In this document: positions 1 through 64,000 of the stretch, piece after piece
Numbering within the stretch: the first letter of the stretch is position 1
Layout of the letters: each line of letters opens with the position of its first letter
From: Thermoplasmatales archaeon I-plasma
Lineage (GTDB): Archaea; Thermoplasmatota; Thermoplasmata; Thermoplasmatales; GCA-001856825
DNA length: 64,000 bases
NCBI GenBank assembly: GCA_001856825.1
Contig: ATMD01000004.1
Coordinates: 106,568 to 170,567 of the forward strand
Reading direction: 5' to 3'
Translations under genes and position numbers: made by a program
Notes under the pieces: model-generated
The model's database searches: none
Told to the model about the DNA's origin: nothing
The model's input: only the letters and a program-made list of their open reading frames with translations

Positions 1-192
1 CTTTCGGCAATTACGGACAACCCGAGGATTGTGATGAAGAAACTCAACATCAAGATGAATGAAGAAAAATTCCTCTTTTTCCCAAATGAATTTCTAACCC
101 CTTACCAGCTGGTTACAAGGCCTAACTATTTCCCCAAAATACTGATTATCAAGAGGAGAGATGGGATAACCTTTTTTCCCAGTAAACATTGA
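1..192 (+). CDS. 3'-terminal part of an unidentified protein (...LSAITDNPRIVMKKLNIKMNEEKFLFFPNEFLTPYQLVTRPNYFPKILIIKRRDGITFFPSKH*), truncated by the window edge
   Basis: Frame 1 is open from base 1 to TGA 190-192; the stop overlaps the TTG start of the next gene (TTGA). Confidence 0.55.
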   Translation, partial: LSAITDNPRIVMKKLNIKMNEEKFLFFPNEFLTPYQLVTRPNYFPKILIIKRRDGITFFPSKH

Positions 193-1457
193 AGATACGG
201 GGTAGAAGCGACTTGGGTGGTAACGATTTTATCAATCAATATTTGAAGAGATTTAGTGATGCTGTTCGGGACAATGAAGAAGCTGTAACAGAGTTCAAGA
301 AGAGGATGGATTCGGGTGGTTCGGCTCCAATAAAGCTTGCACTAGAACTGCTCAGGAAGTATTCCGGAGACATGAACACATTCTTTCAGGCTGTTCCACT
401 GAAGGATGTGAACGAAGGGTATTCTGGCAACATACTTGGAAATGTGAGTTCAGTCCGGTGCATAGAGTATGAGAAAAATGGGGAGAAGAGGATAAGATGT
501 GTTGGGACCCTTGAAGACAAGACAGGGAAGCTTTCGTTCACCGAATTTCCAGAATCAACGAGCAGGCTCTCACGGGGAGATCTAGTTCTTATAGTAAACA
601 CCCAGGTTGGGAGCTACAACAACAGACCTTACCTGACAATTTCGGCAAAGAATGAAATAAACGTGCTGGAAAAGTCAAGCTTCAAGAGTGCCATGGGAGA
701 GAATCTGCTAGTGAGGGACCTCAAGCCGGATATGTATGACGTTACTATACGAGGAACGCTTAGGTCTTTGCGGTCAAAGGAAAACGTGGGGAAGGACTCT
801 GTAACCCTCTATTCAGGAATATTAAACGATGATTCAGGTAACGTCTCCGTTCAGAGCTGGGGTACTCCGATACCTGATGGGGTCGTCGAAATAAGTGGGG
901 CATCTGTGAAGCAATTCAAGGAGAAGCTTTACCTGCAGATAGGCAAGGGAACAAAGGTTACTGTAATAAGCAAAGAGAGCGGCCAGTTTGCGAACCTGGA
1001 ACAGCTTTCCAAATCTCAGAGCGGCACGGTGAAGGGGAGTGGCATAGTCCTGAAGATTATGGACAAGAACCTGGTTGTATCAGTCTGTTCCGTATGCCAG
1101 CGCGTGGTCAAGGAGGGAAGATGCCAGATGCACCCTGATGCACCTGTTGAAAGGATACTCCGTTTATCAATGATCATAGACGATGGCTACTATTCGCCGT
1201 TGGTCTATGTGTACCAGAAGGCACTTGAGGGGTATGTGGAAGAGGGTAAAGAAGGCATCAAAGCCGCTATAGTCAACGGGAAGGAAAGCGATGTCTTCAA
1301 TAAGCTGAAACAAAAGATTGAAATGAAGCCTGTGAAGTTTGTAATCTATGGGTTCAAGGGATCATCCGGGACGTACATGGAGGCACAGGAACTGGTGGTA
1401 CTGGACAGTAATGCTTTAGGAGAAGAATACCAGAGGGCGATAGAGGGATTGAAATGA
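189..1457 (+). CDS. Replication factor A (RPA)-like ssDNA-binding protein with OB folds and a Zn finger
   Basis: 422 aa; repeated OB-fold-like segments and a C-terminal CSVCQRVVKEGRCQMHPD zinc-finger typical of archaeal RPA; TTG start. Confidence 0.85.
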   Translation: MKIRGRSDLGGNDFINQYLKRFSDAVRDNEEAVTEFKKRMDSGGSAPIKLALELLRKYSGDMNTFFQAVPLKDVNEGYSGNILGNVSSVRCIEYEKNGEKRIRCVGTLEDKTGKLSFTEFPESTSRLSRGDLVLIVNTQVGSYNNRPYLTISAKNEINVLEKSSFKSAMGENLLVRDLKPDMYDVTIRGTLRSLRSKENVGKDSVTLYSGILNDDSGNVSVQSWGTPIPDGVVEISGASVKQFKEKLYLQIGKGTKVTVISKESGQFANLEQLSKSQSGTVKGSGIVLKIMDKNLVVSVCSVCQRVVKEGRCQMHPDAPVERILRLSMIIDDGYYSPLVYVYQKALEGYVEEGKEGIKAAIVNGKESDVFNKLKQKIEMKPVKFVIYGFKGSSGTYMEAQELVVLDSNALGEEYQRAIEGLK

Positions 1458-2224
1458 AGCAGAGAGAACCGGCCGTCAGGATAACCACTCCGGAGCTGCT
1501 TGGAATAGACGAGGTATATGAGGAGAACGAGACTTCGTTTGGACTGTCAGAACTTGGGCTGCTAATCAACAGGTTCCTTCTTTCCGGTAAATTTGTTGGT
1601 AAATCGGACGAGGATGACAGGCCAATTGTAAGGGTCAAGGATACTTTCAACGAAGTTTCCCTGTATGTGGGTTCCTACTACTCGGACAGCCTGGAGATAC
1701 TGGAAGAGCTGAACGAGGACGATAACGTGATAATCGTTGGGAAGGTTTCGATTTCAAATTCCCAGTCGCAGTTTTCAAAGAGGTTTTACCTGGAGAATAT
1801 TTCGAAGGCCACAGAAATAGAGAGAAAGTACTTCGAATCAAAAGCTGTTCAGTTCCTTAACGACAGAGTTAAGAAGATCGCGAGGGCAATCTCGTCAGGC
1901 ATTCGAGGAAAAGACGAGCTTTCGGTCCTGATGGATTCAGAGAGAAATGGGATAGGTCTTTCCAGGAGGTTTGAAGTCAAAGGTTCAATAGATGTTGAAA
2001 AGTTCTCAGAACAGGTCAGCTCTTTCCTCCAGCAGGTTAACAGGGGAAACAGGGAAAGCATTCTCAGGGAGATCAAGAATTTCAGGGAAATATCAATGGC
2101 AGAAATCGCCGATAAATTTGAGGGAAAAATTCCACGTGATGAATTGGAGGAGGAGATAAGGAACCTGATGAATGACGGCGAAATAATGGAGATCAAAACC
2201 GGTATTTACCGGTACGTTCCTTAG
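1454..2224 (+). CDS. RPA-associated OB-fold protein (RPA32-like, COG3390 type)
   Basis: Overlaps the RPA stop by 4 nt; OB-fold N-terminus and winged-helix-like C-terminus; usual partner of archaeal RPA. Confidence 0.75.
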   Translation: MKQREPAVRITTPELLGIDEVYEENETSFGLSELGLLINRFLLSGKFVGKSDEDDRPIVRVKDTFNEVSLYVGSYYSDSLEILEELNEDDNVIIVGKVSISNSQSQFSKRFYLENISKATEIERKYFESKAVQFLNDRVKKIARAISSGIRGKDELSVLMDSERNGIGLSRRFEVKGSIDVEKFSEQVSSFLQQVNRGNRESILREIKNFREISMAEIADKFEGKIPRDELEEEIRNLMNDGEIMEIKTGIYRYVP

Positions 2225-2225
2225 T

Positions 2226-3710
2226 CTAATGCCTGAAAGCCCTCTCCTTCACTTCAATGAACGTCATGCCCTTATTCTTTGCGTAATCAACGACTTCCTC
2301 ATCCCTTATTGATCCCATTGGTGCTGCGATGTTTCTTATTCCAGAAGATTCGATCAGTTCGACGGAATCACGGAATGGGAAGAAGCCATCGGATATCAGG
2401 AGAGCATCTTGAGAAATCCTTCCAGTACTCCTGGCTCGATCAAGTGCAATCCTTGCAGAGTCCACCCTGTTTGGCTGACCGCCACATGAAGAGAGCAACC
2501 ATCCGTCCCTTACGATTGCAATCGCATTGCTTTTGATTGACTTGACTACTTCCCATCCGAATCCTGCATCCTCCTCCAGTCTTGTGCTCAGGGAGCCTGA
2601 CCTGCATTCCATATTCGGATGAGACATCGCATTCCATTCCTGCACAAGCAACAGGTTTCCAGCGCTCCTTACATCCGGAATCCTGTAGACATTCTCTCTC
2701 CCTTTGAGCAGCCTGATGTTCTTCTTCTTATCAAGCAGTTCAAGGGCTTCTTCATCGAAATCTCGTGCTATTATAACTTCAAGGAATTTGTCCTTAAGAT
2801 ATGAAACATGACCTGCATCAACTACTCCGTTATACGCAAGTATTCCACCGTAAGCAGATACCGGGTCTGATTCATATGCCCTCTTCATGGAGCCTGAACC
2901 GGTGGCAGCTCCGCAGGGAGCGGCATGCTTTACAACAGAGCTAGAACCATTCCCTAGCCTCAGTACGAGGTCCCATGCTGCCCACGCGTCTAAAATGTTG
3001 TTGAAGCTGACCTCCTTTCCCTTCTTTAGTACTTCAAAGAATGGGGGGTACATAGCGTACGAATGGGCCTTCTGATGCGGGTTCTCTCCATATCTCAACT
3101 TGGAGTATTCCCTACCTCCTATGACAAAAATATCGCTCTCTCCTTCCATCCATTGTGAAATGGCTTGGTCATAGTAAGCTGTCAGCCTGAATGTCTCACC
3201 TGCAAGCGCTCTTCTCAGTTCAAGACTTACTTCCCCATCTTTCATTCTTTCCATGACTCTTTCCATTGAACTCTTTCCGGGAACGGGAATTACCCTCTGG
3301 AAATTCTTTGCTGCTGCCCTTAGGAGGGTCACGCCGCCGATATCTATAAACTCGACCAGGTCCTCGGAGTTGGAAAGGAAATGACCAATGAAATCGTAAA
3401 GCTCAACGTAAACGAGATCAACCGCATTGTAGGAAAATTTCTTGAGGTCCTCGTCCTCTCTGTCCTTGGATAGAATTCCTGCAAGAAGGGAAGTTGAAAG
3501 CGTTTTTACCCTTCCCCCAAGTATTTCTGGATTACCCGTCAGCTTCTCAACACTCTCGCAGTTTACTCCGTGTTCCTCCAGATAATTTTTTGTTCCTGAA
3601 GTACCGAAAATTCTATAGTTATTGGACAGAAGGAACTGCCCTACCTTCTCTAGGCCTTGCTTATCCGAAATTGAGATGACTGCATTCTTCTCTTTTCCCA
3701 CGTTACACAT
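2226..3710 (-). CDS. purH: Bifunctional AICAR transformylase / IMP cyclohydrolase
   Basis: N-terminal MGS-like domain (AVISISDKQGLEKVGQFL...GGRVKTLS) and AICARFT domain (KLRYGENPHQKAHSY, SVVKHAAPCGAATG). Confidence 0.93.
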   Translation of the reverse strand: MCNVGKEKNAVISISDKQGLEKVGQFLLSNNYRIFGTSGTKNYLEEHGVNCESVEKLTGNPEILGGRVKTLSTSLLAGILSKDREDEDLKKFSYNAVDLVYVELYDFIGHFLSNSEDLVEFIDIGGVTLLRAAAKNFQRVIPVPGKSSMERVMERMKDGEVSLELRRALAGETFRLTAYYDQAISQWMEGESDIFVIGGREYSKLRYGENPHQKAHSYAMYPPFFEVLKKGKEVSFNNILDAWAAWDLVLRLGNGSSSVVKHAAPCGAATGSGSMKRAYESDPVSAYGGILAYNGVVDAGHVSYLKDKFLEVIIARDFDEEALELLDKKKNIRLLKGRENVYRIPDVRSAGNLLLVQEWNAMSHPNMECRSGSLSTRLEEDAGFGWEVVKSIKSNAIAIVRDGWLLSSCGGQPNRVDSARIALDRARSTGRISQDALLISDGFFPFRDSVELIESSGIRNIAAPMGSIRDEEVVDYAKNKGMTFIEVKERAFRH

Positions 3711-4155
3711 ATCATTGAACCGTATTAAACTGTTATTTTGATTTAAATTTCCATAGCAAAGGTGAATTGTTCATTCTCTACAGTTGCGTAATGCGCCTCA
3801 TTCGTTAAAGAGCCTATATGCGGTCAACTGCACAAATGCTCAATTGAAAACAATTGGCTCTATATACAGGGGGATTTGGGCATTTGTCATATGTCGGAGC
3901 TTAGAGAATTTTCTATCATTTCATTCCATCCTTACTTAAAACATAACTTAATTGAGAGTATAACGCAAACGAATGCATATCCACTTACCTTGGACATCGA
4001 AATGCTTCTCTTTTCTATAGGAATCCTATGAAAATGGCCGTTCCTGATAGTGAATGAACCTTTACTTTTTGTAGGCGTTTACATACTGAACATCCAACGT
4101 ATTGCCCTAACTTCGTAGAGGAACAAAATAACAAAAATTTTAATCATAAAAGGAA

Positions 4156-5379
4156 ATGGTCGTTAATATGGAGGAATCCGTAATGCCAAGGAATATAGTG
4201 GTTGAATCTCTGCCTCAGGCCCTAGTTGAGCAGAGAGAAGTCGAAATAGTGGAACGAAAGGGAATCGGTCATCCTGACTCCGTATCTGACGGAATAGCCG
4301 AAGCAGTGAGCAGGTCTCTGTCCAAATACTACATAGAAAACTACGGAAGAATACTGCATCACAATACCGATCAGGTAGAAGTGGTTGGAGGTCAATCTCA
4401 ACCGGAATTTAATGGTGGGACTATTTTAGAGCCCGTCTACATATTGCTTTCCGGAAGGGCAACCACAACTGTAAATGGAAAAAGGATACCCTACAGAAGC
4501 ATAGCAATAAAGGCAGCTTCCGACTATCTTAAGAACAGGTTTGATACTATAAATATAGAAAGTGACGTGATGATAGACTGCAGGATAGGTCACGGTTCTA
4601 TAGACCTAAGGTCCCTTTATGATACCAGGAAACTGCTCTCAAACGATACATCATTTGGTGTAGGTTTTGCGCCTTTCTCAGAGACTGAGAATGCTGTCAT
4701 GAGGGCAGAAAACTTTGTGAACAGTGACCTGAAGAAGACGATACCTGCACTCGGATACGATGTGAAGGTAATGGGTTTCAGGAAGAAGGACACCATTAAC
4801 CTGACCATTGCCGCCGCAATGGTTGGGAAGTACATCAAGGACGGGGAAGATTACGTAGACAAGAAGGAAAAGGCAAGAGAACTTGTACAAAAATACGTCC
4901 AGAAAGATTCAAAACGTGAGATTAAGGTGTCGATAAACACAGCAGACAACCCGAAGGACAATCTCTATTATCTGACTGTCACGGGGCTATCAATGGAGAA
5001 TGGTGACGATGGTTCCGTTGGGAGGGGGAACAGGGTAACAGGATTGATAACGCCTTACAGGCCTATGAGCATGGAAGCTGCTGCAGGGAAGAACCCGGTG
5101 ACGCATGTTGGAAAACTTTACAATCTTGCGGCCATGAAAATAGCAGAGCAATGCATAAAGGAATCAGGAGGAGAAGTGCCTGAAATTCACGTTAGGATTG
5201 TATCACAGATAGGAAGGCCCATTGACGACCCTCACGTTGCAAATCTTCAGATTGTGGGAGCAAGTGAACAGGTTTCAAAGAAATACCTGAAAGATTTCAC
5301 CAGGATAGCCGACGACTGGCTGGCGAATCTGAACAGGATAACGAATATGCTGGTAGCAGGTGAAATAAACACATTCTGA
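4156..5379 (+). CDS. mat: Archaeal-type S-adenosylmethionine synthetase
   Basis: 407 aa; VEIVERKGIGHPDSVSDGIAEAVSR and GRGNRVTGLITPYRPMSMEAAAGKNPVTHVGKLYN are hallmark archaeal MAT motifs. Confidence 0.95.
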   Translation: MVVNMEESVMPRNIVVESLPQALVEQREVEIVERKGIGHPDSVSDGIAEAVSRSLSKYYIENYGRILHHNTDQVEVVGGQSQPEFNGGTILEPVYILLSGRATTTVNGKRIPYRSIAIKAASDYLKNRFDTINIESDVMIDCRIGHGSIDLRSLYDTRKLLSNDTSFGVGFAPFSETENAVMRAENFVNSDLKKTIPALGYDVKVMGFRKKDTINLTIAAAMVGKYIKDGEDYVDKKEKARELVQKYVQKDSKREIKVSINTADNPKDNLYYLTVTGLSMENGDDGSVGRGNRVTGLITPYRPMSMEAAAGKNPVTHVGKLYNLAAMKIAEQCIKESGGEVPEIHVRIVSQIGRPIDDPHVANLQIVGASEQVSKKYLKDFTRIADDWLANLNRITNMLVAGEINTF

Positions 5380-5385
5380 AGTCAC

Positions 5386-5835
5386 ATGTTTGTCCAGTTC
5401 AGATTGTTCAACCCCTCTCAGCTCAGTGACATAATAGAGATTGCAAGGAAGAACCTGACAGAGAGGTACAACGATTTTGTTTACCTGGACATACAGAAGT
5501 CCTGGCCATCGGCCTTCATTGTAGGCATGTCGGATCAGACCATTGCGGGGTTCATATGCGGAGGGATCTCCGGGGACAAGGAAGCGAGAATACTGATGCT
5601 GGCGGTAGACACCCCATTCAGGCACAACGGGATAGGATCTGGGCTGATGTCACTTTTTGAACAGGAAGCTCAGAAGGTGAAGGTGGGCAAGATCAGGTTA
5701 GAGGTCAGAACGGACAATCTAGAGGCCATAAAATTCTACAAGAATCACGGTTTTGCTGTCTCGAACCTCCTTCCATCCTATTACAATGATGGTTCCGATG
5801 CTTACACAATGGAGAAGATACTGGTCAAGACCTGA
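5386..5835 (+). CDS. GNAT acetyltransferase, RimI-like
   Basis: LAVDTPFRHNGIGSGLMSLFEQEAQ ... VRTDNLEAIKFYKNHGF acetyl-CoA-binding GNAT motifs. Confidence 0.85.
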   Translation: MFVQFRLFNPSQLSDIIEIARKNLTERYNDFVYLDIQKSWPSAFIVGMSDQTIAGFICGGISGDKEARILMLAVDTPFRHNGIGSGLMSLFEQEAQKVKVGKIRLEVRTDNLEAIKFYKNHGFAVSNLLPSYYNDGSDAYTMEKILVKT

Positions 5836-5951
5836 TCCGGGATTGATACCTGGTTGATTCCTTTTTCATTCTCCTTTCTATAACCCTATATATCCCTCAG
5901 TTTTCAGAAAGAAGCCAGATTGAGGATCCGCTTTAACCAATTAAAGTCATT

Positions 5952-6731
5952 TCAGACCGCAAAATCGTCATCCTCAAGCTTTACTTCAGGAACTGGAGTG
6001 GTGGTACCATCCTTCTTCAGCATCTTTATCCATATGTTCCCAAATGGTATCTCCTGGTTCAGTTCAATGCGTCCATAGTACGCGAGGAAAAGGGATGACT
6101 GGAATACGTTTATGAGGTCATCATATGAATCCTTTGATATTGATTCCATTGTGAAGTGGTCCTTCCTCGATTCAAGCATCCTTGTCCATATCTCCCTGAT
6201 TATGACCTGGAAATCCTCTGGATGGGCTGTCTCCTGGAAAATAATCTTCCTTGCCTTCTTGACTGTGTTCCTTAGGAAACTTAGGGGCGTGTTCTTTATA
6301 GCTTCAACTATGTCCTCTATCGTGACATTCCTCTTCTCGACTGGAAGGTAGCCAAGGGAGATGTCGGGAATTGCCATCTCTTCCTCGCTCACATCAATTG
6401 GTTCGTCCATCAGCTCTTCCTGCTCCTCAGGTTGAGGAAGGAGGAGTTCACTCTTGTTCCTTATATTAATCCATGCAAAATAGACTATCTTTCCTGCTAC
6501 TGGAAAATCCCTGAAGTATTGGTTCACCTCATTCAAGAAGACGGAAGTGAACTTCTCCAGGTCTATGTTCCATGGATCAAGGTCGTACTTGTCGACGACC
6601 TCCAGCACTTTCAATATAACCTCTCCCTTCTTCCTTTCCAGCTCTGGGGATATCTCCTCCTGCATGATCTTCTCTATTACCGCCTGGTCCTTGTTTGCAT
6701 TCAAAATCTCCGAAACTATTTCCGTTGTCAT
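5952..6731 (-). CDS. scpA: Segregation/condensation protein A (ScpA)-like kleisin
   Basis: 259 aa, 4-nt overlap with the smc stop; DLDPWNIDLEKFTSVFLNEV ... ScpA-type N-terminus. Confidence 0.85.
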   Translation of the reverse strand: MTTEIVSEILNANKDQAVIEKIMQEEISPELERKKGEVILKVLEVVDKYDLDPWNIDLEKFTSVFLNEVNQYFRDFPVAGKIVYFAWINIRNKSELLLPQPEEQEELMDEPIDVSEEEMAIPDISLGYLPVEKRNVTIEDIVEAIKNTPLSFLRNTVKKARKIIFQETAHPEDFQVIIREIWTRMLESRKDHFTMESISKDSYDDLINVFQSSLFLAYYGRIELNQEIPFGNIWIKMLKKDGTTTPVPEVKLEDDDFAV

Positions 6732-9700
6732 GTAGCAGCAGCCTCCTCAGTTTCTAGTTCCTTGGTAAACACCGTACTGTTCTTGTCCTGGAAGGTTACG
6801 CCAATTATCTGGTGTGCATACTTCATTGTTGCCTTTCTCAGAGTTACAGCAATGATCTGTGCGCTCTCTGAATTCCTCCTGAACAGTCTTCCCACATTTT
6901 CTGCATTCACGCCGTCCAAGAACATGTCGACCTCATCCATGAAGTAGATAGGTGAAGGATCGTAGTTCTGTATAGCTATTATGAACGATAGGGCAGCTAT
7001 ACTCTTCTCTCCGCCGCTCAGGGATGCAAGGTTATCCACTTTCTTCCCCTTGGATGATGCCTTGATGACGAGGCCTCCCTGGAATGGATTGGTTACGTTC
7101 TCCAGCATAAGGTAGCCCTCTCCACCGTTTGTCAGTTCCTTGTATATCCCAATGAAATTCTTATTGACTGCTTCGAAGACCTCAAGGAATACAACCTTCT
7201 TCTGCTCCTCCAGTTTGCTCTCCAGCTCTCCCAGTCTCTTCATCTCCTCTTCAAGTCGTTCCTTCTTGCCAACGAGTTCATCCAGCCTCGCCTTTTCTTC
7301 CGCATAGTCATTGATGCTCTTCAGATTGATTGGTTCCATCTCGTGAAGCTGGTTTTCAAGCGCATTAATTTCCTTCTTTATCTCCTCTGCGGACCTGCGG
7401 TCCTCTACAATTTCGAATTTCTTCTCCTCTATTGTCTTTGTCAAGTCCGCTATTCTCTGTGAGGCCTCTTCCATCTTTGCCTGCAGTGATAGAAGGAAGT
7501 CCATTTTTGTCTTCTTTATGGTTGTCTTGGAATCAACCTCTGACCTGATCTTGAATCTCTCGTTAGTAATCTTCTCTATCTCCTCTCCTCTCTTCTTGAG
7601 CGTACCTTCCTTAGATTGATACAGCGAGGAAAGGGTGTCAAGTTCCATCTTCACTTTCTGGAGGGAAGCTTGCATTTCCTCCGACGTTTTCTTCCCCCTG
7701 GAAAGCTCGTCTTGCTTTGATTCTATAGACTCCTCCACGGAATCGTGATTTGCCTTGAGCCCGCTTAGGATCATCTTCTGGGAGTTCAGCATAGATGTCT
7801 GTTCCTCCACTTCTCTCTTCAGGTCTGACACCTTCTGCTTCATTGATCGTATCTCTTCCCTTGTCTTCTTGTCCATAGCCTTGTCCTTCTCTGAGTTTAG
7901 CTTCTCAATGCGATTATTCAATGCAACTAGCTCAGAATTGATCTGGTCAATTGCACTGTTCTCTGCTCGTTCATCGGCAGTTCCGAGTTCAAGAAGTTTC
8001 TTCCTCTCCTCCAGATACCCCTTCTTCTTTCTCATCTGCTCTTCGAGTTCCTTCTTCCTGTTCACAAGCTGCGTGAACTCTCCCTCACTCTTGCCAACTT
8101 CGAGGTGAGCCTTGTTGATCTTCTCTGCCAGGGTCCTGAGCTCATTCTCCAACGTAGATAATTCATTTCTGATCTCCACCCTTCTGCCCTTAAGCGCAGA
8201 AAGTTTCGCTGTCAGTCCCTCCAAGTCCTTGCCTACCTCCCTTTTCGGAAGTGTGCCACCGGTCATCGCGTTACTTGGATCAATGAGGTCCCCATCAAGT
8301 GTGACTATCCTCACACCGCCCATTACTTCCCTCGCGACTTTCATGTCCTTTACGAGCAAAGTGTCGGAGAAGACATAGCTGACTATGTCCTTCAATGAAT
8401 CGTCTGCGGTTATCTTTTCTGAAAGGAAGCCCATAGTCGACTTGTCCTGTGAAAGCATGACTGCCTTGCCTCTTGGCCTGAGCGGTATAATCTTGTTCAA
8501 TGGAAGGAAAGTAAGTCTTCCCTTTCCCTTCCTCTTCAGTGACTCAATAGCTGACTGCGCATCCTCATCCCTATCCACCACGATGCTGAACAGCCTGTTG
8601 CCTCCGGCTGCCCTAACTGCCTTTTCATAATCCGCAGAATATGAAATGAGGGAATCAACCGTTCCCTTTATTCCCTTGAGGCTGCCTCCTGCAGATTCCA
8701 TGTTAATGAAATTGATGCTCTCCCATACGCCTGATAACTTCACTCCCTGAACCTTTCCAACTTCGCTTTCAACCTTCTCTATCTGGTTTGTAATCTCTTC
8801 CTCGTCCTTCCTCAATTGTTCTATCTTCTTCTTTGTCTCAAGGTATGCCTTGTTTGCTCCTTCTCCCTGAGGGTCCACCTTCTTCAGGTTCTTGGTCCTC
8901 CAGTCTGCATCCTTTATAGAGAATTCAAGTGTCTGGAGCTCTTCTTCTATCTTTGAAATCTCCTCCATCACGCCTGTATTCCTTGCCTGAATTGAGGACA
9001 GGTTTGATTTGTGTTTTGCAAGTTCATTTAGCGTATCCTCCTTCTGCTTGTTTACTTCGTTCATCGCCTTCGTCAGGTCTTCGAACTTGTCAAATGACGT
9101 TGCAGACTTATTTTCCATGTCCTGGATTGTTAGTTCCAGCTCTTTCAGCGCGTCGTTCCTCGACTTCAGGTCCTCCTCCATTTTCTTGACCTTTGTCTCG
9201 CTCTGCTTTACATCGTTCTCAAGTTTTTTCTTCCTTGTCAGTAGTTCTGAGATCTCCTTCTTGATCTGGGATATTGTTCCCTGTAGATTCTCATGCTCCA
9301 TGTTGATCTTTGCATAGTTGAGTTTGCTTGAATCCAGGTCCCCCTTGATGCGCTGGAATTCCTCCAATTCCTTGTTGTTCTGCTTTAGCGTCTCTATCTT
9401 CTTGTCTAGCTCCTCTCCCTTGGAAATCAGTTCCTTGACCTTCTCATCTGCAGATTTTATCTCTCCCTCTATCTTCTCAATTTGTTCCTTTATTGTATTG
9501 ATCTCGTTCTCCGTCTCGCTCTTCTTCCTGAAAAGGAGAATTGACTCGTCCTTCTCTACCTCCTTCTTCTTGGCAAGATAGGCTTCAGCCTGCTCCTTTT
9601 CAGCTGTAAGGAGTTCAACCCTGCCGGAAAGTTCGGCCACGAGCGCCTGGACTGTAACCATATTTTCCCTCGTCTTGTCCTTCTCGTTGTTTGCCTTCTC

Positions 9701-10246
9701 TATTTCATTATTATAGACGGAAATACCACCAACCTCCTCGAGGATTCCACGCCTCTCGAGTGGCGTCATTTCCACTATTCCTGTTATGTCTCCCTGCCTG
9801 ACGAAGTTGTAGCCATCTGCGAATATCTTCACCTTTTCCAGGAGATATTCGAAGTCCTGTAGCCTAGCCTTGTCGTCGTTGATGTAATAATAAGAAGAAT
9901 AATCCTGTTCATTATTCTCTGAAAGCTTGACCACCCTGGTAAAGGTGACCTCATTTGATTCAATTGGCACAAGCTTGTCACTGTTGTCGAAGGTCACGCT
10001 CGCCTTCAGGTAAGGTGATGGCTTCCCCGACTGGTTACGGTGAATCAGGTCAGTCAGTTTCTGCGCCCTGAGTGACTTGTTGCTTTTGGTACCCAGGACA
10101 AAAAGCAATGCATCGCCTATATTGCTCTTTCCTGAGGCATTCGGTCCTGTGACTGATGTATAACCTGACCTGAAGTCTATGACTGTCTTTCTTCCAAATG
10201 ATTTGAAATTCTCCATTTCTATTCTTTTTAGGAACATATTTTTCAC
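6728..10246 (-). CDS. smc: Chromosome segregation ATPase SMC
   Basis: 1172 aa; GPNASGKSN Walker A, long coiled coils, hinge, LSGGEKSIAALSFIIA signature and YFMDEVDMFLD Walker B. Confidence 0.97.
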   Translation of the reverse strand: MKNMFLKRIEMENFKSFGRKTVIDFRSGYTSVTGPNASGKSNIGDALLFVLGTKSNKSLRAQKLTDLIHRNQSGKPSPYLKASVTFDNSDKLVPIESNEVTFTRVVKLSENNEQDYSSYYYINDDKARLQDFEYLLEKVKIFADGYNFVRQGDITGIVEMTPLERRGILEEVGGISVYNNEIEKANNEKDKTRENMVTVQALVAELSGRVELLTAEKEQAEAYLAKKKEVEKDESILLFRKKSETENEINTIKEQIEKIEGEIKSADEKVKELISKGEELDKKIETLKQNNKELEEFQRIKGDLDSSKLNYAKINMEHENLQGTISQIKKEISELLTRKKKLENDVKQSETKVKKMEEDLKSRNDALKELELTIQDMENKSATSFDKFEDLTKAMNEVNKQKEDTLNELAKHKSNLSSIQARNTGVMEEISKIEEELQTLEFSIKDADWRTKNLKKVDPQGEGANKAYLETKKKIEQLRKDEEEITNQIEKVESEVGKVQGVKLSGVWESINFINMESAGGSLKGIKGTVDSLISYSADYEKAVRAAGGNRLFSIVVDRDEDAQSAIESLKRKGKGRLTFLPLNKIIPLRPRGKAVMLSQDKSTMGFLSEKITADDSLKDIVSYVFSDTLLVKDMKVAREVMGGVRIVTLDGDLIDPSNAMTGGTLPKREVGKDLEGLTAKLSALKGRRVEIRNELSTLENELRTLAEKINKAHLEVGKSEGEFTQLVNRKKELEEQMRKKKGYLEERKKLLELGTADERAENSAIDQINSELVALNNRIEKLNSEKDKAMDKKTREEIRSMKQKVSDLKREVEEQTSMLNSQKMILSGLKANHDSVEESIESKQDELSRGKKTSEEMQASLQKVKMELDTLSSLYQSKEGTLKKRGEEIEKITNERFKIRSEVDSKTTIKKTKMDFLLSLQAKMEEASQRIADLTKTIEEKKFEIVEDRRSAEEIKKEINALENQLHEMEPINLKSINDYAEEKARLDELVGKKERLEEEMKRLGELESKLEEQKKVVFLEVFEAVNKNFIGIYKELTNGGEGYLMLENVTNPFQGGLVIKASSKGKKVDNLASLSGGEKSIAALSFIIAIQNYDPSPIYFMDEVDMFLDGVNAENVGRLFRRNSESAQIIAVTLRKATMKYAHQIIGVTFQDKNSTVFTKELETEEAAAT

Positions 10247-10447
10247 CGTATGACAGTTGTCTGTTATATGGCATCAATATGTCATACTTTGTATATATAG
10301 TTTTCTGTTGAATGGGCCATGACAACGGTGCGTCCTTGAGCTCTTGACTCAGCACTTTTACACTGATATAATATGCAGTTTACTGAGAGTCGTCACTTTT
10401 GGCTGACACAAATCATTCGTTGTAGAGCTGGTCAGGTGTGTTATACA

Positions 10448-12706
10448 TCAAGACGTGTCTTCCTTCTTGCCTGATCTACTTGGACACCTAGGATTGAGGC
10501 ACTGCTCAATGTCATTTTTCCCGTACTTGAATATTGCAATTGGGAATCCGTCAACTGGACAAACCTTTGATGTTGGAATGATATCGACCTTCTGAGGTAC
10601 CGACAGCGTAACCTTGCAGCTTGGGTAGTTTGAGCATCCTATGAAGCGTGTGGACATCCTGCTCCTCCTCATTACTAGATTGCCTCCATCTGATGGGCAT
10701 TTTCCGAATGTTTCCCTATCAGTATTGTATGCACACTTGTTGTCGACGCACCTGATTTCCGGCTTCTCTCCCTTCCTGATGACCTTTATCAGGAATAGTC
10801 CGCACACTGGACATTTCTCGTCAGTAACCTCTATCTTCCCTGTTCTTGGGAGAAACTGGAAGAAGTCATTTGAAGGACCTGTACACTTTATGAATCTTGC
10901 ATTGTTTGCGTAATCTATTATCAGGTCAGAACCGCACTTAGGGCATTTGCCCACAACTTTTTCCATCTTGAGTGTCTCGTAAAACTTTTCACTTATCTTG
11001 TCAGATTTCGATATTAGGTCATCGAGTAAACTGTCAAGTATGGAACGGCTGTCCTCTATAACCTCTTCCTTCTTTTTGGATCCTGCTGCTATCTGATCCA
11101 TTTCCTTTTCCAGCTTTGCAGTCATTTCAGGTCTTGCAACTGCCTCGGAATTCATTATCAGAGATTCCCCCATTGCCATCCCGAGGGGCTTGACCCTGAT
11201 CGGATTACCTTCGATGAAGCCACGGTCATAAAGTTTCTGAATGATCTCGTGCCTGGTACTCTTTGTTCCAAGCAGTTCCTTCTCCATCTTTTCCAGTAAA
11301 GAACCCTGGGTAAACCTGGGAGGCGGATTTGTATTCCTCTCATCCACCTTCGGAAGTTCGAACGCCTTCTCATCCCCTACGTTCAATTCTGGATCCCTCT
11401 TTTCCTGGTAATAAACTATGGGGTAGTAATCCATCCAGCCCCTTTTCACTGCTCTTGACGCTGTATAGACAAATTTAAGGCCTCCGGCTTCAGCAACATA
11501 ATCCGTTTCCTTGATGTCCGCGTTTTCTGCAACTGTTGCCATGAATCTCCTCGCAATGAGGTCGTAAATCTTGAAATAATCACCCTTTAGCTCACTTTTC
11601 TTCATTGGAGCTGTAGGGTATATCGGTGGGTGGTCAGTAGTCTCCACCCTTCCCCTTGAAGGGACGAGATTGCTGTCCTCCACCAGATGATCAACTTCCT
11701 TCTTGAGGTATGAATCTGAAAGGTTTGAAAGGATTGACTTGATGCTCAGCGTCCTCGGATAGACCGTATTGTCAGTTCTTGGATATGATATCTTGCCGTG
11801 CTGGTAAAGTGTTTCGGCAATAGCCATTGCCCTCTCCACTGAAACGCCTATCCTGTTTGCATCGCGGAGAAATTCAGTTGTCGAAAAGGGAACAGGCCTG
11901 TATATCTTCCTTTCCCTGTCACTCTTTTCCTTTATTGTTACTCCGCTGCTTTTCTTAAGATTGTCAAGCAGCTTATCAGCTTCTTCCTTTGACTTGATGG
12001 GGTTTCCTTCATAGTTGAACTTGACTCCATTCACAACTATGCTTAACTCATAGTACTTCTCCGGTATGAAGTCCCTGATCTCCATCTCCCTCTCCACCAG
12101 TATGGTCAGAGTAGGACTCTGCACCCTTCCAACTGAAATGAATTCACCTCCAAGCCTCTTTGTCGTCACGCTGAAGAACCTTGTGAGGGCAGCCCCCCAC
12201 ATCAGGTCGATTACACCCCTTGCCTCGGCAGACCCTGCCAAGTTGTAATCAACTTCTGCAAGATTCTCGAACGACTGCACAAGATCGTATTTTGTAAGTG
12301 CACTGAACCTTGCCCTCCTTATCCCGTCGCTCCTTTCCATTAACCTGAGTGTTTCAACTCCAATCAGCTCTCCCTCTCTATCATAATCTGTTGCAACTAT
12401 GACCTCATTATTTTCAGAGTTCAGTTTCTTCAACACATAATCGAGACCCTTGAACTTCAAGTTTTCAACAGGATTGACCCTTATGAGTTCTTTAAGATTG
12501 TCTATCCTCCAGCTGCTGAATTCCTTTGGATAGTCCAGTTCAATAATGTGCCCCCTGAGTGAAAGGACGGAGTATTCCCTGTCACCTCTAGAGAACCTTA
12601 GTATCGTCGATGCACCAACCTTGACCCTGCTCACCTTTCCATCGCTAAGGGAAGTGGCAATCCTGAGGGCAACGTTCGCCTTTTCTGCGATTATTAAGCT
12701 TGACAC
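10448..12706 (-). CDS. topA: Type IA DNA topoisomerase I with C-terminal zinc ribbons
   Basis: Toprim N-terminus, DREGELIG, ISYPRTDNTVYP active-site region, C-terminal CPKCG/CPVCG ribbons. Confidence 0.95.
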   Translation of the reverse strand: MSSLIIAEKANVALRIATSLSDGKVSRVKVGASTILRFSRGDREYSVLSLRGHIIELDYPKEFSSWRIDNLKELIRVNPVENLKFKGLDYVLKKLNSENNEVIVATDYDREGELIGVETLRLMERSDGIRRARFSALTKYDLVQSFENLAEVDYNLAGSAEARGVIDLMWGAALTRFFSVTTKRLGGEFISVGRVQSPTLTILVEREMEIRDFIPEKYYELSIVVNGVKFNYEGNPIKSKEEADKLLDNLKKSSGVTIKEKSDRERKIYRPVPFSTTEFLRDANRIGVSVERAMAIAETLYQHGKISYPRTDNTVYPRTLSIKSILSNLSDSYLKKEVDHLVEDSNLVPSRGRVETTDHPPIYPTAPMKKSELKGDYFKIYDLIARRFMATVAENADIKETDYVAEAGGLKFVYTASRAVKRGWMDYYPIVYYQEKRDPELNVGDEKAFELPKVDERNTNPPPRFTQGSLLEKMEKELLGTKSTRHEIIQKLYDRGFIEGNPIRVKPLGMAMGESLIMNSEAVARPEMTAKLEKEMDQIAAGSKKKEEVIEDSRSILDSLLDDLISKSDKISEKFYETLKMEKVVGKCPKCGSDLIIDYANNARFIKCTGPSNDFFQFLPRTGKIEVTDEKCPVCGLFLIKVIRKGEKPEIRCVDNKCAYNTDRETFGKCPSDGGNLVMRRSRMSTRFIGCSNYPSCKVTLSVPQKVDIIPTSKVCPVDGFPIAIFKYGKNDIEQCLNPRCPSRSGKKEDTS

Positions 12707-12787
12707 CGAGCCTCAATGCGTAGGACTTATAAAAGATGCTTGTATTATTTGGTACCCCAGTGAGATGTCCTACAAGCGAAGCAAAAA

Positions 12788-14458
12788 TCAATTCAATATT
12801 TTGAAAATTATCAGGGATAGAGCTATTGAAACAAGTATAGATGCGACACTCAGCACCTTTGCCTTGTTTACAGAACTTCTAATGACTGCATTCAGCTTCT
12901 CCCACTGATTCTCACCTGCGACTTTCAGCCAGATCTCCCTCTTAACGTATTCTGTTCCAGCTTCCTTTTGCTGCTGATTCTTGCTCTCCAACTCCTTGAC
13001 AATTTTCACGATCTCGTCATGGTGGGAAAACGTGCCGACAGGATTGACGTTCAGTCCGTTCGTGTTTACAACATGATTATCTGTCGTGCATACCAGGACC
13101 CTGTCGTAGCCTGGCAGGGAACCTTCAATTTTCTGCCTAATGTCAAGCCTCATGTTGTTTCCATCGACCAGGACTATGGCCAGCTTCTTCGCACCAACTG
13201 AAATGGAAACAAATGATATTCCACCCGGACCGATGTCCTTTGCGTCTACGGAGGCATTGCTCTGTGCGACCATAAGTGTCCTCTTGTTCTTCCTTCCCTT
13301 AACCGCCTGTTCAACTTCTTCAAGTAGGTAGGAGACATCCTTCAGCTCCATCGGTTCGTCCATGTTATTGTCGTGCTGGTCTACCGTAACAGCCCATTTC
13401 AGCCCGCTAGATTTTGCCTTTCTGACTATCTTCCTACCCTCCGAGATCTTCACATCGTCAAATCTGGGATCATCAGGAGAAAGAAAGAATATTCCTCCGT
13501 CCCCTATCGGTAGAAATGTAAGATACTTGCCAAAAAATGGCTCGTAACTGTAGCTGTATTTTTTTCCGTTCTCGTCGAGGACCTTAGATATCTTCTCAAT
13601 TTCCGAATCGCCAGCGCAGTTGTCGTCGTGCGTCGTGGTTGTGTGGAAGACCAGAAGGTTCTGGTCCGAATGCCTCCTCTGGAGTTTTGCAGTTATGTTG
13701 GAACTTCCTAGGTCTCCCAATGGTCCGGGATGAACGTAAGGGAAGACCATAGTGAACCCGTGGTCGGCGGATTTAAACCTAACAAGGGAGACTTCGCGTG
13801 GAGCAAGAGTGGTATACATATCCTCGAAGAAGTTCTTGAGTATCACGTTATAGGAAATATCTGATGTAACAGTATTCACGAATTCCCTCAGTATCTTCAT
13901 CGGGTCCGTGCTGAACTCCTTTACAAAACCTGATACAGATAACTTCACGAATAGGTTTGATGCAAGTGAGTAAACTATCGATGAAAGAATCAGCGGTGCA
14001 ACGAAGATGTCATACCTCGGTGATATGATTACAACAAATAGGGAGAAGAAGAGGGAAAATGATATTGCAAGCAGGTGGACTACAACTGGACTCTTTCCAG
14101 CAAAGGCAACATAAACCATTGCCCTCAAGAAGGGGACCGTAGTGATTGAAAGCAGGAGAGCGACTGGTGGTTGGAGGAAGTGTAGGGCTATGAGGATGAA
14201 ATAGAACACTATTGCTATATACAAGCTCACAAGGTTCAGGAAAAGAGCCCTTGGAACTGGAAATTTGAACTTCAATATCCTGGGAGAAATGATGTCCCAA
14301 ACCATGATGGAAGCAAGAGAAAGCGAGAAGACAAGAGTGAACCTCAGGTTAAGTGAGGAGAAGTAGAACAATGGAATCAGGAGGAGTATTACTGGTATTG
14401 CGAGATAAGATTTTGGGGAGTGAAATGCGAATCTCCTCAGCCTTTGGCTTTCATTCAA
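12788..14458 (-). CDS. DUF2070 family membrane protein
   Basis: 556 aa; N-terminal TM bundle and soluble domain with HPGPLGDLGSSN, TTTHDDNCAGDSE, TVDQHDN motifs typical of archaeal DUF2070. Confidence 0.8.
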   Translation of the reverse strand: MNESQRLRRFAFHSPKSYLAIPVILLLIPLFYFSSLNLRFTLVFSLSLASIMVWDIISPRILKFKFPVPRALFLNLVSLYIAIVFYFILIALHFLQPPVALLLSITTVPFLRAMVYVAFAGKSPVVVHLLAISFSLFFSLFVVIISPRYDIFVAPLILSSIVYSLASNLFVKLSVSGFVKEFSTDPMKILREFVNTVTSDISYNVILKNFFEDMYTTLAPREVSLVRFKSADHGFTMVFPYVHPGPLGDLGSSNITAKLQRRHSDQNLLVFHTTTTHDDNCAGDSEIEKISKVLDENGKKYSYSYEPFFGKYLTFLPIGDGGIFFLSPDDPRFDDVKISEGRKIVRKAKSSGLKWAVTVDQHDNNMDEPMELKDVSYLLEEVEQAVKGRKNKRTLMVAQSNASVDAKDIGPGGISFVSISVGAKKLAIVLVDGNNMRLDIRQKIEGSLPGYDRVLVCTTDNHVVNTNGLNVNPVGTFSHHDEIVKIVKELESKNQQQKEAGTEYVKREIWLKVAGENQWEKLNAVIRSSVNKAKVLSVASILVSIALSLIIFKILN

Positions 14459-14489
14459 TCGAATCGTAGGTAAATGGAGACTTTATTAT

Positions 14490-15491
14490 TTATTTTGTCA
14501 CAAGATAGTGAATTGAGAGTGAGCCAATGATAAGATTGAAGTAGAACGTGATAAAACGCCACATTATAACGAAAGCAACTATCCTGCCATCAGGCAGAAA
14601 GGGAGAGAAAGTTGCTATCATCAGTATTTCCATTATTCCGGCAGACCCTGGGGTAACTGGAATTAACGATATCAGGACCAGTATGATCTGGATGAATATT
14701 ATGTCCAGCAGGTCAGGCATAACTCCAAATCCTATCATAAGAACTGCAGGTATCATAAACGTTGAAAGCCAGAGAAGAGAAGTGACAGCTACTCCAAGTA
14801 CCAGCGCACCGGGATGCTGAAAGAAAATCTTCTTGGTGGATGATGCATACGTCTCAATCTGCTCGAATACCTTTGGAAGTGACTCCTCGTATTTCTTCCC
14901 CTTCCTGTCAAACCTCTTTGCAACCCTGCCAATCCACCCTGTAAACCTTTTCATCACTGAGCCTGCACCCATCGAGACCAGCAGGAAACCGATGAAAATT
15001 ACGAGGATCACCAGTCCTATCATAGCGAGTAGCCTCAGACTGCCGGATAGGACCTCCAGGCCTGAGAGGATGGCGAATGCAAAGACGCCTATGAAGAATA
15101 TCGAGTCAAACCCTCTTTCGCCTAGCGCAATTGCTGTCGCAGTCCCTGCAGGTTCCCCGTAATCTATTAGCTTCTTTATCCTTACGGGTTCACCCCCGAC
15201 ATACCCTGGAGTTATAGATGCGGCAAATAGAGATGTTATGACAGCTATGAACGTCTTGTAGAGAGGTATCTTATACCCGTTCGTCCTAGAAAGCATCTTT
15301 ATTCTCAGCGCCCAGAAGACGAATGAAAGGACTTGAAGGGAAATTGCGAACAGGAAGTAGAGGATGAAGTTATTCGGCAGATTTGAGAACGTCCTGATCA
15401 GGGTATAAGGGCCGTACACGATCACAAAGACGAGAAGCGTGACTGCAGAGACCGCGATTCCTATGAACTTGCTACCCGACTTTAGATTCAA
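14490..15491 (-). CDS. Flippase-like / lysylphosphatidylglycerol synthase TM-region (UPF0104) membrane protein
   Basis: 333 aa polytopic; ITPGYVGGEPVRIKKL and VTPGSAGIMEILM motifs of the UPF0104 family. Confidence 0.8.
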   Translation of the reverse strand: MNLKSGSKFIGIAVSAVTLLVFVIVYGPYTLIRTFSNLPNNFILYFLFAISLQVLSFVFWALRIKMLSRTNGYKIPLYKTFIAVITSLFAASITPGYVGGEPVRIKKLIDYGEPAGTATAIALGERGFDSIFFIGVFAFAILSGLEVLSGSLRLLAMIGLVILVIFIGFLLVSMGAGSVMKRFTGWIGRVAKRFDRKGKKYEESLPKVFEQIETYASSTKKIFFQHPGALVLGVAVTSLLWLSTFMIPAVLMIGFGVMPDLLDIIFIQIILVLISLIPVTPGSAGIMEILMIATFSPFLPDGRIVAFVIMWRFITFYFNLIIGSLSIHYLVTK

Positions 15492-16542
15492 TTAATTCAC
15501 CATAAATTGACTCCAGAAGGTCTGCGGTTGTCTGTATGGAATAGTTCTTGCTGGATTTATATGCGTTATCTGAATAAGTCTTCAGGTCCTTGCCGTCCAG
15601 CTCCCGCAACTTGCTGACCAGTGCATTCGCATCTCCGTACCTGACGAACCATCCGTTGAAGTTGTCCTTCAGAATCCCTATTTCCCTTGTTTCAGATGAA
15701 CCGATGACTGGAGTCCCAGATGCCATTGCCTCTATGAATACAACGCCGAAAGTTTCTGCTCTTGAGGGGGCAACAAGCAGCTTTGCATTCGTCAGCAATT
15801 CAATCTTTTCTGCTTCAGAAACGTAGCCGAGATATTCTATGTTCTTGAACCTCTGTGCGTAATCCATTACTGTACTCTTCAGTGGACCGGTACCCGCAAT
15901 CTTAAACCTCTTTTCAGGGAGCTGGGATGCTGCCTCAAGGAGCTCAATTACGCCCTTGTCGGTTGTCAGCCTCCCAACGAAGAAATAGTAATCCTCCTTC
16001 CTGTCGCTAAAAATGAATTTGCTCAGGTCAATTCCAACTGGAACTATCCTCGATTCATTGCCAAATGTCCTGAGGTAGTCTGCAACCAGTTTTGAAGGTG
16101 ATATGACCATATCCAGTTTCGAATAAAGGTGCATGTTGTACTGAAACCCTATGTTAAGTATGCTCCTTATGAAGGGGAACTTGATTGTATTGTCCATGTT
16201 CACGAAATCTGTGTGATAAGTGCCTACTGTGGGTATTTCATTCTTCCTTGCAAACCTGTATCCCATAGTACCGAGCGTGAACGGGGTGTGAATGTGCACG
16301 ACATCAGGGTGGAAACGCTCGAGATCACGGTACATCTCATATACAGGTATTCCAATCCTGTATTCCTTGTACAGGGGGAACCTGTAGGATGGCAGCCCAA
16401 AAACGCCGTCGTTGTTGGAAAATACTGTATAGACCCTTACCGAATGCCCTCTCCTTTCAAGCTCAGCCTTGTAATCAACTAGATGATTTGCAACACCGTC
16501 AGCTATCGGGTGGTACGTATCGCTGCATAGGGCTATTCGCAT
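15472..16542 (-). CDS. Glycosyltransferase, GT4-like
   Basis: MRIALCSDTYHPIADGVANHL ... FFVGRLTTDKGVIELLEA ... PSRAETFGVVFIEAMASGTPVIGS; overlaps both neighbours. Confidence 0.88.
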   Translation of the reverse strand: MRIALCSDTYHPIADGVANHLVDYKAELERRGHSVRVYTVFSNNDGVFGLPSYRFPLYKEYRIGIPVYEMYRDLERFHPDVVHIHTPFTLGTMGYRFARKNEIPTVGTYHTDFVNMDNTIKFPFIRSILNIGFQYNMHLYSKLDMVISPSKLVADYLRTFGNESRIVPVGIDLSKFIFSDRKEDYYFFVGRLTTDKGVIELLEAASQLPEKRFKIAGTGPLKSTVMDYAQRFKNIEYLGYVSEAEKIELLTNAKLLVAPSRAETFGVVFIEAMASGTPVIGSSETREIGILKDNFNGWFVRYGDANALVSKLRELDGKDLKTYSDNAYKSSKNYSIQTTADLLESIYGELIESKVG

Positions 16543-17449
16543 TAGGAGTCGAGTGTCCGATATTTTTACGATTATAAAGATATATCCTACTGACGAGCTT
16601 TGCCTGCTCGAAAATGTTGTTCATTGAGGGCTCCCTGAAACACTGGATGAAGCAGTCATTGCACGTGTTGGTATAGTCGTCCCATTTCCTGTTCGAGTTC
16701 AATTTCTTGGTAGTCTTGTAGAAGCACGGATATACATCACCGTGGTAGTCGGCGTAGAACACCTCTTCTCCTGCCCTGCATCTCTGGACATCCTTCTTGT
16801 CGATCCAGTCAACAGCTTCCTTGTAGTATGTCCTTGTGTTCCCGAACTTGTACTCCTTGTAATTCTCGAACGCGAAATTGAATGCCTCCTTTATCTGTTC
16901 ATCCTTAACGGGCACCTTCTCATAATAGTAAGAGCTGTTATCAGGGAAGCACATTGAAACTGGAAGCCCAATCTCGGAGTTCACGTATTTCGCATAATCA
17001 CCTATCTTGTCGTAGTTGAAGTCTGTGACAAGGATATTTGAAGTGAGGACCTTTACTCTCGGTTTCAGGTATCTCATGCTCTCCACAACCACATCAAATA
17101 TCTTCCTGCCCCTGTACTCATTGTGCAGTTCTGGAATGTGACTGTCAAGGCTTATTGTCGCAGCATCCAGGTAAGGGTAAATCTTGCTCAGGACAAACTT
17201 GTTCGTCCCGTTGGTTGCTATGTGCGTAATGAACTTGTGTTCCTTCAGCGTCTTCAGTATCCTGGGAAGATCAGGATGCAGTGTTGGTTCCCCGCCGGTT
17301 ACTGATACGATCTTAACCTTGTTGTACTTCATCTCTTCTACGAAATCTTCAATTTTATCCTTGGGGAAAAGAACGTTTCCTTCGAATGCGTTGCAGCCTT
17401 TGCAGAGAAGATTACACTTGAAATCGATGTTCCAGATGACTGTCCTCAT
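16499..17449 (-). CDS. Radical SAM protein with C-terminal Cys-rich (SPASM-like) region
   Basis: IDFKCNLLCKGCNAFEGN (CxxxCxxC), TGGEPTLHPD, and C-terminal CRAGEE...PCF...CNDCFIQC. Confidence 0.85.
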   Translation of the reverse strand: MRTVIWNIDFKCNLLCKGCNAFEGNVLFPKDKIEDFVEEMKYNKVKIVSVTGGEPTLHPDLPRILKTLKEHKFITHIATNGTNKFVLSKIYPYLDAATISLDSHIPELHNEYRGRKIFDVVVESMRYLKPRVKVLTSNILVTDFNYDKIGDYAKYVNSEIGLPVSMCFPDNSSYYYEKVPVKDEQIKEAFNFAFENYKEYKFGNTRTYYKEAVDWIDKKDVQRCRAGEEVFYADYHGDVYPCFYKTTKKLNSNRKWDDYTNTCNDCFIQCFREPSMNNIFEQAKLVSRIYLYNRKNIGHSTPNANSPMQRYVPPDS

Positions 17450-17500
17450 TGCTCATTGAAATAGTGTTGAAATATAAATAAATTTGAGTTTTGAAAGCTA

Positions 17501-18457
17501 CTAATTCCCTTCCTTCTTGAGAATGTATTCGGTGAAATAGCTTATTACTATGTCCGCTCCAGCCCTGAATATTGAGCTTAGCGACTCGTCCACGACTGAA
17601 TCCAGGTTTATTATTCCATTCCTTGCAGCAGACATTATAATAGAATATTCAGCACTCACGCTATAAGCAGCTATCGGCAACTGGAACCTGTTCCTTGCCT
17701 CCCTTACAAGATCTAGGTAGAATAGGGCCGGCTTGACCATGATTGCGTCCGCCCCTTCCTCAATGTCAAGCTCCATTTCGCGTATAGCCTCCCTCGCGTT
17801 CTTGTATGGCATCTGGTAAGTCCTCCTGTCGCCGAATGAGGGTGCGGAGAAGACTGCCTCCCTGAATGGTGCGTACATTGAGCTTGCAAACTTTGCGCTA
17901 TACGCTAGGATGAGCGTGTCCTCGTACCCCCGCGAGTCCAGCTCCTTCCTTATTCTGCCAACCTGACCGTCCATCATACCTGAAGGGGCAACACCGTCAA
18001 CGCCCGCTTCAGCGTAGCTATATGCGATCTTGGCATATGTATCAAGTGTAGAATCGTTGTCGATACTCTTCCCCTTTACAATCCCGCAGTGACCATGATC
18101 TGTATATTCGCAAAGGCAGAGGTCAGTGAAGACAACAAGGTTTGTCTCCTTCTTTATCTCCCTCACTGCTTTCTGGATCACTCCGTTCCTGTCGTACGAA
18201 GCGGACCCAGTGGAATCCTTGTGATTTGGCACTCCAAATAGAAGTATGCTTTTGATCCCTATATCCTCGTATTCCTTGGCCTTCGCAGTAATTTCGTTCA
18301 GGGGGAACCTGAAGATATCCGGCATGTTCTTTATTTCCTCCGGCTTGGATATATTTTCATCAACAAACATGGGCATTATCAGCTTGCCCTTTCTCACCTC
18401 TGTTTCGGAAAAAAAATCCCTTATTTCAGGTGACTTTCTTAACCTTCTTAGTCTCAT
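17501..18457 (-). CDS. hemB: Porphobilinogen synthase (delta-aminolevulinate dehydratase)
   Basis: RLRRLRKSPEIRDFFSET, DLCLCEYTDHGHCG metal site, VAPSGMMDGQV, MVKPALFYLDLV. Confidence 0.96.
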   Translation of the reverse strand: MRLRRLRKSPEIRDFFSETEVRKGKLIMPMFVDENISKPEEIKNMPDIFRFPLNEITAKAKEYEDIGIKSILLFGVPNHKDSTGSASYDRNGVIQKAVREIKKETNLVVFTDLCLCEYTDHGHCGIVKGKSIDNDSTLDTYAKIAYSYAEAGVDGVAPSGMMDGQVGRIRKELDSRGYEDTLILAYSAKFASSMYAPFREAVFSAPSFGDRRTYQMPYKNAREAIREMELDIEEGADAIMVKPALFYLDLVREARNRFQLPIAAYSVSAEYSIIMSAARNGIINLDSVVDESLSSIFRAGADIVISYFTEYILKKEGN

Positions 18458-19649
18458 ATCTGGAAAAGTTCTCGTTCAGTATCATCTCCATATTCGTTAC
18501 AGTTTCTGAAGATCTGATGTCCTTCGCATTCTTTATACCATTGATAACGAATCCAAGGAGTTTGTTCCTGGTGGATTCAAGCCCCTTCCTGATGGTTTCA
18601 GAGTCTGCCCTTTCATTTGGCTTTCTTTCAAAGAACTTCATCTCTTCCTCAATCACGTTGTTCGAATAATCGAATATCTTCTTCAGGAGTTCTTCCTTTT
18701 CAGTATTCATCAGCTTCTTGGAAAACCTCTCGAACTCGGTGTTCACAGTCTTAAGGCTCTTTATTGCGTAATCGCTCGCCTTATCATTATTGGGGATTAT
18801 CGATTCAGACAGCGATTCCATATTGACGATCTTTACCCCCTTCGGGAGGTCACCAGACACATTTGGCGGAACACCAAGATCGAGCACCACCTTGATTTTT
18901 GACCCTGCAATATCGTTGCGTTTGAGCAGGACTTCATCAGATTTAGTGGCAGTGATTATGACGTCGTAATTCTTCCACTTCTTCCTGTCAAAATCTTCTA
19001 TGGAAGCGCCGAAAGCCTTTGATATTTCCCTTGCCTTTTCGGGACTCCTGTTGCATATTGAAAACCTGATACCATTTCTTGAGAGGAAGCTCGATATCTG
19101 AGTTCCCAGATCACCCGCACCTATCACAAGTACTTTCTGCCCAGGCAATATCTCTATCCTGCTCAGTGCTTCACTCGCCACGCTCCTTGCCCGTCTGCCG
19201 TTGCCATTTTCCCTCCTTACCTTCCTTCCGATTTCGAGGGACTTCTTCAATACCTCGTTCAAATTTGGACCAGACATCCCGTTCTTCCTGGAGACCTCCC
19301 AGGCCTCCCTGACCTGGGCCAGTATTTCATTTTCCCCAATGACCATCGAATCAAGGCCCGCAGAAACGAGAAAGAGGTGCTTGATCGCATCCATGCCGTG
19401 AACCACAGTGTGTTTCAATGACTTGTCGTTTATGTAATCTTCAAGGAAATCTACCGTTTCCCTGTCCCCTGGATAGAAATATATCTCAAATCTGTTGCAT
19501 GTCCAGAGCACCAGGGCTTCCTTGATTCTTTCATTCTTCTTTATGTATTCATACACTTCGTCTAGCTGGAATTCCTTGATTGTAGAGAAATACAACGAGC
19601 CTAGGTCCCCGTAACTGACCCTTATAAGGAAGATACCGCCTTTCTCCAA
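18426..19649 (-). CDS. hemA: Glutamyl-tRNA reductase
   Basis: ALVLWTCNRFEIY, SAGLDSMVIGENEILAQVREAW, LVIGAGDLGTQ; overlaps hemB. Confidence 0.95.
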   Translation of the reverse strand: MEKGGIFLIRVSYGDLGSLYFSTIKEFQLDEVYEYIKKNERIKEALVLWTCNRFEIYFYPGDRETVDFLEDYINDKSLKHTVVHGMDAIKHLFLVSAGLDSMVIGENEILAQVREAWEVSRKNGMSGPNLNEVLKKSLEIGRKVRRENGNGRRARSVASEALSRIEILPGQKVLVIGAGDLGTQISSFLSRNGIRFSICNRSPEKAREISKAFGASIEDFDRKKWKNYDVIITATKSDEVLLKRNDIAGSKIKVVLDLGVPPNVSGDLPKGVKIVNMESLSESIIPNNDKASDYAIKSLKTVNTEFERFSKKLMNTEKEELLKKIFDYSNNVIEEEMKFFERKPNERADSETIRKGLESTRNKLLGFVINGIKNAKDIRSSETVTNMEMILNENFSRYETKKVKKVT

Positions 19650-19685
19650 TTCATCGCACCTAAATCTTGAACGCAGACTCTATAT

Positions 19686-20336
19686 TTACCTTTTCGCGGA
19701 GAGCTCCCCAAGAATTTTAACAATGTCAGGGTCATCGAACGTTCCCATCGGCTCATAGCCCATTTCCCTCATTGTTTCCCCTGTTGGCCTGCCTATTGCA
19801 TACAGCTCCTTCCCCTTAAGCAGTTTCATTGAACGCTCCAGCGAGATTCTGAATGATTTGGATGAGCCGAATAGGACCCTCTTCACCTCTCTCAGAGGGC
19901 TGAAATCGACCTCCTCATTTTCCCTTATTTCATACGCAATAGTTATCTTGACGCTTACGCCTGCTTCCCTTAGCTGCTTGATGAATTTCTCAGACAACTG
20001 GTCGCTACCAACTATATGCACTGCCTTCTCCGATCTTATAAGCAGTTCAGCAAGACCTTCTGTGTCCTGTTGCTCGGGAACATTGCACTTTCGAGAGTAA
20101 AGCCTTTCCAGGTAGTCTGCCGTCTGCTTCCCTATGCAGTATGCCGCCTCTTCTCCAAGATTGACCTTGGACATCTTCAGTGCGATCACCCCCCGTTTTG
20201 ACGTTAGCACCAGGGGATCCTGGATTTTCCTCACATCTGAAATATCCCTGTATACAATCCTCAGAACCGGGACCTGTATCACGCCATCAATATCCATTTC
20301 AAGGGGTGCACCTACATAGGCAATCTTATGTTCCAA
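19686..20336 (-). CDS. hemD: Uroporphyrinogen-III synthase
   Basis: 216 aa between hemC and hemA; LVLTSKRGVIAL, IGRPTGETMREMGYEP HemD-like ends. Confidence 0.78.
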   Translation of the reverse strand: MEHKIAYVGAPLEMDIDGVIQVPVLRIVYRDISDVRKIQDPLVLTSKRGVIALKMSKVNLGEEAAYCIGKQTADYLERLYSRKCNVPEQQDTEGLAELLIRSEKAVHIVGSDQLSEKFIKQLREAGVSVKITIAYEIRENEEVDFSPLREVKRVLFGSSKSFRISLERSMKLLKGKELYAIGRPTGETMREMGYEPMGTFDDPDIVKILGELSAKR

Positions 20337-21171
20337 GTATATCCCTCATTTTACCTATGTCTGATTCCTCTACCCTTTCCTTGAACGCCAGGTCATATCT
20401 TCTATCCTCATTAGCATATGCAAACTTCACCAATTTCTGGGAACTGATGGCCCTGATGCTTGCGGCAAGATTGCACCCGAGCTCAAGCCTGACCATGATA
20501 TCCCTCTCCATAGATGCCTCCCACATTGCATCTTTGTCCTGAATTTTCTTTAAAATCCTCCCCAAATCACTTCCCTTTTTAGTAACTACGGCTATGAAAC
20601 CTTGGTTAGGGTCGGGGGGGCACACATCCTCGCTCAGCGTCTCCCCTGGCGGTGCGATGTTCAGTCTGTCCAACGCTGCCTTCGCGATCACCAGCGAACC
20701 TACCTCGCCACTTCCCCATTTCCTGATCCTGGTATCTATGTTGCCCCTTATATCTATGAACTTCAGGTCTCTATTGAAGAGGCCAAGGAACATCCTCCTC
20801 CTTATTGAGCTTGAACCGACTGTTCCCGAGAAATTTCTAATTTGAGTGTTGGATACGAAATAATCCCTCGGGTCTGCACGCTTGGAGTAGTAGCTGATCT
20901 CAAGTTCAGGGCCAATATCGTTAGGAATATCTTTTGCAGAGTGCACCGCTGCATCAACCTCACCTTCCACTACCTTCTCATTCAGCCTCTTAACGAACAC
21001 CCCCTGTTCATCCATCTTATATAGTGGGGTACGGGTATCACTCTCTCCATGTGACCTTATCTCGACCGGACTGCACTTGATACCCTGTGCTGCCAGTAAA
21101 CTTGATATTATGTCATACTGAACGAGTGCAAGCCTTGATCCCCTCGTAGCAATCTTCAGGTTCCCTTCCAT
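20326..21171 (-). CDS. hemC: Hydroxymethylbilane synthase (porphobilinogen deaminase)
   Basis: KIATRGSRLALVQYD, DAAVHSAKDIPN, GSSSIRRRMFL, RLELGCNLAASIRAI (cofactor Cys). Confidence 0.95.
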   Translation of the reverse strand: MEGNLKIATRGSRLALVQYDIISSLLAAQGIKCSPVEIRSHGESDTRTPLYKMDEQGVFVKRLNEKVVEGEVDAAVHSAKDIPNDIGPELEISYYSKRADPRDYFVSNTQIRNFSGTVGSSSIRRRMFLGLFNRDLKFIDIRGNIDTRIRKWGSGEVGSLVIAKAALDRLNIAPPGETLSEDVCPPDPNQGFIAVVTKKGSDLGRILKKIQDKDAMWEASMERDIMVRLELGCNLAASIRAISSQKLVKFAYANEDRRYDLAFKERVEESDIGKMRDILGT

Positions 21172-22343
21172 ATCTTTCTCGCTTCCTCCCCAAGGAGCTC
21201 GAATGCTTCCTTCACATCTTTTTCTGCATGCTCAAAACTTATGAATATCGTCTCATCATAAGAGGGTGCAATGAATATCCCAGCATCCAGGGCTTTCTTA
21301 AACAATTTGAAATAAAGATCCTTCCTGGACCTTAGTGCATCAGAAGCCTTCTCCACACTTCCGTCAGTGAAGAAAATGGAAAGCATCCCGGTTTGTGAAT
21401 TAACTGGCAAGCCTGATTCAGTTAGACCCCTCCTTGCGATATCCGTTAGCCTTTCTAGATGGGAATAATCCTTTTTGGACAGGATTTCAAGTGTTTCAAG
21501 GCCCGCGGCCACAGATACTGGGTTTCCTGAGAAGGTACCCGCCTGGGGGAATGATCCTGACGGCCTCACTTCCTTCATTATATCCTCTTTCCCCCCGTAA
21601 GCTGCAAGTGGTAAACCTCCACCGATGATCTTTGCAAATGTTGCCAGATCGGGTTCCAGTTTCAAGTGCCGATAGTATGGATAGAAACCTGTCCTGTACC
21701 CTGTGATTACCTCGTCAAAAATCAGCAGTGTGCCTGTCCTTTCCGTTATCTCCCTTACGTTTTCAAGGAAATTCTCCTCGGGAGGAATCACGCCTATGTT
21801 ACCCATCACGGGCTCTACGATGAAACATGCGTAATCCCTCGTGGAAAGCTTTTCCCTTAGTGCTTCCGGACTGTTGAATTCAATTGACTCAACGAGATCA
21901 GAATCGAAATTGAATGGATGTGTGCCGTGATAGCCTCCCATTACCTTCAGCACCTTCCTCCTACCCGTATGGTACATTGCCAGCCTAATTGAGTGCATCG
22001 TTGCCTCAGTCCCTGAATTGACCAGCCTGACCTTATCCAGATTTGCTGATCTCGTCAGTGACTCACCTAACTTGACCTCTAGCTCAGTTGGAGCGCCGAA
22101 AACCGTTCCCTGCTTGACAGTCTCCATAATCCTCCCGACGACTCTGTTGGGAGAGTGGCCGAGGATTAGCGGGCCGTATGCGAGAAGGAAATCCTGGTAT
22201 GACTTCCCATCCACGTCCCATATCATTGCTCCTTTCCCCCTGCTTATGAACCTAGGATACGGAGGGTAGTATCTTACAGGGCTGTTCACCCCCTTCGGGA
22301 ACACCCTGGTTGACCTTTCAAACAGGTCTTTGCTGTGCTTCAG
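21156..22343 (-). CDS. hemL: Glutamate-1-semialdehyde 2,1-aminomutase; probable CTG start extending the ORF-track model by 13 codons
   Basis: GVNSPVRYYPPYPRF, LLAYGPLILGHSP, IFDEVITGYR, ATFAKIIGGGLPLAAYGG (PLP Lys). In-frame upstream LKHSKDLFERSTR matches the conserved HemL N-terminus, and no ATG/GTG/TTG lies between the upstream in-frame TGA and the internal GTG at 22304. Confidence 0.9.
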   Translation of the reverse strand: MKHSKDLFERSTRVFPKGVNSPVRYYPPYPRFISRGKGAMIWDVDGKSYQDFLLAYGPLILGHSPNRVVGRIMETVKQGTVFGAPTELEVKLGESLTRSANLDKVRLVNSGTEATMHSIRLAMYHTGRRKVLKVMGGYHGTHPFNFDSDLVESIEFNSPEALREKLSTRDYACFIVEPVMGNIGVIPPEENFLENVREITERTGTLLIFDEVITGYRTGFYPYYRHLKLEPDLATFAKIIGGGLPLAAYGGKEDIMKEVRPSGSFPQAGTFSGNPVSVAAGLETLEILSKKDYSHLERLTDIARRGLTESGLPVNSQTGMLSIFFTDGSVEKASDALRSRKDLYFKLFKKALDAGIFIAPSYDETIFISFEHAEKDVKEAFELLGEEARKIWKGT

Positions 22344-22846
22344 AAGAACACCCCTGCTAGAATTTCAGCTATCAATATTATCACCACCATAAGGGCGACT
22401 GTTATGAACGAAAGAAGGTGGGATATCCTTCTCATCCTCTTTAGTTCGTCAAATTTCCCGGCCTCTGCCAGCTTCGGGAACTTCTTGCCGTGCCAGAGGT
22501 TGTTACCGTATAGGATTCCATACATCAATGCAACTGCAACAATCTTGACTGTGAGGACATACCCCCACTGCGTATGAATGGCACTTCCAAAAGAAGTGAA
22601 ATACAAAGGGCGATAAAGGAAAACGAGGAGCAACCCGGTCAGAGTGAGAAGAATGATGGATACGTTCGTCCAGAGGGCATATTTCTTCCCCATGACCGTC
22701 ATGAACCTAGTCCTCTGCTTCTCTTCAGGGATGGCTATGCTGCTCGCGGGCCACACTATCACCCACACAAATATGGATGAACCAACAAGAAATATGGCGC
22801 AGATTACGTGAATGAAAAGGATCGTAATCATCAATAGGTCATACAT
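22340..22846 (-). CDS. CopD/HemJ-like four-TM membrane protein in the heme cluster
   Basis: 168 aa, four TMs; LMITILFIHVICAIFLVGSSIF ... YVLTVKIVAVALMYGILYGNNLWHGKKF; sits between hemL and the radical SAM gene. Confidence 0.65.
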   Translation of the reverse strand: MYDLLMITILFIHVICAIFLVGSSIFVWVIVWPASSIAIPEEKQRTRFMTVMGKKYALWTNVSIILLTLTGLLLVFLYRPLYFTSFGSAIHTQWGYVLTVKIVAVALMYGILYGNNLWHGKKFPKLAEAGKFDELKRMRRISHLLSFITVALMVVIILIAEILAGVFF

Positions 22847-22858
22847 ATGAAAACCGAA

Positions 22859-23989
22859 TCACGTGGCGCTATTCAAAGCTTTCATGGCCTTTGGGACGTA
22901 AGAACAGCGCGGGTCCTCCTGGAACATGTCGCCGTAATAGCTGTACGCCCTAGACCTTGAGCCGCCGCAAATGTCAGAATATTCACATGCACCGCATCTT
23001 CCCTTGAAATTACTCGAGTCCCTAAGCTTCACGAGTGTTTCGTTGTTCCTGTAAATATCCGCAATTGACCTCTCTTTCACGTTCCCCAGCTTGATTGGAA
23101 GGAATCCTGATGGATTCACGTCACCATTGTGTGAAACGAATATCACGCCCTTTCCATCCCTCGTCTGGCTTGTGTGCCCCTTAGGCCTGTCTCCGGGTTT
23201 GCCCAATAGCCCTATTGTTTCTTCCACTAGGCTGGAGTATAGGTTGCCCCCCCTGTAATCGCTCTTCTCCCTCTCAATGAGTATCCTCCTGAAGAATGGC
23301 GCTTCGACTGTCCTGATCGATATGCCGTACCTTGATGCGAACTCCAGATAGTTGAACACGTCTTCATATGATTCTGAGTCAAGATCCTCCCTGTCTATTC
23401 CCCTTCCTGTTTTGATAAGCGAAAATACTTCCCACGTCTTCACTTTCGTATCGATGAGTATCTTCAAGAGCTGAGGGAGTTCGTGAACATTCCTCTTGAA
23501 TACTGTAGTATTTATCTGGAGCGTGAAACCTTCCGATATGACCTTCCTCGCAAGGTCCAAGGTCTTGTCGAACGTTCCAATGTACCCCCGTAGCCAGTCG
23601 TGGGTGTCAGATGACGCCCCATCCAGGCTCAGTGACAGGGACTTCACACCGTATTTCTTCATCATTGCGAATGCCTCATCATTCAGCAGAGGGGTCGCGC
23701 TGGGTGACATGGACGCAGGAATGCCAAGCTCCTTTGTTCTCCTGAGTATATCTTCAAGCCCCCTCTTCTTCATTATGTCTCCGCCAGTCAGTATGAGCAC
23801 AGGATACGGCATCCCGAATTCCTTCACCTGCTCAACGAACGAAAGAGATTGCTCTAACGTCATCTCGTCAGGTAGTGCATCAAGGAGTGCGGATGCTCTG
23901 CAGTGTTTGCAGGCCAGGTCGCAGGCCTTGGTAGTTTCCCAGAATATGAGTATGGGCTTTGAATTATAATCTATTGGACGTGGATTCAC
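22859..23989 (-). CDS. Radical SAM/SPASM protein (TIGR04053-like, AhbD/NirJ-related)
   Basis: IFWETTKACDLACKHCRASA, LTGGDIMKK, SLSLDGASSDTHDWLRG, C-terminal GRCGACEYSDICGGSRSRAYSYYGD. Confidence 0.85.
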   Translation of the reverse strand: MNPRPIDYNSKPILIFWETTKACDLACKHCRASALLDALPDEMTLEQSLSFVEQVKEFGMPYPVLILTGGDIMKKRGLEDILRRTKELGIPASMSPSATPLLNDEAFAMMKKYGVKSLSLSLDGASSDTHDWLRGYIGTFDKTLDLARKVISEGFTLQINTTVFKRNVHELPQLLKILIDTKVKTWEVFSLIKTGRGIDREDLDSESYEDVFNYLEFASRYGISIRTVEAPFFRRILIEREKSDYRGGNLYSSLVEETIGLLGKPGDRPKGHTSQTRDGKGVIFVSHNGDVNPSGFLPIKLGNVKERSIADIYRNNETLVKLRDSSNFKGRCGACEYSDICGGSRSRAYSYYGDMFQEDPRCSYVPKAMKALNSAT

Positions 23990-24216
23990 TGATGGTTGAT
24001 TAATGAATTCTATTTAAGAGAAACGTAACTTTGTAAGTCACTCAGCATTAATTATTCTCTTTCCCTTTACAGTTCATAAGCTATATGAAGGAAGAATTGC
24101 CGCACCGTTGCAAATTTAGGAAGGGAGGTTTCATCTGGAATATTTGACTTTTCAATCCCTCTCGTTTTAATCTTAATTTCCGGAATATTTACCATTCGGG
24201 CATGTTGGCTTAAAAA

Positions 24217-24225
24217 TGATATATA
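24217..24225 (+). promoter_or_regulatory. Candidate TATA box for hemE
   Basis: tgatatata lies about 26 nt upstream of ATG 24248, as expected for a leaderless archaeal transcript. Confidence 0.4.
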
Positions 24226-24247
24226 CTCCAAAACATTGAAGAGCGGA

Positions 24248-25216
24248 ATGGAAGGGAAAAAGATACTGAAGATTGCGAAGGGAGAGCTTCAGGACAACGC
24301 AGTATGGTTCATGCGGCAAGCGGGCAGGTACCTTCCAGAGTATGATTCTCTGAAGGCAGGACGCCAGTTCGTCGATTTCCTGAATGATCCCAAGGCTATA
24401 TTTGAAGTCTCTTCGCTGCCTCTCAAGTATATTGACGTCGATGCAATCGTTGTATTCACTGACATCCTGCTACCATTTACCAGAATGGGTTATAGGGTGA
24501 AGTACGAGAACGGAATTTCTGTGATAAGGGACGAAAAAGAAGAATTAGATTATTACCACTCCCTTTCTGCCGGAATTGAAAGAATTTCAGAGGGTCATCC
24601 AGAAAAGACGATAATTGGGGTGGTTGGGGGGCCATTCACAACGCTATCATACCTTTATGATGGGGGGGACGGTGGGTACCGCAAGACCAAGGAGAAGTTG
24701 ATTTCTAGTGAATTGGAAACACTGTCCTTGTTGACAGATAAGATCGTAGAATTTGCGAAGTCACAGTCAGATGCTGGAGCGGACGTGATACAGGTCTTCG
24801 ACAGCTGGGTAGGAAATGTTTCAGAGACTTTTTACATGAAACATATCAGGGAGATGGAGTCACGTTTCCTGGAAAGGATCAAGGCACTTGGAAAACCTGT
24901 AATCTTCTACAGTGAAGGGTCATCGCACCTTTACAGGCAGTTCCTGGAGCTGGAACCGGATGTATATTCAATCGACTGGAGGGTGGACCTGGATAGATTC
25001 AGGGATATATGCAATGACTGCATAGTCCAGGGGAATTTAGATCCGAACATCCTGGGGGCTGACGACAGGTACCTGAGGGATGAGACAAGAAGGATCATGA
25101 AACAGGGGAGTAAGTTCAGGGGCCACATATTCAACCTAGGCCATGGCGTGAAACCATGGACTGACTGGAAGAAATTGGCTCTCATCGCAAAAGAGGTCCA
25201 TAAATTTGAAAGGTAA
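24248..25216 (+). CDS. hemE: Uroporphyrinogen decarboxylase
   Basis: AVWFMRQAGRYLPEY, VVGGPFTTLSYLYDGGD, NLGHGVKPWTDW. ORF track starts at TTG 24236; ATG 24248 preferred from TATA spacing. Confidence 0.94.
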   Translation: MEGKKILKIAKGELQDNAVWFMRQAGRYLPEYDSLKAGRQFVDFLNDPKAIFEVSSLPLKYIDVDAIVVFTDILLPFTRMGYRVKYENGISVIRDEKEELDYYHSLSAGIERISEGHPEKTIIGVVGGPFTTLSYLYDGGDGGYRKTKEKLISSELETLSLLTDKIVEFAKSQSDAGADVIQVFDSWVGNVSETFYMKHIREMESRFLERIKALGKPVIFYSEGSSHLYRQFLELEPDVYSIDWRVDLDRFRDICNDCIVQGNLDPNILGADDRYLRDETRRIMKQGSKFRGHIFNLGHGVKPWTDWKKLALIAKEVHKFER

Positions 25217-26051
25217 GGCTGTAGTATTGATGTATTACGGCTTCCCGGAGAAGAGGGAGGAGATGCGTGAATACCTGAAGGATATCCTTCATGGAAGGGA
25301 GCCTCCTGAAAATCTGATCAGGGAAAATCTGGAAAAGCTAGATATCATTGGAGGGGAAACGCCTTCAACAAGGATAGTGAGGAGCATTGAGGAGAAAGTT
25401 TCACGGAGACTAGAAGGCAAGGATTACAACGTTTACCTACTATCCAAGCACTACAGGCCTTCCCTAAACGAAGCATCTAGCATTATATCGGAGCAGGAGA
25501 TATACGAGGTACCCCTTTTCCCTGTCTACTCAAAGTTCATCTTTGACAGCTACTTTGATCCAGTTGAGAGGCAGTTCAGGGGAAGGAAGATGGCTAGGAT
25601 CGTGGACATTGGGTATGAAAATGGTATGATAGATTACTATAGGAGGAAGATAAGGAAGGACAAAGGAACAATCCTTACTTTTTCCGCTCACAGCATCCCC
25701 CTTGAAGGCAACGACCCTTACTCAGAATCCATCCAGAGACTTTCAAGGACTATTGCGGGCGATGAGGAATTCATCAACATTTACCACAGCCAGGGACCAT
25801 TCCATCCTAAATGGCTCACCCCTTACCCTGAATTTTCCATCTCGTATGCGAAGGAAAATGGATACGGGAAGATACAGGTCGTCCCCATAGGTTTCATATA
25901 CGAGCATATAGAGGTGCTATACGACCTAGACTACAAACTGAAAGGGGAGGCGGCAAAGCAAGGTATAGGGTACGAAAGGGTCCAGCTGCCTAACGATTCT
26001 GATGTTGTTATAGATGCGATAACAAACCTCATAGAGAAATCAAGATTCTGA
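25206..26051 (+). CDS. hemH: Ferrochelatase family protein (proto- or coproporphyrin ferrochelatase)
   Basis: KGKAVVLMYYGFPEKREEMREYLKDI, LTFSAHSIPLEGNDPY, QVVPIGFIYEHIEVLYDLD; 11-nt overlap with hemE. Confidence 0.88.
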   Translation: MKGKAVVLMYYGFPEKREEMREYLKDILHGREPPENLIRENLEKLDIIGGETPSTRIVRSIEEKVSRRLEGKDYNVYLLSKHYRPSLNEASSIISEQEIYEVPLFPVYSKFIFDSYFDPVERQFRGRKMARIVDIGYENGMIDYYRRKIRKDKGTILTFSAHSIPLEGNDPYSESIQRLSRTIAGDEEFINIYHSQGPFHPKWLTPYPEFSISYAKENGYGKIQVVPIGFIYEHIEVLYDLDYKLKGEAAKQGIGYERVQLPNDSDVVIDAITNLIEKSRF

Positions 26052-26123
26052 TTGACTGCTTCCTCTGCCATCACAGCCCGTGGAGCGAAGGAAATGATAT
26101 AGTACATGCAGCTATACTGATGT

Positions 26124-28541
26124 ATGATTGATCAGGAATTCAGGCCGTTCGCACTAACGGGGTATGAGTTTCAACTGGAAAGGGAAAAGCAGTTCAACCT
26201 GAAGAGGACTGTTATTGACATAAAGATCAATTTTGAAGAGAGGGCAATAGAAGGGAAGGTGGAATTGGACCTCAAGATGAATGCCCTTCCACAGGAATAT
26301 TTAGAGATAGACGCAACTGACATGGAGATATATAACGTATCAGTCAGGGGCGTGCCCAGGAGCTTTGATACATATACCGACAGAATAGTGGTCCATGGCG
26401 ATTTCAGGGCTTTTTCTGATTACATCATAACCATCACCTATAAGTCCCACCCCAAGAGGGGTGGGTATTTTGTTGATGACGAGGGAGGACTGCAATTCTG
26501 GACTCATGGCGAGAGCACTGACAACCACGCGTGGTTCCCATGCTTTGACTACCCGAATACAAGAAGTGCTTATGAGATAAGGGTCACCGTACCCAGGGAT
26601 TATGTTGTCATAAGCAACGGCACCCTTTCCGGCAGGGTTGATGGCGATTTCTCAACTTTTATCTTTAAGGAAGATTTCAGGTTCCCTGCTTATCTTGTGA
26701 GCGTTATAGCGGGAAAATTCAAATCAATAAGGCAGGAATGGGAGGGTATACCGATAACATCATACTTCCTTCCTAAATTTGAATCGCTTGCAGAGAGATC
26801 GTTCCAGAACTCAAAGGACATAATGGAATTCATAAGCCAGAAGACCGGTGTGAAATACCCGTATTCAAAGTATGACCAGACCTGCGTGTCACAATTTGTA
26901 ATGGGAGGAATGGAGAACATAACTGCAACGACGCTGACTGATAGAACTCTTCACAACGAGGTGGCCCACCTAGACTACCAGTCTGAGTCCCTGGTCTCCC
27001 ACGAGATGGCTCACCAGTGGTTCGGTGATTATGTGACATGCAGGGATTGGTCCCAGGCATGGCTGAACGAGGGTTTCGCAACCTTCATTGCTCTCTTATA
27101 TAGTGAAAGATTGAACGGAAAGGATGAATTCCTCGTCCAGGTGGAGAACACCAGAGAGATATACCTACAGGAATATTCCGAAAGATACGGAAGACCAATA
27201 GTGGAGAGGAAGTACAAGGAGCCTGAAGAGCTGTTCGACAGGCACCTGTACCAGAAGGCCTCCCTATTCCTGAGGTACCTGAACTTCTATCTTGGCGACA
27301 AGACGTTCTGGTCTGGAGTTAAAGAGTACCTGGAAGAGAACAAGATGAACGGAGTGTCGACTGAGGATTTCAGGAAGGCTATTTCAAATGCATCAGGTTT
27401 CTCACTTGACAGGGTATTCCATCAATTCATTGAAGAGGCAGGGCATCCTGAATTCAAGGTTGAGGAATTGCATGCAAGGGGAAGTGTGCAGATTAAGATT
27501 ACACAGACCGGAAGGTTGTTCAATTTGAGGGTACCAGTAAGGGTCTACCTGGAAGGAAAGAAGGAGGATGTGAACATCCAAATAGACGGTAAGCTTACGC
27601 AGCTTGAATTTGACAGGAAGACTTACAGAGCATTCTCGCTTGACCCGGAGAGCAATGTGCTGAGCACAATAAGAACGGAACTGTCGAGGGAGACGTATCG
27701 CTACCTTCTCCGTCATGGGGAAAGCATAATAGAAAGGGCAAGGGCAGCTGCTGGGCTAGAAAAATTCGGGATATCAGAAATTCCCTTCCTCATGGAATCG
27801 TTTGATGAAGAGAAGTTCTGGTATGTCAAAGGGAAGATAGCGGATTCGGTATCTAGAATTGGAGGAGAAAAGGCATCTCATTCCATAAGAAAGATGCTTG
27901 ATGACGCTGACTATAAAGTGAGAAGGGAAGTTGTAAAGGCAGCCTCAAACCTGAATGACGAGAAATTGTTAGGCAAGATGACGGAGATGTTTGAGAAAGA
28001 GGAGGGGTATAGACTGAAGGCAAATCTCATACAGAGTGCACAGAAAATTGGTGATGAAAAGGCGAAGGGGCTGCTTCTCAAGGGACTGGAGACAGAATCT
28101 TATGATAGCATGGTAAGAGTTGCATCCCTGAACGCACTCGGTGAGCTTGGAGAAATTTCGACGCTGGCAGATGTTAAGAAATATTTTGGCAAGGGATACG
28201 ACTGGCAAACAAGGTCTGCCGCCATTTCAGCGATATCGAAATTCTACTGGAAAGACCGCTCTGTTGCAAAAATCCTAATGAGGGCACTGGAGGATGAATA
28301 TTTCAGGGTCAGGCAAAGTGCTGCAAATGGTATCAAAGACACGAGAGACCAGCAGCTGATTTCCAAACTGTCAATATATCTTTCAAAGGAAACTGATGGA
28401 TTTGTAAAGAGAACAATGAGGGAGGCGCTTGAAACGAGGGACCAAGCGGTACCTGAATATTTCAAATCTGTAAAGGAAGAACTGGATAAACTAAAGGAGA
28501 GGGTCACTAAACTCGAAGCGAAGAAGATATCGAGGAAGTAG
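26124..28541 (+). CDS. M1 family (gluzincin) aminopeptidase with C-terminal HEAT-like repeats
   Basis: MGGMENITATT exopeptidase motif, VSHEMAHQWFGDYVTCRDWSQAWLNEGFA zinc site, C-terminal alpha-alpha repeats. Confidence 0.93.
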   Translation: MIDQEFRPFALTGYEFQLEREKQFNLKRTVIDIKINFEERAIEGKVELDLKMNALPQEYLEIDATDMEIYNVSVRGVPRSFDTYTDRIVVHGDFRAFSDYIITITYKSHPKRGGYFVDDEGGLQFWTHGESTDNHAWFPCFDYPNTRSAYEIRVTVPRDYVVISNGTLSGRVDGDFSTFIFKEDFRFPAYLVSVIAGKFKSIRQEWEGIPITSYFLPKFESLAERSFQNSKDIMEFISQKTGVKYPYSKYDQTCVSQFVMGGMENITATTLTDRTLHNEVAHLDYQSESLVSHEMAHQWFGDYVTCRDWSQAWLNEGFATFIALLYSERLNGKDEFLVQVENTREIYLQEYSERYGRPIVERKYKEPEELFDRHLYQKASLFLRYLNFYLGDKTFWSGVKEYLEENKMNGVSTEDFRKAISNASGFSLDRVFHQFIEEAGHPEFKVEELHARGSVQIKITQTGRLFNLRVPVRVYLEGKKEDVNIQIDGKLTQLEFDRKTYRAFSLDPESNVLSTIRTELSRETYRYLLRHGESIIERARAAAGLEKFGISEIPFLMESFDEEKFWYVKGKIADSVSRIGGEKASHSIRKMLDDADYKVRREVVKAASNLNDEKLLGKMTEMFEKEEGYRLKANLIQSAQKIGDEKAKGLLLKGLETESYDSMVRVASLNALGELGEISTLADVKKYFGKGYDWQTRSAAISAISKFYWKDRSVAKILMRALEDEYFRVRQSAANGIKDTRDQQLISKLSIYLSKETDGFVKRTMREALETRDQAVPEYFKSVKEELDKLKERVTKLEAKKISRK

Positions 28542-28772
28542 TGCAATATAGCCAAAGATTAACTCCAATTTATTTTCCATTAGAACGCCATTCTGCGGAA
28601 GAAAGGGCAAGTATAACCTTCTTTCCCATTTCCTATATTTCGATCAGGTAGGCCGGCCAAACTGGTGTTTTACAAAAAGCAATGTAGAACGATTTGACGC
28701 TAAATTCTACAGAGATAGAGACTTCCGGTAAAGTAAGGGTGTAATGAATTAAAAGAAAAATAATAAAGAAAA

Positions 28773-30140
28773 TTAAATTGGATTGTAATCAGCGCTCTTT
28801 GTACCCATTATGGACCAGACGGCAAATGCAAAGGAAGAGAACAACAACCAGAGACCTATTGCCTCGACTATCCACGAAAGTGTCAGCACATATACGAGAA
28901 GCCCTTCAAAACCAACTACCATTCCGGCTATTGCAATATAAGAAGGTGCTCTTAGTTTCTTTTCGCTGTTCTTTGCAAAGTAGAAAAGAATTACGAAGAA
29001 GGCTGCTGCAATTACAAGCATGAAGAATGTGTACAGAAGATGCCCATTCGTGAAGGCCATGTCGTACATGTAACCAGGACCTCCCGTAGGAGGTGTTCCT
29101 GGACTGCCGAATCCGTAGTATGATTCGTTGAATTCCATCACATACCCAACGCCTACCATCGCGGCCATTGCGCCGACCCATGTTCCTATGGCAGTTATCT
29201 GTGCGTACTTTGTTCCTTTTTGCGTATCAAGTGTTTTAATCAGGCCGATAATTGCAATTATTGCTCCAATCCCCACCAATCCTGTTTGAGAATCGTCCAG
29301 TGCGAGGCCGTTCATTCCCCCTGGACCAGAAGTGAAAATTGCAGGTATCACATAAGTGCCAAATGATGAAATCCAGTAAAGATATGACATGGATATGGTT
29401 CCGATAACGGAGATTATAAGCCCTATATTAACCGCCCATTTGTACCCAGATGGAAGTTTGTGGTAGCTAAATATCACTGCAGTTAGACCAACAATTCCAC
29501 CCATAAATGCCGGAAGCATCTGATATGAGTGAGACGTTATGAGATTCCCCAGGAATGTAGATATTCCGCCTATTGAATTCACATATGAATTGAAGAACGG
29601 AATGGCTGAATATGTGAAGAGATTTCCATACTCGTAGACCATACCAAATACTGCTGCGATTGTTGCAGAAATTGCGGCTACGATCACCAGGAGGTAGCCG
29701 GCGAGAACGTTTTTGAAATCACTTCTGTATTTGAATGGGAAAATCAGCAGACCTATTATGAGCAGTACTGCATCTAGCACCATTATGACGTCCCTGAGAG
29801 TCTGGATTCCTTCGTCTGCCAAGGCTGCAGAGGCTGGGTAGAAGAGGACCAAACCCAGGAATGAAAGCACAATTATTGGGTAGGTTGTTATTTGAACAAA
29901 ATTGTAAACACCCTTAGGCAGCTTGAATACTCTGGCAGAAATTATAATTACCAGTAGGGCCAGTGGGATCATCACTCCGTGATAGTAGTTCACGACATCC
30001 AGCGTGAAATCTCCAAGTTGGAACCAAGTTACCCCTGGAAATACGGGGCTGATGAGAAGCATGAAGACGATGTATATCATCAGTGCTATCACGTTCTTCT
30101 TTATGTCAGTGAAAAAGTTCCGGTAGGTCATTTTTTCCAA
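28773..30140 (-). CDS. Polytopic membrane protein, function unknown, with TM-located His residues
   Basis: 455 aa, about 12 hydrophobic segments; NYYHGVMIPLALLV, TSHSYQMLPAFMGG, FTNGHLLYTFFML. Confidence 0.7.
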   Translation of the reverse strand: MEKMTYRNFFTDIKKNVIALMIYIVFMLLISPVFPGVTWFQLGDFTLDVVNYYHGVMIPLALLVIIISARVFKLPKGVYNFVQITTYPIIVLSFLGLVLFYPASAALADEGIQTLRDVIMVLDAVLLIIGLLIFPFKYRSDFKNVLAGYLLVIVAAISATIAAVFGMVYEYGNLFTYSAIPFFNSYVNSIGGISTFLGNLITSHSYQMLPAFMGGIVGLTAVIFSYHKLPSGYKWAVNIGLIISVIGTISMSYLYWISSFGTYVIPAIFTSGPGGMNGLALDDSQTGLVGIGAIIAIIGLIKTLDTQKGTKYAQITAIGTWVGAMAAMVGVGYVMEFNESYYGFGSPGTPPTGGPGYMYDMAFTNGHLLYTFFMLVIAAAFFVILFYFAKNSEKKLRAPSYIAIAGMVVGFEGLLVYVLTLSWIVEAIGLWLLFSSFAFAVWSIMGTKSADYNPI

Positions 30141-30644
30141 TATAGATCACCTGAATCTGTATGTACAAGGGATTAAAAATATCTAAAGTAAACTAACGTT
30201 ATCAAGCTTAAAATCGTAACTTTTGATATTATAACCTTATGTTATTTGTTCAGCTACAAAATTATTGAAGTCTCATTACCTAACATTATCAAATCAAAGA
30301 ATCTTAAGTTAATTAAAGCATTAGGTCAAGCATCGTTGAAAACCTAAATAAACTAATGTTCCGGAGCAATCGCCTTGAGCCGATGCATCCAACATTTAGA
30401 ATTAATCATTATACAATAGCCAGATATCTCTTTCCTTCCAGGGTTATTTTTCGCACTAATACATAATTGAGCCTTGTCTGGCCACTTTCAAATTGTTTTA
30501 TTGAAATGATTATTAAGAAATAAATGCAATAGTAGGAGTGTCTAAAGAGAACAACACAGTCATCATATCTAAAATCTTATGTCAGATGGTGTTGCCCAAT
30601 CTCTAAGATAGATTAATATCTGCTTTCGAACTCATTCCCTCAGG

Positions 30645-31994
30645 ATGGAATTCTCTTATTTCACGAGAAAAAACGACCTAAGCCGACTGGAAGGAAGAGA
30701 ATTTGATGTTCTGATAGTTGGCGGGGGTATAGTGGGTGCGGGAGTTGCAAACATCCTTGCCGCAAACAACCTTAAGGTCATACTGGTGGACAAGGGAGAT
30801 TTTGCGTCTGGAACCAGCAGCAATTCATCCAAGCTGATACACGGTGGTCTCCGGTATCTTGCACAGGGACACTTACTTCTCACAAGACAGTTATTGAAGG
30901 AGAGGAATTATTTGATGGAACACCTGGACTTCGTTAAAGGTATGAACTTTGATGTCCTGATAGACGATAGCTCCTGGAGCAAAACGTCTATCTATTTTGG
31001 CCTTATCCTATACAATTTGCTGGGGGGAAAGTTAGCACTTCCTCACTTCAGGAAGGACGGGTACTCTTATGACGGATTCAGGGGGCGTTTTACCTATGAG
31101 GACGCTTCCACGGACGATGCCGTCCTGGTGATACACAACATAGTTTCATCCGTTTTACAGGGAGGAACTGCAATAAACTACCTAGAGGCTACCTCCTTTG
31201 AGAAAAAAGATGATTTGATTGAAACCACCCTTGTCGACAGGTTTGAGAATGGTACCTATAGAGTCAAGAGCAGGATGATCGTGAATGCCTCTGGACCGTG
31301 GGTCAATTCCTCATATAGCCAGTATACTTCCAAGAAGATTGATAATTTCAGGCTTTCAAAGGGGTCACATCTCATCCTTAAGCGTGATAAGTTCAACTTG
31401 GATCACGCAGCCGCATTCAGATCCCACATAGACAGGAGGCAGATGTTCATCATCCCAAAAGGTGAGGTGGTTATCGTGGGCACAACTGACAGGTTCGTGG
31501 ATTCCCCCTCTTCGAACAGTATGGACAACGATGAGAGGAAGTACATCCTTGATTCCCTGAGAAAAATATACCCTTCAATTGACGAAGGTGACGTCATAGG
31601 AAGTTATTCTGGCATCAGGCCACTCTACGGCAGTGGAGACGACCCGGGCAGTGTGACAAGGAACTTCCATATCGACATGACTGACAAGATGCTCACGGTG
31701 ATGGGTGTCAAGATCACTGATTACAGGAGAGCATCCAGAAGCATATCAAAACGTATAGGAATAATTCTAAAGAGGAGAATGAACACGGACGGACTCCCAA
31801 AAATACTTTACAGAAGGGAAGGCACTGATCCACTTGATACCGCGATTAGAAAAGAATGTGCTCTTACAGTTGATGATGTAATAAGGAGGAGACTTGGGTA
31901 TTACTATACGACTGTAGACCAGGGAAAATCGCAAGTCGAAATCATAGAAAAAAGGATTTTTGACTTCAAGGCTCAAGAGAAAAGGGGATCCTAG
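30645..31994 (+). CDS. glpA/glpD: FAD-dependent glycerol-3-phosphate dehydrogenase
   Basis: FDVLIVGGGIVGAGVANILAANNLKVILVDKGDFASGTSSNSSKLIHGGLRYL; SYSGIRPLYG. Confidence 0.9.
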   Translation: MEFSYFTRKNDLSRLEGREFDVLIVGGGIVGAGVANILAANNLKVILVDKGDFASGTSSNSSKLIHGGLRYLAQGHLLLTRQLLKERNYLMEHLDFVKGMNFDVLIDDSSWSKTSIYFGLILYNLLGGKLALPHFRKDGYSYDGFRGRFTYEDASTDDAVLVIHNIVSSVLQGGTAINYLEATSFEKKDDLIETTLVDRFENGTYRVKSRMIVNASGPWVNSSYSQYTSKKIDNFRLSKGSHLILKRDKFNLDHAAAFRSHIDRRQMFIIPKGEVVIVGTTDRFVDSPSSNSMDNDERKYILDSLRKIYPSIDEGDVIGSYSGIRPLYGSGDDPGSVTRNFHIDMTDKMLTVMGVKITDYRRASRSISKRIGIILKRRMNTDGLPKILYRREGTDPLDTAIRKECALTVDDVIRRRLGYYYTTVDQGKSQVEIIEKRIFDFKAQEKRGS

Positions 31995-32063
31995 ATCGAT
32001 TTTAGTCCCAATATAACTAGTGTAACAGAGGTGGATTTATTAACGAGCTACCCATTATAAATC

Positions 32064-32492
32064 ATGCCAGAATCGCTTTTATTCCCATCGGAAGAATGGG
32101 TCAAGGAATATTGTAAAAGACTCAGTGAGTCGCCTGACTATAACAAAACAGGGAAGGGGTGGAAGGACCCGATAAAATTCAAGATGACGGAGCTGGGGGA
32201 ATTCAAGGACAAGGTACCCTACGATTCGTTTATACTCAACCTCCACGACGGAAAGTGCGAGGGTTCTGAAATGGTTTCAGATCCAACAAAGGGGGCACCC
32301 TTCGAGCTCACTGCAACCTACTCAAACTGGAAGAAAGTTATAGACGGAAAGATTAACCCGACACAGGCAATGTTAACCGGCCAGCTGAAAGTAAAAGGGA
32401 ATATTGCACTTTTGCTGAGGTATGCCTCTGCTGCAATTGCAATGGTGAAATCAGCCCAATCAATACCAACAAAATATGTAGGCGAACAATGA
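32064..32492 (+). CDS. SCP2 sterol-binding domain protein
   Basis: ATYSNWKKVIDGKINPTQAMLTGQLKVKGNIALLLRYASA is an SCP2-domain signature. Confidence 0.8.
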   Translation: MPESLLFPSEEWVKEYCKRLSESPDYNKTGKGWKDPIKFKMTELGEFKDKVPYDSFILNLHDGKCEGSEMVSDPTKGAPFELTATYSNWKKVIDGKINPTQAMLTGQLKVKGNIALLLRYASAAIAMVKSAQSIPTKYVGEQ

Positions 32493-33604
32493 GCCTGTTC
32501 AGATTCCCAAGAACGATCTATTTCCAGAGGGATATAGTAGACAGTCTCTCGGAGATTCTATCAAAGGAGGGGATCAGAAGAGTACTGATCATCACGGACA
32601 AGGTACTGCTCGGTCTTATGGGAGATAGAATAGAGCGTGCACTGGGAACGGTTGAACGAAATTACTTCACGGACGTTTCTCCAGAACCGTCGGTAGATCA
32701 GATTAGGAAAGCTGCTTCGAGCTTCATGGGTAAGCAATACGATGCAGTGATGGCCATTGGCGGAGGCAGCGTTATAGACTTCTCGAAGGCAGTTGCCGTC
32801 TTGATTTCTAGTCCAGAAACGGATCTAACAGCAATAAGCCCATTCGAGAGCATAGACCTTAAGACAAAGCTCATAGCAATTCCAACAACCTCCGGAACTG
32901 GAAGCGATGTATCATTTGGAGTCGTCCTTTCTGATAGAGACGGGAAACTCGCAATGGGCAATTACGATCTGGTTCCGGAGATAGATATTCTTGATTCTTC
33001 GCTTACCCCGTTGGACAAGAAGGTTATATTGCCAACCGGGATAGACGCGTTTGTTCATTCATTTGAGGCAATTGCTTCCAATACCTCTACAGTGTTCACT
33101 GATGCGCTTGCAGAAAGGGCAATAGAGAACATATTCAAGAACTTGAAAGGTGCTTTAGATAACGACGAGAATGCGAAGGACATCATGCACATATCAGCCA
33201 CGATGGCCGGCATTGCATTCTCCAACAGCGGAACCGCAGCAGCCCACGCACTGGGACATAGCTTTGGGGCTACATTTCACGTCACCCATGGAACGTCAGT
33301 TGGCCTTTTCCTCATTCCCACCATAAAGTACAATTCCCAAGATCAACAGACGAGGGAGAAATATCTCAGGGTTAGCAGGATACTAGGTGCTCATGACATT
33401 GAATCCCTCATTAAAGTAATAAAAGATTTCTTCACCAGCGTCGGCCAGCCCATCAGGGTGAAGGATTTGGGAATAGATAAAGGGGAATATGAATCAAAAC
33501 TTGAAAACATGGTTGTGCTATCTTTGAGGGATAGTGAGCTCGCATTCAACCCGGTTCTCATGGGCGAAGAAGATCTCAAGAAATTGATTCTGGAAAACTA
33601 CTGA
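32489..33604 (+). CDS. Iron-containing alcohol dehydrogenase
   Basis: AIGGGSVIDFSKAVA, TTSGTGSDVS, GTAAAHALGHSFGATFHVTHGTSVGLFL; 4-nt overlap with SCP2. Confidence 0.9.
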   Translation: MSLFRFPRTIYFQRDIVDSLSEILSKEGIRRVLIITDKVLLGLMGDRIERALGTVERNYFTDVSPEPSVDQIRKAASSFMGKQYDAVMAIGGGSVIDFSKAVAVLISSPETDLTAISPFESIDLKTKLIAIPTTSGTGSDVSFGVVLSDRDGKLAMGNYDLVPEIDILDSSLTPLDKKVILPTGIDAFVHSFEAIASNTSTVFTDALAERAIENIFKNLKGALDNDENAKDIMHISATMAGIAFSNSGTAAAHALGHSFGATFHVTHGTSVGLFLIPTIKYNSQDQQTREKYLRVSRILGAHDIESLIKVIKDFFTSVGQPIRVKDLGIDKGEYESKLENMVVLSLRDSELAFNPVLMGEEDLKKLILENY

Positions 33605-33607
33605 AGA

Positions 33608-34498
33608 CTAAGGCACTATGAAGTTGCATCCTTGTTGCACTAAGCTGATATCTATCGGTGTTCTCCCAACAACCTCTCCGTCCATTTCCACCAGGTTTCC
33701 AGCTTCCCCAAAACGTATTGACTTGACCTTGTCGTCATACGAGTAGCCCTTCTCAATGTAAGAACCGTTTACCAATGTCCTTAATCTCAGGATGGTGGTA
33801 ATTCTTGACACAGGTTTCAATATATGAACGTCCAGTAGACCGTCACTGACCTGTGAGCCGGGCGAGGCCAGCATTCCGCCCCCGAAATATCTCCCATTAG
33901 CGACAATCGCCTCTGTGGTCTCAACATCCTTAAGTAAATCGTTTTCAGCCCCGGGCCTGAATTTCTTTAGCTTCCATATAGTTGAGAATATCCCTCTGAC
34001 AAACGTTCTGTTCCCGTGTTTAGCATGGGAATTCACATAACTCATCACCTCAGCACCGAAACCAATCTCAAGTACATTTATGAAGAATCTTTTCTCTCCT
34101 GATTCATTGAATGTAACCCTTCCTATATCCATCTTCACAGTTCTGTTCTCACCCAGTGCCTTTATTGAGTCCTCCGGAGTCCTTATGCCAATTGTCTTTC
34201 CGAAATCTGAGCCCGTACCGAGAGGTATGAGCCCCACTTTCACGTTTGATTCTGCTGCACCGTTTATGACTTCATTAAGCGTCCCGTCGCCACCACACGA
34301 CACAACGGTCTCCACTCCATCCCTTATGGCTTCCCTCGTGAGTTCGGTAGCGTGCATGGGTCTCTCTGTGAACTTTATATCGTAATCAGTGAAATGCTCC
34401 CCGATCATTTTTGATATTTCCGGCCAGTCTCTCTTGGCTTTCCCGTTCCCCGCAGCAGGGTTGACCAGGAATAGAATACTCACATCCTTGAAACGCAT
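33608..34498 (-). CDS. Diacylglycerol kinase family lipid kinase (YegS/DagK-like)
   Basis: LFLVNPAAGNGKAKRDW, VVSCGGDGTLNEVINGA, GLIPLGTGSDFGKTIGI. Confidence 0.9.
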   Translation of the reverse strand: MRFKDVSILFLVNPAAGNGKAKRDWPEISKMIGEHFTDYDIKFTERPMHATELTREAIRDGVETVVSCGGDGTLNEVINGAAESNVKVGLIPLGTGSDFGKTIGIRTPEDSIKALGENRTVKMDIGRVTFNESGEKRFFINVLEIGFGAEVMSYVNSHAKHGNRTFVRGIFSTIWKLKKFRPGAENDLLKDVETTEAIVANGRYFGGGMLASPGSQVSDGLLDVHILKPVSRITTILRLRTLVNGSYIEKGYSYDDKVKSIRFGEAGNLVEMDGEVVGRTPIDISLVQQGCNFIVP

Positions 34499-34524
34499 CC
34501 GTAATTAAATGTTATTCCTACACT

Positions 34525-36117
34525 TCATTTCCCCTGAGTCAAAACACCAGGAACCAGTGAGTTCTTCGGATCAAAATAGTTCTTGATATTTTCAGTCAGG
34601 CCGTAGAGATTGCCCTTGTATTCCCTAAGATACTTGGACTGCAAGCTTCCAATTCCGTGATGATGCGATATTGATCCTCCTTTCGCAAGTATGTTTTCCA
34701 TTATCGCATCCCTTATCCTGTTGAGCGCTGACGCTTTGTTTTCTTTAGAATAAAATATGAACGTGAAATAGAGCGCAGAACCGGTTACATACTGGTGCGA
34801 GGAGTGGCAGAGGATCATCCCTTTTACGTTCAGCGATTCAGTCACTTCTGCAAATGCCTTCCTTGTTGACTTATTGATTGTATCGAGTTTATCCCACGTA
34901 GCAGAAGTCTCGATCGTCTCTGCAACTATTCCTCTCTTCAGAAGTTCGTTGTACATCATCGGCCTTGAGTACCTCTCCTTCTCCCAGAATTTTGACGGAA
35001 GCGATCCTAGGCTCATACCGGACTCGAATTCAATCTCTTCCTTCCTATCGCTAATGGCAATAAGCATTGCTCCACTTTTGCCATTCGTCCTGAAGTTCAC
35101 ATATCTCTTGAAGAGGTTATTGAGAAATTTGTCTTCAACGCCCATCAGGGAAAGTTCTGTTTCATCCTCGTCGGATAATCTCGATACCGTGGGCATCTGT
35201 CCGCTGGTGAACTTCTTCCGAAGCGATTCCAGCCCTTCACTGAACGAATCGAAAATATATGCCCTGTAGAATGACCTGTCTGGTTTCTTGTGCACCTTCA
35301 GCCATGCCCTTGTGATTATGCCAAATGCTCCTTCACTCCCTATTGCAACGTCTGATAGCCTGAAGAACGCAGATTCGCCTGGCACTATCCTGTCCTGGTA
35401 GGTACCAGTGGGGGACTGCATCCTCAGACCTATTATCATGTCCCTCATCTTCCCATACCTGTTGGATTCCTGTCCTGCTGCGTTAGTGGCGATCCATCCT
35501 CCCACCGTGGAATAGTAAAACGATTCTGGGAAGTTACCGAGAGTCATCCCGAGCTTGTTGATTTCCTCCTCCAGTCTCGGTCCCTTAACGCCCGCTCCGA
35601 CCTCTAGAACGTTGTTTTCTCTGTGCAGAATTATGGAGTCAAGTTTAGCGGTATCGATACTGACAGAGAACCTTCTGGTTCCAGATGGGGACACTCCACC
35701 TGTAACTGTAGTCCCTCCACCAAAGGGTACCAGCTCGATCACATCCCCAGCAATCTTCATCAGATTTATGATTTCATCTTCTGTTGGGTAAACAACAGCA
35801 TCCACGGCCTTTACCTCTTCTTTGTCCATTAACCTGATGTAATCAAGCCCTCCTCTGCCTATGGAATGCTTGAGCCTGTCCGTGGAATCGAAGGAGATGT
35901 GTTCATTTGATACACTGCTTAGAAGCAGCTTCCTGAGTTCCTCAGACGTTCCTAAGTCCTTAACGTCAACAAGACCTGACCAGATGATCTTATCTTCATT
36001 CAATCCAACCTTTCCTTTGATGAAATTCATGAGGGTTCCGTTCATTTCATAATTGGCATCTTTGTCCCCCCACAAGGCATAAAACTGGTTGGTCATGTAT
36101 ATACAGTCATTCGGCAT
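34525..36117 (-). CDS. FAD-linked oxidase, alkylglycerone-phosphate synthase (AGPS)-like
   Basis: VPFGGGTTVTGGVSP (PCMH FAD site), AIGSEGAFGIITRAWLKVHK, GGSISHHHGIGSLQSKYL (AGPS HHH motif). Confidence 0.82.
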   Translation of the reverse strand: MPNDCIYMTNQFYALWGDKDANYEMNGTLMNFIKGKVGLNEDKIIWSGLVDVKDLGTSEELRKLLLSSVSNEHISFDSTDRLKHSIGRGGLDYIRLMDKEEVKAVDAVVYPTEDEIINLMKIAGDVIELVPFGGGTTVTGGVSPSGTRRFSVSIDTAKLDSIILHRENNVLEVGAGVKGPRLEEEINKLGMTLGNFPESFYYSTVGGWIATNAAGQESNRYGKMRDMIIGLRMQSPTGTYQDRIVPGESAFFRLSDVAIGSEGAFGIITRAWLKVHKKPDRSFYRAYIFDSFSEGLESLRKKFTSGQMPTVSRLSDEDETELSLMGVEDKFLNNLFKRYVNFRTNGKSGAMLIAISDRKEEIEFESGMSLGSLPSKFWEKERYSRPMMYNELLKRGIVAETIETSATWDKLDTINKSTRKAFAEVTESLNVKGMILCHSSHQYVTGSALYFTFIFYSKENKASALNRIRDAIMENILAKGGSISHHHGIGSLQSKYLREYKGNLYGLTENIKNYFDPKNSLVPGVLTQGK

Positions 36118-36270
36118 ATATTTCAGTTTTGAATGAATTTAAAAATGCTCTAAATGACCCATCATTGCCATTAAAATTAGTAAACGGTTAAGTGGAGTGG
36201 CACATGAACTGAAGGACATTATTGCAGTAAAGTATTTGTATTTGTCAGACAATTATCATACAGATGAAAG

Positions 36271-36348
36271 ATGTACACTAAAATCGAGAAAATTGAAGAG
36301 GAAGTCAAAGGAATTGCAAGGGAGATTCTGGAAGATACATCCCTCTAA
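36271..36348 (+). CDS. Candidate 25-aa microprotein MYTKIEKIEEEVKGIAREILEDTSL
   Basis: Short ATG ORF read directly; stop is followed by T-rich ttttttttctctc. Confidence 0.2.
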   Translation: MYTKIEKIEEEVKGIAREILEDTSL

Positions 36349-36421
36349 TTTTTTTTCTCTCTAACGTTTTTTAGTACCTTCTTGGTAAAAACATTAATAT
36401 TTTAGGCAATTTACGAACTCA

Positions 36422-36496
36422 GGGGCCGTAGCTTAGACTGGTTAGAGCACCCGGCTGATAACCGGGAGGTCGTCGGTCCAAATCCGATCGGCCCCA
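36422..36496 (+). tRNA. tRNA-Ile (anticodon GAT)
   Basis: GGGGCCG/CGGCCCC acceptor, anticodon arm CCCGG-CTGATAA-CCGGG, T arm GGTCCAAATCC; no encoded CCA. Confidence 0.96.
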
Positions 36497-36553
36497 TCTG
36501 AACGCGAAGGACCACAGTTATCCCTGAAAATTGTCCAGGGGAAAGGATTTAGT

Positions 36554-38063
36554 TCATTTGGTCTGATATTCCACTTCGTAGACCCTCTTCTCTGTTTCCA
36601 TTTTAGATTTCCTGCCCAGAACTTCCTCTCCGAAGTATATTATTATCAATCCGGCAACGAAGGTGACTGCTGCGATGATGAATGCGTAATAGAAGGCAGT
36701 TTGCGAAGGGAGAACTTCCCTTATGGGATGAGTCCCGATGTAACCTACAGTATAGGTTGCAGTGAATGTTGAGAGAAGTGATCCAGCCGTAGGTGCTCCG
36801 ATCGCGCTGCCAACATTCCTGAAAGTACCGTTCATCCCGGTTGCAAGCCCCATATCCTTCGGGTGCACAGTCAGTATAAGGTAATTTATCACCGATGCGT
36901 TCAACATTGACAATCCTGACCCGGTTACGAATTCGTATACCATGACCATCGTGTAGGACGGCGCAAACGCCTGCATGAGGAAACCTGCTGCTGCAATAAC
37001 GCTGCCCAATATAGCAAATGGTTTCACTCCCACCCTGGATATCAGCTGACCTGTGATCGGGGCGAAAATAATCATGCCGATCGCAAGGGAACCAAGGGAT
37101 AGGCCAGTGGCTAGAATGCTCTTGCCCAAGCCATCAGGCGCTGGCAGCTCAAATCTGTACGTAAGAGCCTGCATGGCAAGGAACATTCCCATGCCAGATA
37201 TTGCTATTGCAAGATTGGTTACCATAACATTCCTCTGCGACAGCAACCTGAAATTCAGTATCGCTTCTCCACCTGCCTTCGTGTACCTGAATTCGTATAA
37301 AGCCAGTGGAACTACCAGCAATGCTGATATGACGAACATCGTCACTACGCTGATCGAGCTCCATCCCCATACAGGTCCCTGGGATAGACCGAAAACGAAC
37401 ATTCCGAGCACTATTGCGAGTAATGATGCACCGACATAATCTATTCTTACGTCAGGTCTCTTGTACCTGGACTCCTTGATCATTATTATAGCTATGATGG
37501 TGGCTGCAATTACGAATGGCACTGCCACTGTGGTATGTCCATCTCCATCCGAAGTCGTTCGATACGAGGGAGCCAAGGGGCAAACTTACAGCGAACCCAG
37601 CACCGAACATTGCACTTATCAGAGCCTGTGCTTTCGGTACCATCTCCTTAGGGAACTCCTCCCTTATGAGACTCATTCCGAGTGGGAGTATGGTGAGGCC
37701 AATACCCTGTATTGTCCTTGAGACGACCATGAAGGTGAAGTTCGGTGAGAATCCTGTTATAGAAACGAATATTGCATATACAATCATAGAGATCGACAGC
37801 ATCTTTTTCTTACCGTAAATGTCCCCCAGCTTACCTATCACAGGAGTCAGGGCAACCCCTCCCACCAGGTAGCTCGACAGTACCAGGCTTACCTGAGAGG
37901 CACTGACTCCAAATCCCGTTGCTATACTCCTCAACGACGGAGTCAGCATTCCCTCCACGTACATCACTATGATAACTATGAATGCAAGTAGAGCCATCAC
38001 CCTGTTTGTATAATGCTTGTCGAACTCTACTTCCCCATTAACATTTTCATACATCTCAATCAC
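36554..38063 (-). pseudogene. MFS drug-type permease (DHA2-like), interrupted by an apparent one-base insertion
   Basis: ORF 37452-38063 gives the N-terminal half to ...DFGWRWTYH; ORF 36554-37576 continues in another frame as VAVPFVIAATIIAIIMIKESRYKRP... Confidence 0.8.
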
Positions 38064-38535
38064 TCTTTGAACCTTGTTTTGATATTGGTCCTAGTTTCGC
38101 CCTTATAGATCTTAAGGACAAATTCAGTCTCTTGACATCCTCAACCGCCAGGCCATCTGTCGCTTTCCTGAAAACTGCCTCAAGCTGAGAATTCAGGGAT
38201 TCCAGTCTCCTCCTCCCCTTTTCCGTCAGATGGACGTAATAATTCCTTCTGTCTTCCCCTTCCCTTATTCTAGTAACGAACCCGTCCTTCTCAAGATTGT
38301 CAACTATCTTCGTAACTGTCGGCTTTGAAACTCCGAGGCTCGCTGAGCACTCCTTGAGCTTCAAAGGGCCCTTGCTGCTTACGAAATACATTATGAAAAG
38401 GCCAGGTCTCGTGAGCCCCTCATTCCTTAGAAGTTTATGGCGCCAAAGCATAACTTCATCTGTCATTCTCTCCAGATTTTCCACGAGCTCTTCCCTTTCT
38501 GTAGAGTCAGTTAAACTTTGGTTAGGATTTTTCAC
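38056..38535 (-). CDS. MarR family transcriptional regulator
   Basis: wHTH KLKECSASLGVSKPTVTKIVDNLEKDGFVTRIREGEDRRNYYVHLTEKGR; overlaps the MFS start. Confidence 0.9.
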   Translation of the reverse strand: MKNPNQSLTDSTEREELVENLERMTDEVMLWRHKLLRNEGLTRPGLFIMYFVSSKGPLKLKECSASLGVSKPTVTKIVDNLEKDGFVTRIREGEDRRNYYVHLTEKGRRRLESLNSQLEAVFRKATDGLAVEDVKRLNLSLRSIRAKLGPISKQGSKSD

Positions 38536-38629
38536 TTACCCTAATTTATTGGGATTATATAATGATTCGCCAGTGCTAACAATTAGTAAATTCGAACCAA
38601 TGTTGGAGGCACTTTGTATGATGTATTTC

Positions 38630-39001
38630 CTATAAGTATGACCAAAAATTGTCCTGCCATAGATCGTACTCTTCAGTAACTTCCATTGAATGCTGAACTT
38701 TGAATGACGGCTCCCTCTTTTCTTCCCTGTAGTTTTTCAGAAGAGCATCCTTCGTGTACTTGGATAGCTCATTGAACCTGTTCCTAACTTCCTCTTCAAC
38801 GAATGGGTGAAGTTTGCTCATCTTTGGTCCTATGAAGCATACCTTGAAGAACTTCTCATCATCGCGCTTGACGTGGAATATCCTCCAGTCTATCTCCATT
38901 CTTTTCATGAATTCGTTGCCTACAATATTTGCCAGTGCTTCTGTTATCTCCAATTGATCCTTATCGGAAACATTGAATGTTATTTCTATTCCACTGTTCA
39001 T
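38630..39001 (-). CDS. Hypothetical protein
   Basis: 123-aa ATG ORF with soluble charged composition and no competing ORF. Confidence 0.55.
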   Translation of the reverse strand: MNSGIEITFNVSDKDQLEITEALANIVGNEFMKRMEIDWRIFHVKRDDEKFFKVCFIGPKMSKLHPFVEEEVRNRFNELSKYTKDALLKNYREEKREPSFKVQHSMEVTEEYDLWQDNFWSYL

Positions 39002-39345
39002 TTCATCTTCCTAATTATTTATGGAATGTTTCATTTAATCATTTCCCATCCTTACCCTGTCTGATTTGCACTTTCATTGTTCATCTGATATGGGTAGAGG
39101 CATTTCCTTGATTTCATTGTTTACTGCGGAGGTAATAACAGTCTCCTGCCGTTTGGGCTCTGTTGTGATAAAATTTGTAGAAGTTTGGCGATTTCCATAT
39201 TGTCTTCAAGAAATTCCGTTATCTTCCTCTTTCGCAGCCTGCAAGCCTCGTCCGATCAGGCATTGTTCAGATAGATTCCCTACCACTTATCATTTAAAAG
39301 ATTTGAAAGGGTTTTGGATATAAAAAAATAAAATAATTGGGCGTT

Positions 39346-40800
39346 TTACCTGCCCACCTGGGCCGCTGCATCCACGTCCTCAAGGTATGATGAATCCCTA
39401 GATGATTCCTCCAGTGATTTTCCCTTAGGCTCTGGCAAAAGGATTATGGTCAGTATCAATCCCAATGCTGCAAGTCCGGAAAGTACCAGGAATAGACCTT
39501 TCAGGTGGAATTGGGCTGTTATGTATATATTGAGGAACGTTCCTATGAAAGCACCAATTTTTCCACCCGCTGCAGCAATGCCAGATCCAGTCCCCCTTGC
39601 GGATATCGGGAATACCTCAGGAGGCACGACGAATGTTGTGACGTTTGGTCCGAACTCAATGAAGAAGTAGCTGATACCGTACAGGACAAGGAACTGAAGC
39701 ACGTAAGCTGAAGTTGTCAGGAAGGTGAATATCCCCAGGATTCCAAATGAAATGGCCATCATGGCAAAACCTACGATCTGTATTGGTTTCCTACCGATCC
39801 TGTCCATCGAGAAAGTTGCAATCCAGTAGCCCGGAAATGCAGCAACTCCGAAGATAAGTGCAGTGAACTCTGTGCTCCTTATGACGTGTGCAATTCCGGT
39901 AATGCTTGATGGAACCAGGAATCCCAGCATCTCGCTAGACATGATGCTGTTGCCGTACAATGCCCAGTCCATCAGGAACCAGCTTCCTGCAGTCACGATT
40001 ATAAGCCCGATCAATTTGGGGTCTGTCAGCATTCTCTTCAGCGTCATATGACTCTTTGCGATGGAATTTTTCTTTGTCACCGACACGTTCATGTTTGTGT
40101 ATTTGTCCAGGTCGCTGGTAGCCTTGTCCAGCTTCCCCCTCACTATTGCAGTGTATTTAGGAGGTTCCGGCATCTTTCTCCTGTAGTATATTACCACTGC
40201 TGCAGGTATCGCGCCGATTGCGAGAAGTAGCTTCCATGTTATCCCCGGATATACCCCGGTCGTCAGGAATGCGAGCGCGACCAACGGACCGGATACCAGT
40301 CCAAGGCTCTGCATGGAAAATACCATTCCTATGAATCTGCCCCTGTTCTTGGTATTCGAGTACTCGCTCATGATTACTGAACTTGTTGCATAATCTCCTC
40401 CAATACCTATTCCCAGCAGGAACCTCCACGCTATGAGGAAGTAAATTCCGTTCGCGGGTACAAGAAATGCGCTTCCTATCGCCCCTATCACGAGTATTAT
40501 GAGCTCCAGCCCGTATACTGCCTTCCTTCCAAGAATATCAAGTAGCCTGCCGAATATCGTCGCACCAACCACAGCTGCAATGAGCGCTGTAGAAGCCACC
40601 AAGGACGTCTCAAATGTCGTGAACTTATTCCACCCTGCCAGGGGAAGAATAGATAGAACGACACCTATTATGAAGAGGTCGTATGCATCCGTAAAGAACC
40701 CCATCCCAGCTGTCAACCATGTCTTGTAATGGAAGCCAGAGGGCTTGGATTCATTCAATGAATCCACTATCCTCTCAACATCTCCGTCAATGCTATTCAT
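39346..40800 (-). CDS. MFS transporter (phosphate/sugar symporter-like)
   Basis: GFFTDAYDLFIIGVVLSILPL, GRLLDILGRKAVYGLE, GIGIGGDYATSSVIMSEYSNTKNRGR, DRIGRKPIQ. Confidence 0.88.
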   Translation of the reverse strand: MNSIDGDVERIVDSLNESKPSGFHYKTWLTAGMGFFTDAYDLFIIGVVLSILPLAGWNKFTTFETSLVASTALIAAVVGATIFGRLLDILGRKAVYGLELIILVIGAIGSAFLVPANGIYFLIAWRFLLGIGIGGDYATSSVIMSEYSNTKNRGRFIGMVFSMQSLGLVSGPLVALAFLTTGVYPGITWKLLLAIGAIPAAVVIYYRRKMPEPPKYTAIVRGKLDKATSDLDKYTNMNVSVTKKNSIAKSHMTLKRMLTDPKLIGLIIVTAGSWFLMDWALYGNSIMSSEMLGFLVPSSITGIAHVIRSTEFTALIFGVAAFPGYWIATFSMDRIGRKPIQIVGFAMMAISFGILGIFTFLTTSAYVLQFLVLYGISYFFIEFGPNVTTFVVPPEVFPISARGTGSGIAAAGGKIGAFIGTFLNIYITAQFHLKGLFLVLSGLAALGLILTIILLPEPKGKSLEESSRDSSYLEDVDAAAQVGR

Positions 40801-41119
40801 TTAACACCACGATGAGAAGGTCGGGAGAGAGTTAATCGTCATGCAATTTCTTTAATCGATGTATGTTGTGCAACGTAGAATATATAGAACTTCTTTATTT
40901 ACTCCCTGGACTCCCTCATCCCACGGACTCCATTAAACGCAAAAATGAATGGTGCAACAATTTCTTTTCTGCAGGGTGATTTTGTCCCTAGTTCTCCCTA
41001 GTGCATTTTTGCCTTAGAAATGCAAAATGTTGAATTCAAAGTATGAAGGAATGATGCCACCTTCTGCGTCTCGATAATTACATTTCCTTATTACCAAGTT
41101 CCATTAAGCCAACCTTCTC

Positions 41120-42001
41120 TCATTGAAGCGAAAGCATCCGCGTTTCATTCAAAATGTAGGATGGAAGTCCGCAATAGGGATTCGGCAACCCAAGATTTGT
41201 TATGTACACGAAAGAAAAATACTTTGTTGCCGAACTAAACCAAGAAAGTTCCAGATACGGAACGTTGAAGCTTATCATTGAAGAGTTTGATCTTGGATTT
41301 CCGTTGACGATAGAGGCGAAACTTCCAGGCACGGGCAGTCCAGGATTCTCATAGAGGACAGTTACATTGAAGCAAGACGAGATGGAATTTGGAGAATATG
41401 TGCCCGGGTTTCCAACAATATATCCCATCCCTAATGCCCTTATCGAGGATGCTAAATTGTGGTAGAATTGAGCTTCAGAAGAATTGTCCGAAACTTCGTC
41501 CAGGAAGATTCCATCCACCTTATACCAGGCTGAATAATTGAGGGCCTGTTGTTCTATTGTATCAGGAGATCGCTTGCCGTAGGAGGTATAGATGTATCCC
41601 AGCACGATGATGCCTGATGACTTCATCATCTGAGCCCAATGAACATAGGAGTCTGATACGTTATTACCTGACCCGTTTTCTGGATTGATTATTACAACCA
41701 TCGGGACGTCAGGGTACTCCCTATGGATGCTGATCAGTTCACCCCACGATCCGTTGGGGTCAAAATACAACGGCACAATAAGACCGGTCATCGCTTGCTG
41801 TTTTTCTGGAACGGAGCCGTAAAAGTTTTTCTCATAATCTAATGTGAAAGCAGTCGAGACAAGCAGTATTACAGATATAAAGAGGACGAAGAAAATGATC
41901 CGCCTTCTTGGATTTGTAATCTTTGACTTCGTCTTGGAAGCATAGTTAACCCAGTTTCCCTGCCTCTGAACTGATGTGTTGAAAAATTTTTCGTATTTCA
42001 T
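41120..42001 (-). CDS. Spherulation-specific family 4 (spherulin 4/Sph3-like) protein, membrane-anchored
   Basis: N-terminal TM; GLIVPLYFDPNGSWGELISIHREYPDVPMVVIINPENGSG ... VDGIFLDEVSD ... GNPGTYSPN. Confidence 0.78.
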   Translation of the reverse strand: MKYEKFFNTSVQRQGNWVNYASKTKSKITNPRRRIIFFVLFISVILLVSTAFTLDYEKNFYGSVPEKQQAMTGLIVPLYFDPNGSWGELISIHREYPDVPMVVIINPENGSGNNVSDSYVHWAQMMKSSGIIVLGYIYTSYGKRSPDTIEQQALNYSAWYKVDGIFLDEVSDNSSEAQFYHNLASSIRALGMGYIVGNPGTYSPNSISSCFNVTVLYENPGLPVPGSFASIVNGNPRSNSSMISFNVPYLELSWFSSATKYFSFVYITNLGLPNPYCGLPSYILNETRMLSLQ

Positions 42002-42345
42002 GCATACCCGTTGCTGAGCAGTTATACAAGGACATCGAGGGATTTAAGATAGACGTTTAAGCTCGCATATTCGATCATTTCATTTTTCCTCCTATCGGGA
42101 AAGCATAAATGAAGGTCCATGGGAGCATTGATTGGCCGTTGCAATTTATTGCATGTCCTTGTTGGAGAATATTTGTCAGCGGTTGTTTTGAGGATAGCCC
42201 ATAGGTTCAGTCGTATGTTTGATGCACAATGCTTGACAAGCAAAACTGTGCACATAAAGCTCAAAAGAGCCAACCCGCAGAAAAGGGTAAAGGGGCAAAG
42301 CGTGAGGGAGAAACTTTATTATATCCTCGTTAACATACTAAACGG

Positions 42346-43957
42346 ATGTCGGATAAATTTGATTTCAACCTCAACCTCAGGAACCTCTTTTCAAACACAC
42401 CGAGAAATTTCTCAGACACAGAGATAGTCTACAGGAACAAGAGGAAGACGACGTATTCGAGATTCTTCCAGAAGGTAAACGGGCTCGCCTCTGGGCTGAG
42501 CGACATAGGCGTGAAAAAGGGGGATACGGTCGCAGTCATAGACTGGGACACAGACAAGTACCTGGAAGCATACTATGCAGTCCCGATGATGGGTGCGATA
42601 CTTCATACTGTCAACATAAGATATCCACCGGAGCTCATCTATTACACGATGAACCATTCGGAGGACAAATACGTGATTGTCAGGGATGAATTTGTACCTA
42701 TACTTGAAAAGAATAGGCAGCTGTTCGATTTTATCAAAGGTTGGGTCGTATACAGCGATGACAAGGAGACTGTATCAACCTCCCTTGGGCCCTAACTACC
42801 AGTACAATGATATAGTGAAGAATGAGAAATATGACTTCCCTGATCTCGATGAAAACACTGTAGCAACCATATTCTACACCTCTGGAACGACAGGCCTTCC
42901 AAAGGGAGTCACCTTCACTCACAAGAACCTCTTTATGCACACACTGGCACTTGCGAACGGCATAAATTTTGCACCAATCAACATTGGGAGAACAGACAAT
43001 TTCCTCATACTTGTTCCCATGTTCCACGTTCATTCTTGGGGGATACCGTACATGGCCCTCATGAATGGGAATAAGTACGTCCTTCCTGGAAAGTACGACG
43101 TAGGCACTATACTTGAGCTGGTCAAGAATGAAAATATCAAATTTTCTGCAATGGTTCCCTCAATACTTTACATGATACTCTCTTCCCCCAATCTTGAGGG
43201 ATATAGAGAACATCTGAATGGATGGAAGGTGATTATAGGTGGAGCTGCTCTACCAAGGGGCCTGGCTCTGAAAGCTAAATCTTTTGGCATCACCACGATA
43301 GGCGCTTACGGTCTGTCTGAAACTGCACCTCTCCTCACAATAGCCATTTATAACGATGCACTTAAGCACGCGGACGAAGAAACACAGTTCAATTACTCCA
43401 TAACAACAGGCATACCCGTTCCGATGGTCAATCTAAGGGTCATAGACAAGGACATGAAGGACGTGCCCTCAGACGGCAAGAGCATAGGAGAGATTGTTGT
43501 CCGTTCCCCCTGGCTAACATCGGGATATTTCAAGGATGCTCAAAAGACGGAAGAGCTCTGGAGAGGAGGGTGGCTCCACACGGGTGACCTTGCTGTAGTA
43601 CATCCGAATGGGTACATCTCCATAGTGGACAGGGAGAAGGACGCTGTGAAGAGCGGAGGGGAGTTCATACCGTCCCTTGTGCTTGAAAATGCAATCAGCG
43701 AGCTGAAGGGTGTGGGAGAGGTTGCTGTTATCGGTAAGCCTCATGAAAAGTGGGGGGAGAGGCCAGTCGCTTTTATCGTGAGGAACGAGCCGATAAAGGA
43801 TGTCGACGTCTATGATCATCTCAACAAATTCTTGGATGTAGGAAGGATACAGAAATGGTGGATTCCTGATGAGATCGTCTTCATAGATTCCATGCCGAAG
43901 ACAAGCACTGGGAAGGCAGACAAGAAAGAGCTGAGGAAACTCCTAAATAAGGGATGA
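42346..43957 (+). pseudogene. AMP-dependent acyl-CoA synthetase/ligase, interrupted by an apparent +1 frameshift
   Basis: ORF 42346-42795 ends ...VSTSLGP* at CCC TAA; ORF 42677-43957 continues as NYQYNDIVKNEKYDFPDLDENTVATIFYTSGTTGLPKGV (AMP motif), with HTGDL and KTSTGKADKKELR downstream. Confidence 0.82.
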
Positions 43958-44135
43958 GGACCGAGACATAAGGAACGACCTGGATATTAATGACTATCAG
44001 GAAGCCCAGTATAGATTGGGATTGCCAGATCCTGACAAGTCTGTGGGTAGAGTGGAATGTCGATTCTTTCACAGGCCGAATTACTCTTCTTAATCCTCTT
44101 AAAATATTTTAATAGAACTAATTACTACCCTTCCT

Positions 44136-44747
44136 ATGGTTTTCATTGATGATCTTGCTTTTGAACTGTTCACCCTGTCGCTGGTAGGGGTGGTATCGAT
44201 ATACCTTACAGGATACGCCTACCTTTACTACAGGAAGGGATTGAAGGACGTAGAAACTATCATGAGGCCTGGAGCCTTCATTTTGGGCATACTGGGCGTA
44301 ATTATAATGATAATGGGGATCTTTGGGGAGATGACGTGGCCTCTACCAGGTAGCTATAACATTCTTTTCTACGACCCTTACTTGCTGTTCGGTATAATCC
44401 TTGTTTCAGTTTCTTCCTCCATAATCCTGAAGCAGAAACTTCAATTTTCAGGTATCCTTGCCCTCTTTTCTGGACTGATTGCAATTTACTATGGAGTAAA
44501 CGCGTATTTTGACAAGATGACGTCGAGCCCGATCGCAATGCTTGGTTTGTACCTGTCCCTTGGTCTCACAGGCATGTTTACATTCCCCGCCACCCTTATA
44601 TACGATCTACTCCCCTCTAGAGATAACGTATCCAAGTTCTGGACAGTGATTCTTGTATTGTTCTGGGTTGGCCTGATAGTGTCTTCGGTCCTGGCCGCAT
44701 TGACTGCAATTGAGGCTGTTCCGCAACACCTGCTGAAACCGCCTTAA
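44136..44747 (+). CDS. DUF981-like membrane protein
   Basis: 203 aa, about 6 TMs; TGYAYLYYRKGLKDVETIMRPGAFILGILGVIIMIMGIFGEMTWPLPGSYNILFYDPYLLFG. Confidence 0.7.
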   Translation: MVFIDDLAFELFTLSLVGVVSIYLTGYAYLYYRKGLKDVETIMRPGAFILGILGVIIMIMGIFGEMTWPLPGSYNILFYDPYLLFGIILVSVSSSIILKQKLQFSGILALFSGLIAIYYGVNAYFDKMTSSPIAMLGLYLSLGLTGMFTFPATLIYDLLPSRDNVSKFWTVILVLFWVGLIVSSVLAALTAIEAVPQHLLKPP

Positions 44748-44881
44748 ATTTTTCTATTTTTTCATTACTCTAAATTTTGATTTCTTAAAATATGCTTCCA
44801 AATTTTTAGTCGCGGGTGCCAATTGAAATCATGATGAATTTGAGGAAACCTTATTCCACAGCTTTCCAAGTGCTCTAATCT

Positions 44882-45781
44882 TCAAATTATGTATCCAAGG
44901 AAAAATCCTAGGAAAGTTGAGATTATCCACGTTGCTACGATCAAGAGGAACGGTCTCATGTTGATTGCCTTGAAGCTGTAGGAGAGACCGCTGCCTACAA
45001 CGCTGGCAGACAGGGTCTGGCTGTTGGATAATGGGACACCCAGTATGGTGGCAACCTCTACAAGAATTGCACTGCTCAATAGGGAGATTGTTGCACTGGA
45101 ATATCGCATGCTGTACATTTCCTCGCCGACCCTCTTGATCACTCCCTTGCTCAGGAATACGGAGCCGATGACTATCCCGACCACCATAACTGTCAAGACA
45201 ACTGAACCTCCTCCCAGTAGATTCAGTATGAATCCAAGTGTGTTTGCTCCTAGGGTGAATGACGTGAAGAAGGATGCAACCACAAGCAATCCCTTCATGG
45301 AGATTGCCGTCTTCCATATGTCCTTGGGGGGATTCTTAATCAGGACCTTATTGGAGAGGTAAGAAATTGCTATTGACAGGATAGGAGAGATTATCCACAT
45401 CGCAACAATGAGCAGCAACAGGCCCTGATCAGGTATCCTGCCTGCATGAATAGAAATGCCTATAACTGAGCCAACAAGGACCATTGTCAGTGAGAGCGGT
45501 GCTCTTAACAGTGTGGCAATTATGAATGCTGTAATGGATATGAGAAGCGCTATTGAAATGAAATAGTAGGAATGCGGCAGGAGGGCAGTTGCTGCATACC
45601 TCAGGCTTTCTCCCTCCAGCAAGAGTCCAGAAACGTAACCGACTATGCCTATAAGGACACCAGTCCATCTCCTTATTATCCTTGCACCAACAACAGTCCC
45701 AACGGAAACGGACAGGTTGTTTCCAGAAACCAGGATAGTCAGTATCGCCCCTAGCAAAACAGTTAGCAGGAAAAGCTGCAT
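44882..45781 (-). CDS. pit: PiT family inorganic phosphate transporter
   Basis: GNNLSVSVGTVVGARI and GVPLSNSQTLSASVVGSGLS duplicated PiT-type motifs; next to a DUF47 gene. Confidence 0.87.
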   Translation of the reverse strand: MQLFLLTVLLGAILTILVSGNNLSVSVGTVVGARIIRRWTGVLIGIVGYVSGLLLEGESLRYAATALLPHSYYFISIALLISITAFIIATLLRAPLSLTMVLVGSVIGISIHAGRIPDQGLLLLIVAMWIISPILSIAISYLSNKVLIKNPPKDIWKTAISMKGLLVVASFFTSFTLGANTLGFILNLLGGGSVVLTVMVVGIVIGSVFLSKGVIKRVGEEMYSMRYSSATISLLSSAILVEVATILGVPLSNSQTLSASVVGSGLSYSFKAINMRPFLLIVATWIISTFLGFFLGYII

Positions 45782-45782
45782 T

Positions 45783-46472
45783 CTATCCTGTCAGTGATTT
45801 GTAGATTGAGAGTATGAGGTCCGCTGCGTCCTCGCAATCGTCTACCATGTCGTCTATCTTATGGACCATGCTTGTCACGTGGTTGAAAACTATGTAGTTC
45901 ATCTTGTCTGCGTTCTTGTAAGTATCATCCAGGACGGAATCCTTCATGTCATCCACTGCTTCCTCTATGATCTCTATCTTCTTCTTGTATTCGTTGATCT
46001 TGCCCATATCAGATTCCGTTAGCATTCCCTTCAGAGCGGCAAAGGCGTCCTTGCCAGAGGTCAGCATGTGGACGAACATCTTGTAGGGAGACTCAAGGAC
46101 CTTCCCGAGGTTCCCATTGCTCTGCAGATAGCCTATATTCATTCTCTTCATCTCCCTGCTCAGGTAATATGACCTATCTATAATGTCATCCAGCCTGTTC
46201 ACGAGGAAGAGGAGATTGTCTATCAAGCTGGGATTTATTGCCCCTCTTGTAATCAGGACGCTGAAATTTTCGGAAAGATCATCCCCCTCCCTTTCCTTCA
46301 TCTTCACCTTTTCATTCAGCACGTCCATCTCCTTGATGTCACTCTGCATCATCTTGACAAGGAAATCTGCAACTTCCGTTCCAAGGTCTGGAAATACAGT
46401 GAACTTGCTCAGTATGTTCCTTTCCCCGACGCTGGTGAATTTCTTGAAGAAGGATGGTTTTTCCACCGCCAA
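45783..46472 (-). CDS. DUF47 family PhoU-like phosphate transport accessory protein
   Basis: DLSENFSVLITRGAINPSLIDNLLFLVNRLDDIIDRSYYLSREM; paired with PiT. Confidence 0.88.
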   Translation of the reverse strand: MAVEKPSFFKKFTSVGERNILSKFTVFPDLGTEVADFLVKMMQSDIKEMDVLNEKVKMKEREGDDLSENFSVLITRGAINPSLIDNLLFLVNRLDDIIDRSYYLSREMKRMNIGYLQSNGNLGKVLESPYKMFVHMLTSGKDAFAALKGMLTESDMGKINEYKKKIEIIEEAVDDMKDSVLDDTYKNADKMNYIVFNHVTSMVHKIDDMVDDCEDAADLILSIYKSLTG

Positions 46473-46675
46473 ATATGGATGGAAAGTATATTATGATTAC
46501 CCGAGGATTGGCAAAATGCCGTGATGGGAATCTAGTGCTGGTTGATTTTAGTGATATGCGTGAGATGCCTCCTGAACGCATTCTTTACCAGGCATTCCAA
46601 TGAATTACCTAACTCCTAGACGAACAAAGATGCAGGAATGTCTTCCGCTTACTGCAAGGAATAGATATTAATTGG

Positions 46676-47053
46676 CTAATTTCTGCTCCTGTTGATTGCT
46701 GTATTCTTGGCAATGAAAGTTCCAACTAAGGAGCCTGATAAAGCAAGGGCTACAGTGACAAGGATCATCAATGCCAGTAGCACGGGGGAACCTATTCCAG
46801 ATATTGCAGCAACTTCGCTGAGCACAGGACCAAGGTATACTGAGGGAATGGTGAGGAATACCAGCAATACTGCAATAATTCCCCCAAAGATTGAGGATAT
46901 TACAGATACTTCGTACCCCTTTCTCACAAGCAACGACGCAACTAATCCCGCTATGATGACGGTATACCATATGCCTGTAAGCATTAATGCAAATGCAAGC
47001 ACGGCAGTTATAACGATGGCAATGAGACGACCACTATTATCCCCTATTTTCAT
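46676..47053 (-). CDS. Small membrane protein
   Basis: 125 aa, about 4 TMs; ATG overlaps the penicillin acylase stop by 4 nt. Confidence 0.6.
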   Translation of the reverse strand: MKIGDNSGRLIAIVITAVLAFALMLTGIWYTVIIAGLVASLLVRKGYEVSVISSIFGGIIAVLLVFLTIPSVYLGPVLSEVAAISGIGSPVLLALMILVTVALALSGSLVGTFIAKNTAINRSRN

Positions 47054-49608
47054 GATGAACCCCCTGGATTCAGAGTAATGACTGACATCACATCGCTCCT
47101 CGGAAATGATGATTGTGAAGGGTAGAACGCGAGAGGAAGATATGTGCCGTCAATCCAGTCATTAACATAATTTGAATACAAGGGGCTTGCAGGATTCTCG
47201 CTCTGCCCTCCTGGATAGACGCCGAATGAATCCGAAATGTTGCCCAGATTTACAACCATCTCCCAGCTCTGACCGCCTGTAGGATAATTGTTTGGACCGA
47301 CGCCGGAAGCGTCGTTTGGAGTATTGAAGTCCCCGCCCTTTGGTATTGGGCCAACATTGAATTCAGAAAGGCCGAAGAGATTCGGGAACAGGAATCCGTA
47401 GAAATGGCCCCAAGTATAATTACCTGAGGGGTCTCTTGATTCAAGATATTGCATGGCCTCTATCACGGATTCAGAAACGAGGCTCTTCATCGACAGATTG
47501 GAGAATGGTTCTGCCGAACCGTTGATAATGATATTTAGGAGCACGTCCTCCATGGATGCATATCCGGATGTGTTTGGAAGACTGCCACCCATTGCTGACG
47601 GGATGCCGAGAGAATTGTTGTATTCGTACCACCCATGATCCCCTAGGAAAGGAAGGAATGTATTGTTGAAAAGGTAAGCATAAGTGAAGAACCATACAGA
47701 GGCAGCAAGGGAATTCTCAGTCATGTTATAGTTCCAATGCGATAGAATCGAATAGGCCTTTGCGACAGTCGCATTTGAGCTACCACTCATGTAGGAAAGC
47801 AGGTGAGGAACTGCAGCTTCTGCCTCATAGTCAGTATAATTTTTCGCCTGGAAATTTATGATATTATTCACTGATACGAGGGAATGCTGTTCGAGATAGT
47901 TGACTTCCATCTGAGCCCTGTATCCGTCTGAGAAGCTGTTTGTCATGCCGAACCAGTAAGGATAGGAAGGACCCACCTGTCTCTGGTTTGAGCTTACTAT
48001 GAAACCCTGGGGAGGGTTCACCACCTGGGGTACAGATGAATATGGAATGGAACCGGAAATGAACTCACTTCCATCCCCAGGCATAATTGCAGCAGGATTG
48101 TATGTCTTCCCAGAAAATATCGGGTAGAATGAAGGGGAGATGTCGGCGATAGTAGTCCTGTTCGCGAATGCAAAATTCTGGTAAGGTGCCTTCCATATCG
48201 AGAGGTCGTTCCTGAACTGTGTCCAGTTGGAGGCAGAATTTATCTCGAGAAGGGAACCTATCTCGTTGCTGACAATGTTCCCCATCCAGTCCATCACAAT
48301 GGACGTGCTTCCGTTCTGTACCATTACTGGTCCAAGGTTTGTCCAGTTCACATCGAATCCATTGACCTTGTATTCTGTCAGAGGGTGGAGGGTGCCATTC
48401 CATTCATAATCGTTCCCAACTATCTTCTGCTCGAAGAAGAATGTGCCGTCTGCTATGGCCTGGGTATCCGTCAGGGTCCAGGCAATATTCTTGTTAAAGC
48501 CAATTATGACTGCAGGTGCCCCTGGAAGGACAACACCATAGACGTCAATCCCTGGGGCAACCAGCTGCACCTGGAACCATATTGCTGGAAGGGAAAATCC
48601 GAGGACAGGCCCGCCCATGAGTATTGGTGAGCCCGTAGTCGTCCTGTTGCCTGCAATAACGATTTCATTGCTGTGGTCAATCGTTGGAAGAGGGAAATAG
48701 GTTGGAGGGTCGTATCTGAATTGCTGCAGCAGATCGTTTGCAAGGGATAGGACTGTTGAATTGACGGGATATGTGTTGTGCGACATATTAAGCACAGTCC
48801 CGTTTGGCATGCCCCCATACCCTGCGTAATAGTATGACTGGACTGGCGAGAAAGTCGGGAAAAGATCGTAAGTATAGTTACCCAGGAGGCTGTGAATGAT
48901 GGAGAGCTTAAGCCCCTCATCTCCGAACTCCAGCTGCTGGGTCATTATTTCCTGGACCGCATATGAATATACAGGTGTCCAGTAATACGGTTGCACCCCT
49001 AGGAGCTTGAACAGAACAGGGGTCAGATGATTAAACGTTGAATAATTGATGTAAGAGTTTATGCCTGCCGAATAGGCAGTCATGGCCTCTTCAGTGAGAA
49101 GATCAGTAGAATTGGTTGATGCATTGCTGACAACGCTGTTCCAATCCTTCTCTGCAGTTATTGGAGCTCCTGTAAGGGTCTGGAATTTGTCGTAGTTCTG
49201 GTAAGAGGCGCCGAAAATTTTTGACATTTGCCCCATCCCTTCCAGTCCGAATACTTCTAGCTGTTCCAGTCTTTCCTTCGCCTGCACAAACCCAAGCGCA
49301 AAATATAAGCTCTCAATGTTAGCGGCATAAAAGTGAAACACGCCGGAACTGTCCTGTATGACAGTAACCTTGCCTGTCAGACCTGGAAGTGAATATGATT
49401 CATTTCCTATTACAAGATTCCTTGAATTCTGGATTACTCCCGTTGATGGGTTGAGGATTGACAGTAGGGGAGTGAACGTTCCCATTAGAACTATGATAAC
49501 TATGATCACGACAGCCAGTACTGGAGGAATGATGGCCCTCTTCTTCATAGTTCGTTCGATTCTTTTTGGCTTACTTAAGGTTTTGCATATCTTGCGATTC
49601 GGTAGCAA
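47050..49608 (-). CDS. Penicillin acylase family protein (Ntn hydrolase), membrane-anchored or secreted
   Basis: 852 aa; N-terminal TM; FALGFVQAKERLEQLEVFGLEGMGQMSKIFG; HSNEIVIAGNRTTTGSPILMGGPVLGF candidate beta-chain start. Confidence 0.88.
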   Translation of the reverse strand: MLPNRKICKTLSKPKRIERTMKKRAIIPPVLAVVIIVIIVLMGTFTPLLSILNPSTGVIQNSRNLVIGNESYSLPGLTGKVTVIQDSSGVFHFYAANIESLYFALGFVQAKERLEQLEVFGLEGMGQMSKIFGASYQNYDKFQTLTGAPITAEKDWNSVVSNASTNSTDLLTEEAMTAYSAGINSYINYSTFNHLTPVLFKLLGVQPYYWTPVYSYAVQEIMTQQLEFGDEGLKLSIIHSLLGNYTYDLFPTFSPVQSYYYAGYGGMPNGTVLNMSHNTYPVNSTVLSLANDLLQQFRYDPPTYFPLPTIDHSNEIVIAGNRTTTGSPILMGGPVLGFSLPAIWFQVQLVAPGIDVYGVVLPGAPAVIIGFNKNIAWTLTDTQAIADGTFFFEQKIVGNDYEWNGTLHPLTEYKVNGFDVNWTNLGPVMVQNGSTSIVMDWMGNIVSNEIGSLLEINSASNWTQFRNDLSIWKAPYQNFAFANRTTIADISPSFYPIFSGKTYNPAAIMPGDGSEFISGSIPYSSVPQVVNPPQGFIVSSNQRQVGPSYPYWFGMTNSFSDGYRAQMEVNYLEQHSLVSVNNIINFQAKNYTDYEAEAAVPHLLSYMSGSSNATVAKAYSILSHWNYNMTENSLAASVWFFTYAYLFNNTFLPFLGDHGWYEYNNSLGIPSAMGGSLPNTSGYASMEDVLLNIIINGSAEPFSNLSMKSLVSESVIEAMQYLESRDPSGNYTWGHFYGFLFPNLFGLSEFNVGPIPKGGDFNTPNDASGVGPNNYPTGGQSWEMVVNLGNISDSFGVYPGGQSENPASPLYSNYVNDWIDGTYLPLAFYPSQSSFPRSDVMSVITLNPGGSS

Positions 49609-49668
49609 CGTTCAGTTATCTCTGAAATACAATGTTATAAGTATCATGACCGGCAAAAATTTCCGGAG

Positions 49669-49914
49669 CTATGAAGCAATTCTTCTGTATGCCCTTTTGC
49701 CTCTCCATTGCACCACAATTGATGTTACCCCAAGGATAAAGAATATGATAAACAAAATGTAACCTACATTCCACACCGTACCATTCCTAGGTCCTGGAGG
49801 ATATGTCAGGAAGCCTATAAAATTGAGGAGGTAGAAGATAACACCTGCAACAATGAGACCAGTTCCCGTCTTCAATTTCCATTCCAATTCCATACCACCC
49901 AAGCAAAATAACAT
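49669..49914 (-). CDS. Small two-TM membrane protein
   Basis: 81 aa with two hydrophobic segments. Confidence 0.45.
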   Translation of the reverse strand: MLFCLGGMELEWKLKTGTGLIVAGVIFYLLNFIGFLTYPPGPRNGTVWNVGYILFIIFFILGVTSIVVQWRGKRAYRRIAS

Positions 49915-50090
49915 GAAAAATTAGATATTACATTTACCGTACAATCACAGCACACGTCTATTTGATTGATATTCGACTATTGTCGCATTAAAGTTGGTCC
50001 ATGAAAACTGGAGGGTCTTACGGTCAGAGTTTCTGCAAATTGCAAACTTTGAAAAATCATTAGATTGCGTGAACCGATTTTTATACTATT

Positions 50091-50600
50091 TCATTGCTGA
50101 ATCTTCAGGGAAAGAGGGGTCCTCTCAATCAGGCCTCTCACATCATCGATTTCATTGCCCTTGAACACTATGTTCTTACTGTGTATAAAACCAGCTCCCA
50201 AATTGAGATATGCATCTTCGCTTAATGGCACCTTCTTGATTTTCACCACATTTATCTTCTCATAAGGCAGCTCCCTTATGCCCAGGGTTGCCATCTGTTG
50301 GGAAAGCGGTACATCTGTTACAACTACAGATTTCTTCCCTTCCGTATTCTTCTTGAGATTCTTCCACATCTTAACCCCAACTATTGTTCCAAGGCCCACG
50401 AACATCCCTGGATTCGCAGCCTCAAGGAGAAAAGCGGCAACGGATGGTATCTGGCCGGCCCTTCCTATAAACTCGCTCAACTTTGAAAGCGGTATCTCGA
50501 TGACACGCTTGTCTGTAAAAACAATGGACCTGAGGAGATAATCAGGGGAAATAGCAGTATATAGAATCATCCCGATCATTCGTTCATCGTTGTCGCTCAT
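50091..50600 (-). CDS. Hypothetical protein
   Basis: 169-aa ORF beginning MSDNDERMIGMILYTAISPDYLLRSIVFTDKRVIEIPLSKL. Confidence 0.6.
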   Translation of the reverse strand: MSDNDERMIGMILYTAISPDYLLRSIVFTDKRVIEIPLSKLSEFIGRAGQIPSVAAFLLEAANPGMFVGLGTIVGVKMWKNLKKNTEGKKSVVVTDVPLSQQMATLGIRELPYEKINVVKIKKVPLSEDAYLNLGAGFIHSKNIVFKGNEIDDVRGLIERTPLSLKIQQ

Positions 50601-50755
50601 TTGGTATTAAATGAGATGCTCCAAACACTATTTATAGGTATCTTAGTACTTGATGATAAAAGCCAGTTCGCCATGAATTACGTGATATTCCTTCAGGCAC
50701 AATCTTTACCTGATCTACGAACAACAACTGACAAACCTTCCTCAAGTAGATTTGA

Positions 50756-51403
50756 CTAACCTATAAGGAAGTTTGATTGAAATCGAGGACGTGAAGGTTT
50801 ATAGCGCAGAGTCGTAACGTAGACCGCAAGGAAAAACGCCAGCCTAAGCCAGTCATAAAATGCCCGCTGAAGTGCAAGCTGGGCTCCCTCGTGGACGATC
50901 CCGACTCCGGACAAGCCTGACGATAGCAAAAAGTAATCAATTGTGTGGTTGAGAGGGTCAAACAAAAACCATGCAACTATAATGATGCCGGTTGGTAAAA
51001 ACCACTTCATGTTCCTGTTTCCCCTCCACAACAGTAATGCTGAAAAGACTATCAGCACCATTGGGAGCAAATCTACAGATGTATAGTCATTGAAGAGGGA
51101 AATTGACATTGGAAGAAGAGCCAGAATCCATAGTGAACCAAGAACGTCTGAATGCGATGAGCCTTTCTGGGTTGACATGTAGACTGAAACAAATATGGAA
51201 GAAAGACCAATGATCAAGAGGCTTGCTATGAAGGGAGGGAAGTTTGACAACACTGGAACAGGACTATTCGTCGCTTCCAGGTAGATGATATATCCTACTA
51301 CAACACCGAAGAGACCGGTAGAGAAAGTAAGAAGAAGGTAGATTCCTAGTCTTGTTCCTCTCCGTAGGCTGTCCCATACTGACTTATTTGGATCAGCTTT
51401 CAT
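50756..51403 (-). CDS. Polytopic membrane protein
   Basis: 215 aa, about 6 TMs; overlaps the upstream gene. Confidence 0.6.
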   Translation of the reverse strand: MKADPNKSVWDSLRRGTRLGIYLLLTFSTGLFGVVVGYIIYLEATNSPVPVLSNFPPFIASLLIIGLSSIFVSVYMSTQKGSSHSDVLGSLWILALLPMSISLFNDYTSVDLLPMVLIVFSALLLWRGNRNMKWFLPTGIIIVAWFLFDPLNHTIDYFLLSSGLSGVGIVHEGAQLALQRAFYDWLRLAFFLAVYVTTLRYKPSRPRFQSNFLIG

Positions 51404-51827
51404 GGAGACCTTCCCCCTTTTCTGTAGGATGGCTTATAGGGGGATGCTTAGAGATTAAGAACAGACTAATGAAATAAGAACTGAAGGATAACAGCCAGAA
51501 CAGAGCCATCGCCAGCGAGTACACTCCGTTGTGCTGTGAGAGGAATGCAAATCCTCTTCCTGATTCCCCCGCAAGTACGATGGAGATGAAACCTATGGCA
51601 GAAAAAGAAATTGCACCTACTTGTCTTGAAAAGGCTACGATAATAAGTGTTATAAGTCCAATCAGTGCCACGACATAACCGATAACGTAATGCGCACCTA
51701 TGTTTGAAGCTTCGTAGGGAGGAAGTGCATATATATTTGCAATAATGCCTAATATGTATTGCAATACAAGCAGCAGAAGAACGGCCATCAAGAGGTATCG
51801 AGATATTTTAATGAATTTCGGAGTCAC
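51393..51827 (-). CDS. Membrane protein
   Basis: 144 aa, about 4 TMs; overlaps both neighbouring genes. Confidence 0.6.
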   Translation of the reverse strand: MTPKFIKISRYLLMAVLLLLVLQYILGIIANIYALPPYEASNIGAHYVIGYVVALIGLITLIIVAFSRQVGAISFSAIGFISIVLAGESGRGFAFLSQHNGVYSLAMALFWLLSFSSYFISLFLISKHPPISHPTEKGEGLHES

Positions 51828-52027
51828 TGCGATCTACCACCAGAGGCAGTGCTTGAAAAAGGTCTGGTAGATTCATTAGAGATTCTTGCATCTTCTCCTA
51901 TCACGCTCATAGAGCCTTGACCCACGGACTTCGCTACTTGGATTTGAAACGAAGTGGGCTGCCCTATTAAATTGAGACGAGAAGTTAAGCCTCTTGATGC
52001 CCACAGTCCTTTCATAGGATTCTCCAT
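51824..52027 (-). CDS. Small Ser/Gly-rich protein
   Basis: 67 aa; 4-nt overlap with the next gene supports co-translation. Confidence 0.4.
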   Translation of the reverse strand: MENPMKGLWASRGLTSRLNLIGQPTSFQIQVAKSVGQGSMSVIGEDARISNESTRPFSSTASGGRSQ

Positions 52028-52141
52028 TTTTCTACCCTTGCACTATCCATCGTATATAGAAAGTTAGCCTCAGTTAAAAAGATTAGTATTACTTAATAAC
52101 CGTAAAACTACTATTTAAGTACTGTTAAAGATTTTTTAAAA

Positions 52142-52540
52142 GTGAGCGCTGGGCACGGGATAGCTCCAGCCTTGGGAATTGCGGCATCGGCATTGGACCT
52201 GCTTATAGCATTCCTGACTCTACTATTTACCGGCGGTTTTTCAACATCATCATTTGTGGCAGCTGCATTCTATGATTCCTCACCTATGTTCGTAGCTGGG
52301 ATTGGGATAATTGCAGGACTGGCAATATTTAGAAGAAGGCCGGAAGAACGGCTGGGTAGAGTCATAATAATCGTTACGGGAATTGTACCAATAACGGTCC
52401 TATACGACATCGTAAGGACGATTGTCATTTATGGTAGTAAGTATATCACCTCCCAGTTGTCCTTCGTATACGTTGCTCTGATTGTAGTTCCGATGATTAT
52501 GTCGGTAGTATGCGGCATCATATTATCGAATATACGTTGA
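52142..52540 (+). CDS. Membrane protein
   Basis: 132 aa, about 4 TMs; GTG start, divergent from the 50756-52027 cluster. Confidence 0.5.
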   Translation: MSAGHGIAPALGIAASALDLLIAFLTLLFTGGFSTSSFVAAAFYDSSPMFVAGIGIIAGLAIFRRRPEERLGRVIIIVTGIVPITVLYDIVRTIVIYGSKYITSQLSFVYVALIVVPMIMSVVCGIILSNIR

Positions 52541-52987
52541 CACTGTTCGAGAACTGCATTTATGCCCATCAAAATTCTTTCATGCAGTAGGACTTAGTAA
52601 TACCACTACCGACCGACAGATTCTTTGATCTCTATGAGAAAAACACAGTCCAATTCATTTTAAGCTTAACTGGACTGTCTAGAGTTAACAATCTTTGGAT
52701 TTACTATCTTTTTCCTTCGGACCTTTGTTTTTACGTAGTCATAAACAACAATTTGCATATGTATTTTTATTGAAACCGCGATTTAGTGGCGATTAGGCCA
52801 AATGCGAATAAATTATATCCGTGATGGAGCAAGAGTTAACTAGCCTCAACAATAGTCCAGATCGAATTCAAGGCAATGACCTTAAAAGGTATGTTGGTTT
52901 CCTACTGCACCCAATATTTTTGTGGAAATCCTTCTTTTTTTCTCCTTCTGGTCAAACATGTAATATGTAATACGGGAAAGGTTACAG

Positions 52988-53061
52988 CGGGCTTGTCGGG
53001 ATTTGAACCCGAATTAGAAGCTCCGGAGGCTTCTGTGCTATCCAGATTACACTACAAGCCC
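52988..53061 (-). tRNA. tRNA-Arg (anticodon CCG)
   Basis: Reverse complement GGGCTTG...CAAGCCC acceptor, anticodon arm GAAGC-CTCCGGA-GCTTC, T loop GGTTCAAATCC. Confidence 0.94.
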
Positions 53062-53110
53062 ATTGGGGTATGTGCGTAAAAGACTTTACTATTAAAAAGA
53101 TGAGGTAAAG

Positions 53111-54661
53111 ATGTCAACCGATTTAAGCAAGCTTAGAGGTGAAATATTGAAGGAATTGAGTTTGAACTCGATCAACTCTGGCATTTACGCGGGAGGATGG
53201 GTCAAGAAGCCATCCGGAAGGACCGTCCAGTCAATCAGCCCTATAGACGGTAAAAATATAGCGGCAGTCATGACAGGCTCGAAGTCCGATTACGAGCTTG
53301 TGGTGAGGAATGCGGAGAGGTCATACGAAGAATGGCTGAAACTCACACCGCCACAGAGGGGTGAGCTCGTAAGGCTGATAGGAAACGAACTCAGGAAGGA
53401 GAAGCAGAGTCTTGGAAAAATTGTTTCGCTTGAAACAGGGAAGACAACGGTAGAGGGTGAGGGGGAAATACAGGAGATGATCGATATCGCTGACTTCGCA
53501 GTTGGGTTGTCGAGGCAGCTGCATGGACTGCAAATGGCCAGCGAGAGGTATGAACACCGGATGTACGAGCAGTACCTCCCACTTGGCGTCATTGGGGTCA
53601 TAACATCATTCAACTTCCCTTCGTCCGTATGGTCCTGGAATTCTTTCATAGCTGCAGTGGTGGGGGATGTAGTTATCTGGAAGCCTTCATCCAAGGCTAT
53701 ACTGACGGCTATTTCAGTGATGAAGATAGTCACCAAGGTGATAAGGGAGAATCACTATCCGGAAGTATTCAGCCTGCTGACAGGAAGCGGAAGCGAAATA
53801 GGAAACATGATGTCTGCTGACAGCAGAGTAAAACTGGTCTCATTTACGGGTTCGGTCAAGTCTGGAAGGATCGTCTCCGAAACTGTCGCAAGGAGATTCG
53901 GGAAAACGATACTTGAACTGGGGGGAAACAACGGTTCCATCGTAACATCCAAGGCAAACATTCCACTTTCCCTGAAGGGGGTGGCGTTCGGCGCCATGGC
54001 CACAGCAGGCCAGAGATGCACTACCACAAGGAGGATCATAGTTGATGAGAAGATTTACAAGGACTTTGTATCAAAGCTGGCAGGGATTTACAGGAAGGTG
54101 AAGGTGGGAAATCCACTTGAGAGAGGCGTTCTAGTCGGCCCCCTGATAGACGATACTGCAATCAAGAATTTCAATGAGGCAGTGAAGAGGGCCACGAAGG
54201 AGGGAGGGAAGGTACTGGTGGGTGGCAAGGTAGCAACAATCAAGGGACTCGAAGGTGGGTTCTTTGTCCAGCCTACAATCATAGAGATGCCAAAGGTCAC
54301 GCCCATCACCTGCGAGGAGACGTTCGCACCGATACTATACGTCTTCAAGTACAAGACTTTGGACGAAGCCATTAGGATACACAATGCAGTACCGCAGGGA
54401 CTGTCATCCAGCATTTATACAACGGACCTTGGTGAAGAAGAAATGTTCCTGTCTGCTAAGGGAAGTGACTGCGGGCTCGCAAATGTTAACACTGCCACGG
54501 CAGGGGCAGAGATAGGGGGAGCATTCGGCGGGGAGAAGGATACGGGTGGAGGCAGGGAGAGCGGGAGCGATGCCTGGAAGAGCTATGCAAGGAGGCAGAC
54601 TGTCACCATAAACTGGGGAAAGGACATTCCCCTCGCACAGGGCGTAAAATTCGACGTCTGA
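53111..54661 (+). CDS. Aldehyde dehydrogenase, ALDH7 / aminoadipate-semialdehyde dehydrogenase-like
   Basis: GVITSFNFPSSVWSWNSF, VSFTGSVKSGR, ILELGGNNGSIV, ATAGQRCTTTRRI (catalytic Cys), NTATAGAEIGGAFGGEKDTGGGRESGSDAWKSYARRQT. Confidence 0.93.
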   Translation: MSTDLSKLRGEILKELSLNSINSGIYAGGWVKKPSGRTVQSISPIDGKNIAAVMTGSKSDYELVVRNAERSYEEWLKLTPPQRGELVRLIGNELRKEKQSLGKIVSLETGKTTVEGEGEIQEMIDIADFAVGLSRQLHGLQMASERYEHRMYEQYLPLGVIGVITSFNFPSSVWSWNSFIAAVVGDVVIWKPSSKAILTAISVMKIVTKVIRENHYPEVFSLLTGSGSEIGNMMSADSRVKLVSFTGSVKSGRIVSETVARRFGKTILELGGNNGSIVTSKANIPLSLKGVAFGAMATAGQRCTTTRRIIVDEKIYKDFVSKLAGIYRKVKVGNPLERGVLVGPLIDDTAIKNFNEAVKRATKEGGKVLVGGKVATIKGLEGGFFVQPTIIEMPKVTPITCEETFAPILYVFKYKTLDEAIRIHNAVPQGLSSSIYTTDLGEEEMFLSAKGSDCGLANVNTATAGAEIGGAFGGEKDTGGGRESGSDAWKSYARRQTVTINWGKDIPLAQGVKFDV

Positions 54662-54714
54662 ACTCAACTTTTCACCTTCTCTTTTTATTTCAATTGACTA
54701 GAGAAAATTGATTA

Positions 54715-55137
54715 TTGGAAGCGGCATATGCGTTCGTGAAGGGAGTAATACAGAGAGAATCCATTGACGCTTCCAAATTATTGGAGTTAAGGGAACTGAA
54801 CGTGGGTTCAACTGTTACATTTCAGGGAATAGTAAGGGATACTGAGTCGTCCAGAGAACTATCCCATCTGTTCTACGATGCTGATGAAAAGCTTGCAACT
54901 GTGGAGTTAAACAAGATACTTGAAGAGGCAAAGGAGAAATATGGCTTCATAGACGCAGTTGCAATCCACAGGATCGGGATTGTCAAGCCTGGAGAGACTT
55001 CACTGTTTGTTGCAGTGAATTCCACCCACAGGAAGGAGGGTTTTGATGCGTGCATATTCATAGTTGATGCAATCAAGGAGAGGCTCCCCATTTGGAAGAA
55101 GGACCACTTTGTGGATGGAACTGAATCGTGGCATTGA
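54715..55137 (+). CDS. moaE: Molybdopterin synthase catalytic subunit MoaE
   Basis: FQGIVRDTESSRELSHLFYDADEKLA, AIHRIGIVKPGETSLFVAVNSTHRKEGFDACIFIVDAIKERLPIWKKDHF. Confidence 0.92.
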   Translation: MEAAYAFVKGVIQRESIDASKLLELRELNVGSTVTFQGIVRDTESSRELSHLFYDADEKLATVELNKILEEAKEKYGFIDAVAIHRIGIVKPGETSLFVAVNSTHRKEGFDACIFIVDAIKERLPIWKKDHFVDGTESWH

Positions 55138-55186
55138 AGACTCTTTTTGTGTTCAACACTTCACAAAGTATTGATACCGGAATCAG

Positions 55187-56134
55187 TTGAAGACCACAAT
55201 GCTTTATGACTATTTCGGAAGACCCCTTAATAGTCTCAGGATACAGGTAAATGCAACCTGCAACTTCAAGTGCTTTTTCTGCCACATGGAGGGGACGGAT
55301 GAAAACGCTGCAACACTTACTCCTGAGGAAATCGAGAGGGTAGTTGCAGTAGCTGCGGAGAACGGTGTTAACAGGATAAAGTTCACCGGGGGCGAGCCTC
55401 TTCTGAGGAAGGACCTTGAAGAAATTATAGGAAGGACAAGGAAGCACGTTGAAGGTGACATATCCCTTACGACCAACGCTTATTTCCTAAAGCAGAGAGT
55501 GAAGGGTCTTCGAGATGCCGGATTGAATAGGATAAACATATCTATGCACTCCATAGAGCAGGACAAGTTCGTGGATATAACAAAGGTTGATGCCATAGAT
55601 GTTGTGGAAGAAGGCATTGACGCGGCAATTGGCTTGGGCCTTTCTCCAGTCAAGGTGAATTTTGTCGTTTTGAAGGGAATAAACGACGATCAGATTGACG
55701 CCATGATAGACTTCACCGCGAAGAAGGGCGCGATACTCCAGCTTATAGAATATGAAACTGATAGGGAAGGGGAGATGGGGCAGAATTACAGGAAGTACCA
55801 TTACGACCTCAGGATAATAGAGAAAAAATTGATGCCAACTACCGAATCAGTAGAATACAACGCACTGCACAACAGGAAGAGAGTGAAGGTAGTTACCCCT
55901 GATGGCAGGCATGGCCTAGTCGAGTTTGTAAGACCCCAGAGAAATGCAGATTTCTGCAACCACTGCACAAGACTTAGGGTCACATCGAAAGGAGAATTCC
56001 AGACTTGCCTGAACAGGAGGGATCAGCTCTTCAGTTTCAAGGGCAAAGATAATGTAGGAATCTTTGATTCTTTCAGGAACGCAGTGGCAGCGAGGGTTCC
56101 CTACTGGAGGGAGGCAGATGAAAGTTCATATTAA
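55187..56134 (+). CDS. moaA: GTP 3',8-cyclase MoaA
   Basis: DYFGRPLNSLRIQVNATCNFKCFFCHMEG, KFTGGEPLLRKDLEEII, C-terminal CNHCTRLRVTSKGEFQTCL cluster. ATG at 55199 is an alternative start. Confidence 0.95.
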   Translation: MKTTMLYDYFGRPLNSLRIQVNATCNFKCFFCHMEGTDENAATLTPEEIERVVAVAAENGVNRIKFTGGEPLLRKDLEEIIGRTRKHVEGDISLTTNAYFLKQRVKGLRDAGLNRINISMHSIEQDKFVDITKVDAIDVVEEGIDAAIGLGLSPVKVNFVVLKGINDDQIDAMIDFTAKKGAILQLIEYETDREGEMGQNYRKYHYDLRIIEKKLMPTTESVEYNALHNRKRVKVVTPDGRHGLVEFVRPQRNADFCNHCTRLRVTSKGEFQTCLNRRDQLFSFKGKDNVGIFDSFRNAVAARVPYWREADESSY

Positions 56135-56357
56135 GTACTATGCAAAGTATGCTGAATATGCAGGAACAAAAAAGGAGGATCTTGAGGTGGAGAACATGAC
56201 TCTTCAGCAACTCCTGGCATTCATCAAGGGAAAATACCCGAAAATGAAGGAGGACAGGACATCCCTGGTGGCGCTGAACGACAGGTTCGAGAAGGAAGAC
56301 AAGACTGTTTCAGATGGCGATAACATTTCTATTTTCCCCCCAGTTAGTGGCGGATAG
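56118..56357 (+). CDS. moaD: MoaD/ThiS-like sulfur carrier
   Basis: From ATG 56118: MKVHIKYYAKYAEYAGTKKEDLEV...ISIFPPVSGG with terminal Gly-Gly; overlaps the moaA end. Confidence 0.88.
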   Translation: MKVHIKYYAKYAEYAGTKKEDLEVENMTLQQLLAFIKGKYPKMKEDRTSLVALNDRFEKEDKTVSDGDNISIFPPVSGG

Positions 56358-56385
56358 GTTATTATCCGTTCTATGATGTCTTCTC

Positions 56386-57126
56386 ATGGGCATGGAAAGG
56401 TATCTCAGCCAGGTTGCGGTAAGGGAGATATTTCCATCTGGCCAGAAGAAGATTGAATCTGCATCAGTAGCGGTCATAGGAATGGGGGGGACGGGGTCGT
56501 CCATTGCTGAAATGATGGTAAGGATGGGCGTTAAGGACATAAAGATAGTTGATGACGACATAATAGAGGACAGCAACCTGAACAGGCAGGCAATGTACAA
56601 GGAAAGCGACATAGGACTCAAGAAGGTTGACGTGGCGAAGGCAGAATTGCTAAAAATCAATGAGGACGCGAACGTTGATTCCATCGACCAGAGGCTGACG
56701 TTTGGAAATGCAGAGGGCATCCTTGCAAATTCGACGCTCATAATGGACGGAACGGACAATTATAACGCCAGGAGCGTCATAAATGCCGTTTCATACAGGC
56801 TTAATATACCCTGGGTATTCACGGCAGTTGAAGGAACATTTGGATACGTTAAGGCCATCATCCCGGGAAAAACTTCCTGCCTTTCATGCTTTGGTTACCC
56901 CGACAAGGGGGAAGGCGTTTCCTGCACCATCCAGGGAGTGCTGCCAAGCGCCGTGAGGGCAGTTTCATCGATTGCTGTGACCACAGCCATGAAGATAATA
57001 CTTGGGAGTGAAAAATCCGGGGACCTGGTCTACATAGATGTATGGACCCCAAGGATGGAGGCACTGCCTATACCAAGAAACGAGTATTGCAATGTGTGTG
57101 GGGAAAAGAAGGAGAAGGATGTATAA
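56386..57126 (+). CDS. moeB: MoeB/ThiF family adenylyltransferase
   Basis: VAVIGMGGTGSSIAEMMVRMGVKDIKIVDDDIIEDSNLNRQ, CLSCFG and CNVC zinc motifs. Confidence 0.9.
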   Translation: MGMERYLSQVAVREIFPSGQKKIESASVAVIGMGGTGSSIAEMMVRMGVKDIKIVDDDIIEDSNLNRQAMYKESDIGLKKVDVAKAELLKINEDANVDSIDQRLTFGNAEGILANSTLIMDGTDNYNARSVINAVSYRLNIPWVFTAVEGTFGYVKAIIPGKTSCLSCFGYPDKGEGVSCTIQGVLPSAVRAVSSIAVTTAMKIILGSEKSGDLVYIDVWTPRMEALPIPRNEYCNVCGEKKEKDV

Positions 57127-57228
57127 TTTGGAATGGAAGTTGTGAGGGTCCTCCACTGCTAATTGAATTGAACCTCCTGCGGAAGGCCAAGGCTATAATT
57201 TAATATTCCATCCTTCCATTGGGTCATA

Positions 57229-57594
57229 ATGGTTGATCTAAACCTTGGGCCATATGTTCAGGACCAGATGAAGCAGGCTGAGACACTCCAGAAACAGTTG
57301 GAGACCCTGCTTGCTCAGCAATACCAGTATGAGGTCAAGTCTAGGGAAGACAAGAAAACGCTAGAATACCTAAACAAATCGAATAACGATGATGAAATAT
57401 ACAGGGGAGTAGGAACAATTCTAGTGAAAGTGAAGGACGTTGAATCATTCAAGAAGGAGATAGAGGAGGACGTGGAAATATCAGAGATGAGGCTTAAATC
57501 AATAAAGGAACAGGTCAATCAACTCAATGCAAAATTGAAGACAATAACGGATGAAATAAACAAGCTTTACCAGAAAGGGAACGTCAAGAACTAG
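57229..57594 (+). CDS. pfdB: Prefoldin beta subunit
   Basis: 121 aa coiled-coil; VQDQMKQAETLQKQLETLLAQQYQYE ... IYRGVGTILVKV. Confidence 0.88.
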   Translation: MVDLNLGPYVQDQMKQAETLQKQLETLLAQQYQYEVKSREDKKTLEYLNKSNNDDEIYRGVGTILVKVKDVESFKKEIEEDVEISEMRLKSIKEQVNQLNAKLKTITDEINKLYQKGNVKN

Positions 57595-58585
57595 AGTATC
57601 TATCCATAAGCATGGCATCACCAAGACTGTAGAAGTAATACTTTCTTTCTATTGCCTCTTGGTAAGCAGCCTTTATGCGCTGCTCGCCTCCGAATGCATA
57701 AACAAGCGAAAGCAGGGAGCTCCTCGGTATATGGAAATTGGTCAGAAGATGAGTAACGCCAGAATTGAATTTCCATCCGGGGTAGATAAATATCCTTGTC
57801 AACCCACTGTAGGGAACCAGCCTGCCGGGATATGATGCCGTCTCGAGCGACCTCATGACCGTTGTCCCGACGGCAATTACGTTCCCTCTCGCATTCTCCA
57901 TGTCCGAAACCAGGTCACCAGTCACCTCAATTTCCTCTTCATCCACTATGTGTTTTCTGATGCAATCGTCCTTTATTTCCTTGTAAGTCCCATACCCGAC
58001 TTCAAGAAGGACGTACCTGATCTTTACTCCCTTCCTGCCTAAGGAATCCAGAAGATCCCTGCTGAAATGCAAGCTGGCGGTAGGCGCTGCCACTGAACCT
58101 GTTTTCACTCCTATCTCGTTCTGGTAGTAATCGAAATCTTTCCTCTGCTTGATATAGGGAGGGAGGGGCAGATGGCCTATGCTCTCTATGTAATCCCAAT
58201 CTATATTCCCCTCAACGACCCTAAATCCTTCAGGATTGCTCCCTACCCTCACGGTTCTATCGCCAATTTCAAACGATTCCCCATCCCTTACCCTGCCCTT
58301 GATAAGCGCAAGGAAATTATCCTTGTCCCTCTTAAGAAAATTTATCTCAAGCCTTCCTCCTGTTGCCTTCCTTCCAATTACAAGTGATTTCCTGACCCTT
58401 GTCCTGTTAAGTATCAGGACATCATCCTTTCTAATAAATTCAGCTATTTTCGCAAATTTGGAATGCTGAATACCTTTACCCTCCAATATCATGAGCCTTG
58501 AATCTGTTCTGTTCTCAGGCGGTACTTGCCTTATCAGCTCCTTCGGCAAATCGAAATCATAGTTTGCCAATGAATAATCATTCAA
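57584..58585 (-). CDS. queA: S-adenosylmethionine:tRNA ribosyltransferase-isomerase (QueA)
   Basis: YDFDLPKELIRQVPPENRTDSRLM, GHLPLPPYIKQ, GSVAAPTASLHF, GTTVMRSLETAS, LLTNFHIPRSSLLSLVYAFGG. Confidence 0.92.
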   Translation of the reverse strand: MNDYSLANYDFDLPKELIRQVPPENRTDSRLMILEGKGIQHSKFAKIAEFIRKDDVLILNRTRVRKSLVIGRKATGGRLEINFLKRDKDNFLALIKGRVRDGESFEIGDRTVRVGSNPEGFRVVEGNIDWDYIESIGHLPLPPYIKQRKDFDYYQNEIGVKTGSVAAPTASLHFSRDLLDSLGRKGVKIRYVLLEVGYGTYKEIKDDCIRKHIVDEEEIEVTGDLVSDMENARGNVIAVGTTVMRSLETASYPGRLVPYSGLTRIFIYPGWKFNSGVTHLLTNFHIPRSSLLSLVYAFGGEQRIKAAYQEAIERKYYFYSLGDAMLMDRYSSS

Positions 58586-58708
58586 CGCTCCCCGTATAGC
58601 ACCTTCAATTAAAGATTATCATTTGCATCGTGAGGGGACGTCAAATGAAATTAGAATTCATCTGGAATTGAAAGTAAAAAGTAATAATGGACAAGAAAAT
58701 TAACCTGG

Positions 58709-58781
58709 GGGCTCGTGGTCTAGTGGTTATGACATCGCTCTCACACAGCGAAGGCCGCCGGTTCAAATCCGGCCGGGCCCA
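58709..58781 (+). tRNA. tRNA-Val (anticodon CAC)
   Basis: GGGCTCG/CGGGCCC acceptor (one G-U), anticodon arm TCGCT-CTCACAC-AGCGA, T arm GGTTCAAATCC. Confidence 0.95.
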
Positions 58782-58837
58782 TCTTTAATAAGGGGATATA
58801 TATAGAACGCTGAAATTTACACCTTTTAAGCATAACC

Positions 58838-58877
58838 CTTTACTTCATAATGTAAAGCTTTCTTGATGTTCTCAGAG
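58838..58877. repeat. Left copy of a 40-nt imperfect inverted repeat flanking the island
   Basis: Reverse complement ctctgagaacatcaagaaagctttacattatgaagtaaag vs 63135-63174 ctttgagaacgttaagaaagctttacattacaaagtaaaa: 34/40 identical by eye, 17-nt exact core. Confidence 0.8.
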
Positions 58878-58915
58878 GTTTAGATTTGTGTTTAAAATTC
58901 TCATTGTTTCTAATA

Positions 58916-59239
58916 TTATGCTTGATATTCCACAATGTCTTTTTTTGAAATCCCCTCATCCTTCACATCCCTAGGCTTCAATGATAGAATCCAGTCATAG
59001 AATTCTTTTAAATTCTCATACTCAAGGTATGAATCCTCATCGATGCCCAATACGGATACCTCGTCAAGGTTGTTTGATTCCTTGCCTATGTACCTTATCC
59101 TATCGGCAATGATGTGTTTCCTATGGGCTATTCCTTCATTGTCATATTCGAATTTGTTATCATTGTGCTTTATGTATTGAATCAGTACGTCTCGAAGTGG
59201 TTTCCAATAAGAGTTACGGCAATGAGAAAAAATGCTACT
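58916..59239 (-). pseudogene. Start-less C-terminal gene fragment (YWKPLRDVLIQYIKHNDNKFEYDNEGIAHRKHIIADRIRYIGKESNNLDEVSVLGIDEDSYLEYENLKEFYDWILSLKPRDVKDEGISKKDIVEYQA*)
   Basis: Manual translation; about 100 protein-like residues with no ATG/GTG/TTG in frame after the preceding stop; absent from the ORF track. Confidence 0.6.
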
Positions 59240-61916
59240 TTAGGCTATCTTCTATTACTTTCCTTTCGTATTCTGTTATGCGGTACATATCATAGAACAT
59301 TTCATCTATTTTTGTCTGTAAATCCTCAATTTCCCTATCTAATTTGCCAACTTCGTCTGTTACTCTATCTTTCATTTGGTAATAGGTCATTGTCTTACTG
59401 ATAATTTCCGTGCATAAATCAGAAATTTTCTGATGAAGACTATTGTTTAGCTCTGGGATAGGAATATTTTTTGCATAAGCTTTATAGAAATCCATTGACC
59501 TAATTGCATTACTGTAGATAAATTTGTAAGTGTAGTATTGAACTATATTAGAATTCAGTAAAGCCAATATGAATTCATTAGAAAATTCCTTACTTTTAAC
59601 AAAAATATTTGTTACTGTGTTAAAAGAAAATAGCCCCTCCTTATCTAAGGCAGCAGTAATTTTAATATGGTCTCGGATGTGTGCAACTATTCTTTGGGCG
59701 ACAATGTGTGGCTTTTTAAATTGCTCTATAGTCCTTATATATTTTTGGATTTCGGGATTATTCGGAGAATAGTACCTGCATCCACGAATGATGTAGCGTT
59801 GAATATCGTCTCCACGTAGTACCTTTTCACTATCTTTTGATGGTTCATCGAAGAAAATATCTCTTCCTTGTATTCCTAAACCTAAAATAATATCTGCAAT
59901 GTCTCCTAATCTTGTATTAGTTGACTCCATTTTACTCTTGATTTCATAAGCTATTGGATTTGGCTCCAAGGGGATTTTGTTTTCTTTCAAGCAGGTGCTT
60001 TGTAAAACCTTTGCAGTTTCCTTTATTGAACGATTATCAAGCTCTCCAATCACGATTTTATCATTATCTAACGGTTTATCTTTTTTCAGAATGAAGATTA
60101 TCTGCTCTAGCAATACATCTTTAAATGCTTTACCACAGTCAATAACGTTTAAAAATTTGTAATTGGTTAAAATTTTGTACCTTATTTTATCCCAAGAATC
60201 TGTGAACGATAGCATTTTTGGTACTATCATCCCGATGCGTCCCTCTTTCATGACAAGTTTTAGTGACCGGTTAATAAAAATGGCGGATGCATTCATCATT
60301 CCAGATTTAATCTCATTGTAATCATCTGTCTTATTTATTGGGTCACCTTCAAATATCTTGAAGTAGGGTGGATTCCCAATCACAATATCGAATCCCCCTT
60401 CTTTCATAATCTCAGGAAATTCCTCTTCCCATTTGAAAGCTCTATCAGAAATAGAAAGGTCATCAATCAAGCTGTTTCCAACTTTTATGTTATTTTGAAG
60501 TATAGGCAATCTCTGTTTCCTTTCAGATATCTGCAATAATAGGTTTAACTGAGCAATTTCTACTGCTTTGGGGTCTAGGTCAACGCCAAATATGTTATTC
60601 TTGAGAATTTCTACCTTCTTTGAATAGAATTCCTCACTCTCCAATGTTGTTTGAGCAAAATCAGAATTATGTAACCAATAGTTCTCCAATTCCTTGTACG
60701 CTCTAATAAGGAAACTACCAGAACCACAAGCAGGGTCTAGAATTCTTACCTTTTTGATTTCCTCTGGTGTATGTGTCTTTACGAATTCTCCGACAGTGTT
60801 CTTTACAATATAATCAACGATGTAAGAAGGCGTATAGTAGATGCCTTGCTCTTTCCTATGAGTCTTTGATTCCTCCAGTTTTGCCCTCTTTGGTGTTGAT
60901 TTGAGGATATTACCCAGATATTGTTCATATATGTTCCCCAAAACATCTGATTCAATGATAGAGAAATCATATCTGTAAGAGTTATCCTTAGACTGGTTAA
61001 GACCTTCTATGACCTCTTTAAGTGCTTCATTCTCTATGTAGAGGTCATCGCACAAATGGTAAGAAAAGAGCTTGCTGTTATAGTTTCTATCATAATCGGC
61101 ATATATTCTCGATATTTCCTTTATGAGATGACCCTTTCCTCTTGAATACCATTGCCTGACATTGGATTGTAACTGATTCTCTTCCAGACCTCTGTCCTCA
61201 GCATTTCTTATGAAGATGAGACGGTCTAATATCCTCTGGACTGATTCGTCTATATCCTCTTGAGTGAGATGCTTTTCCTGATTGTTTTTCACTATGTCCT
61301 TTGAGAGAATTTCCCTGAATCTTATCATATCTAGCAAGAGCTGTTTGTCAATACGATTTTTGAACTGTTTTTTACCCCAATTCGTAGCTTCTTTATCAAG
61401 CTCATCCCTCTCAAATGCTTTCTTTGACAGCATTTTGAATCTATCATTAGTCAGAAAATCGTCGGGGTGAAAAACGAAGAGAACGTTTCCATTTGGAGTA
61501 GAGGATTTCCAGTCTGCGTTGTAAACGGCTATAGTTTCGAAATTAGTCAATATAGCCCAAGAACAAGACTTCATCCATGCATAATCAATCGCTTGTGTGA
61601 CGTATTTTGGATTGTTTTGTATGTCTTCTTCTTTCAGTGATTTTGCTTCAAGGAAAAACTTAGGTATTCCGTTAATCCTGAGTCCATAATCTACCCTCTT
61701 TTTTGATATTGTTTCCTCAGCACTCACCGAATTATCTTTATTTCCTTTATTGTAGACGTTCCAACCTAACGCTTCAAACAAAGGCAATATGAAATCCTTC
61801 TTTGTTGATTCTTCATTGTATCTTTTGATTTCACCCGATTGTTTAATCTGATTATATTTAGTTATAAGTTCGGAGACTCTATCTTTGTTAATTTCATAAC
61901 TAGCTTCGTTTTCCAT
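59235..61916 (-). CDS. Single-polypeptide type IIG-like restriction endonuclease / adenine methyltransferase
   Basis: N-terminal nuclease-like KKRVDYGLRINGIPKFFLEAKSL; QGIYYTPSYIVDYIV; RILDPACGSGSFLIRAYKE; FDIVIGNPPYFK (N6-MTase NPPY); C-terminal target-recognition region. Confidence 0.92.
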   Translation of the reverse strand: MENEASYEINKDRVSELITKYNQIKQSGEIKRYNEESTKKDFILPLFEALGWNVYNKGNKDNSVSAEETISKKRVDYGLRINGIPKFFLEAKSLKEEDIQNNPKYVTQAIDYAWMKSCSWAILTNFETIAVYNADWKSSTPNGNVLFVFHPDDFLTNDRFKMLSKKAFERDELDKEATNWGKKQFKNRIDKQLLLDMIRFREILSKDIVKNNQEKHLTQEDIDESVQRILDRLIFIRNAEDRGLEENQLQSNVRQWYSRGKGHLIKEISRIYADYDRNYNSKLFSYHLCDDLYIENEALKEVIEGLNQSKDNSYRYDFSIIESDVLGNIYEQYLGNILKSTPKRAKLEESKTHRKEQGIYYTPSYIVDYIVKNTVGEFVKTHTPEEIKKVRILDPACGSGSFLIRAYKELENYWLHNSDFAQTTLESEEFYSKKVEILKNNIFGVDLDPKAVEIAQLNLLLQISERKQRLPILQNNIKVGNSLIDDLSISDRAFKWEEEFPEIMKEGGFDIVIGNPPYFKIFEGDPINKTDDYNEIKSGMMNASAIFINRSLKLVMKEGRIGMIVPKMLSFTDSWDKIRYKILTNYKFLNVIDCGKAFKDVLLEQIIFILKKDKPLDNDKIVIGELDNRSIKETAKVLQSTCLKENKIPLEPNPIAYEIKSKMESTNTRLGDIADIILGLGIQGRDIFFDEPSKDSEKVLRGDDIQRYIIRGCRYYSPNNPEIQKYIRTIEQFKKPHIVAQRIVAHIRDHIKITAALDKEGLFSFNTVTNIFVKSKEFSNEFILALLNSNIVQYYTYKFIYSNAIRSMDFYKAYAKNIPIPELNNSLHQKISDLCTEIISKTMTYYQMKDRVTDEVGKLDREIEDLQTKIDEMFYDMYRITEYERKVIEDSLK

Positions 61917-62634
61917 TTGTATTTACCTCTAAGTTTCTCTTTAATATTTCGTAGAATTGACTTTTTAACGAGTCAAAGTTTGGTTCATACTTGTACTTAA
62001 AGTGTCTAATATGTGCTATATCAAATGGTATATCATCCTCATTTTGAGTTATTATTAGCACCTTTTTGTCTAGACAGTGAGCCAATCCAAGCTCATAGAA
62101 GACGTTTGGATTTTTTCCAGTTACATCGGCAATAATTAATGACGAATTCTTAATTGAATCTAAAATTTGGTCTATCACCGTACCAACTTTCAAATTATCA
62201 TCTGCTTTGGAACAACTAAAATTCAGAGACTTAACTACTGGCTCAATAACATTATAAAACAGAGTTTGAAACGGTTCTTGAAAAGGCATTAGAACGAAAA
62301 CACTATTAGAATTTACTAACGGCTTTTCTTCGATATCAGATTTCTCTATGATGTTAAGGCCTTCGGAGACTTTAGACAATAGAAATTCTGGTGCTAGCTC
62401 TTTAAGAAATTTTGAAAGCAAGTCCATTTTTTCTTGCTCGCTTGTCGATTGGTCTGAAAGAGTCATTATCCAATCATAGACAAGTTGGGCTCTGACTGAA
62501 GTTATGCTATCATTTGGATGAGAAGTTGCTTTAAAAGGGAAAATCGCTCCTGCTATCCTATTTATTTCATTTATACTGCTTCCGTACTTGAGCTTCTCTC
62601 CAATTTGAATTGCTATTAACTTGTAATTTGTCAT
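61900..62634 (-). CDS. Nucleoside 2-deoxyribosyltransferase/TIR-like domain protein with N-terminal helical region
   Basis: NSVFVLMPFQEPFQTLFYNVIEPVVKSLNFSCSKAD...IKNSSLIIADVTGKNPNVFYELGLAHCLDKKVLIITQNEDDIPFDIAHIRHFKY; 17-nt overlap with the RM gene. Confidence 0.75.
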   Translation of the reverse strand: MTNYKLIAIQIGEKLKYGSSINEINRIAGAIFPFKATSHPNDSITSVRAQLVYDWIMTLSDQSTSEQEKMDLLSKFLKELAPEFLLSKVSEGLNIIEKSDIEEKPLVNSNSVFVLMPFQEPFQTLFYNVIEPVVKSLNFSCSKADDNLKVGTVIDQILDSIKNSSLIIADVTGKNPNVFYELGLAHCLDKKVLIITQNEDDIPFDIAHIRHFKYKYEPNFDSLKSQFYEILKRNLEVNTNGKRS

Positions 62635-63065
62635 TCAATCTTCACTATTGTCTTACTATAAACTTTAATCTCTTTACCCTCTTTAATCTTCTTTTGCTGA
62701 TACCATAATGTAGATTTGTTTATTCCTAGCTCTCTCCTCTTTTGAGGGTCAATGGACATTATCCTTGACCTTACCTCTTTGTTGTCTACCCTTTCAATCC
62801 TCATTTCAGGAATACTGAAATCTAATCCCTTTGATTTTCCAGAGATGTAATAGCTCAGAGTCCTTACGTTCTCAAAGAGGATGTTATCTAAGGTATATTG
62901 TTTGCTTTTGAATTGATTCCGTTTGTTGAAATTGTCCTTTATTTTCTCAATAAGAAGCTTAGCTGTTTTGGGTTTTAAACGGACGTGGTAATTCTCCGTT
63001 ACGATAAAATCGCTTTTCTTTAGCTTCGTTTCTAGCAGTTCAATAACTGAATAATCGATAATTTT
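62631..63065 (-). pseudogene. cas1: 5'-truncated cas1 (C-terminal ~144 aa)
   Basis: Manual translation KIIDYSVIELLETKLKKSDFIVTENYHVRLKPKTAKLLIEKIKDNFNKRNQFKSKQYTLDNILFENVRTLSYYISGKSKGLDFSIPEMRIERVDNKEVRSRIMSIDPQKRRELGINKSTLWYQQKKIKEGKEIKVYSKTIVKIE*. It follows the Cas1 C-terminal pattern and has no plausible start codon. Confidence 0.75.
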
Positions 63066-63134
63066 CTAAACAGATCCTAGGGAATAAGGGAGAGAAAATA
63101 GATAAAAGATGTATTTTCAAGTATAATGCCTAGT

Positions 63135-63174
63135 CTTTGAGAACGTTAAGAAAGCTTTACATTACAAAGTAAAA
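63135..63174. repeat. Right copy of the 40-nt imperfect inverted repeat
   Basis: Inverted relative to 58838-58877; ends where the IS3-like TGGTCTGCCCCC terminus begins. Confidence 0.8.
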
Positions 63175-63250
63175 TGGTCTGCCCCCTCATAGAACTGGAA
63201 CAGTATAATGTTAATATTATAAGTAGGGAAGGATACATGGAGGTCTACCA

Positions 63251-63529
63251 ATGAGATCAAGGCATTCCGTGGAAGAGAAGTTTGAGATAGTCATGGAAGC
63301 ACTCACTGAAAACACAACACAGGCAGAGATATGCAGGAGGCATGGAATATTTCCCACTCAACTAGCAAAGTGGAAGGAGCAGTTCATAGAGAGCGGTAAG
63401 AAAGGTCTCTCTGATGGCAGGCATCCTCAATCAAGGGACGAGGAGATAGATGACCTCAAGAGGATGATAGGCGAACAGACCCTGGTGATCAATGCTTTTA
63501 AAAAAAGGCTTCAAGGAGGGTCAAGATGA
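63251..63529 (+). CDS. IS3-family transposase OrfA
   Basis: RHSVEEKFEIVMEALTENTTQAEICRRHGIFPTQLAKWKEQFIESGKKGL HTH_Tnp_1. Confidence 0.92.
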   Translation: MRSRHSVEEKFEIVMEALTENTTQAEICRRHGIFPTQLAKWKEQFIESGKKGLSDGRHPQSRDEEIDDLKRMIGEQTLVINAFKKRLQGGSR

Positions 63530-64000
63530 CCATCGTTGAAGATCTCAGGGGCGATATGTCCCTTAGAGAGATATCAAGGGTATCAGGCATTTCCCTCTCC
63601 TCCTTCTATTACCAGGAAAAGGAGAGGAGAGTGAAGAGGCTCTCTCCTCAAATTGAGCAGGACATAATCAATACTGCTTCTGAGAGGCCAACATACGGTT
63701 ATAGGAGAATATGGGCTATGCTTAGAAACAACGGAACGAAAGTCAACAGGAAGGCCGTGAGGAGGGTGCTGAGAGATAGAAATCTATCTCTTCCATACGC
63801 TAAGCACAAGGGAAGAACAAAACACAGGAATCTGTTCCGTCCCACAGGACCTGATCAGCTGTGGGAAACGGATATCACATACATCCCCACGCAGCAGGGG
63901 ATGACATACCTGATGGCAATAAAGGACTGCTTCACGAAAGAATGGGTGGGGTACCAATACTCCAGAAGCTGCCTGTCCAAAGATGCGATAAGGGCAGTGG
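63526..64000 (+). CDS. IS3-family transposase OrfB (integrase core), partial
   Basis: Manual translation from ATG 63526: MTIVEDLRGDMSLREISRVSGISLSSFYYQ...RPTYGYRRIWAMLRNNG...QLWETDITYIPTQQGMTYLMAIKDCFTKEWVGYQ; runs off the window; ATGA overlap with OrfA. Confidence 0.9.
   Translation, partial: MTIVEDLRGDMSLREISRVSGISLSSFYYQEKERRVKRLSPQIEQDIINTASERPTYGYRRIWAMLRNNGTKVNRKAVRRVLRDRNLSLPYAKHKGRTKHRNLFRPTGPDQLWETDITYIPTQQGMTYLMAIKDCFTKEWVGYQYSRSCLSKDAIRAV

Follow-up and report, generated by a model that had tools for sequence, protein, structure and literature searches.

The window, the 64,000-nucleotide stretch of DNA analyzed here, contains a 4.3-kb region in which a handful of defence-type genes is enclosed by an imperfect inverted repeat. 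What are these repeats, and what kind of unit do they enclose? Casposons are jumping elements. Their integrase is a relative of the enzyme by which CRISPR memories are made, and the CRISPR integrase is presumed to have come from them. The original description of casposons reportedly listed few hosts. We conclude, with a probability of roughly 93%, that the island is the inactive remnant of a family 2 casposon beside tRNA-Val(CAC), in which a type IIG restriction-modification (RM) gene has remained whole and the genes for movement have decayed. The first-pass annotation had suggested that the repeats could be the termini of an unrecognised mobile unit. The termini are indeed those of a mobile unit, being the two ends of a casposon, and this unit is of a known kind. 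Family 2 casposons (Krupovic et al. 2014), for example those of Aciduliprofundum boonei and Methanosarcina mazei, encode a B-family DNA polymerase (PolB) and a Cas1 with similar C-terminal HTH segments (PMC4046053).

The 40-nt inverted repeat stands up to scrutiny. Its arms, 58838–58877 and 63135–63174, match in inverted order at 34 of 40 positions, above the best score of 31 among 20 dinucleotide shuffles of the 4.8-kb region. A repeat search gave longer arms of 48 nt (58830–58877 and 63135–63182) with 81% complementarity. Only two copies exist genome-wide (1.69 Mb in 6 contigs), which rules out a common MITE, the possibility on which the earlier reading might have foundered. A match to the repeat at locus L008 was dismissed as chance, as it sits within a conserved translation-factor-like gene.

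The 40-nt arms are the inner portion of a terminal inverted repeat of ∼95 bp, a trait of family 2 casposons. The right copy is interrupted by an IS3-family insertion sequence (63175–64000 on the + strand, running on to ∼64432 beyond the window), which consists of an HTH orfA (63251–63529; Pfam HTH_Tnp_1) and an rve orfB from 63526. The left end of this insertion sequence, TGGTCTGCCCCC, begins at 63175, its right end, GGGGGAGCAGATCA, lies at ∼64432, and AAAA flanks it on both sides. When the insertion sequence is omitted, the alignment of 58792–∼58887 with the right end extends over ∼95 bp and has a local score of 87, compared with a maximum of 53 in 2000 shuffles. The left terminal inverted repeat (58792–58887, + strand) starts with the tip GGGGATATATATAG and encloses the left arm, while the inner part of the right one (63135–63174, − strand) resumes past the window at approximately C4:171000–171052 of the genome. 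The right tip, at ∼171052 of contig C4, shows minor changes, and its reading spans an insertion sequence in a draft assembly. The repeats belong to true element ends, as had been proposed, and the island had been drawn too narrowly: on the left, the breakpoint coincides with the casposon tip, which lies 46 bp beyond the left arm, and the right one lies beyond both the insertion sequence and the window.

The left end has the exact geometry of a casposon insertion. The tRNA-Val(CAC) gene (58709–58781, + strand; ARAGORN) ends 10 nt before the tip at 58792, and its last four nucleotides, CCCA, open the left copy of a 14-nt target, CCCATCTTTAATAA (58778–58791, + strand), which is assigned by this geometry of 4 nt of tRNA end plus 10 nt. 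In M. mazei, the last 4 bp of tRNA-Leu are likewise contained in the 14-bp duplication generated by casposons (PMC6977970). The first-pass annotation had advised a search for target-site duplications just outside the repeats; they are perfect in intact relatives (see below), and on the right side of the window copy the candidate CTCATTTTTAATTC matches CCCATCTTTAATAA at 10 of 14 positions, a score also reached by target sequences of other loci.

All four genes between the repeats lie on the − strand, as first annotated, and the two fragments among them can now be named. The left one, of 107 codons (58919–59239), is the C-terminus of an 883–908-residue polymerase found in intact relatives; it corresponds to approximately residues 766–854 of 904, with the final HTH disrupted. 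The polymerase of the relatives contains the B-family motifs DTETT, YLDFTSMYP and DTDSIF. Its PHROGs DNA polymerase matches are mostly weak (best 7e-14) and a Pfam search on the PolB proteins gave no match; the assignment is based on the motifs, the PHROGs matches and the casposon gene context. PolB and Cas1 have a common C-terminal HTH-like segment (hhalign E-value of 1.7e-7), and complete PolB proteins with this HTH are present in relatives. An HNH nuclease and two HTH genes are absent from the window copy and present in the genomes G017, G082 and G077. We read their absence as a deletion, and therefore classify the island as a remnant rather than a working casposon.

The right fragment (62631–63065) comprises the C-terminal 144 codons of a casposase, a Cas1 with an HTH extension that occurs full-length in relatives. 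Its sole PDB match is the M. mazei casposase (6opm, residues 269–403, E-value of 9.5e-25). The fragment begins at approximately casposase residue 262–264, past the conserved E168, H242 and E257, so that the catalytic residues are absent. No second casposase was found elsewhere in the genome, and the genome's own CRISPR-type Cas1 is encoded at a separate location. The persistence of the casposase HTH as a free protein in the window was considered and rejected, as its first 60 codons contain no start codon. Mobility, which the first-pass annotation had offered as an inference, is supported for the ancestor of the island and not for the window copy itself, with its casposase devoid of the catalytic part and its polymerase fragmentary.

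Relatives within the order supply the missing parts. Intact elements with PolB, HNH, HTH and Cas1 genes are present in G017 and G082, and G077 contains a similar element with a split PolB. The full-length Cas1 proteins of these three consist of 404–434 residues (Pfam Cas_Cas1, 5e-63), and that of G017 matches the casposase 6opm with an E-value of 4.4e-75, compared to 1.5e-25 for the best CRISPR Cas1. The 14-bp target duplications are perfect (14/14) at both ends of the elements in G077 (CP009479.1) and G082 (JAJZJR010000001.1), and match at 13 of 14 positions in G019; the automatic search for right ends and target duplications was clear for these three and failed at most loci. At ∼30 distinct loci, the tip GGGGATATAGATAAG begins 10 nt (slightly less in a few cases) past the 3′ end of a tRNA gene, which may be that of Val, Pro, Ile or Met. 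The pattern CCCA-N10-GGGGATATAGATAA was detected in 57 of 117 genomes of the order, versus 7 for the reversed control; 26 hits were exact.

Several further loci are worth recording. At L195 (G011:C63, positions 1275–1289), two casposon tips stand back to back about one 14-bp target; they are probably tandem insertions at one tRNA, an arrangement reminiscent of the growth of a CRISPR array. A circular casposon was considered for this contig, which is otherwise without casposon genes, and tandem insertion was judged likelier. L007 (G031:C1:954695-957732) is a decayed casposon, in which a similar right-end block and a PolB tail flank an FkbM-like methyltransferase gene. A casposase-alignment scan of 84,980 genomes recovered relatives in assemblies named Micrarchaeota, Nanoarchaeota, Marsarchaeota and Nitrosopumilus, which may reflect binning errors; the casposases of L183, L184, L185, L186, L187, L190, L191 and L193 in those assemblies are of the same family, and several are accompanied by PolB, HNH and HTH genes.

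Within the same genus, the tRNA-Val(CAC) site is empty in G001 and G004 (L102 and L103), with the same neighbours on both sides, so the empty site to be looked for in related strains does exist. The empty junction of G004 reads CCCATCAAGATGAG|ATTTCAGG. The DNA immediately to the right of the window copy does not align with the empty sites, and the genes on both sides are syntenic. In G003 (L101, G003:C13, ∼1592–1620), the site contains exactly 15 extra bp, GGGGATATAGATAAG, which equal the initial 15 nt of the tip. Such a scar would remain after a deletion between the AGATAAG repeats in the tip and the target copy, which fits the loss of a casposon.

The compact architecture of the island is also found elsewhere. 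L074 has the same architecture at a different tRNA (Pro), and the arrangement of PolB tail, RM gene and cas1 tail recurs at different tRNAs in several genera. Such recurrence is what might be expected of a non-autonomous but still mobile casposon on which a casposase encoded elsewhere acts in trans. We regard this explanation as improbable, since the genome encodes no other casposase and the insertion sequence interrupts the right terminal repeat. The break points in cas1 also vary between loci, which fits separate decay better than a shared deletion derivative; a single such derivative behind all compact loci is accordingly not supported. Deletion junctions that agree from site to site and come with fresh, perfect target duplications, which would support such mobility, are absent so far from the compact loci. 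Decay of a resident casposon remains our preferred reading, and the position of the PolB tail next to the RM gene can be understood from an element in another genome (L188/L192). The two ends of this element share a 413-bp repeat (97.6% identity) that includes the PolB tail, which accounts for a PolB tail adjoining the RM gene, and its cargo end lies at the tRNA. In G082, cas1 is followed towards the cargo end by an Mrr-like gene, the RM gene and the tip. Judged by these relatives, the window order (tip, PolB tail, RM, NDT/TIR, cas1 tail) would be the cargo half of G082 flipped.

The 3′ ends of tRNA genes are common hot spots. A defence island could have grown at such a site through several unrelated events, the inverted repeat being a duplication or the leftover of some other transposon. 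The location at a tRNA 3′ end and the presence of an insertion sequence agree with this scenario, which we nevertheless consider very unlikely: both fragments and both repeats derive from one element type and appear in the same order at other tRNAs, the left tip is the same as the casposon tip at the ∼30 loci, and no relatives with the RM gene at this site but without casposon ends were seen. That the cas1 fragment is the remnant of a CRISPR-Cas locus joined to an RM gene is scarcely credible despite a weak NCBIfam cas1 match, given that the fragment includes the C-terminal HTH extension, a peculiarity of family 2 casposases (PMC4046053), as well as a structural match to the casposase only, the separate CRISPR-type Cas1 of the genome, and relatives in which no such fragment linked to a CRISPR array or cas2 was seen.

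Two further genes lie between the fragments. The RM gene (59235–61916, − strand) encodes an intact protein of 893 residues with the Pfam domains HSDR_N, Eco57I, N6_Mtase and TaqI_C (PADLOC REase_MTase_IIG, 1.6e-106). With nuclease, N6 methyltransferase and specificity domains combined in one intact chain, it is, as predicted from its sequence, a type IIG enzyme. The neighbouring gene (61900–62634, − strand) encodes an NDT/TIR-like protein of 244 residues, which matches a PADLOC TIR effector (1.1e-14), has a Pfam NDT match below the cut-off and shows weak NDT matches in the PDB. This gene overlaps the last part of the cas1 remnant at its start and the beginning of the RM gene at its end; in L074 as in the window, cas1, NDT and RM follow one another with abutting or overlapping start and stop codons. 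The NDT/TIR-like gene was seen solely at these two loci, in the same place and with 86% identity. Codons 1–540 of the RM gene are 90% identical between the window and L074, with an omega of 0.10. The C-terminal target-recognition half has been swapped between the two, with 37% identity (window 59235–61916, L074 3993–6605).

The RM subfamily is closely tied to casposons. Homologs with at least 74% identity that are not at contig edges sit in casposon loci, apart from a G039 homolog and another on G075:C9, whose genomic context could not be assigned; no casposon linkage was seen for homologs with 70% identity or less. Where both genes are visible, a single uninterrupted RM frame accompanies a broken Cas1 in nine loci; G053, where the RM frame meets the contig edge, makes ten. 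The reverse, an intact Cas1 with a broken RM, was not seen among RM-bearing loci in which both genes are visible. A sign test on the ten loci, which are partly non-independent, gives 0.002. The segment encoding the casposase C-terminal HTH is still an open frame upstream of the RM gene in L144, L145, L146, L147, L148, L118, L170 and L005, and the front end of the casposase has been lost at differing points in these loci.

We propose that the element was inserted by a casposase consisting of Cas1 and a C-terminal HTH, at a point 10 nt past the tRNA-Val(CAC) gene, with the last 4 nt of the tRNA serving as the start of the 14-bp target. The cargo end would have entered towards the tRNA, giving the order tRNA, PolB-tail end, RM, NDT/TIR, cas1, the rest of the element and the PolB end. 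The half in which PolB, the front of cas1 and the HNH and HTH genes lay was probably lost in a later deletion, and the far terminal repeat would have received the IS3-family element. That the RM gene has remained intact is most simply explained by its value to the host against incoming DNA, and the NDT/TIR-like gene may assist in defence. Against this account weigh the imperfect right target copy, the altered right tip, the lack of HNH and HTH genes in the window copy and the right flank that does not align with the empty sites. A more general, and rather speculative, scheme is that Thermoplasmatales casposons are vehicles of a dedicated restriction module behind the casposase gene, such that the RM stays with the host after the transposon has gone; the HTH segment, open before the RM in several loci, might then have been retained to regulate the RM operon or to lead its translation.

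The island resembles described family 2 casposons in its Cas1 and PolB with similar C-terminal HTH segments, its terminal inverted repeats, the HNH and HTH genes of its intact relatives, their 14-bp duplication that takes in the final 4 nt of a tRNA, and the methyltransferase or restriction cargo occasionally carried by the family. In contrast to these, the window copy is broken, the target is CCCA instead of CGCA, a type IIG RM recurs, and the host order is Thermoplasmatales. Compared with the M. mazei casposase, to which it aligns over residues 269–403, the window fragment lacks the catalytic half. The RM enzyme is similar to Eco57I-like type IIG enzymes in combining HSDR_N nuclease, N6 methyltransferase and TaqI_C target recognition within 893 residues, and differs from other type IIG enzymes in that its subfamily is almost confined to casposon loci within the order. 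Within this portion of the archaea, the openly accessible literature yielded just A. boonei and a "casposon-associated" protein of E-plasma. While the kind of element is known, we have not found reported this lineage, its lineage-wide association with a type IIG RM or the survival of this enzyme past the death of the transposon; the latter two are new and testable.

Nearly intact elements in G082, G077 and G017, two of them with exact ends, are available for experiments. The tip signature suggests that casposon ends are present at tRNA genes in about half of the Thermoplasmatales species that were sampled, and the loci described here suggest that the type IIG RM is a recurrent passenger that outlives the transposon. 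This would be a tangible example of how host defence can be seeded by a mobile element that bears an integrase.
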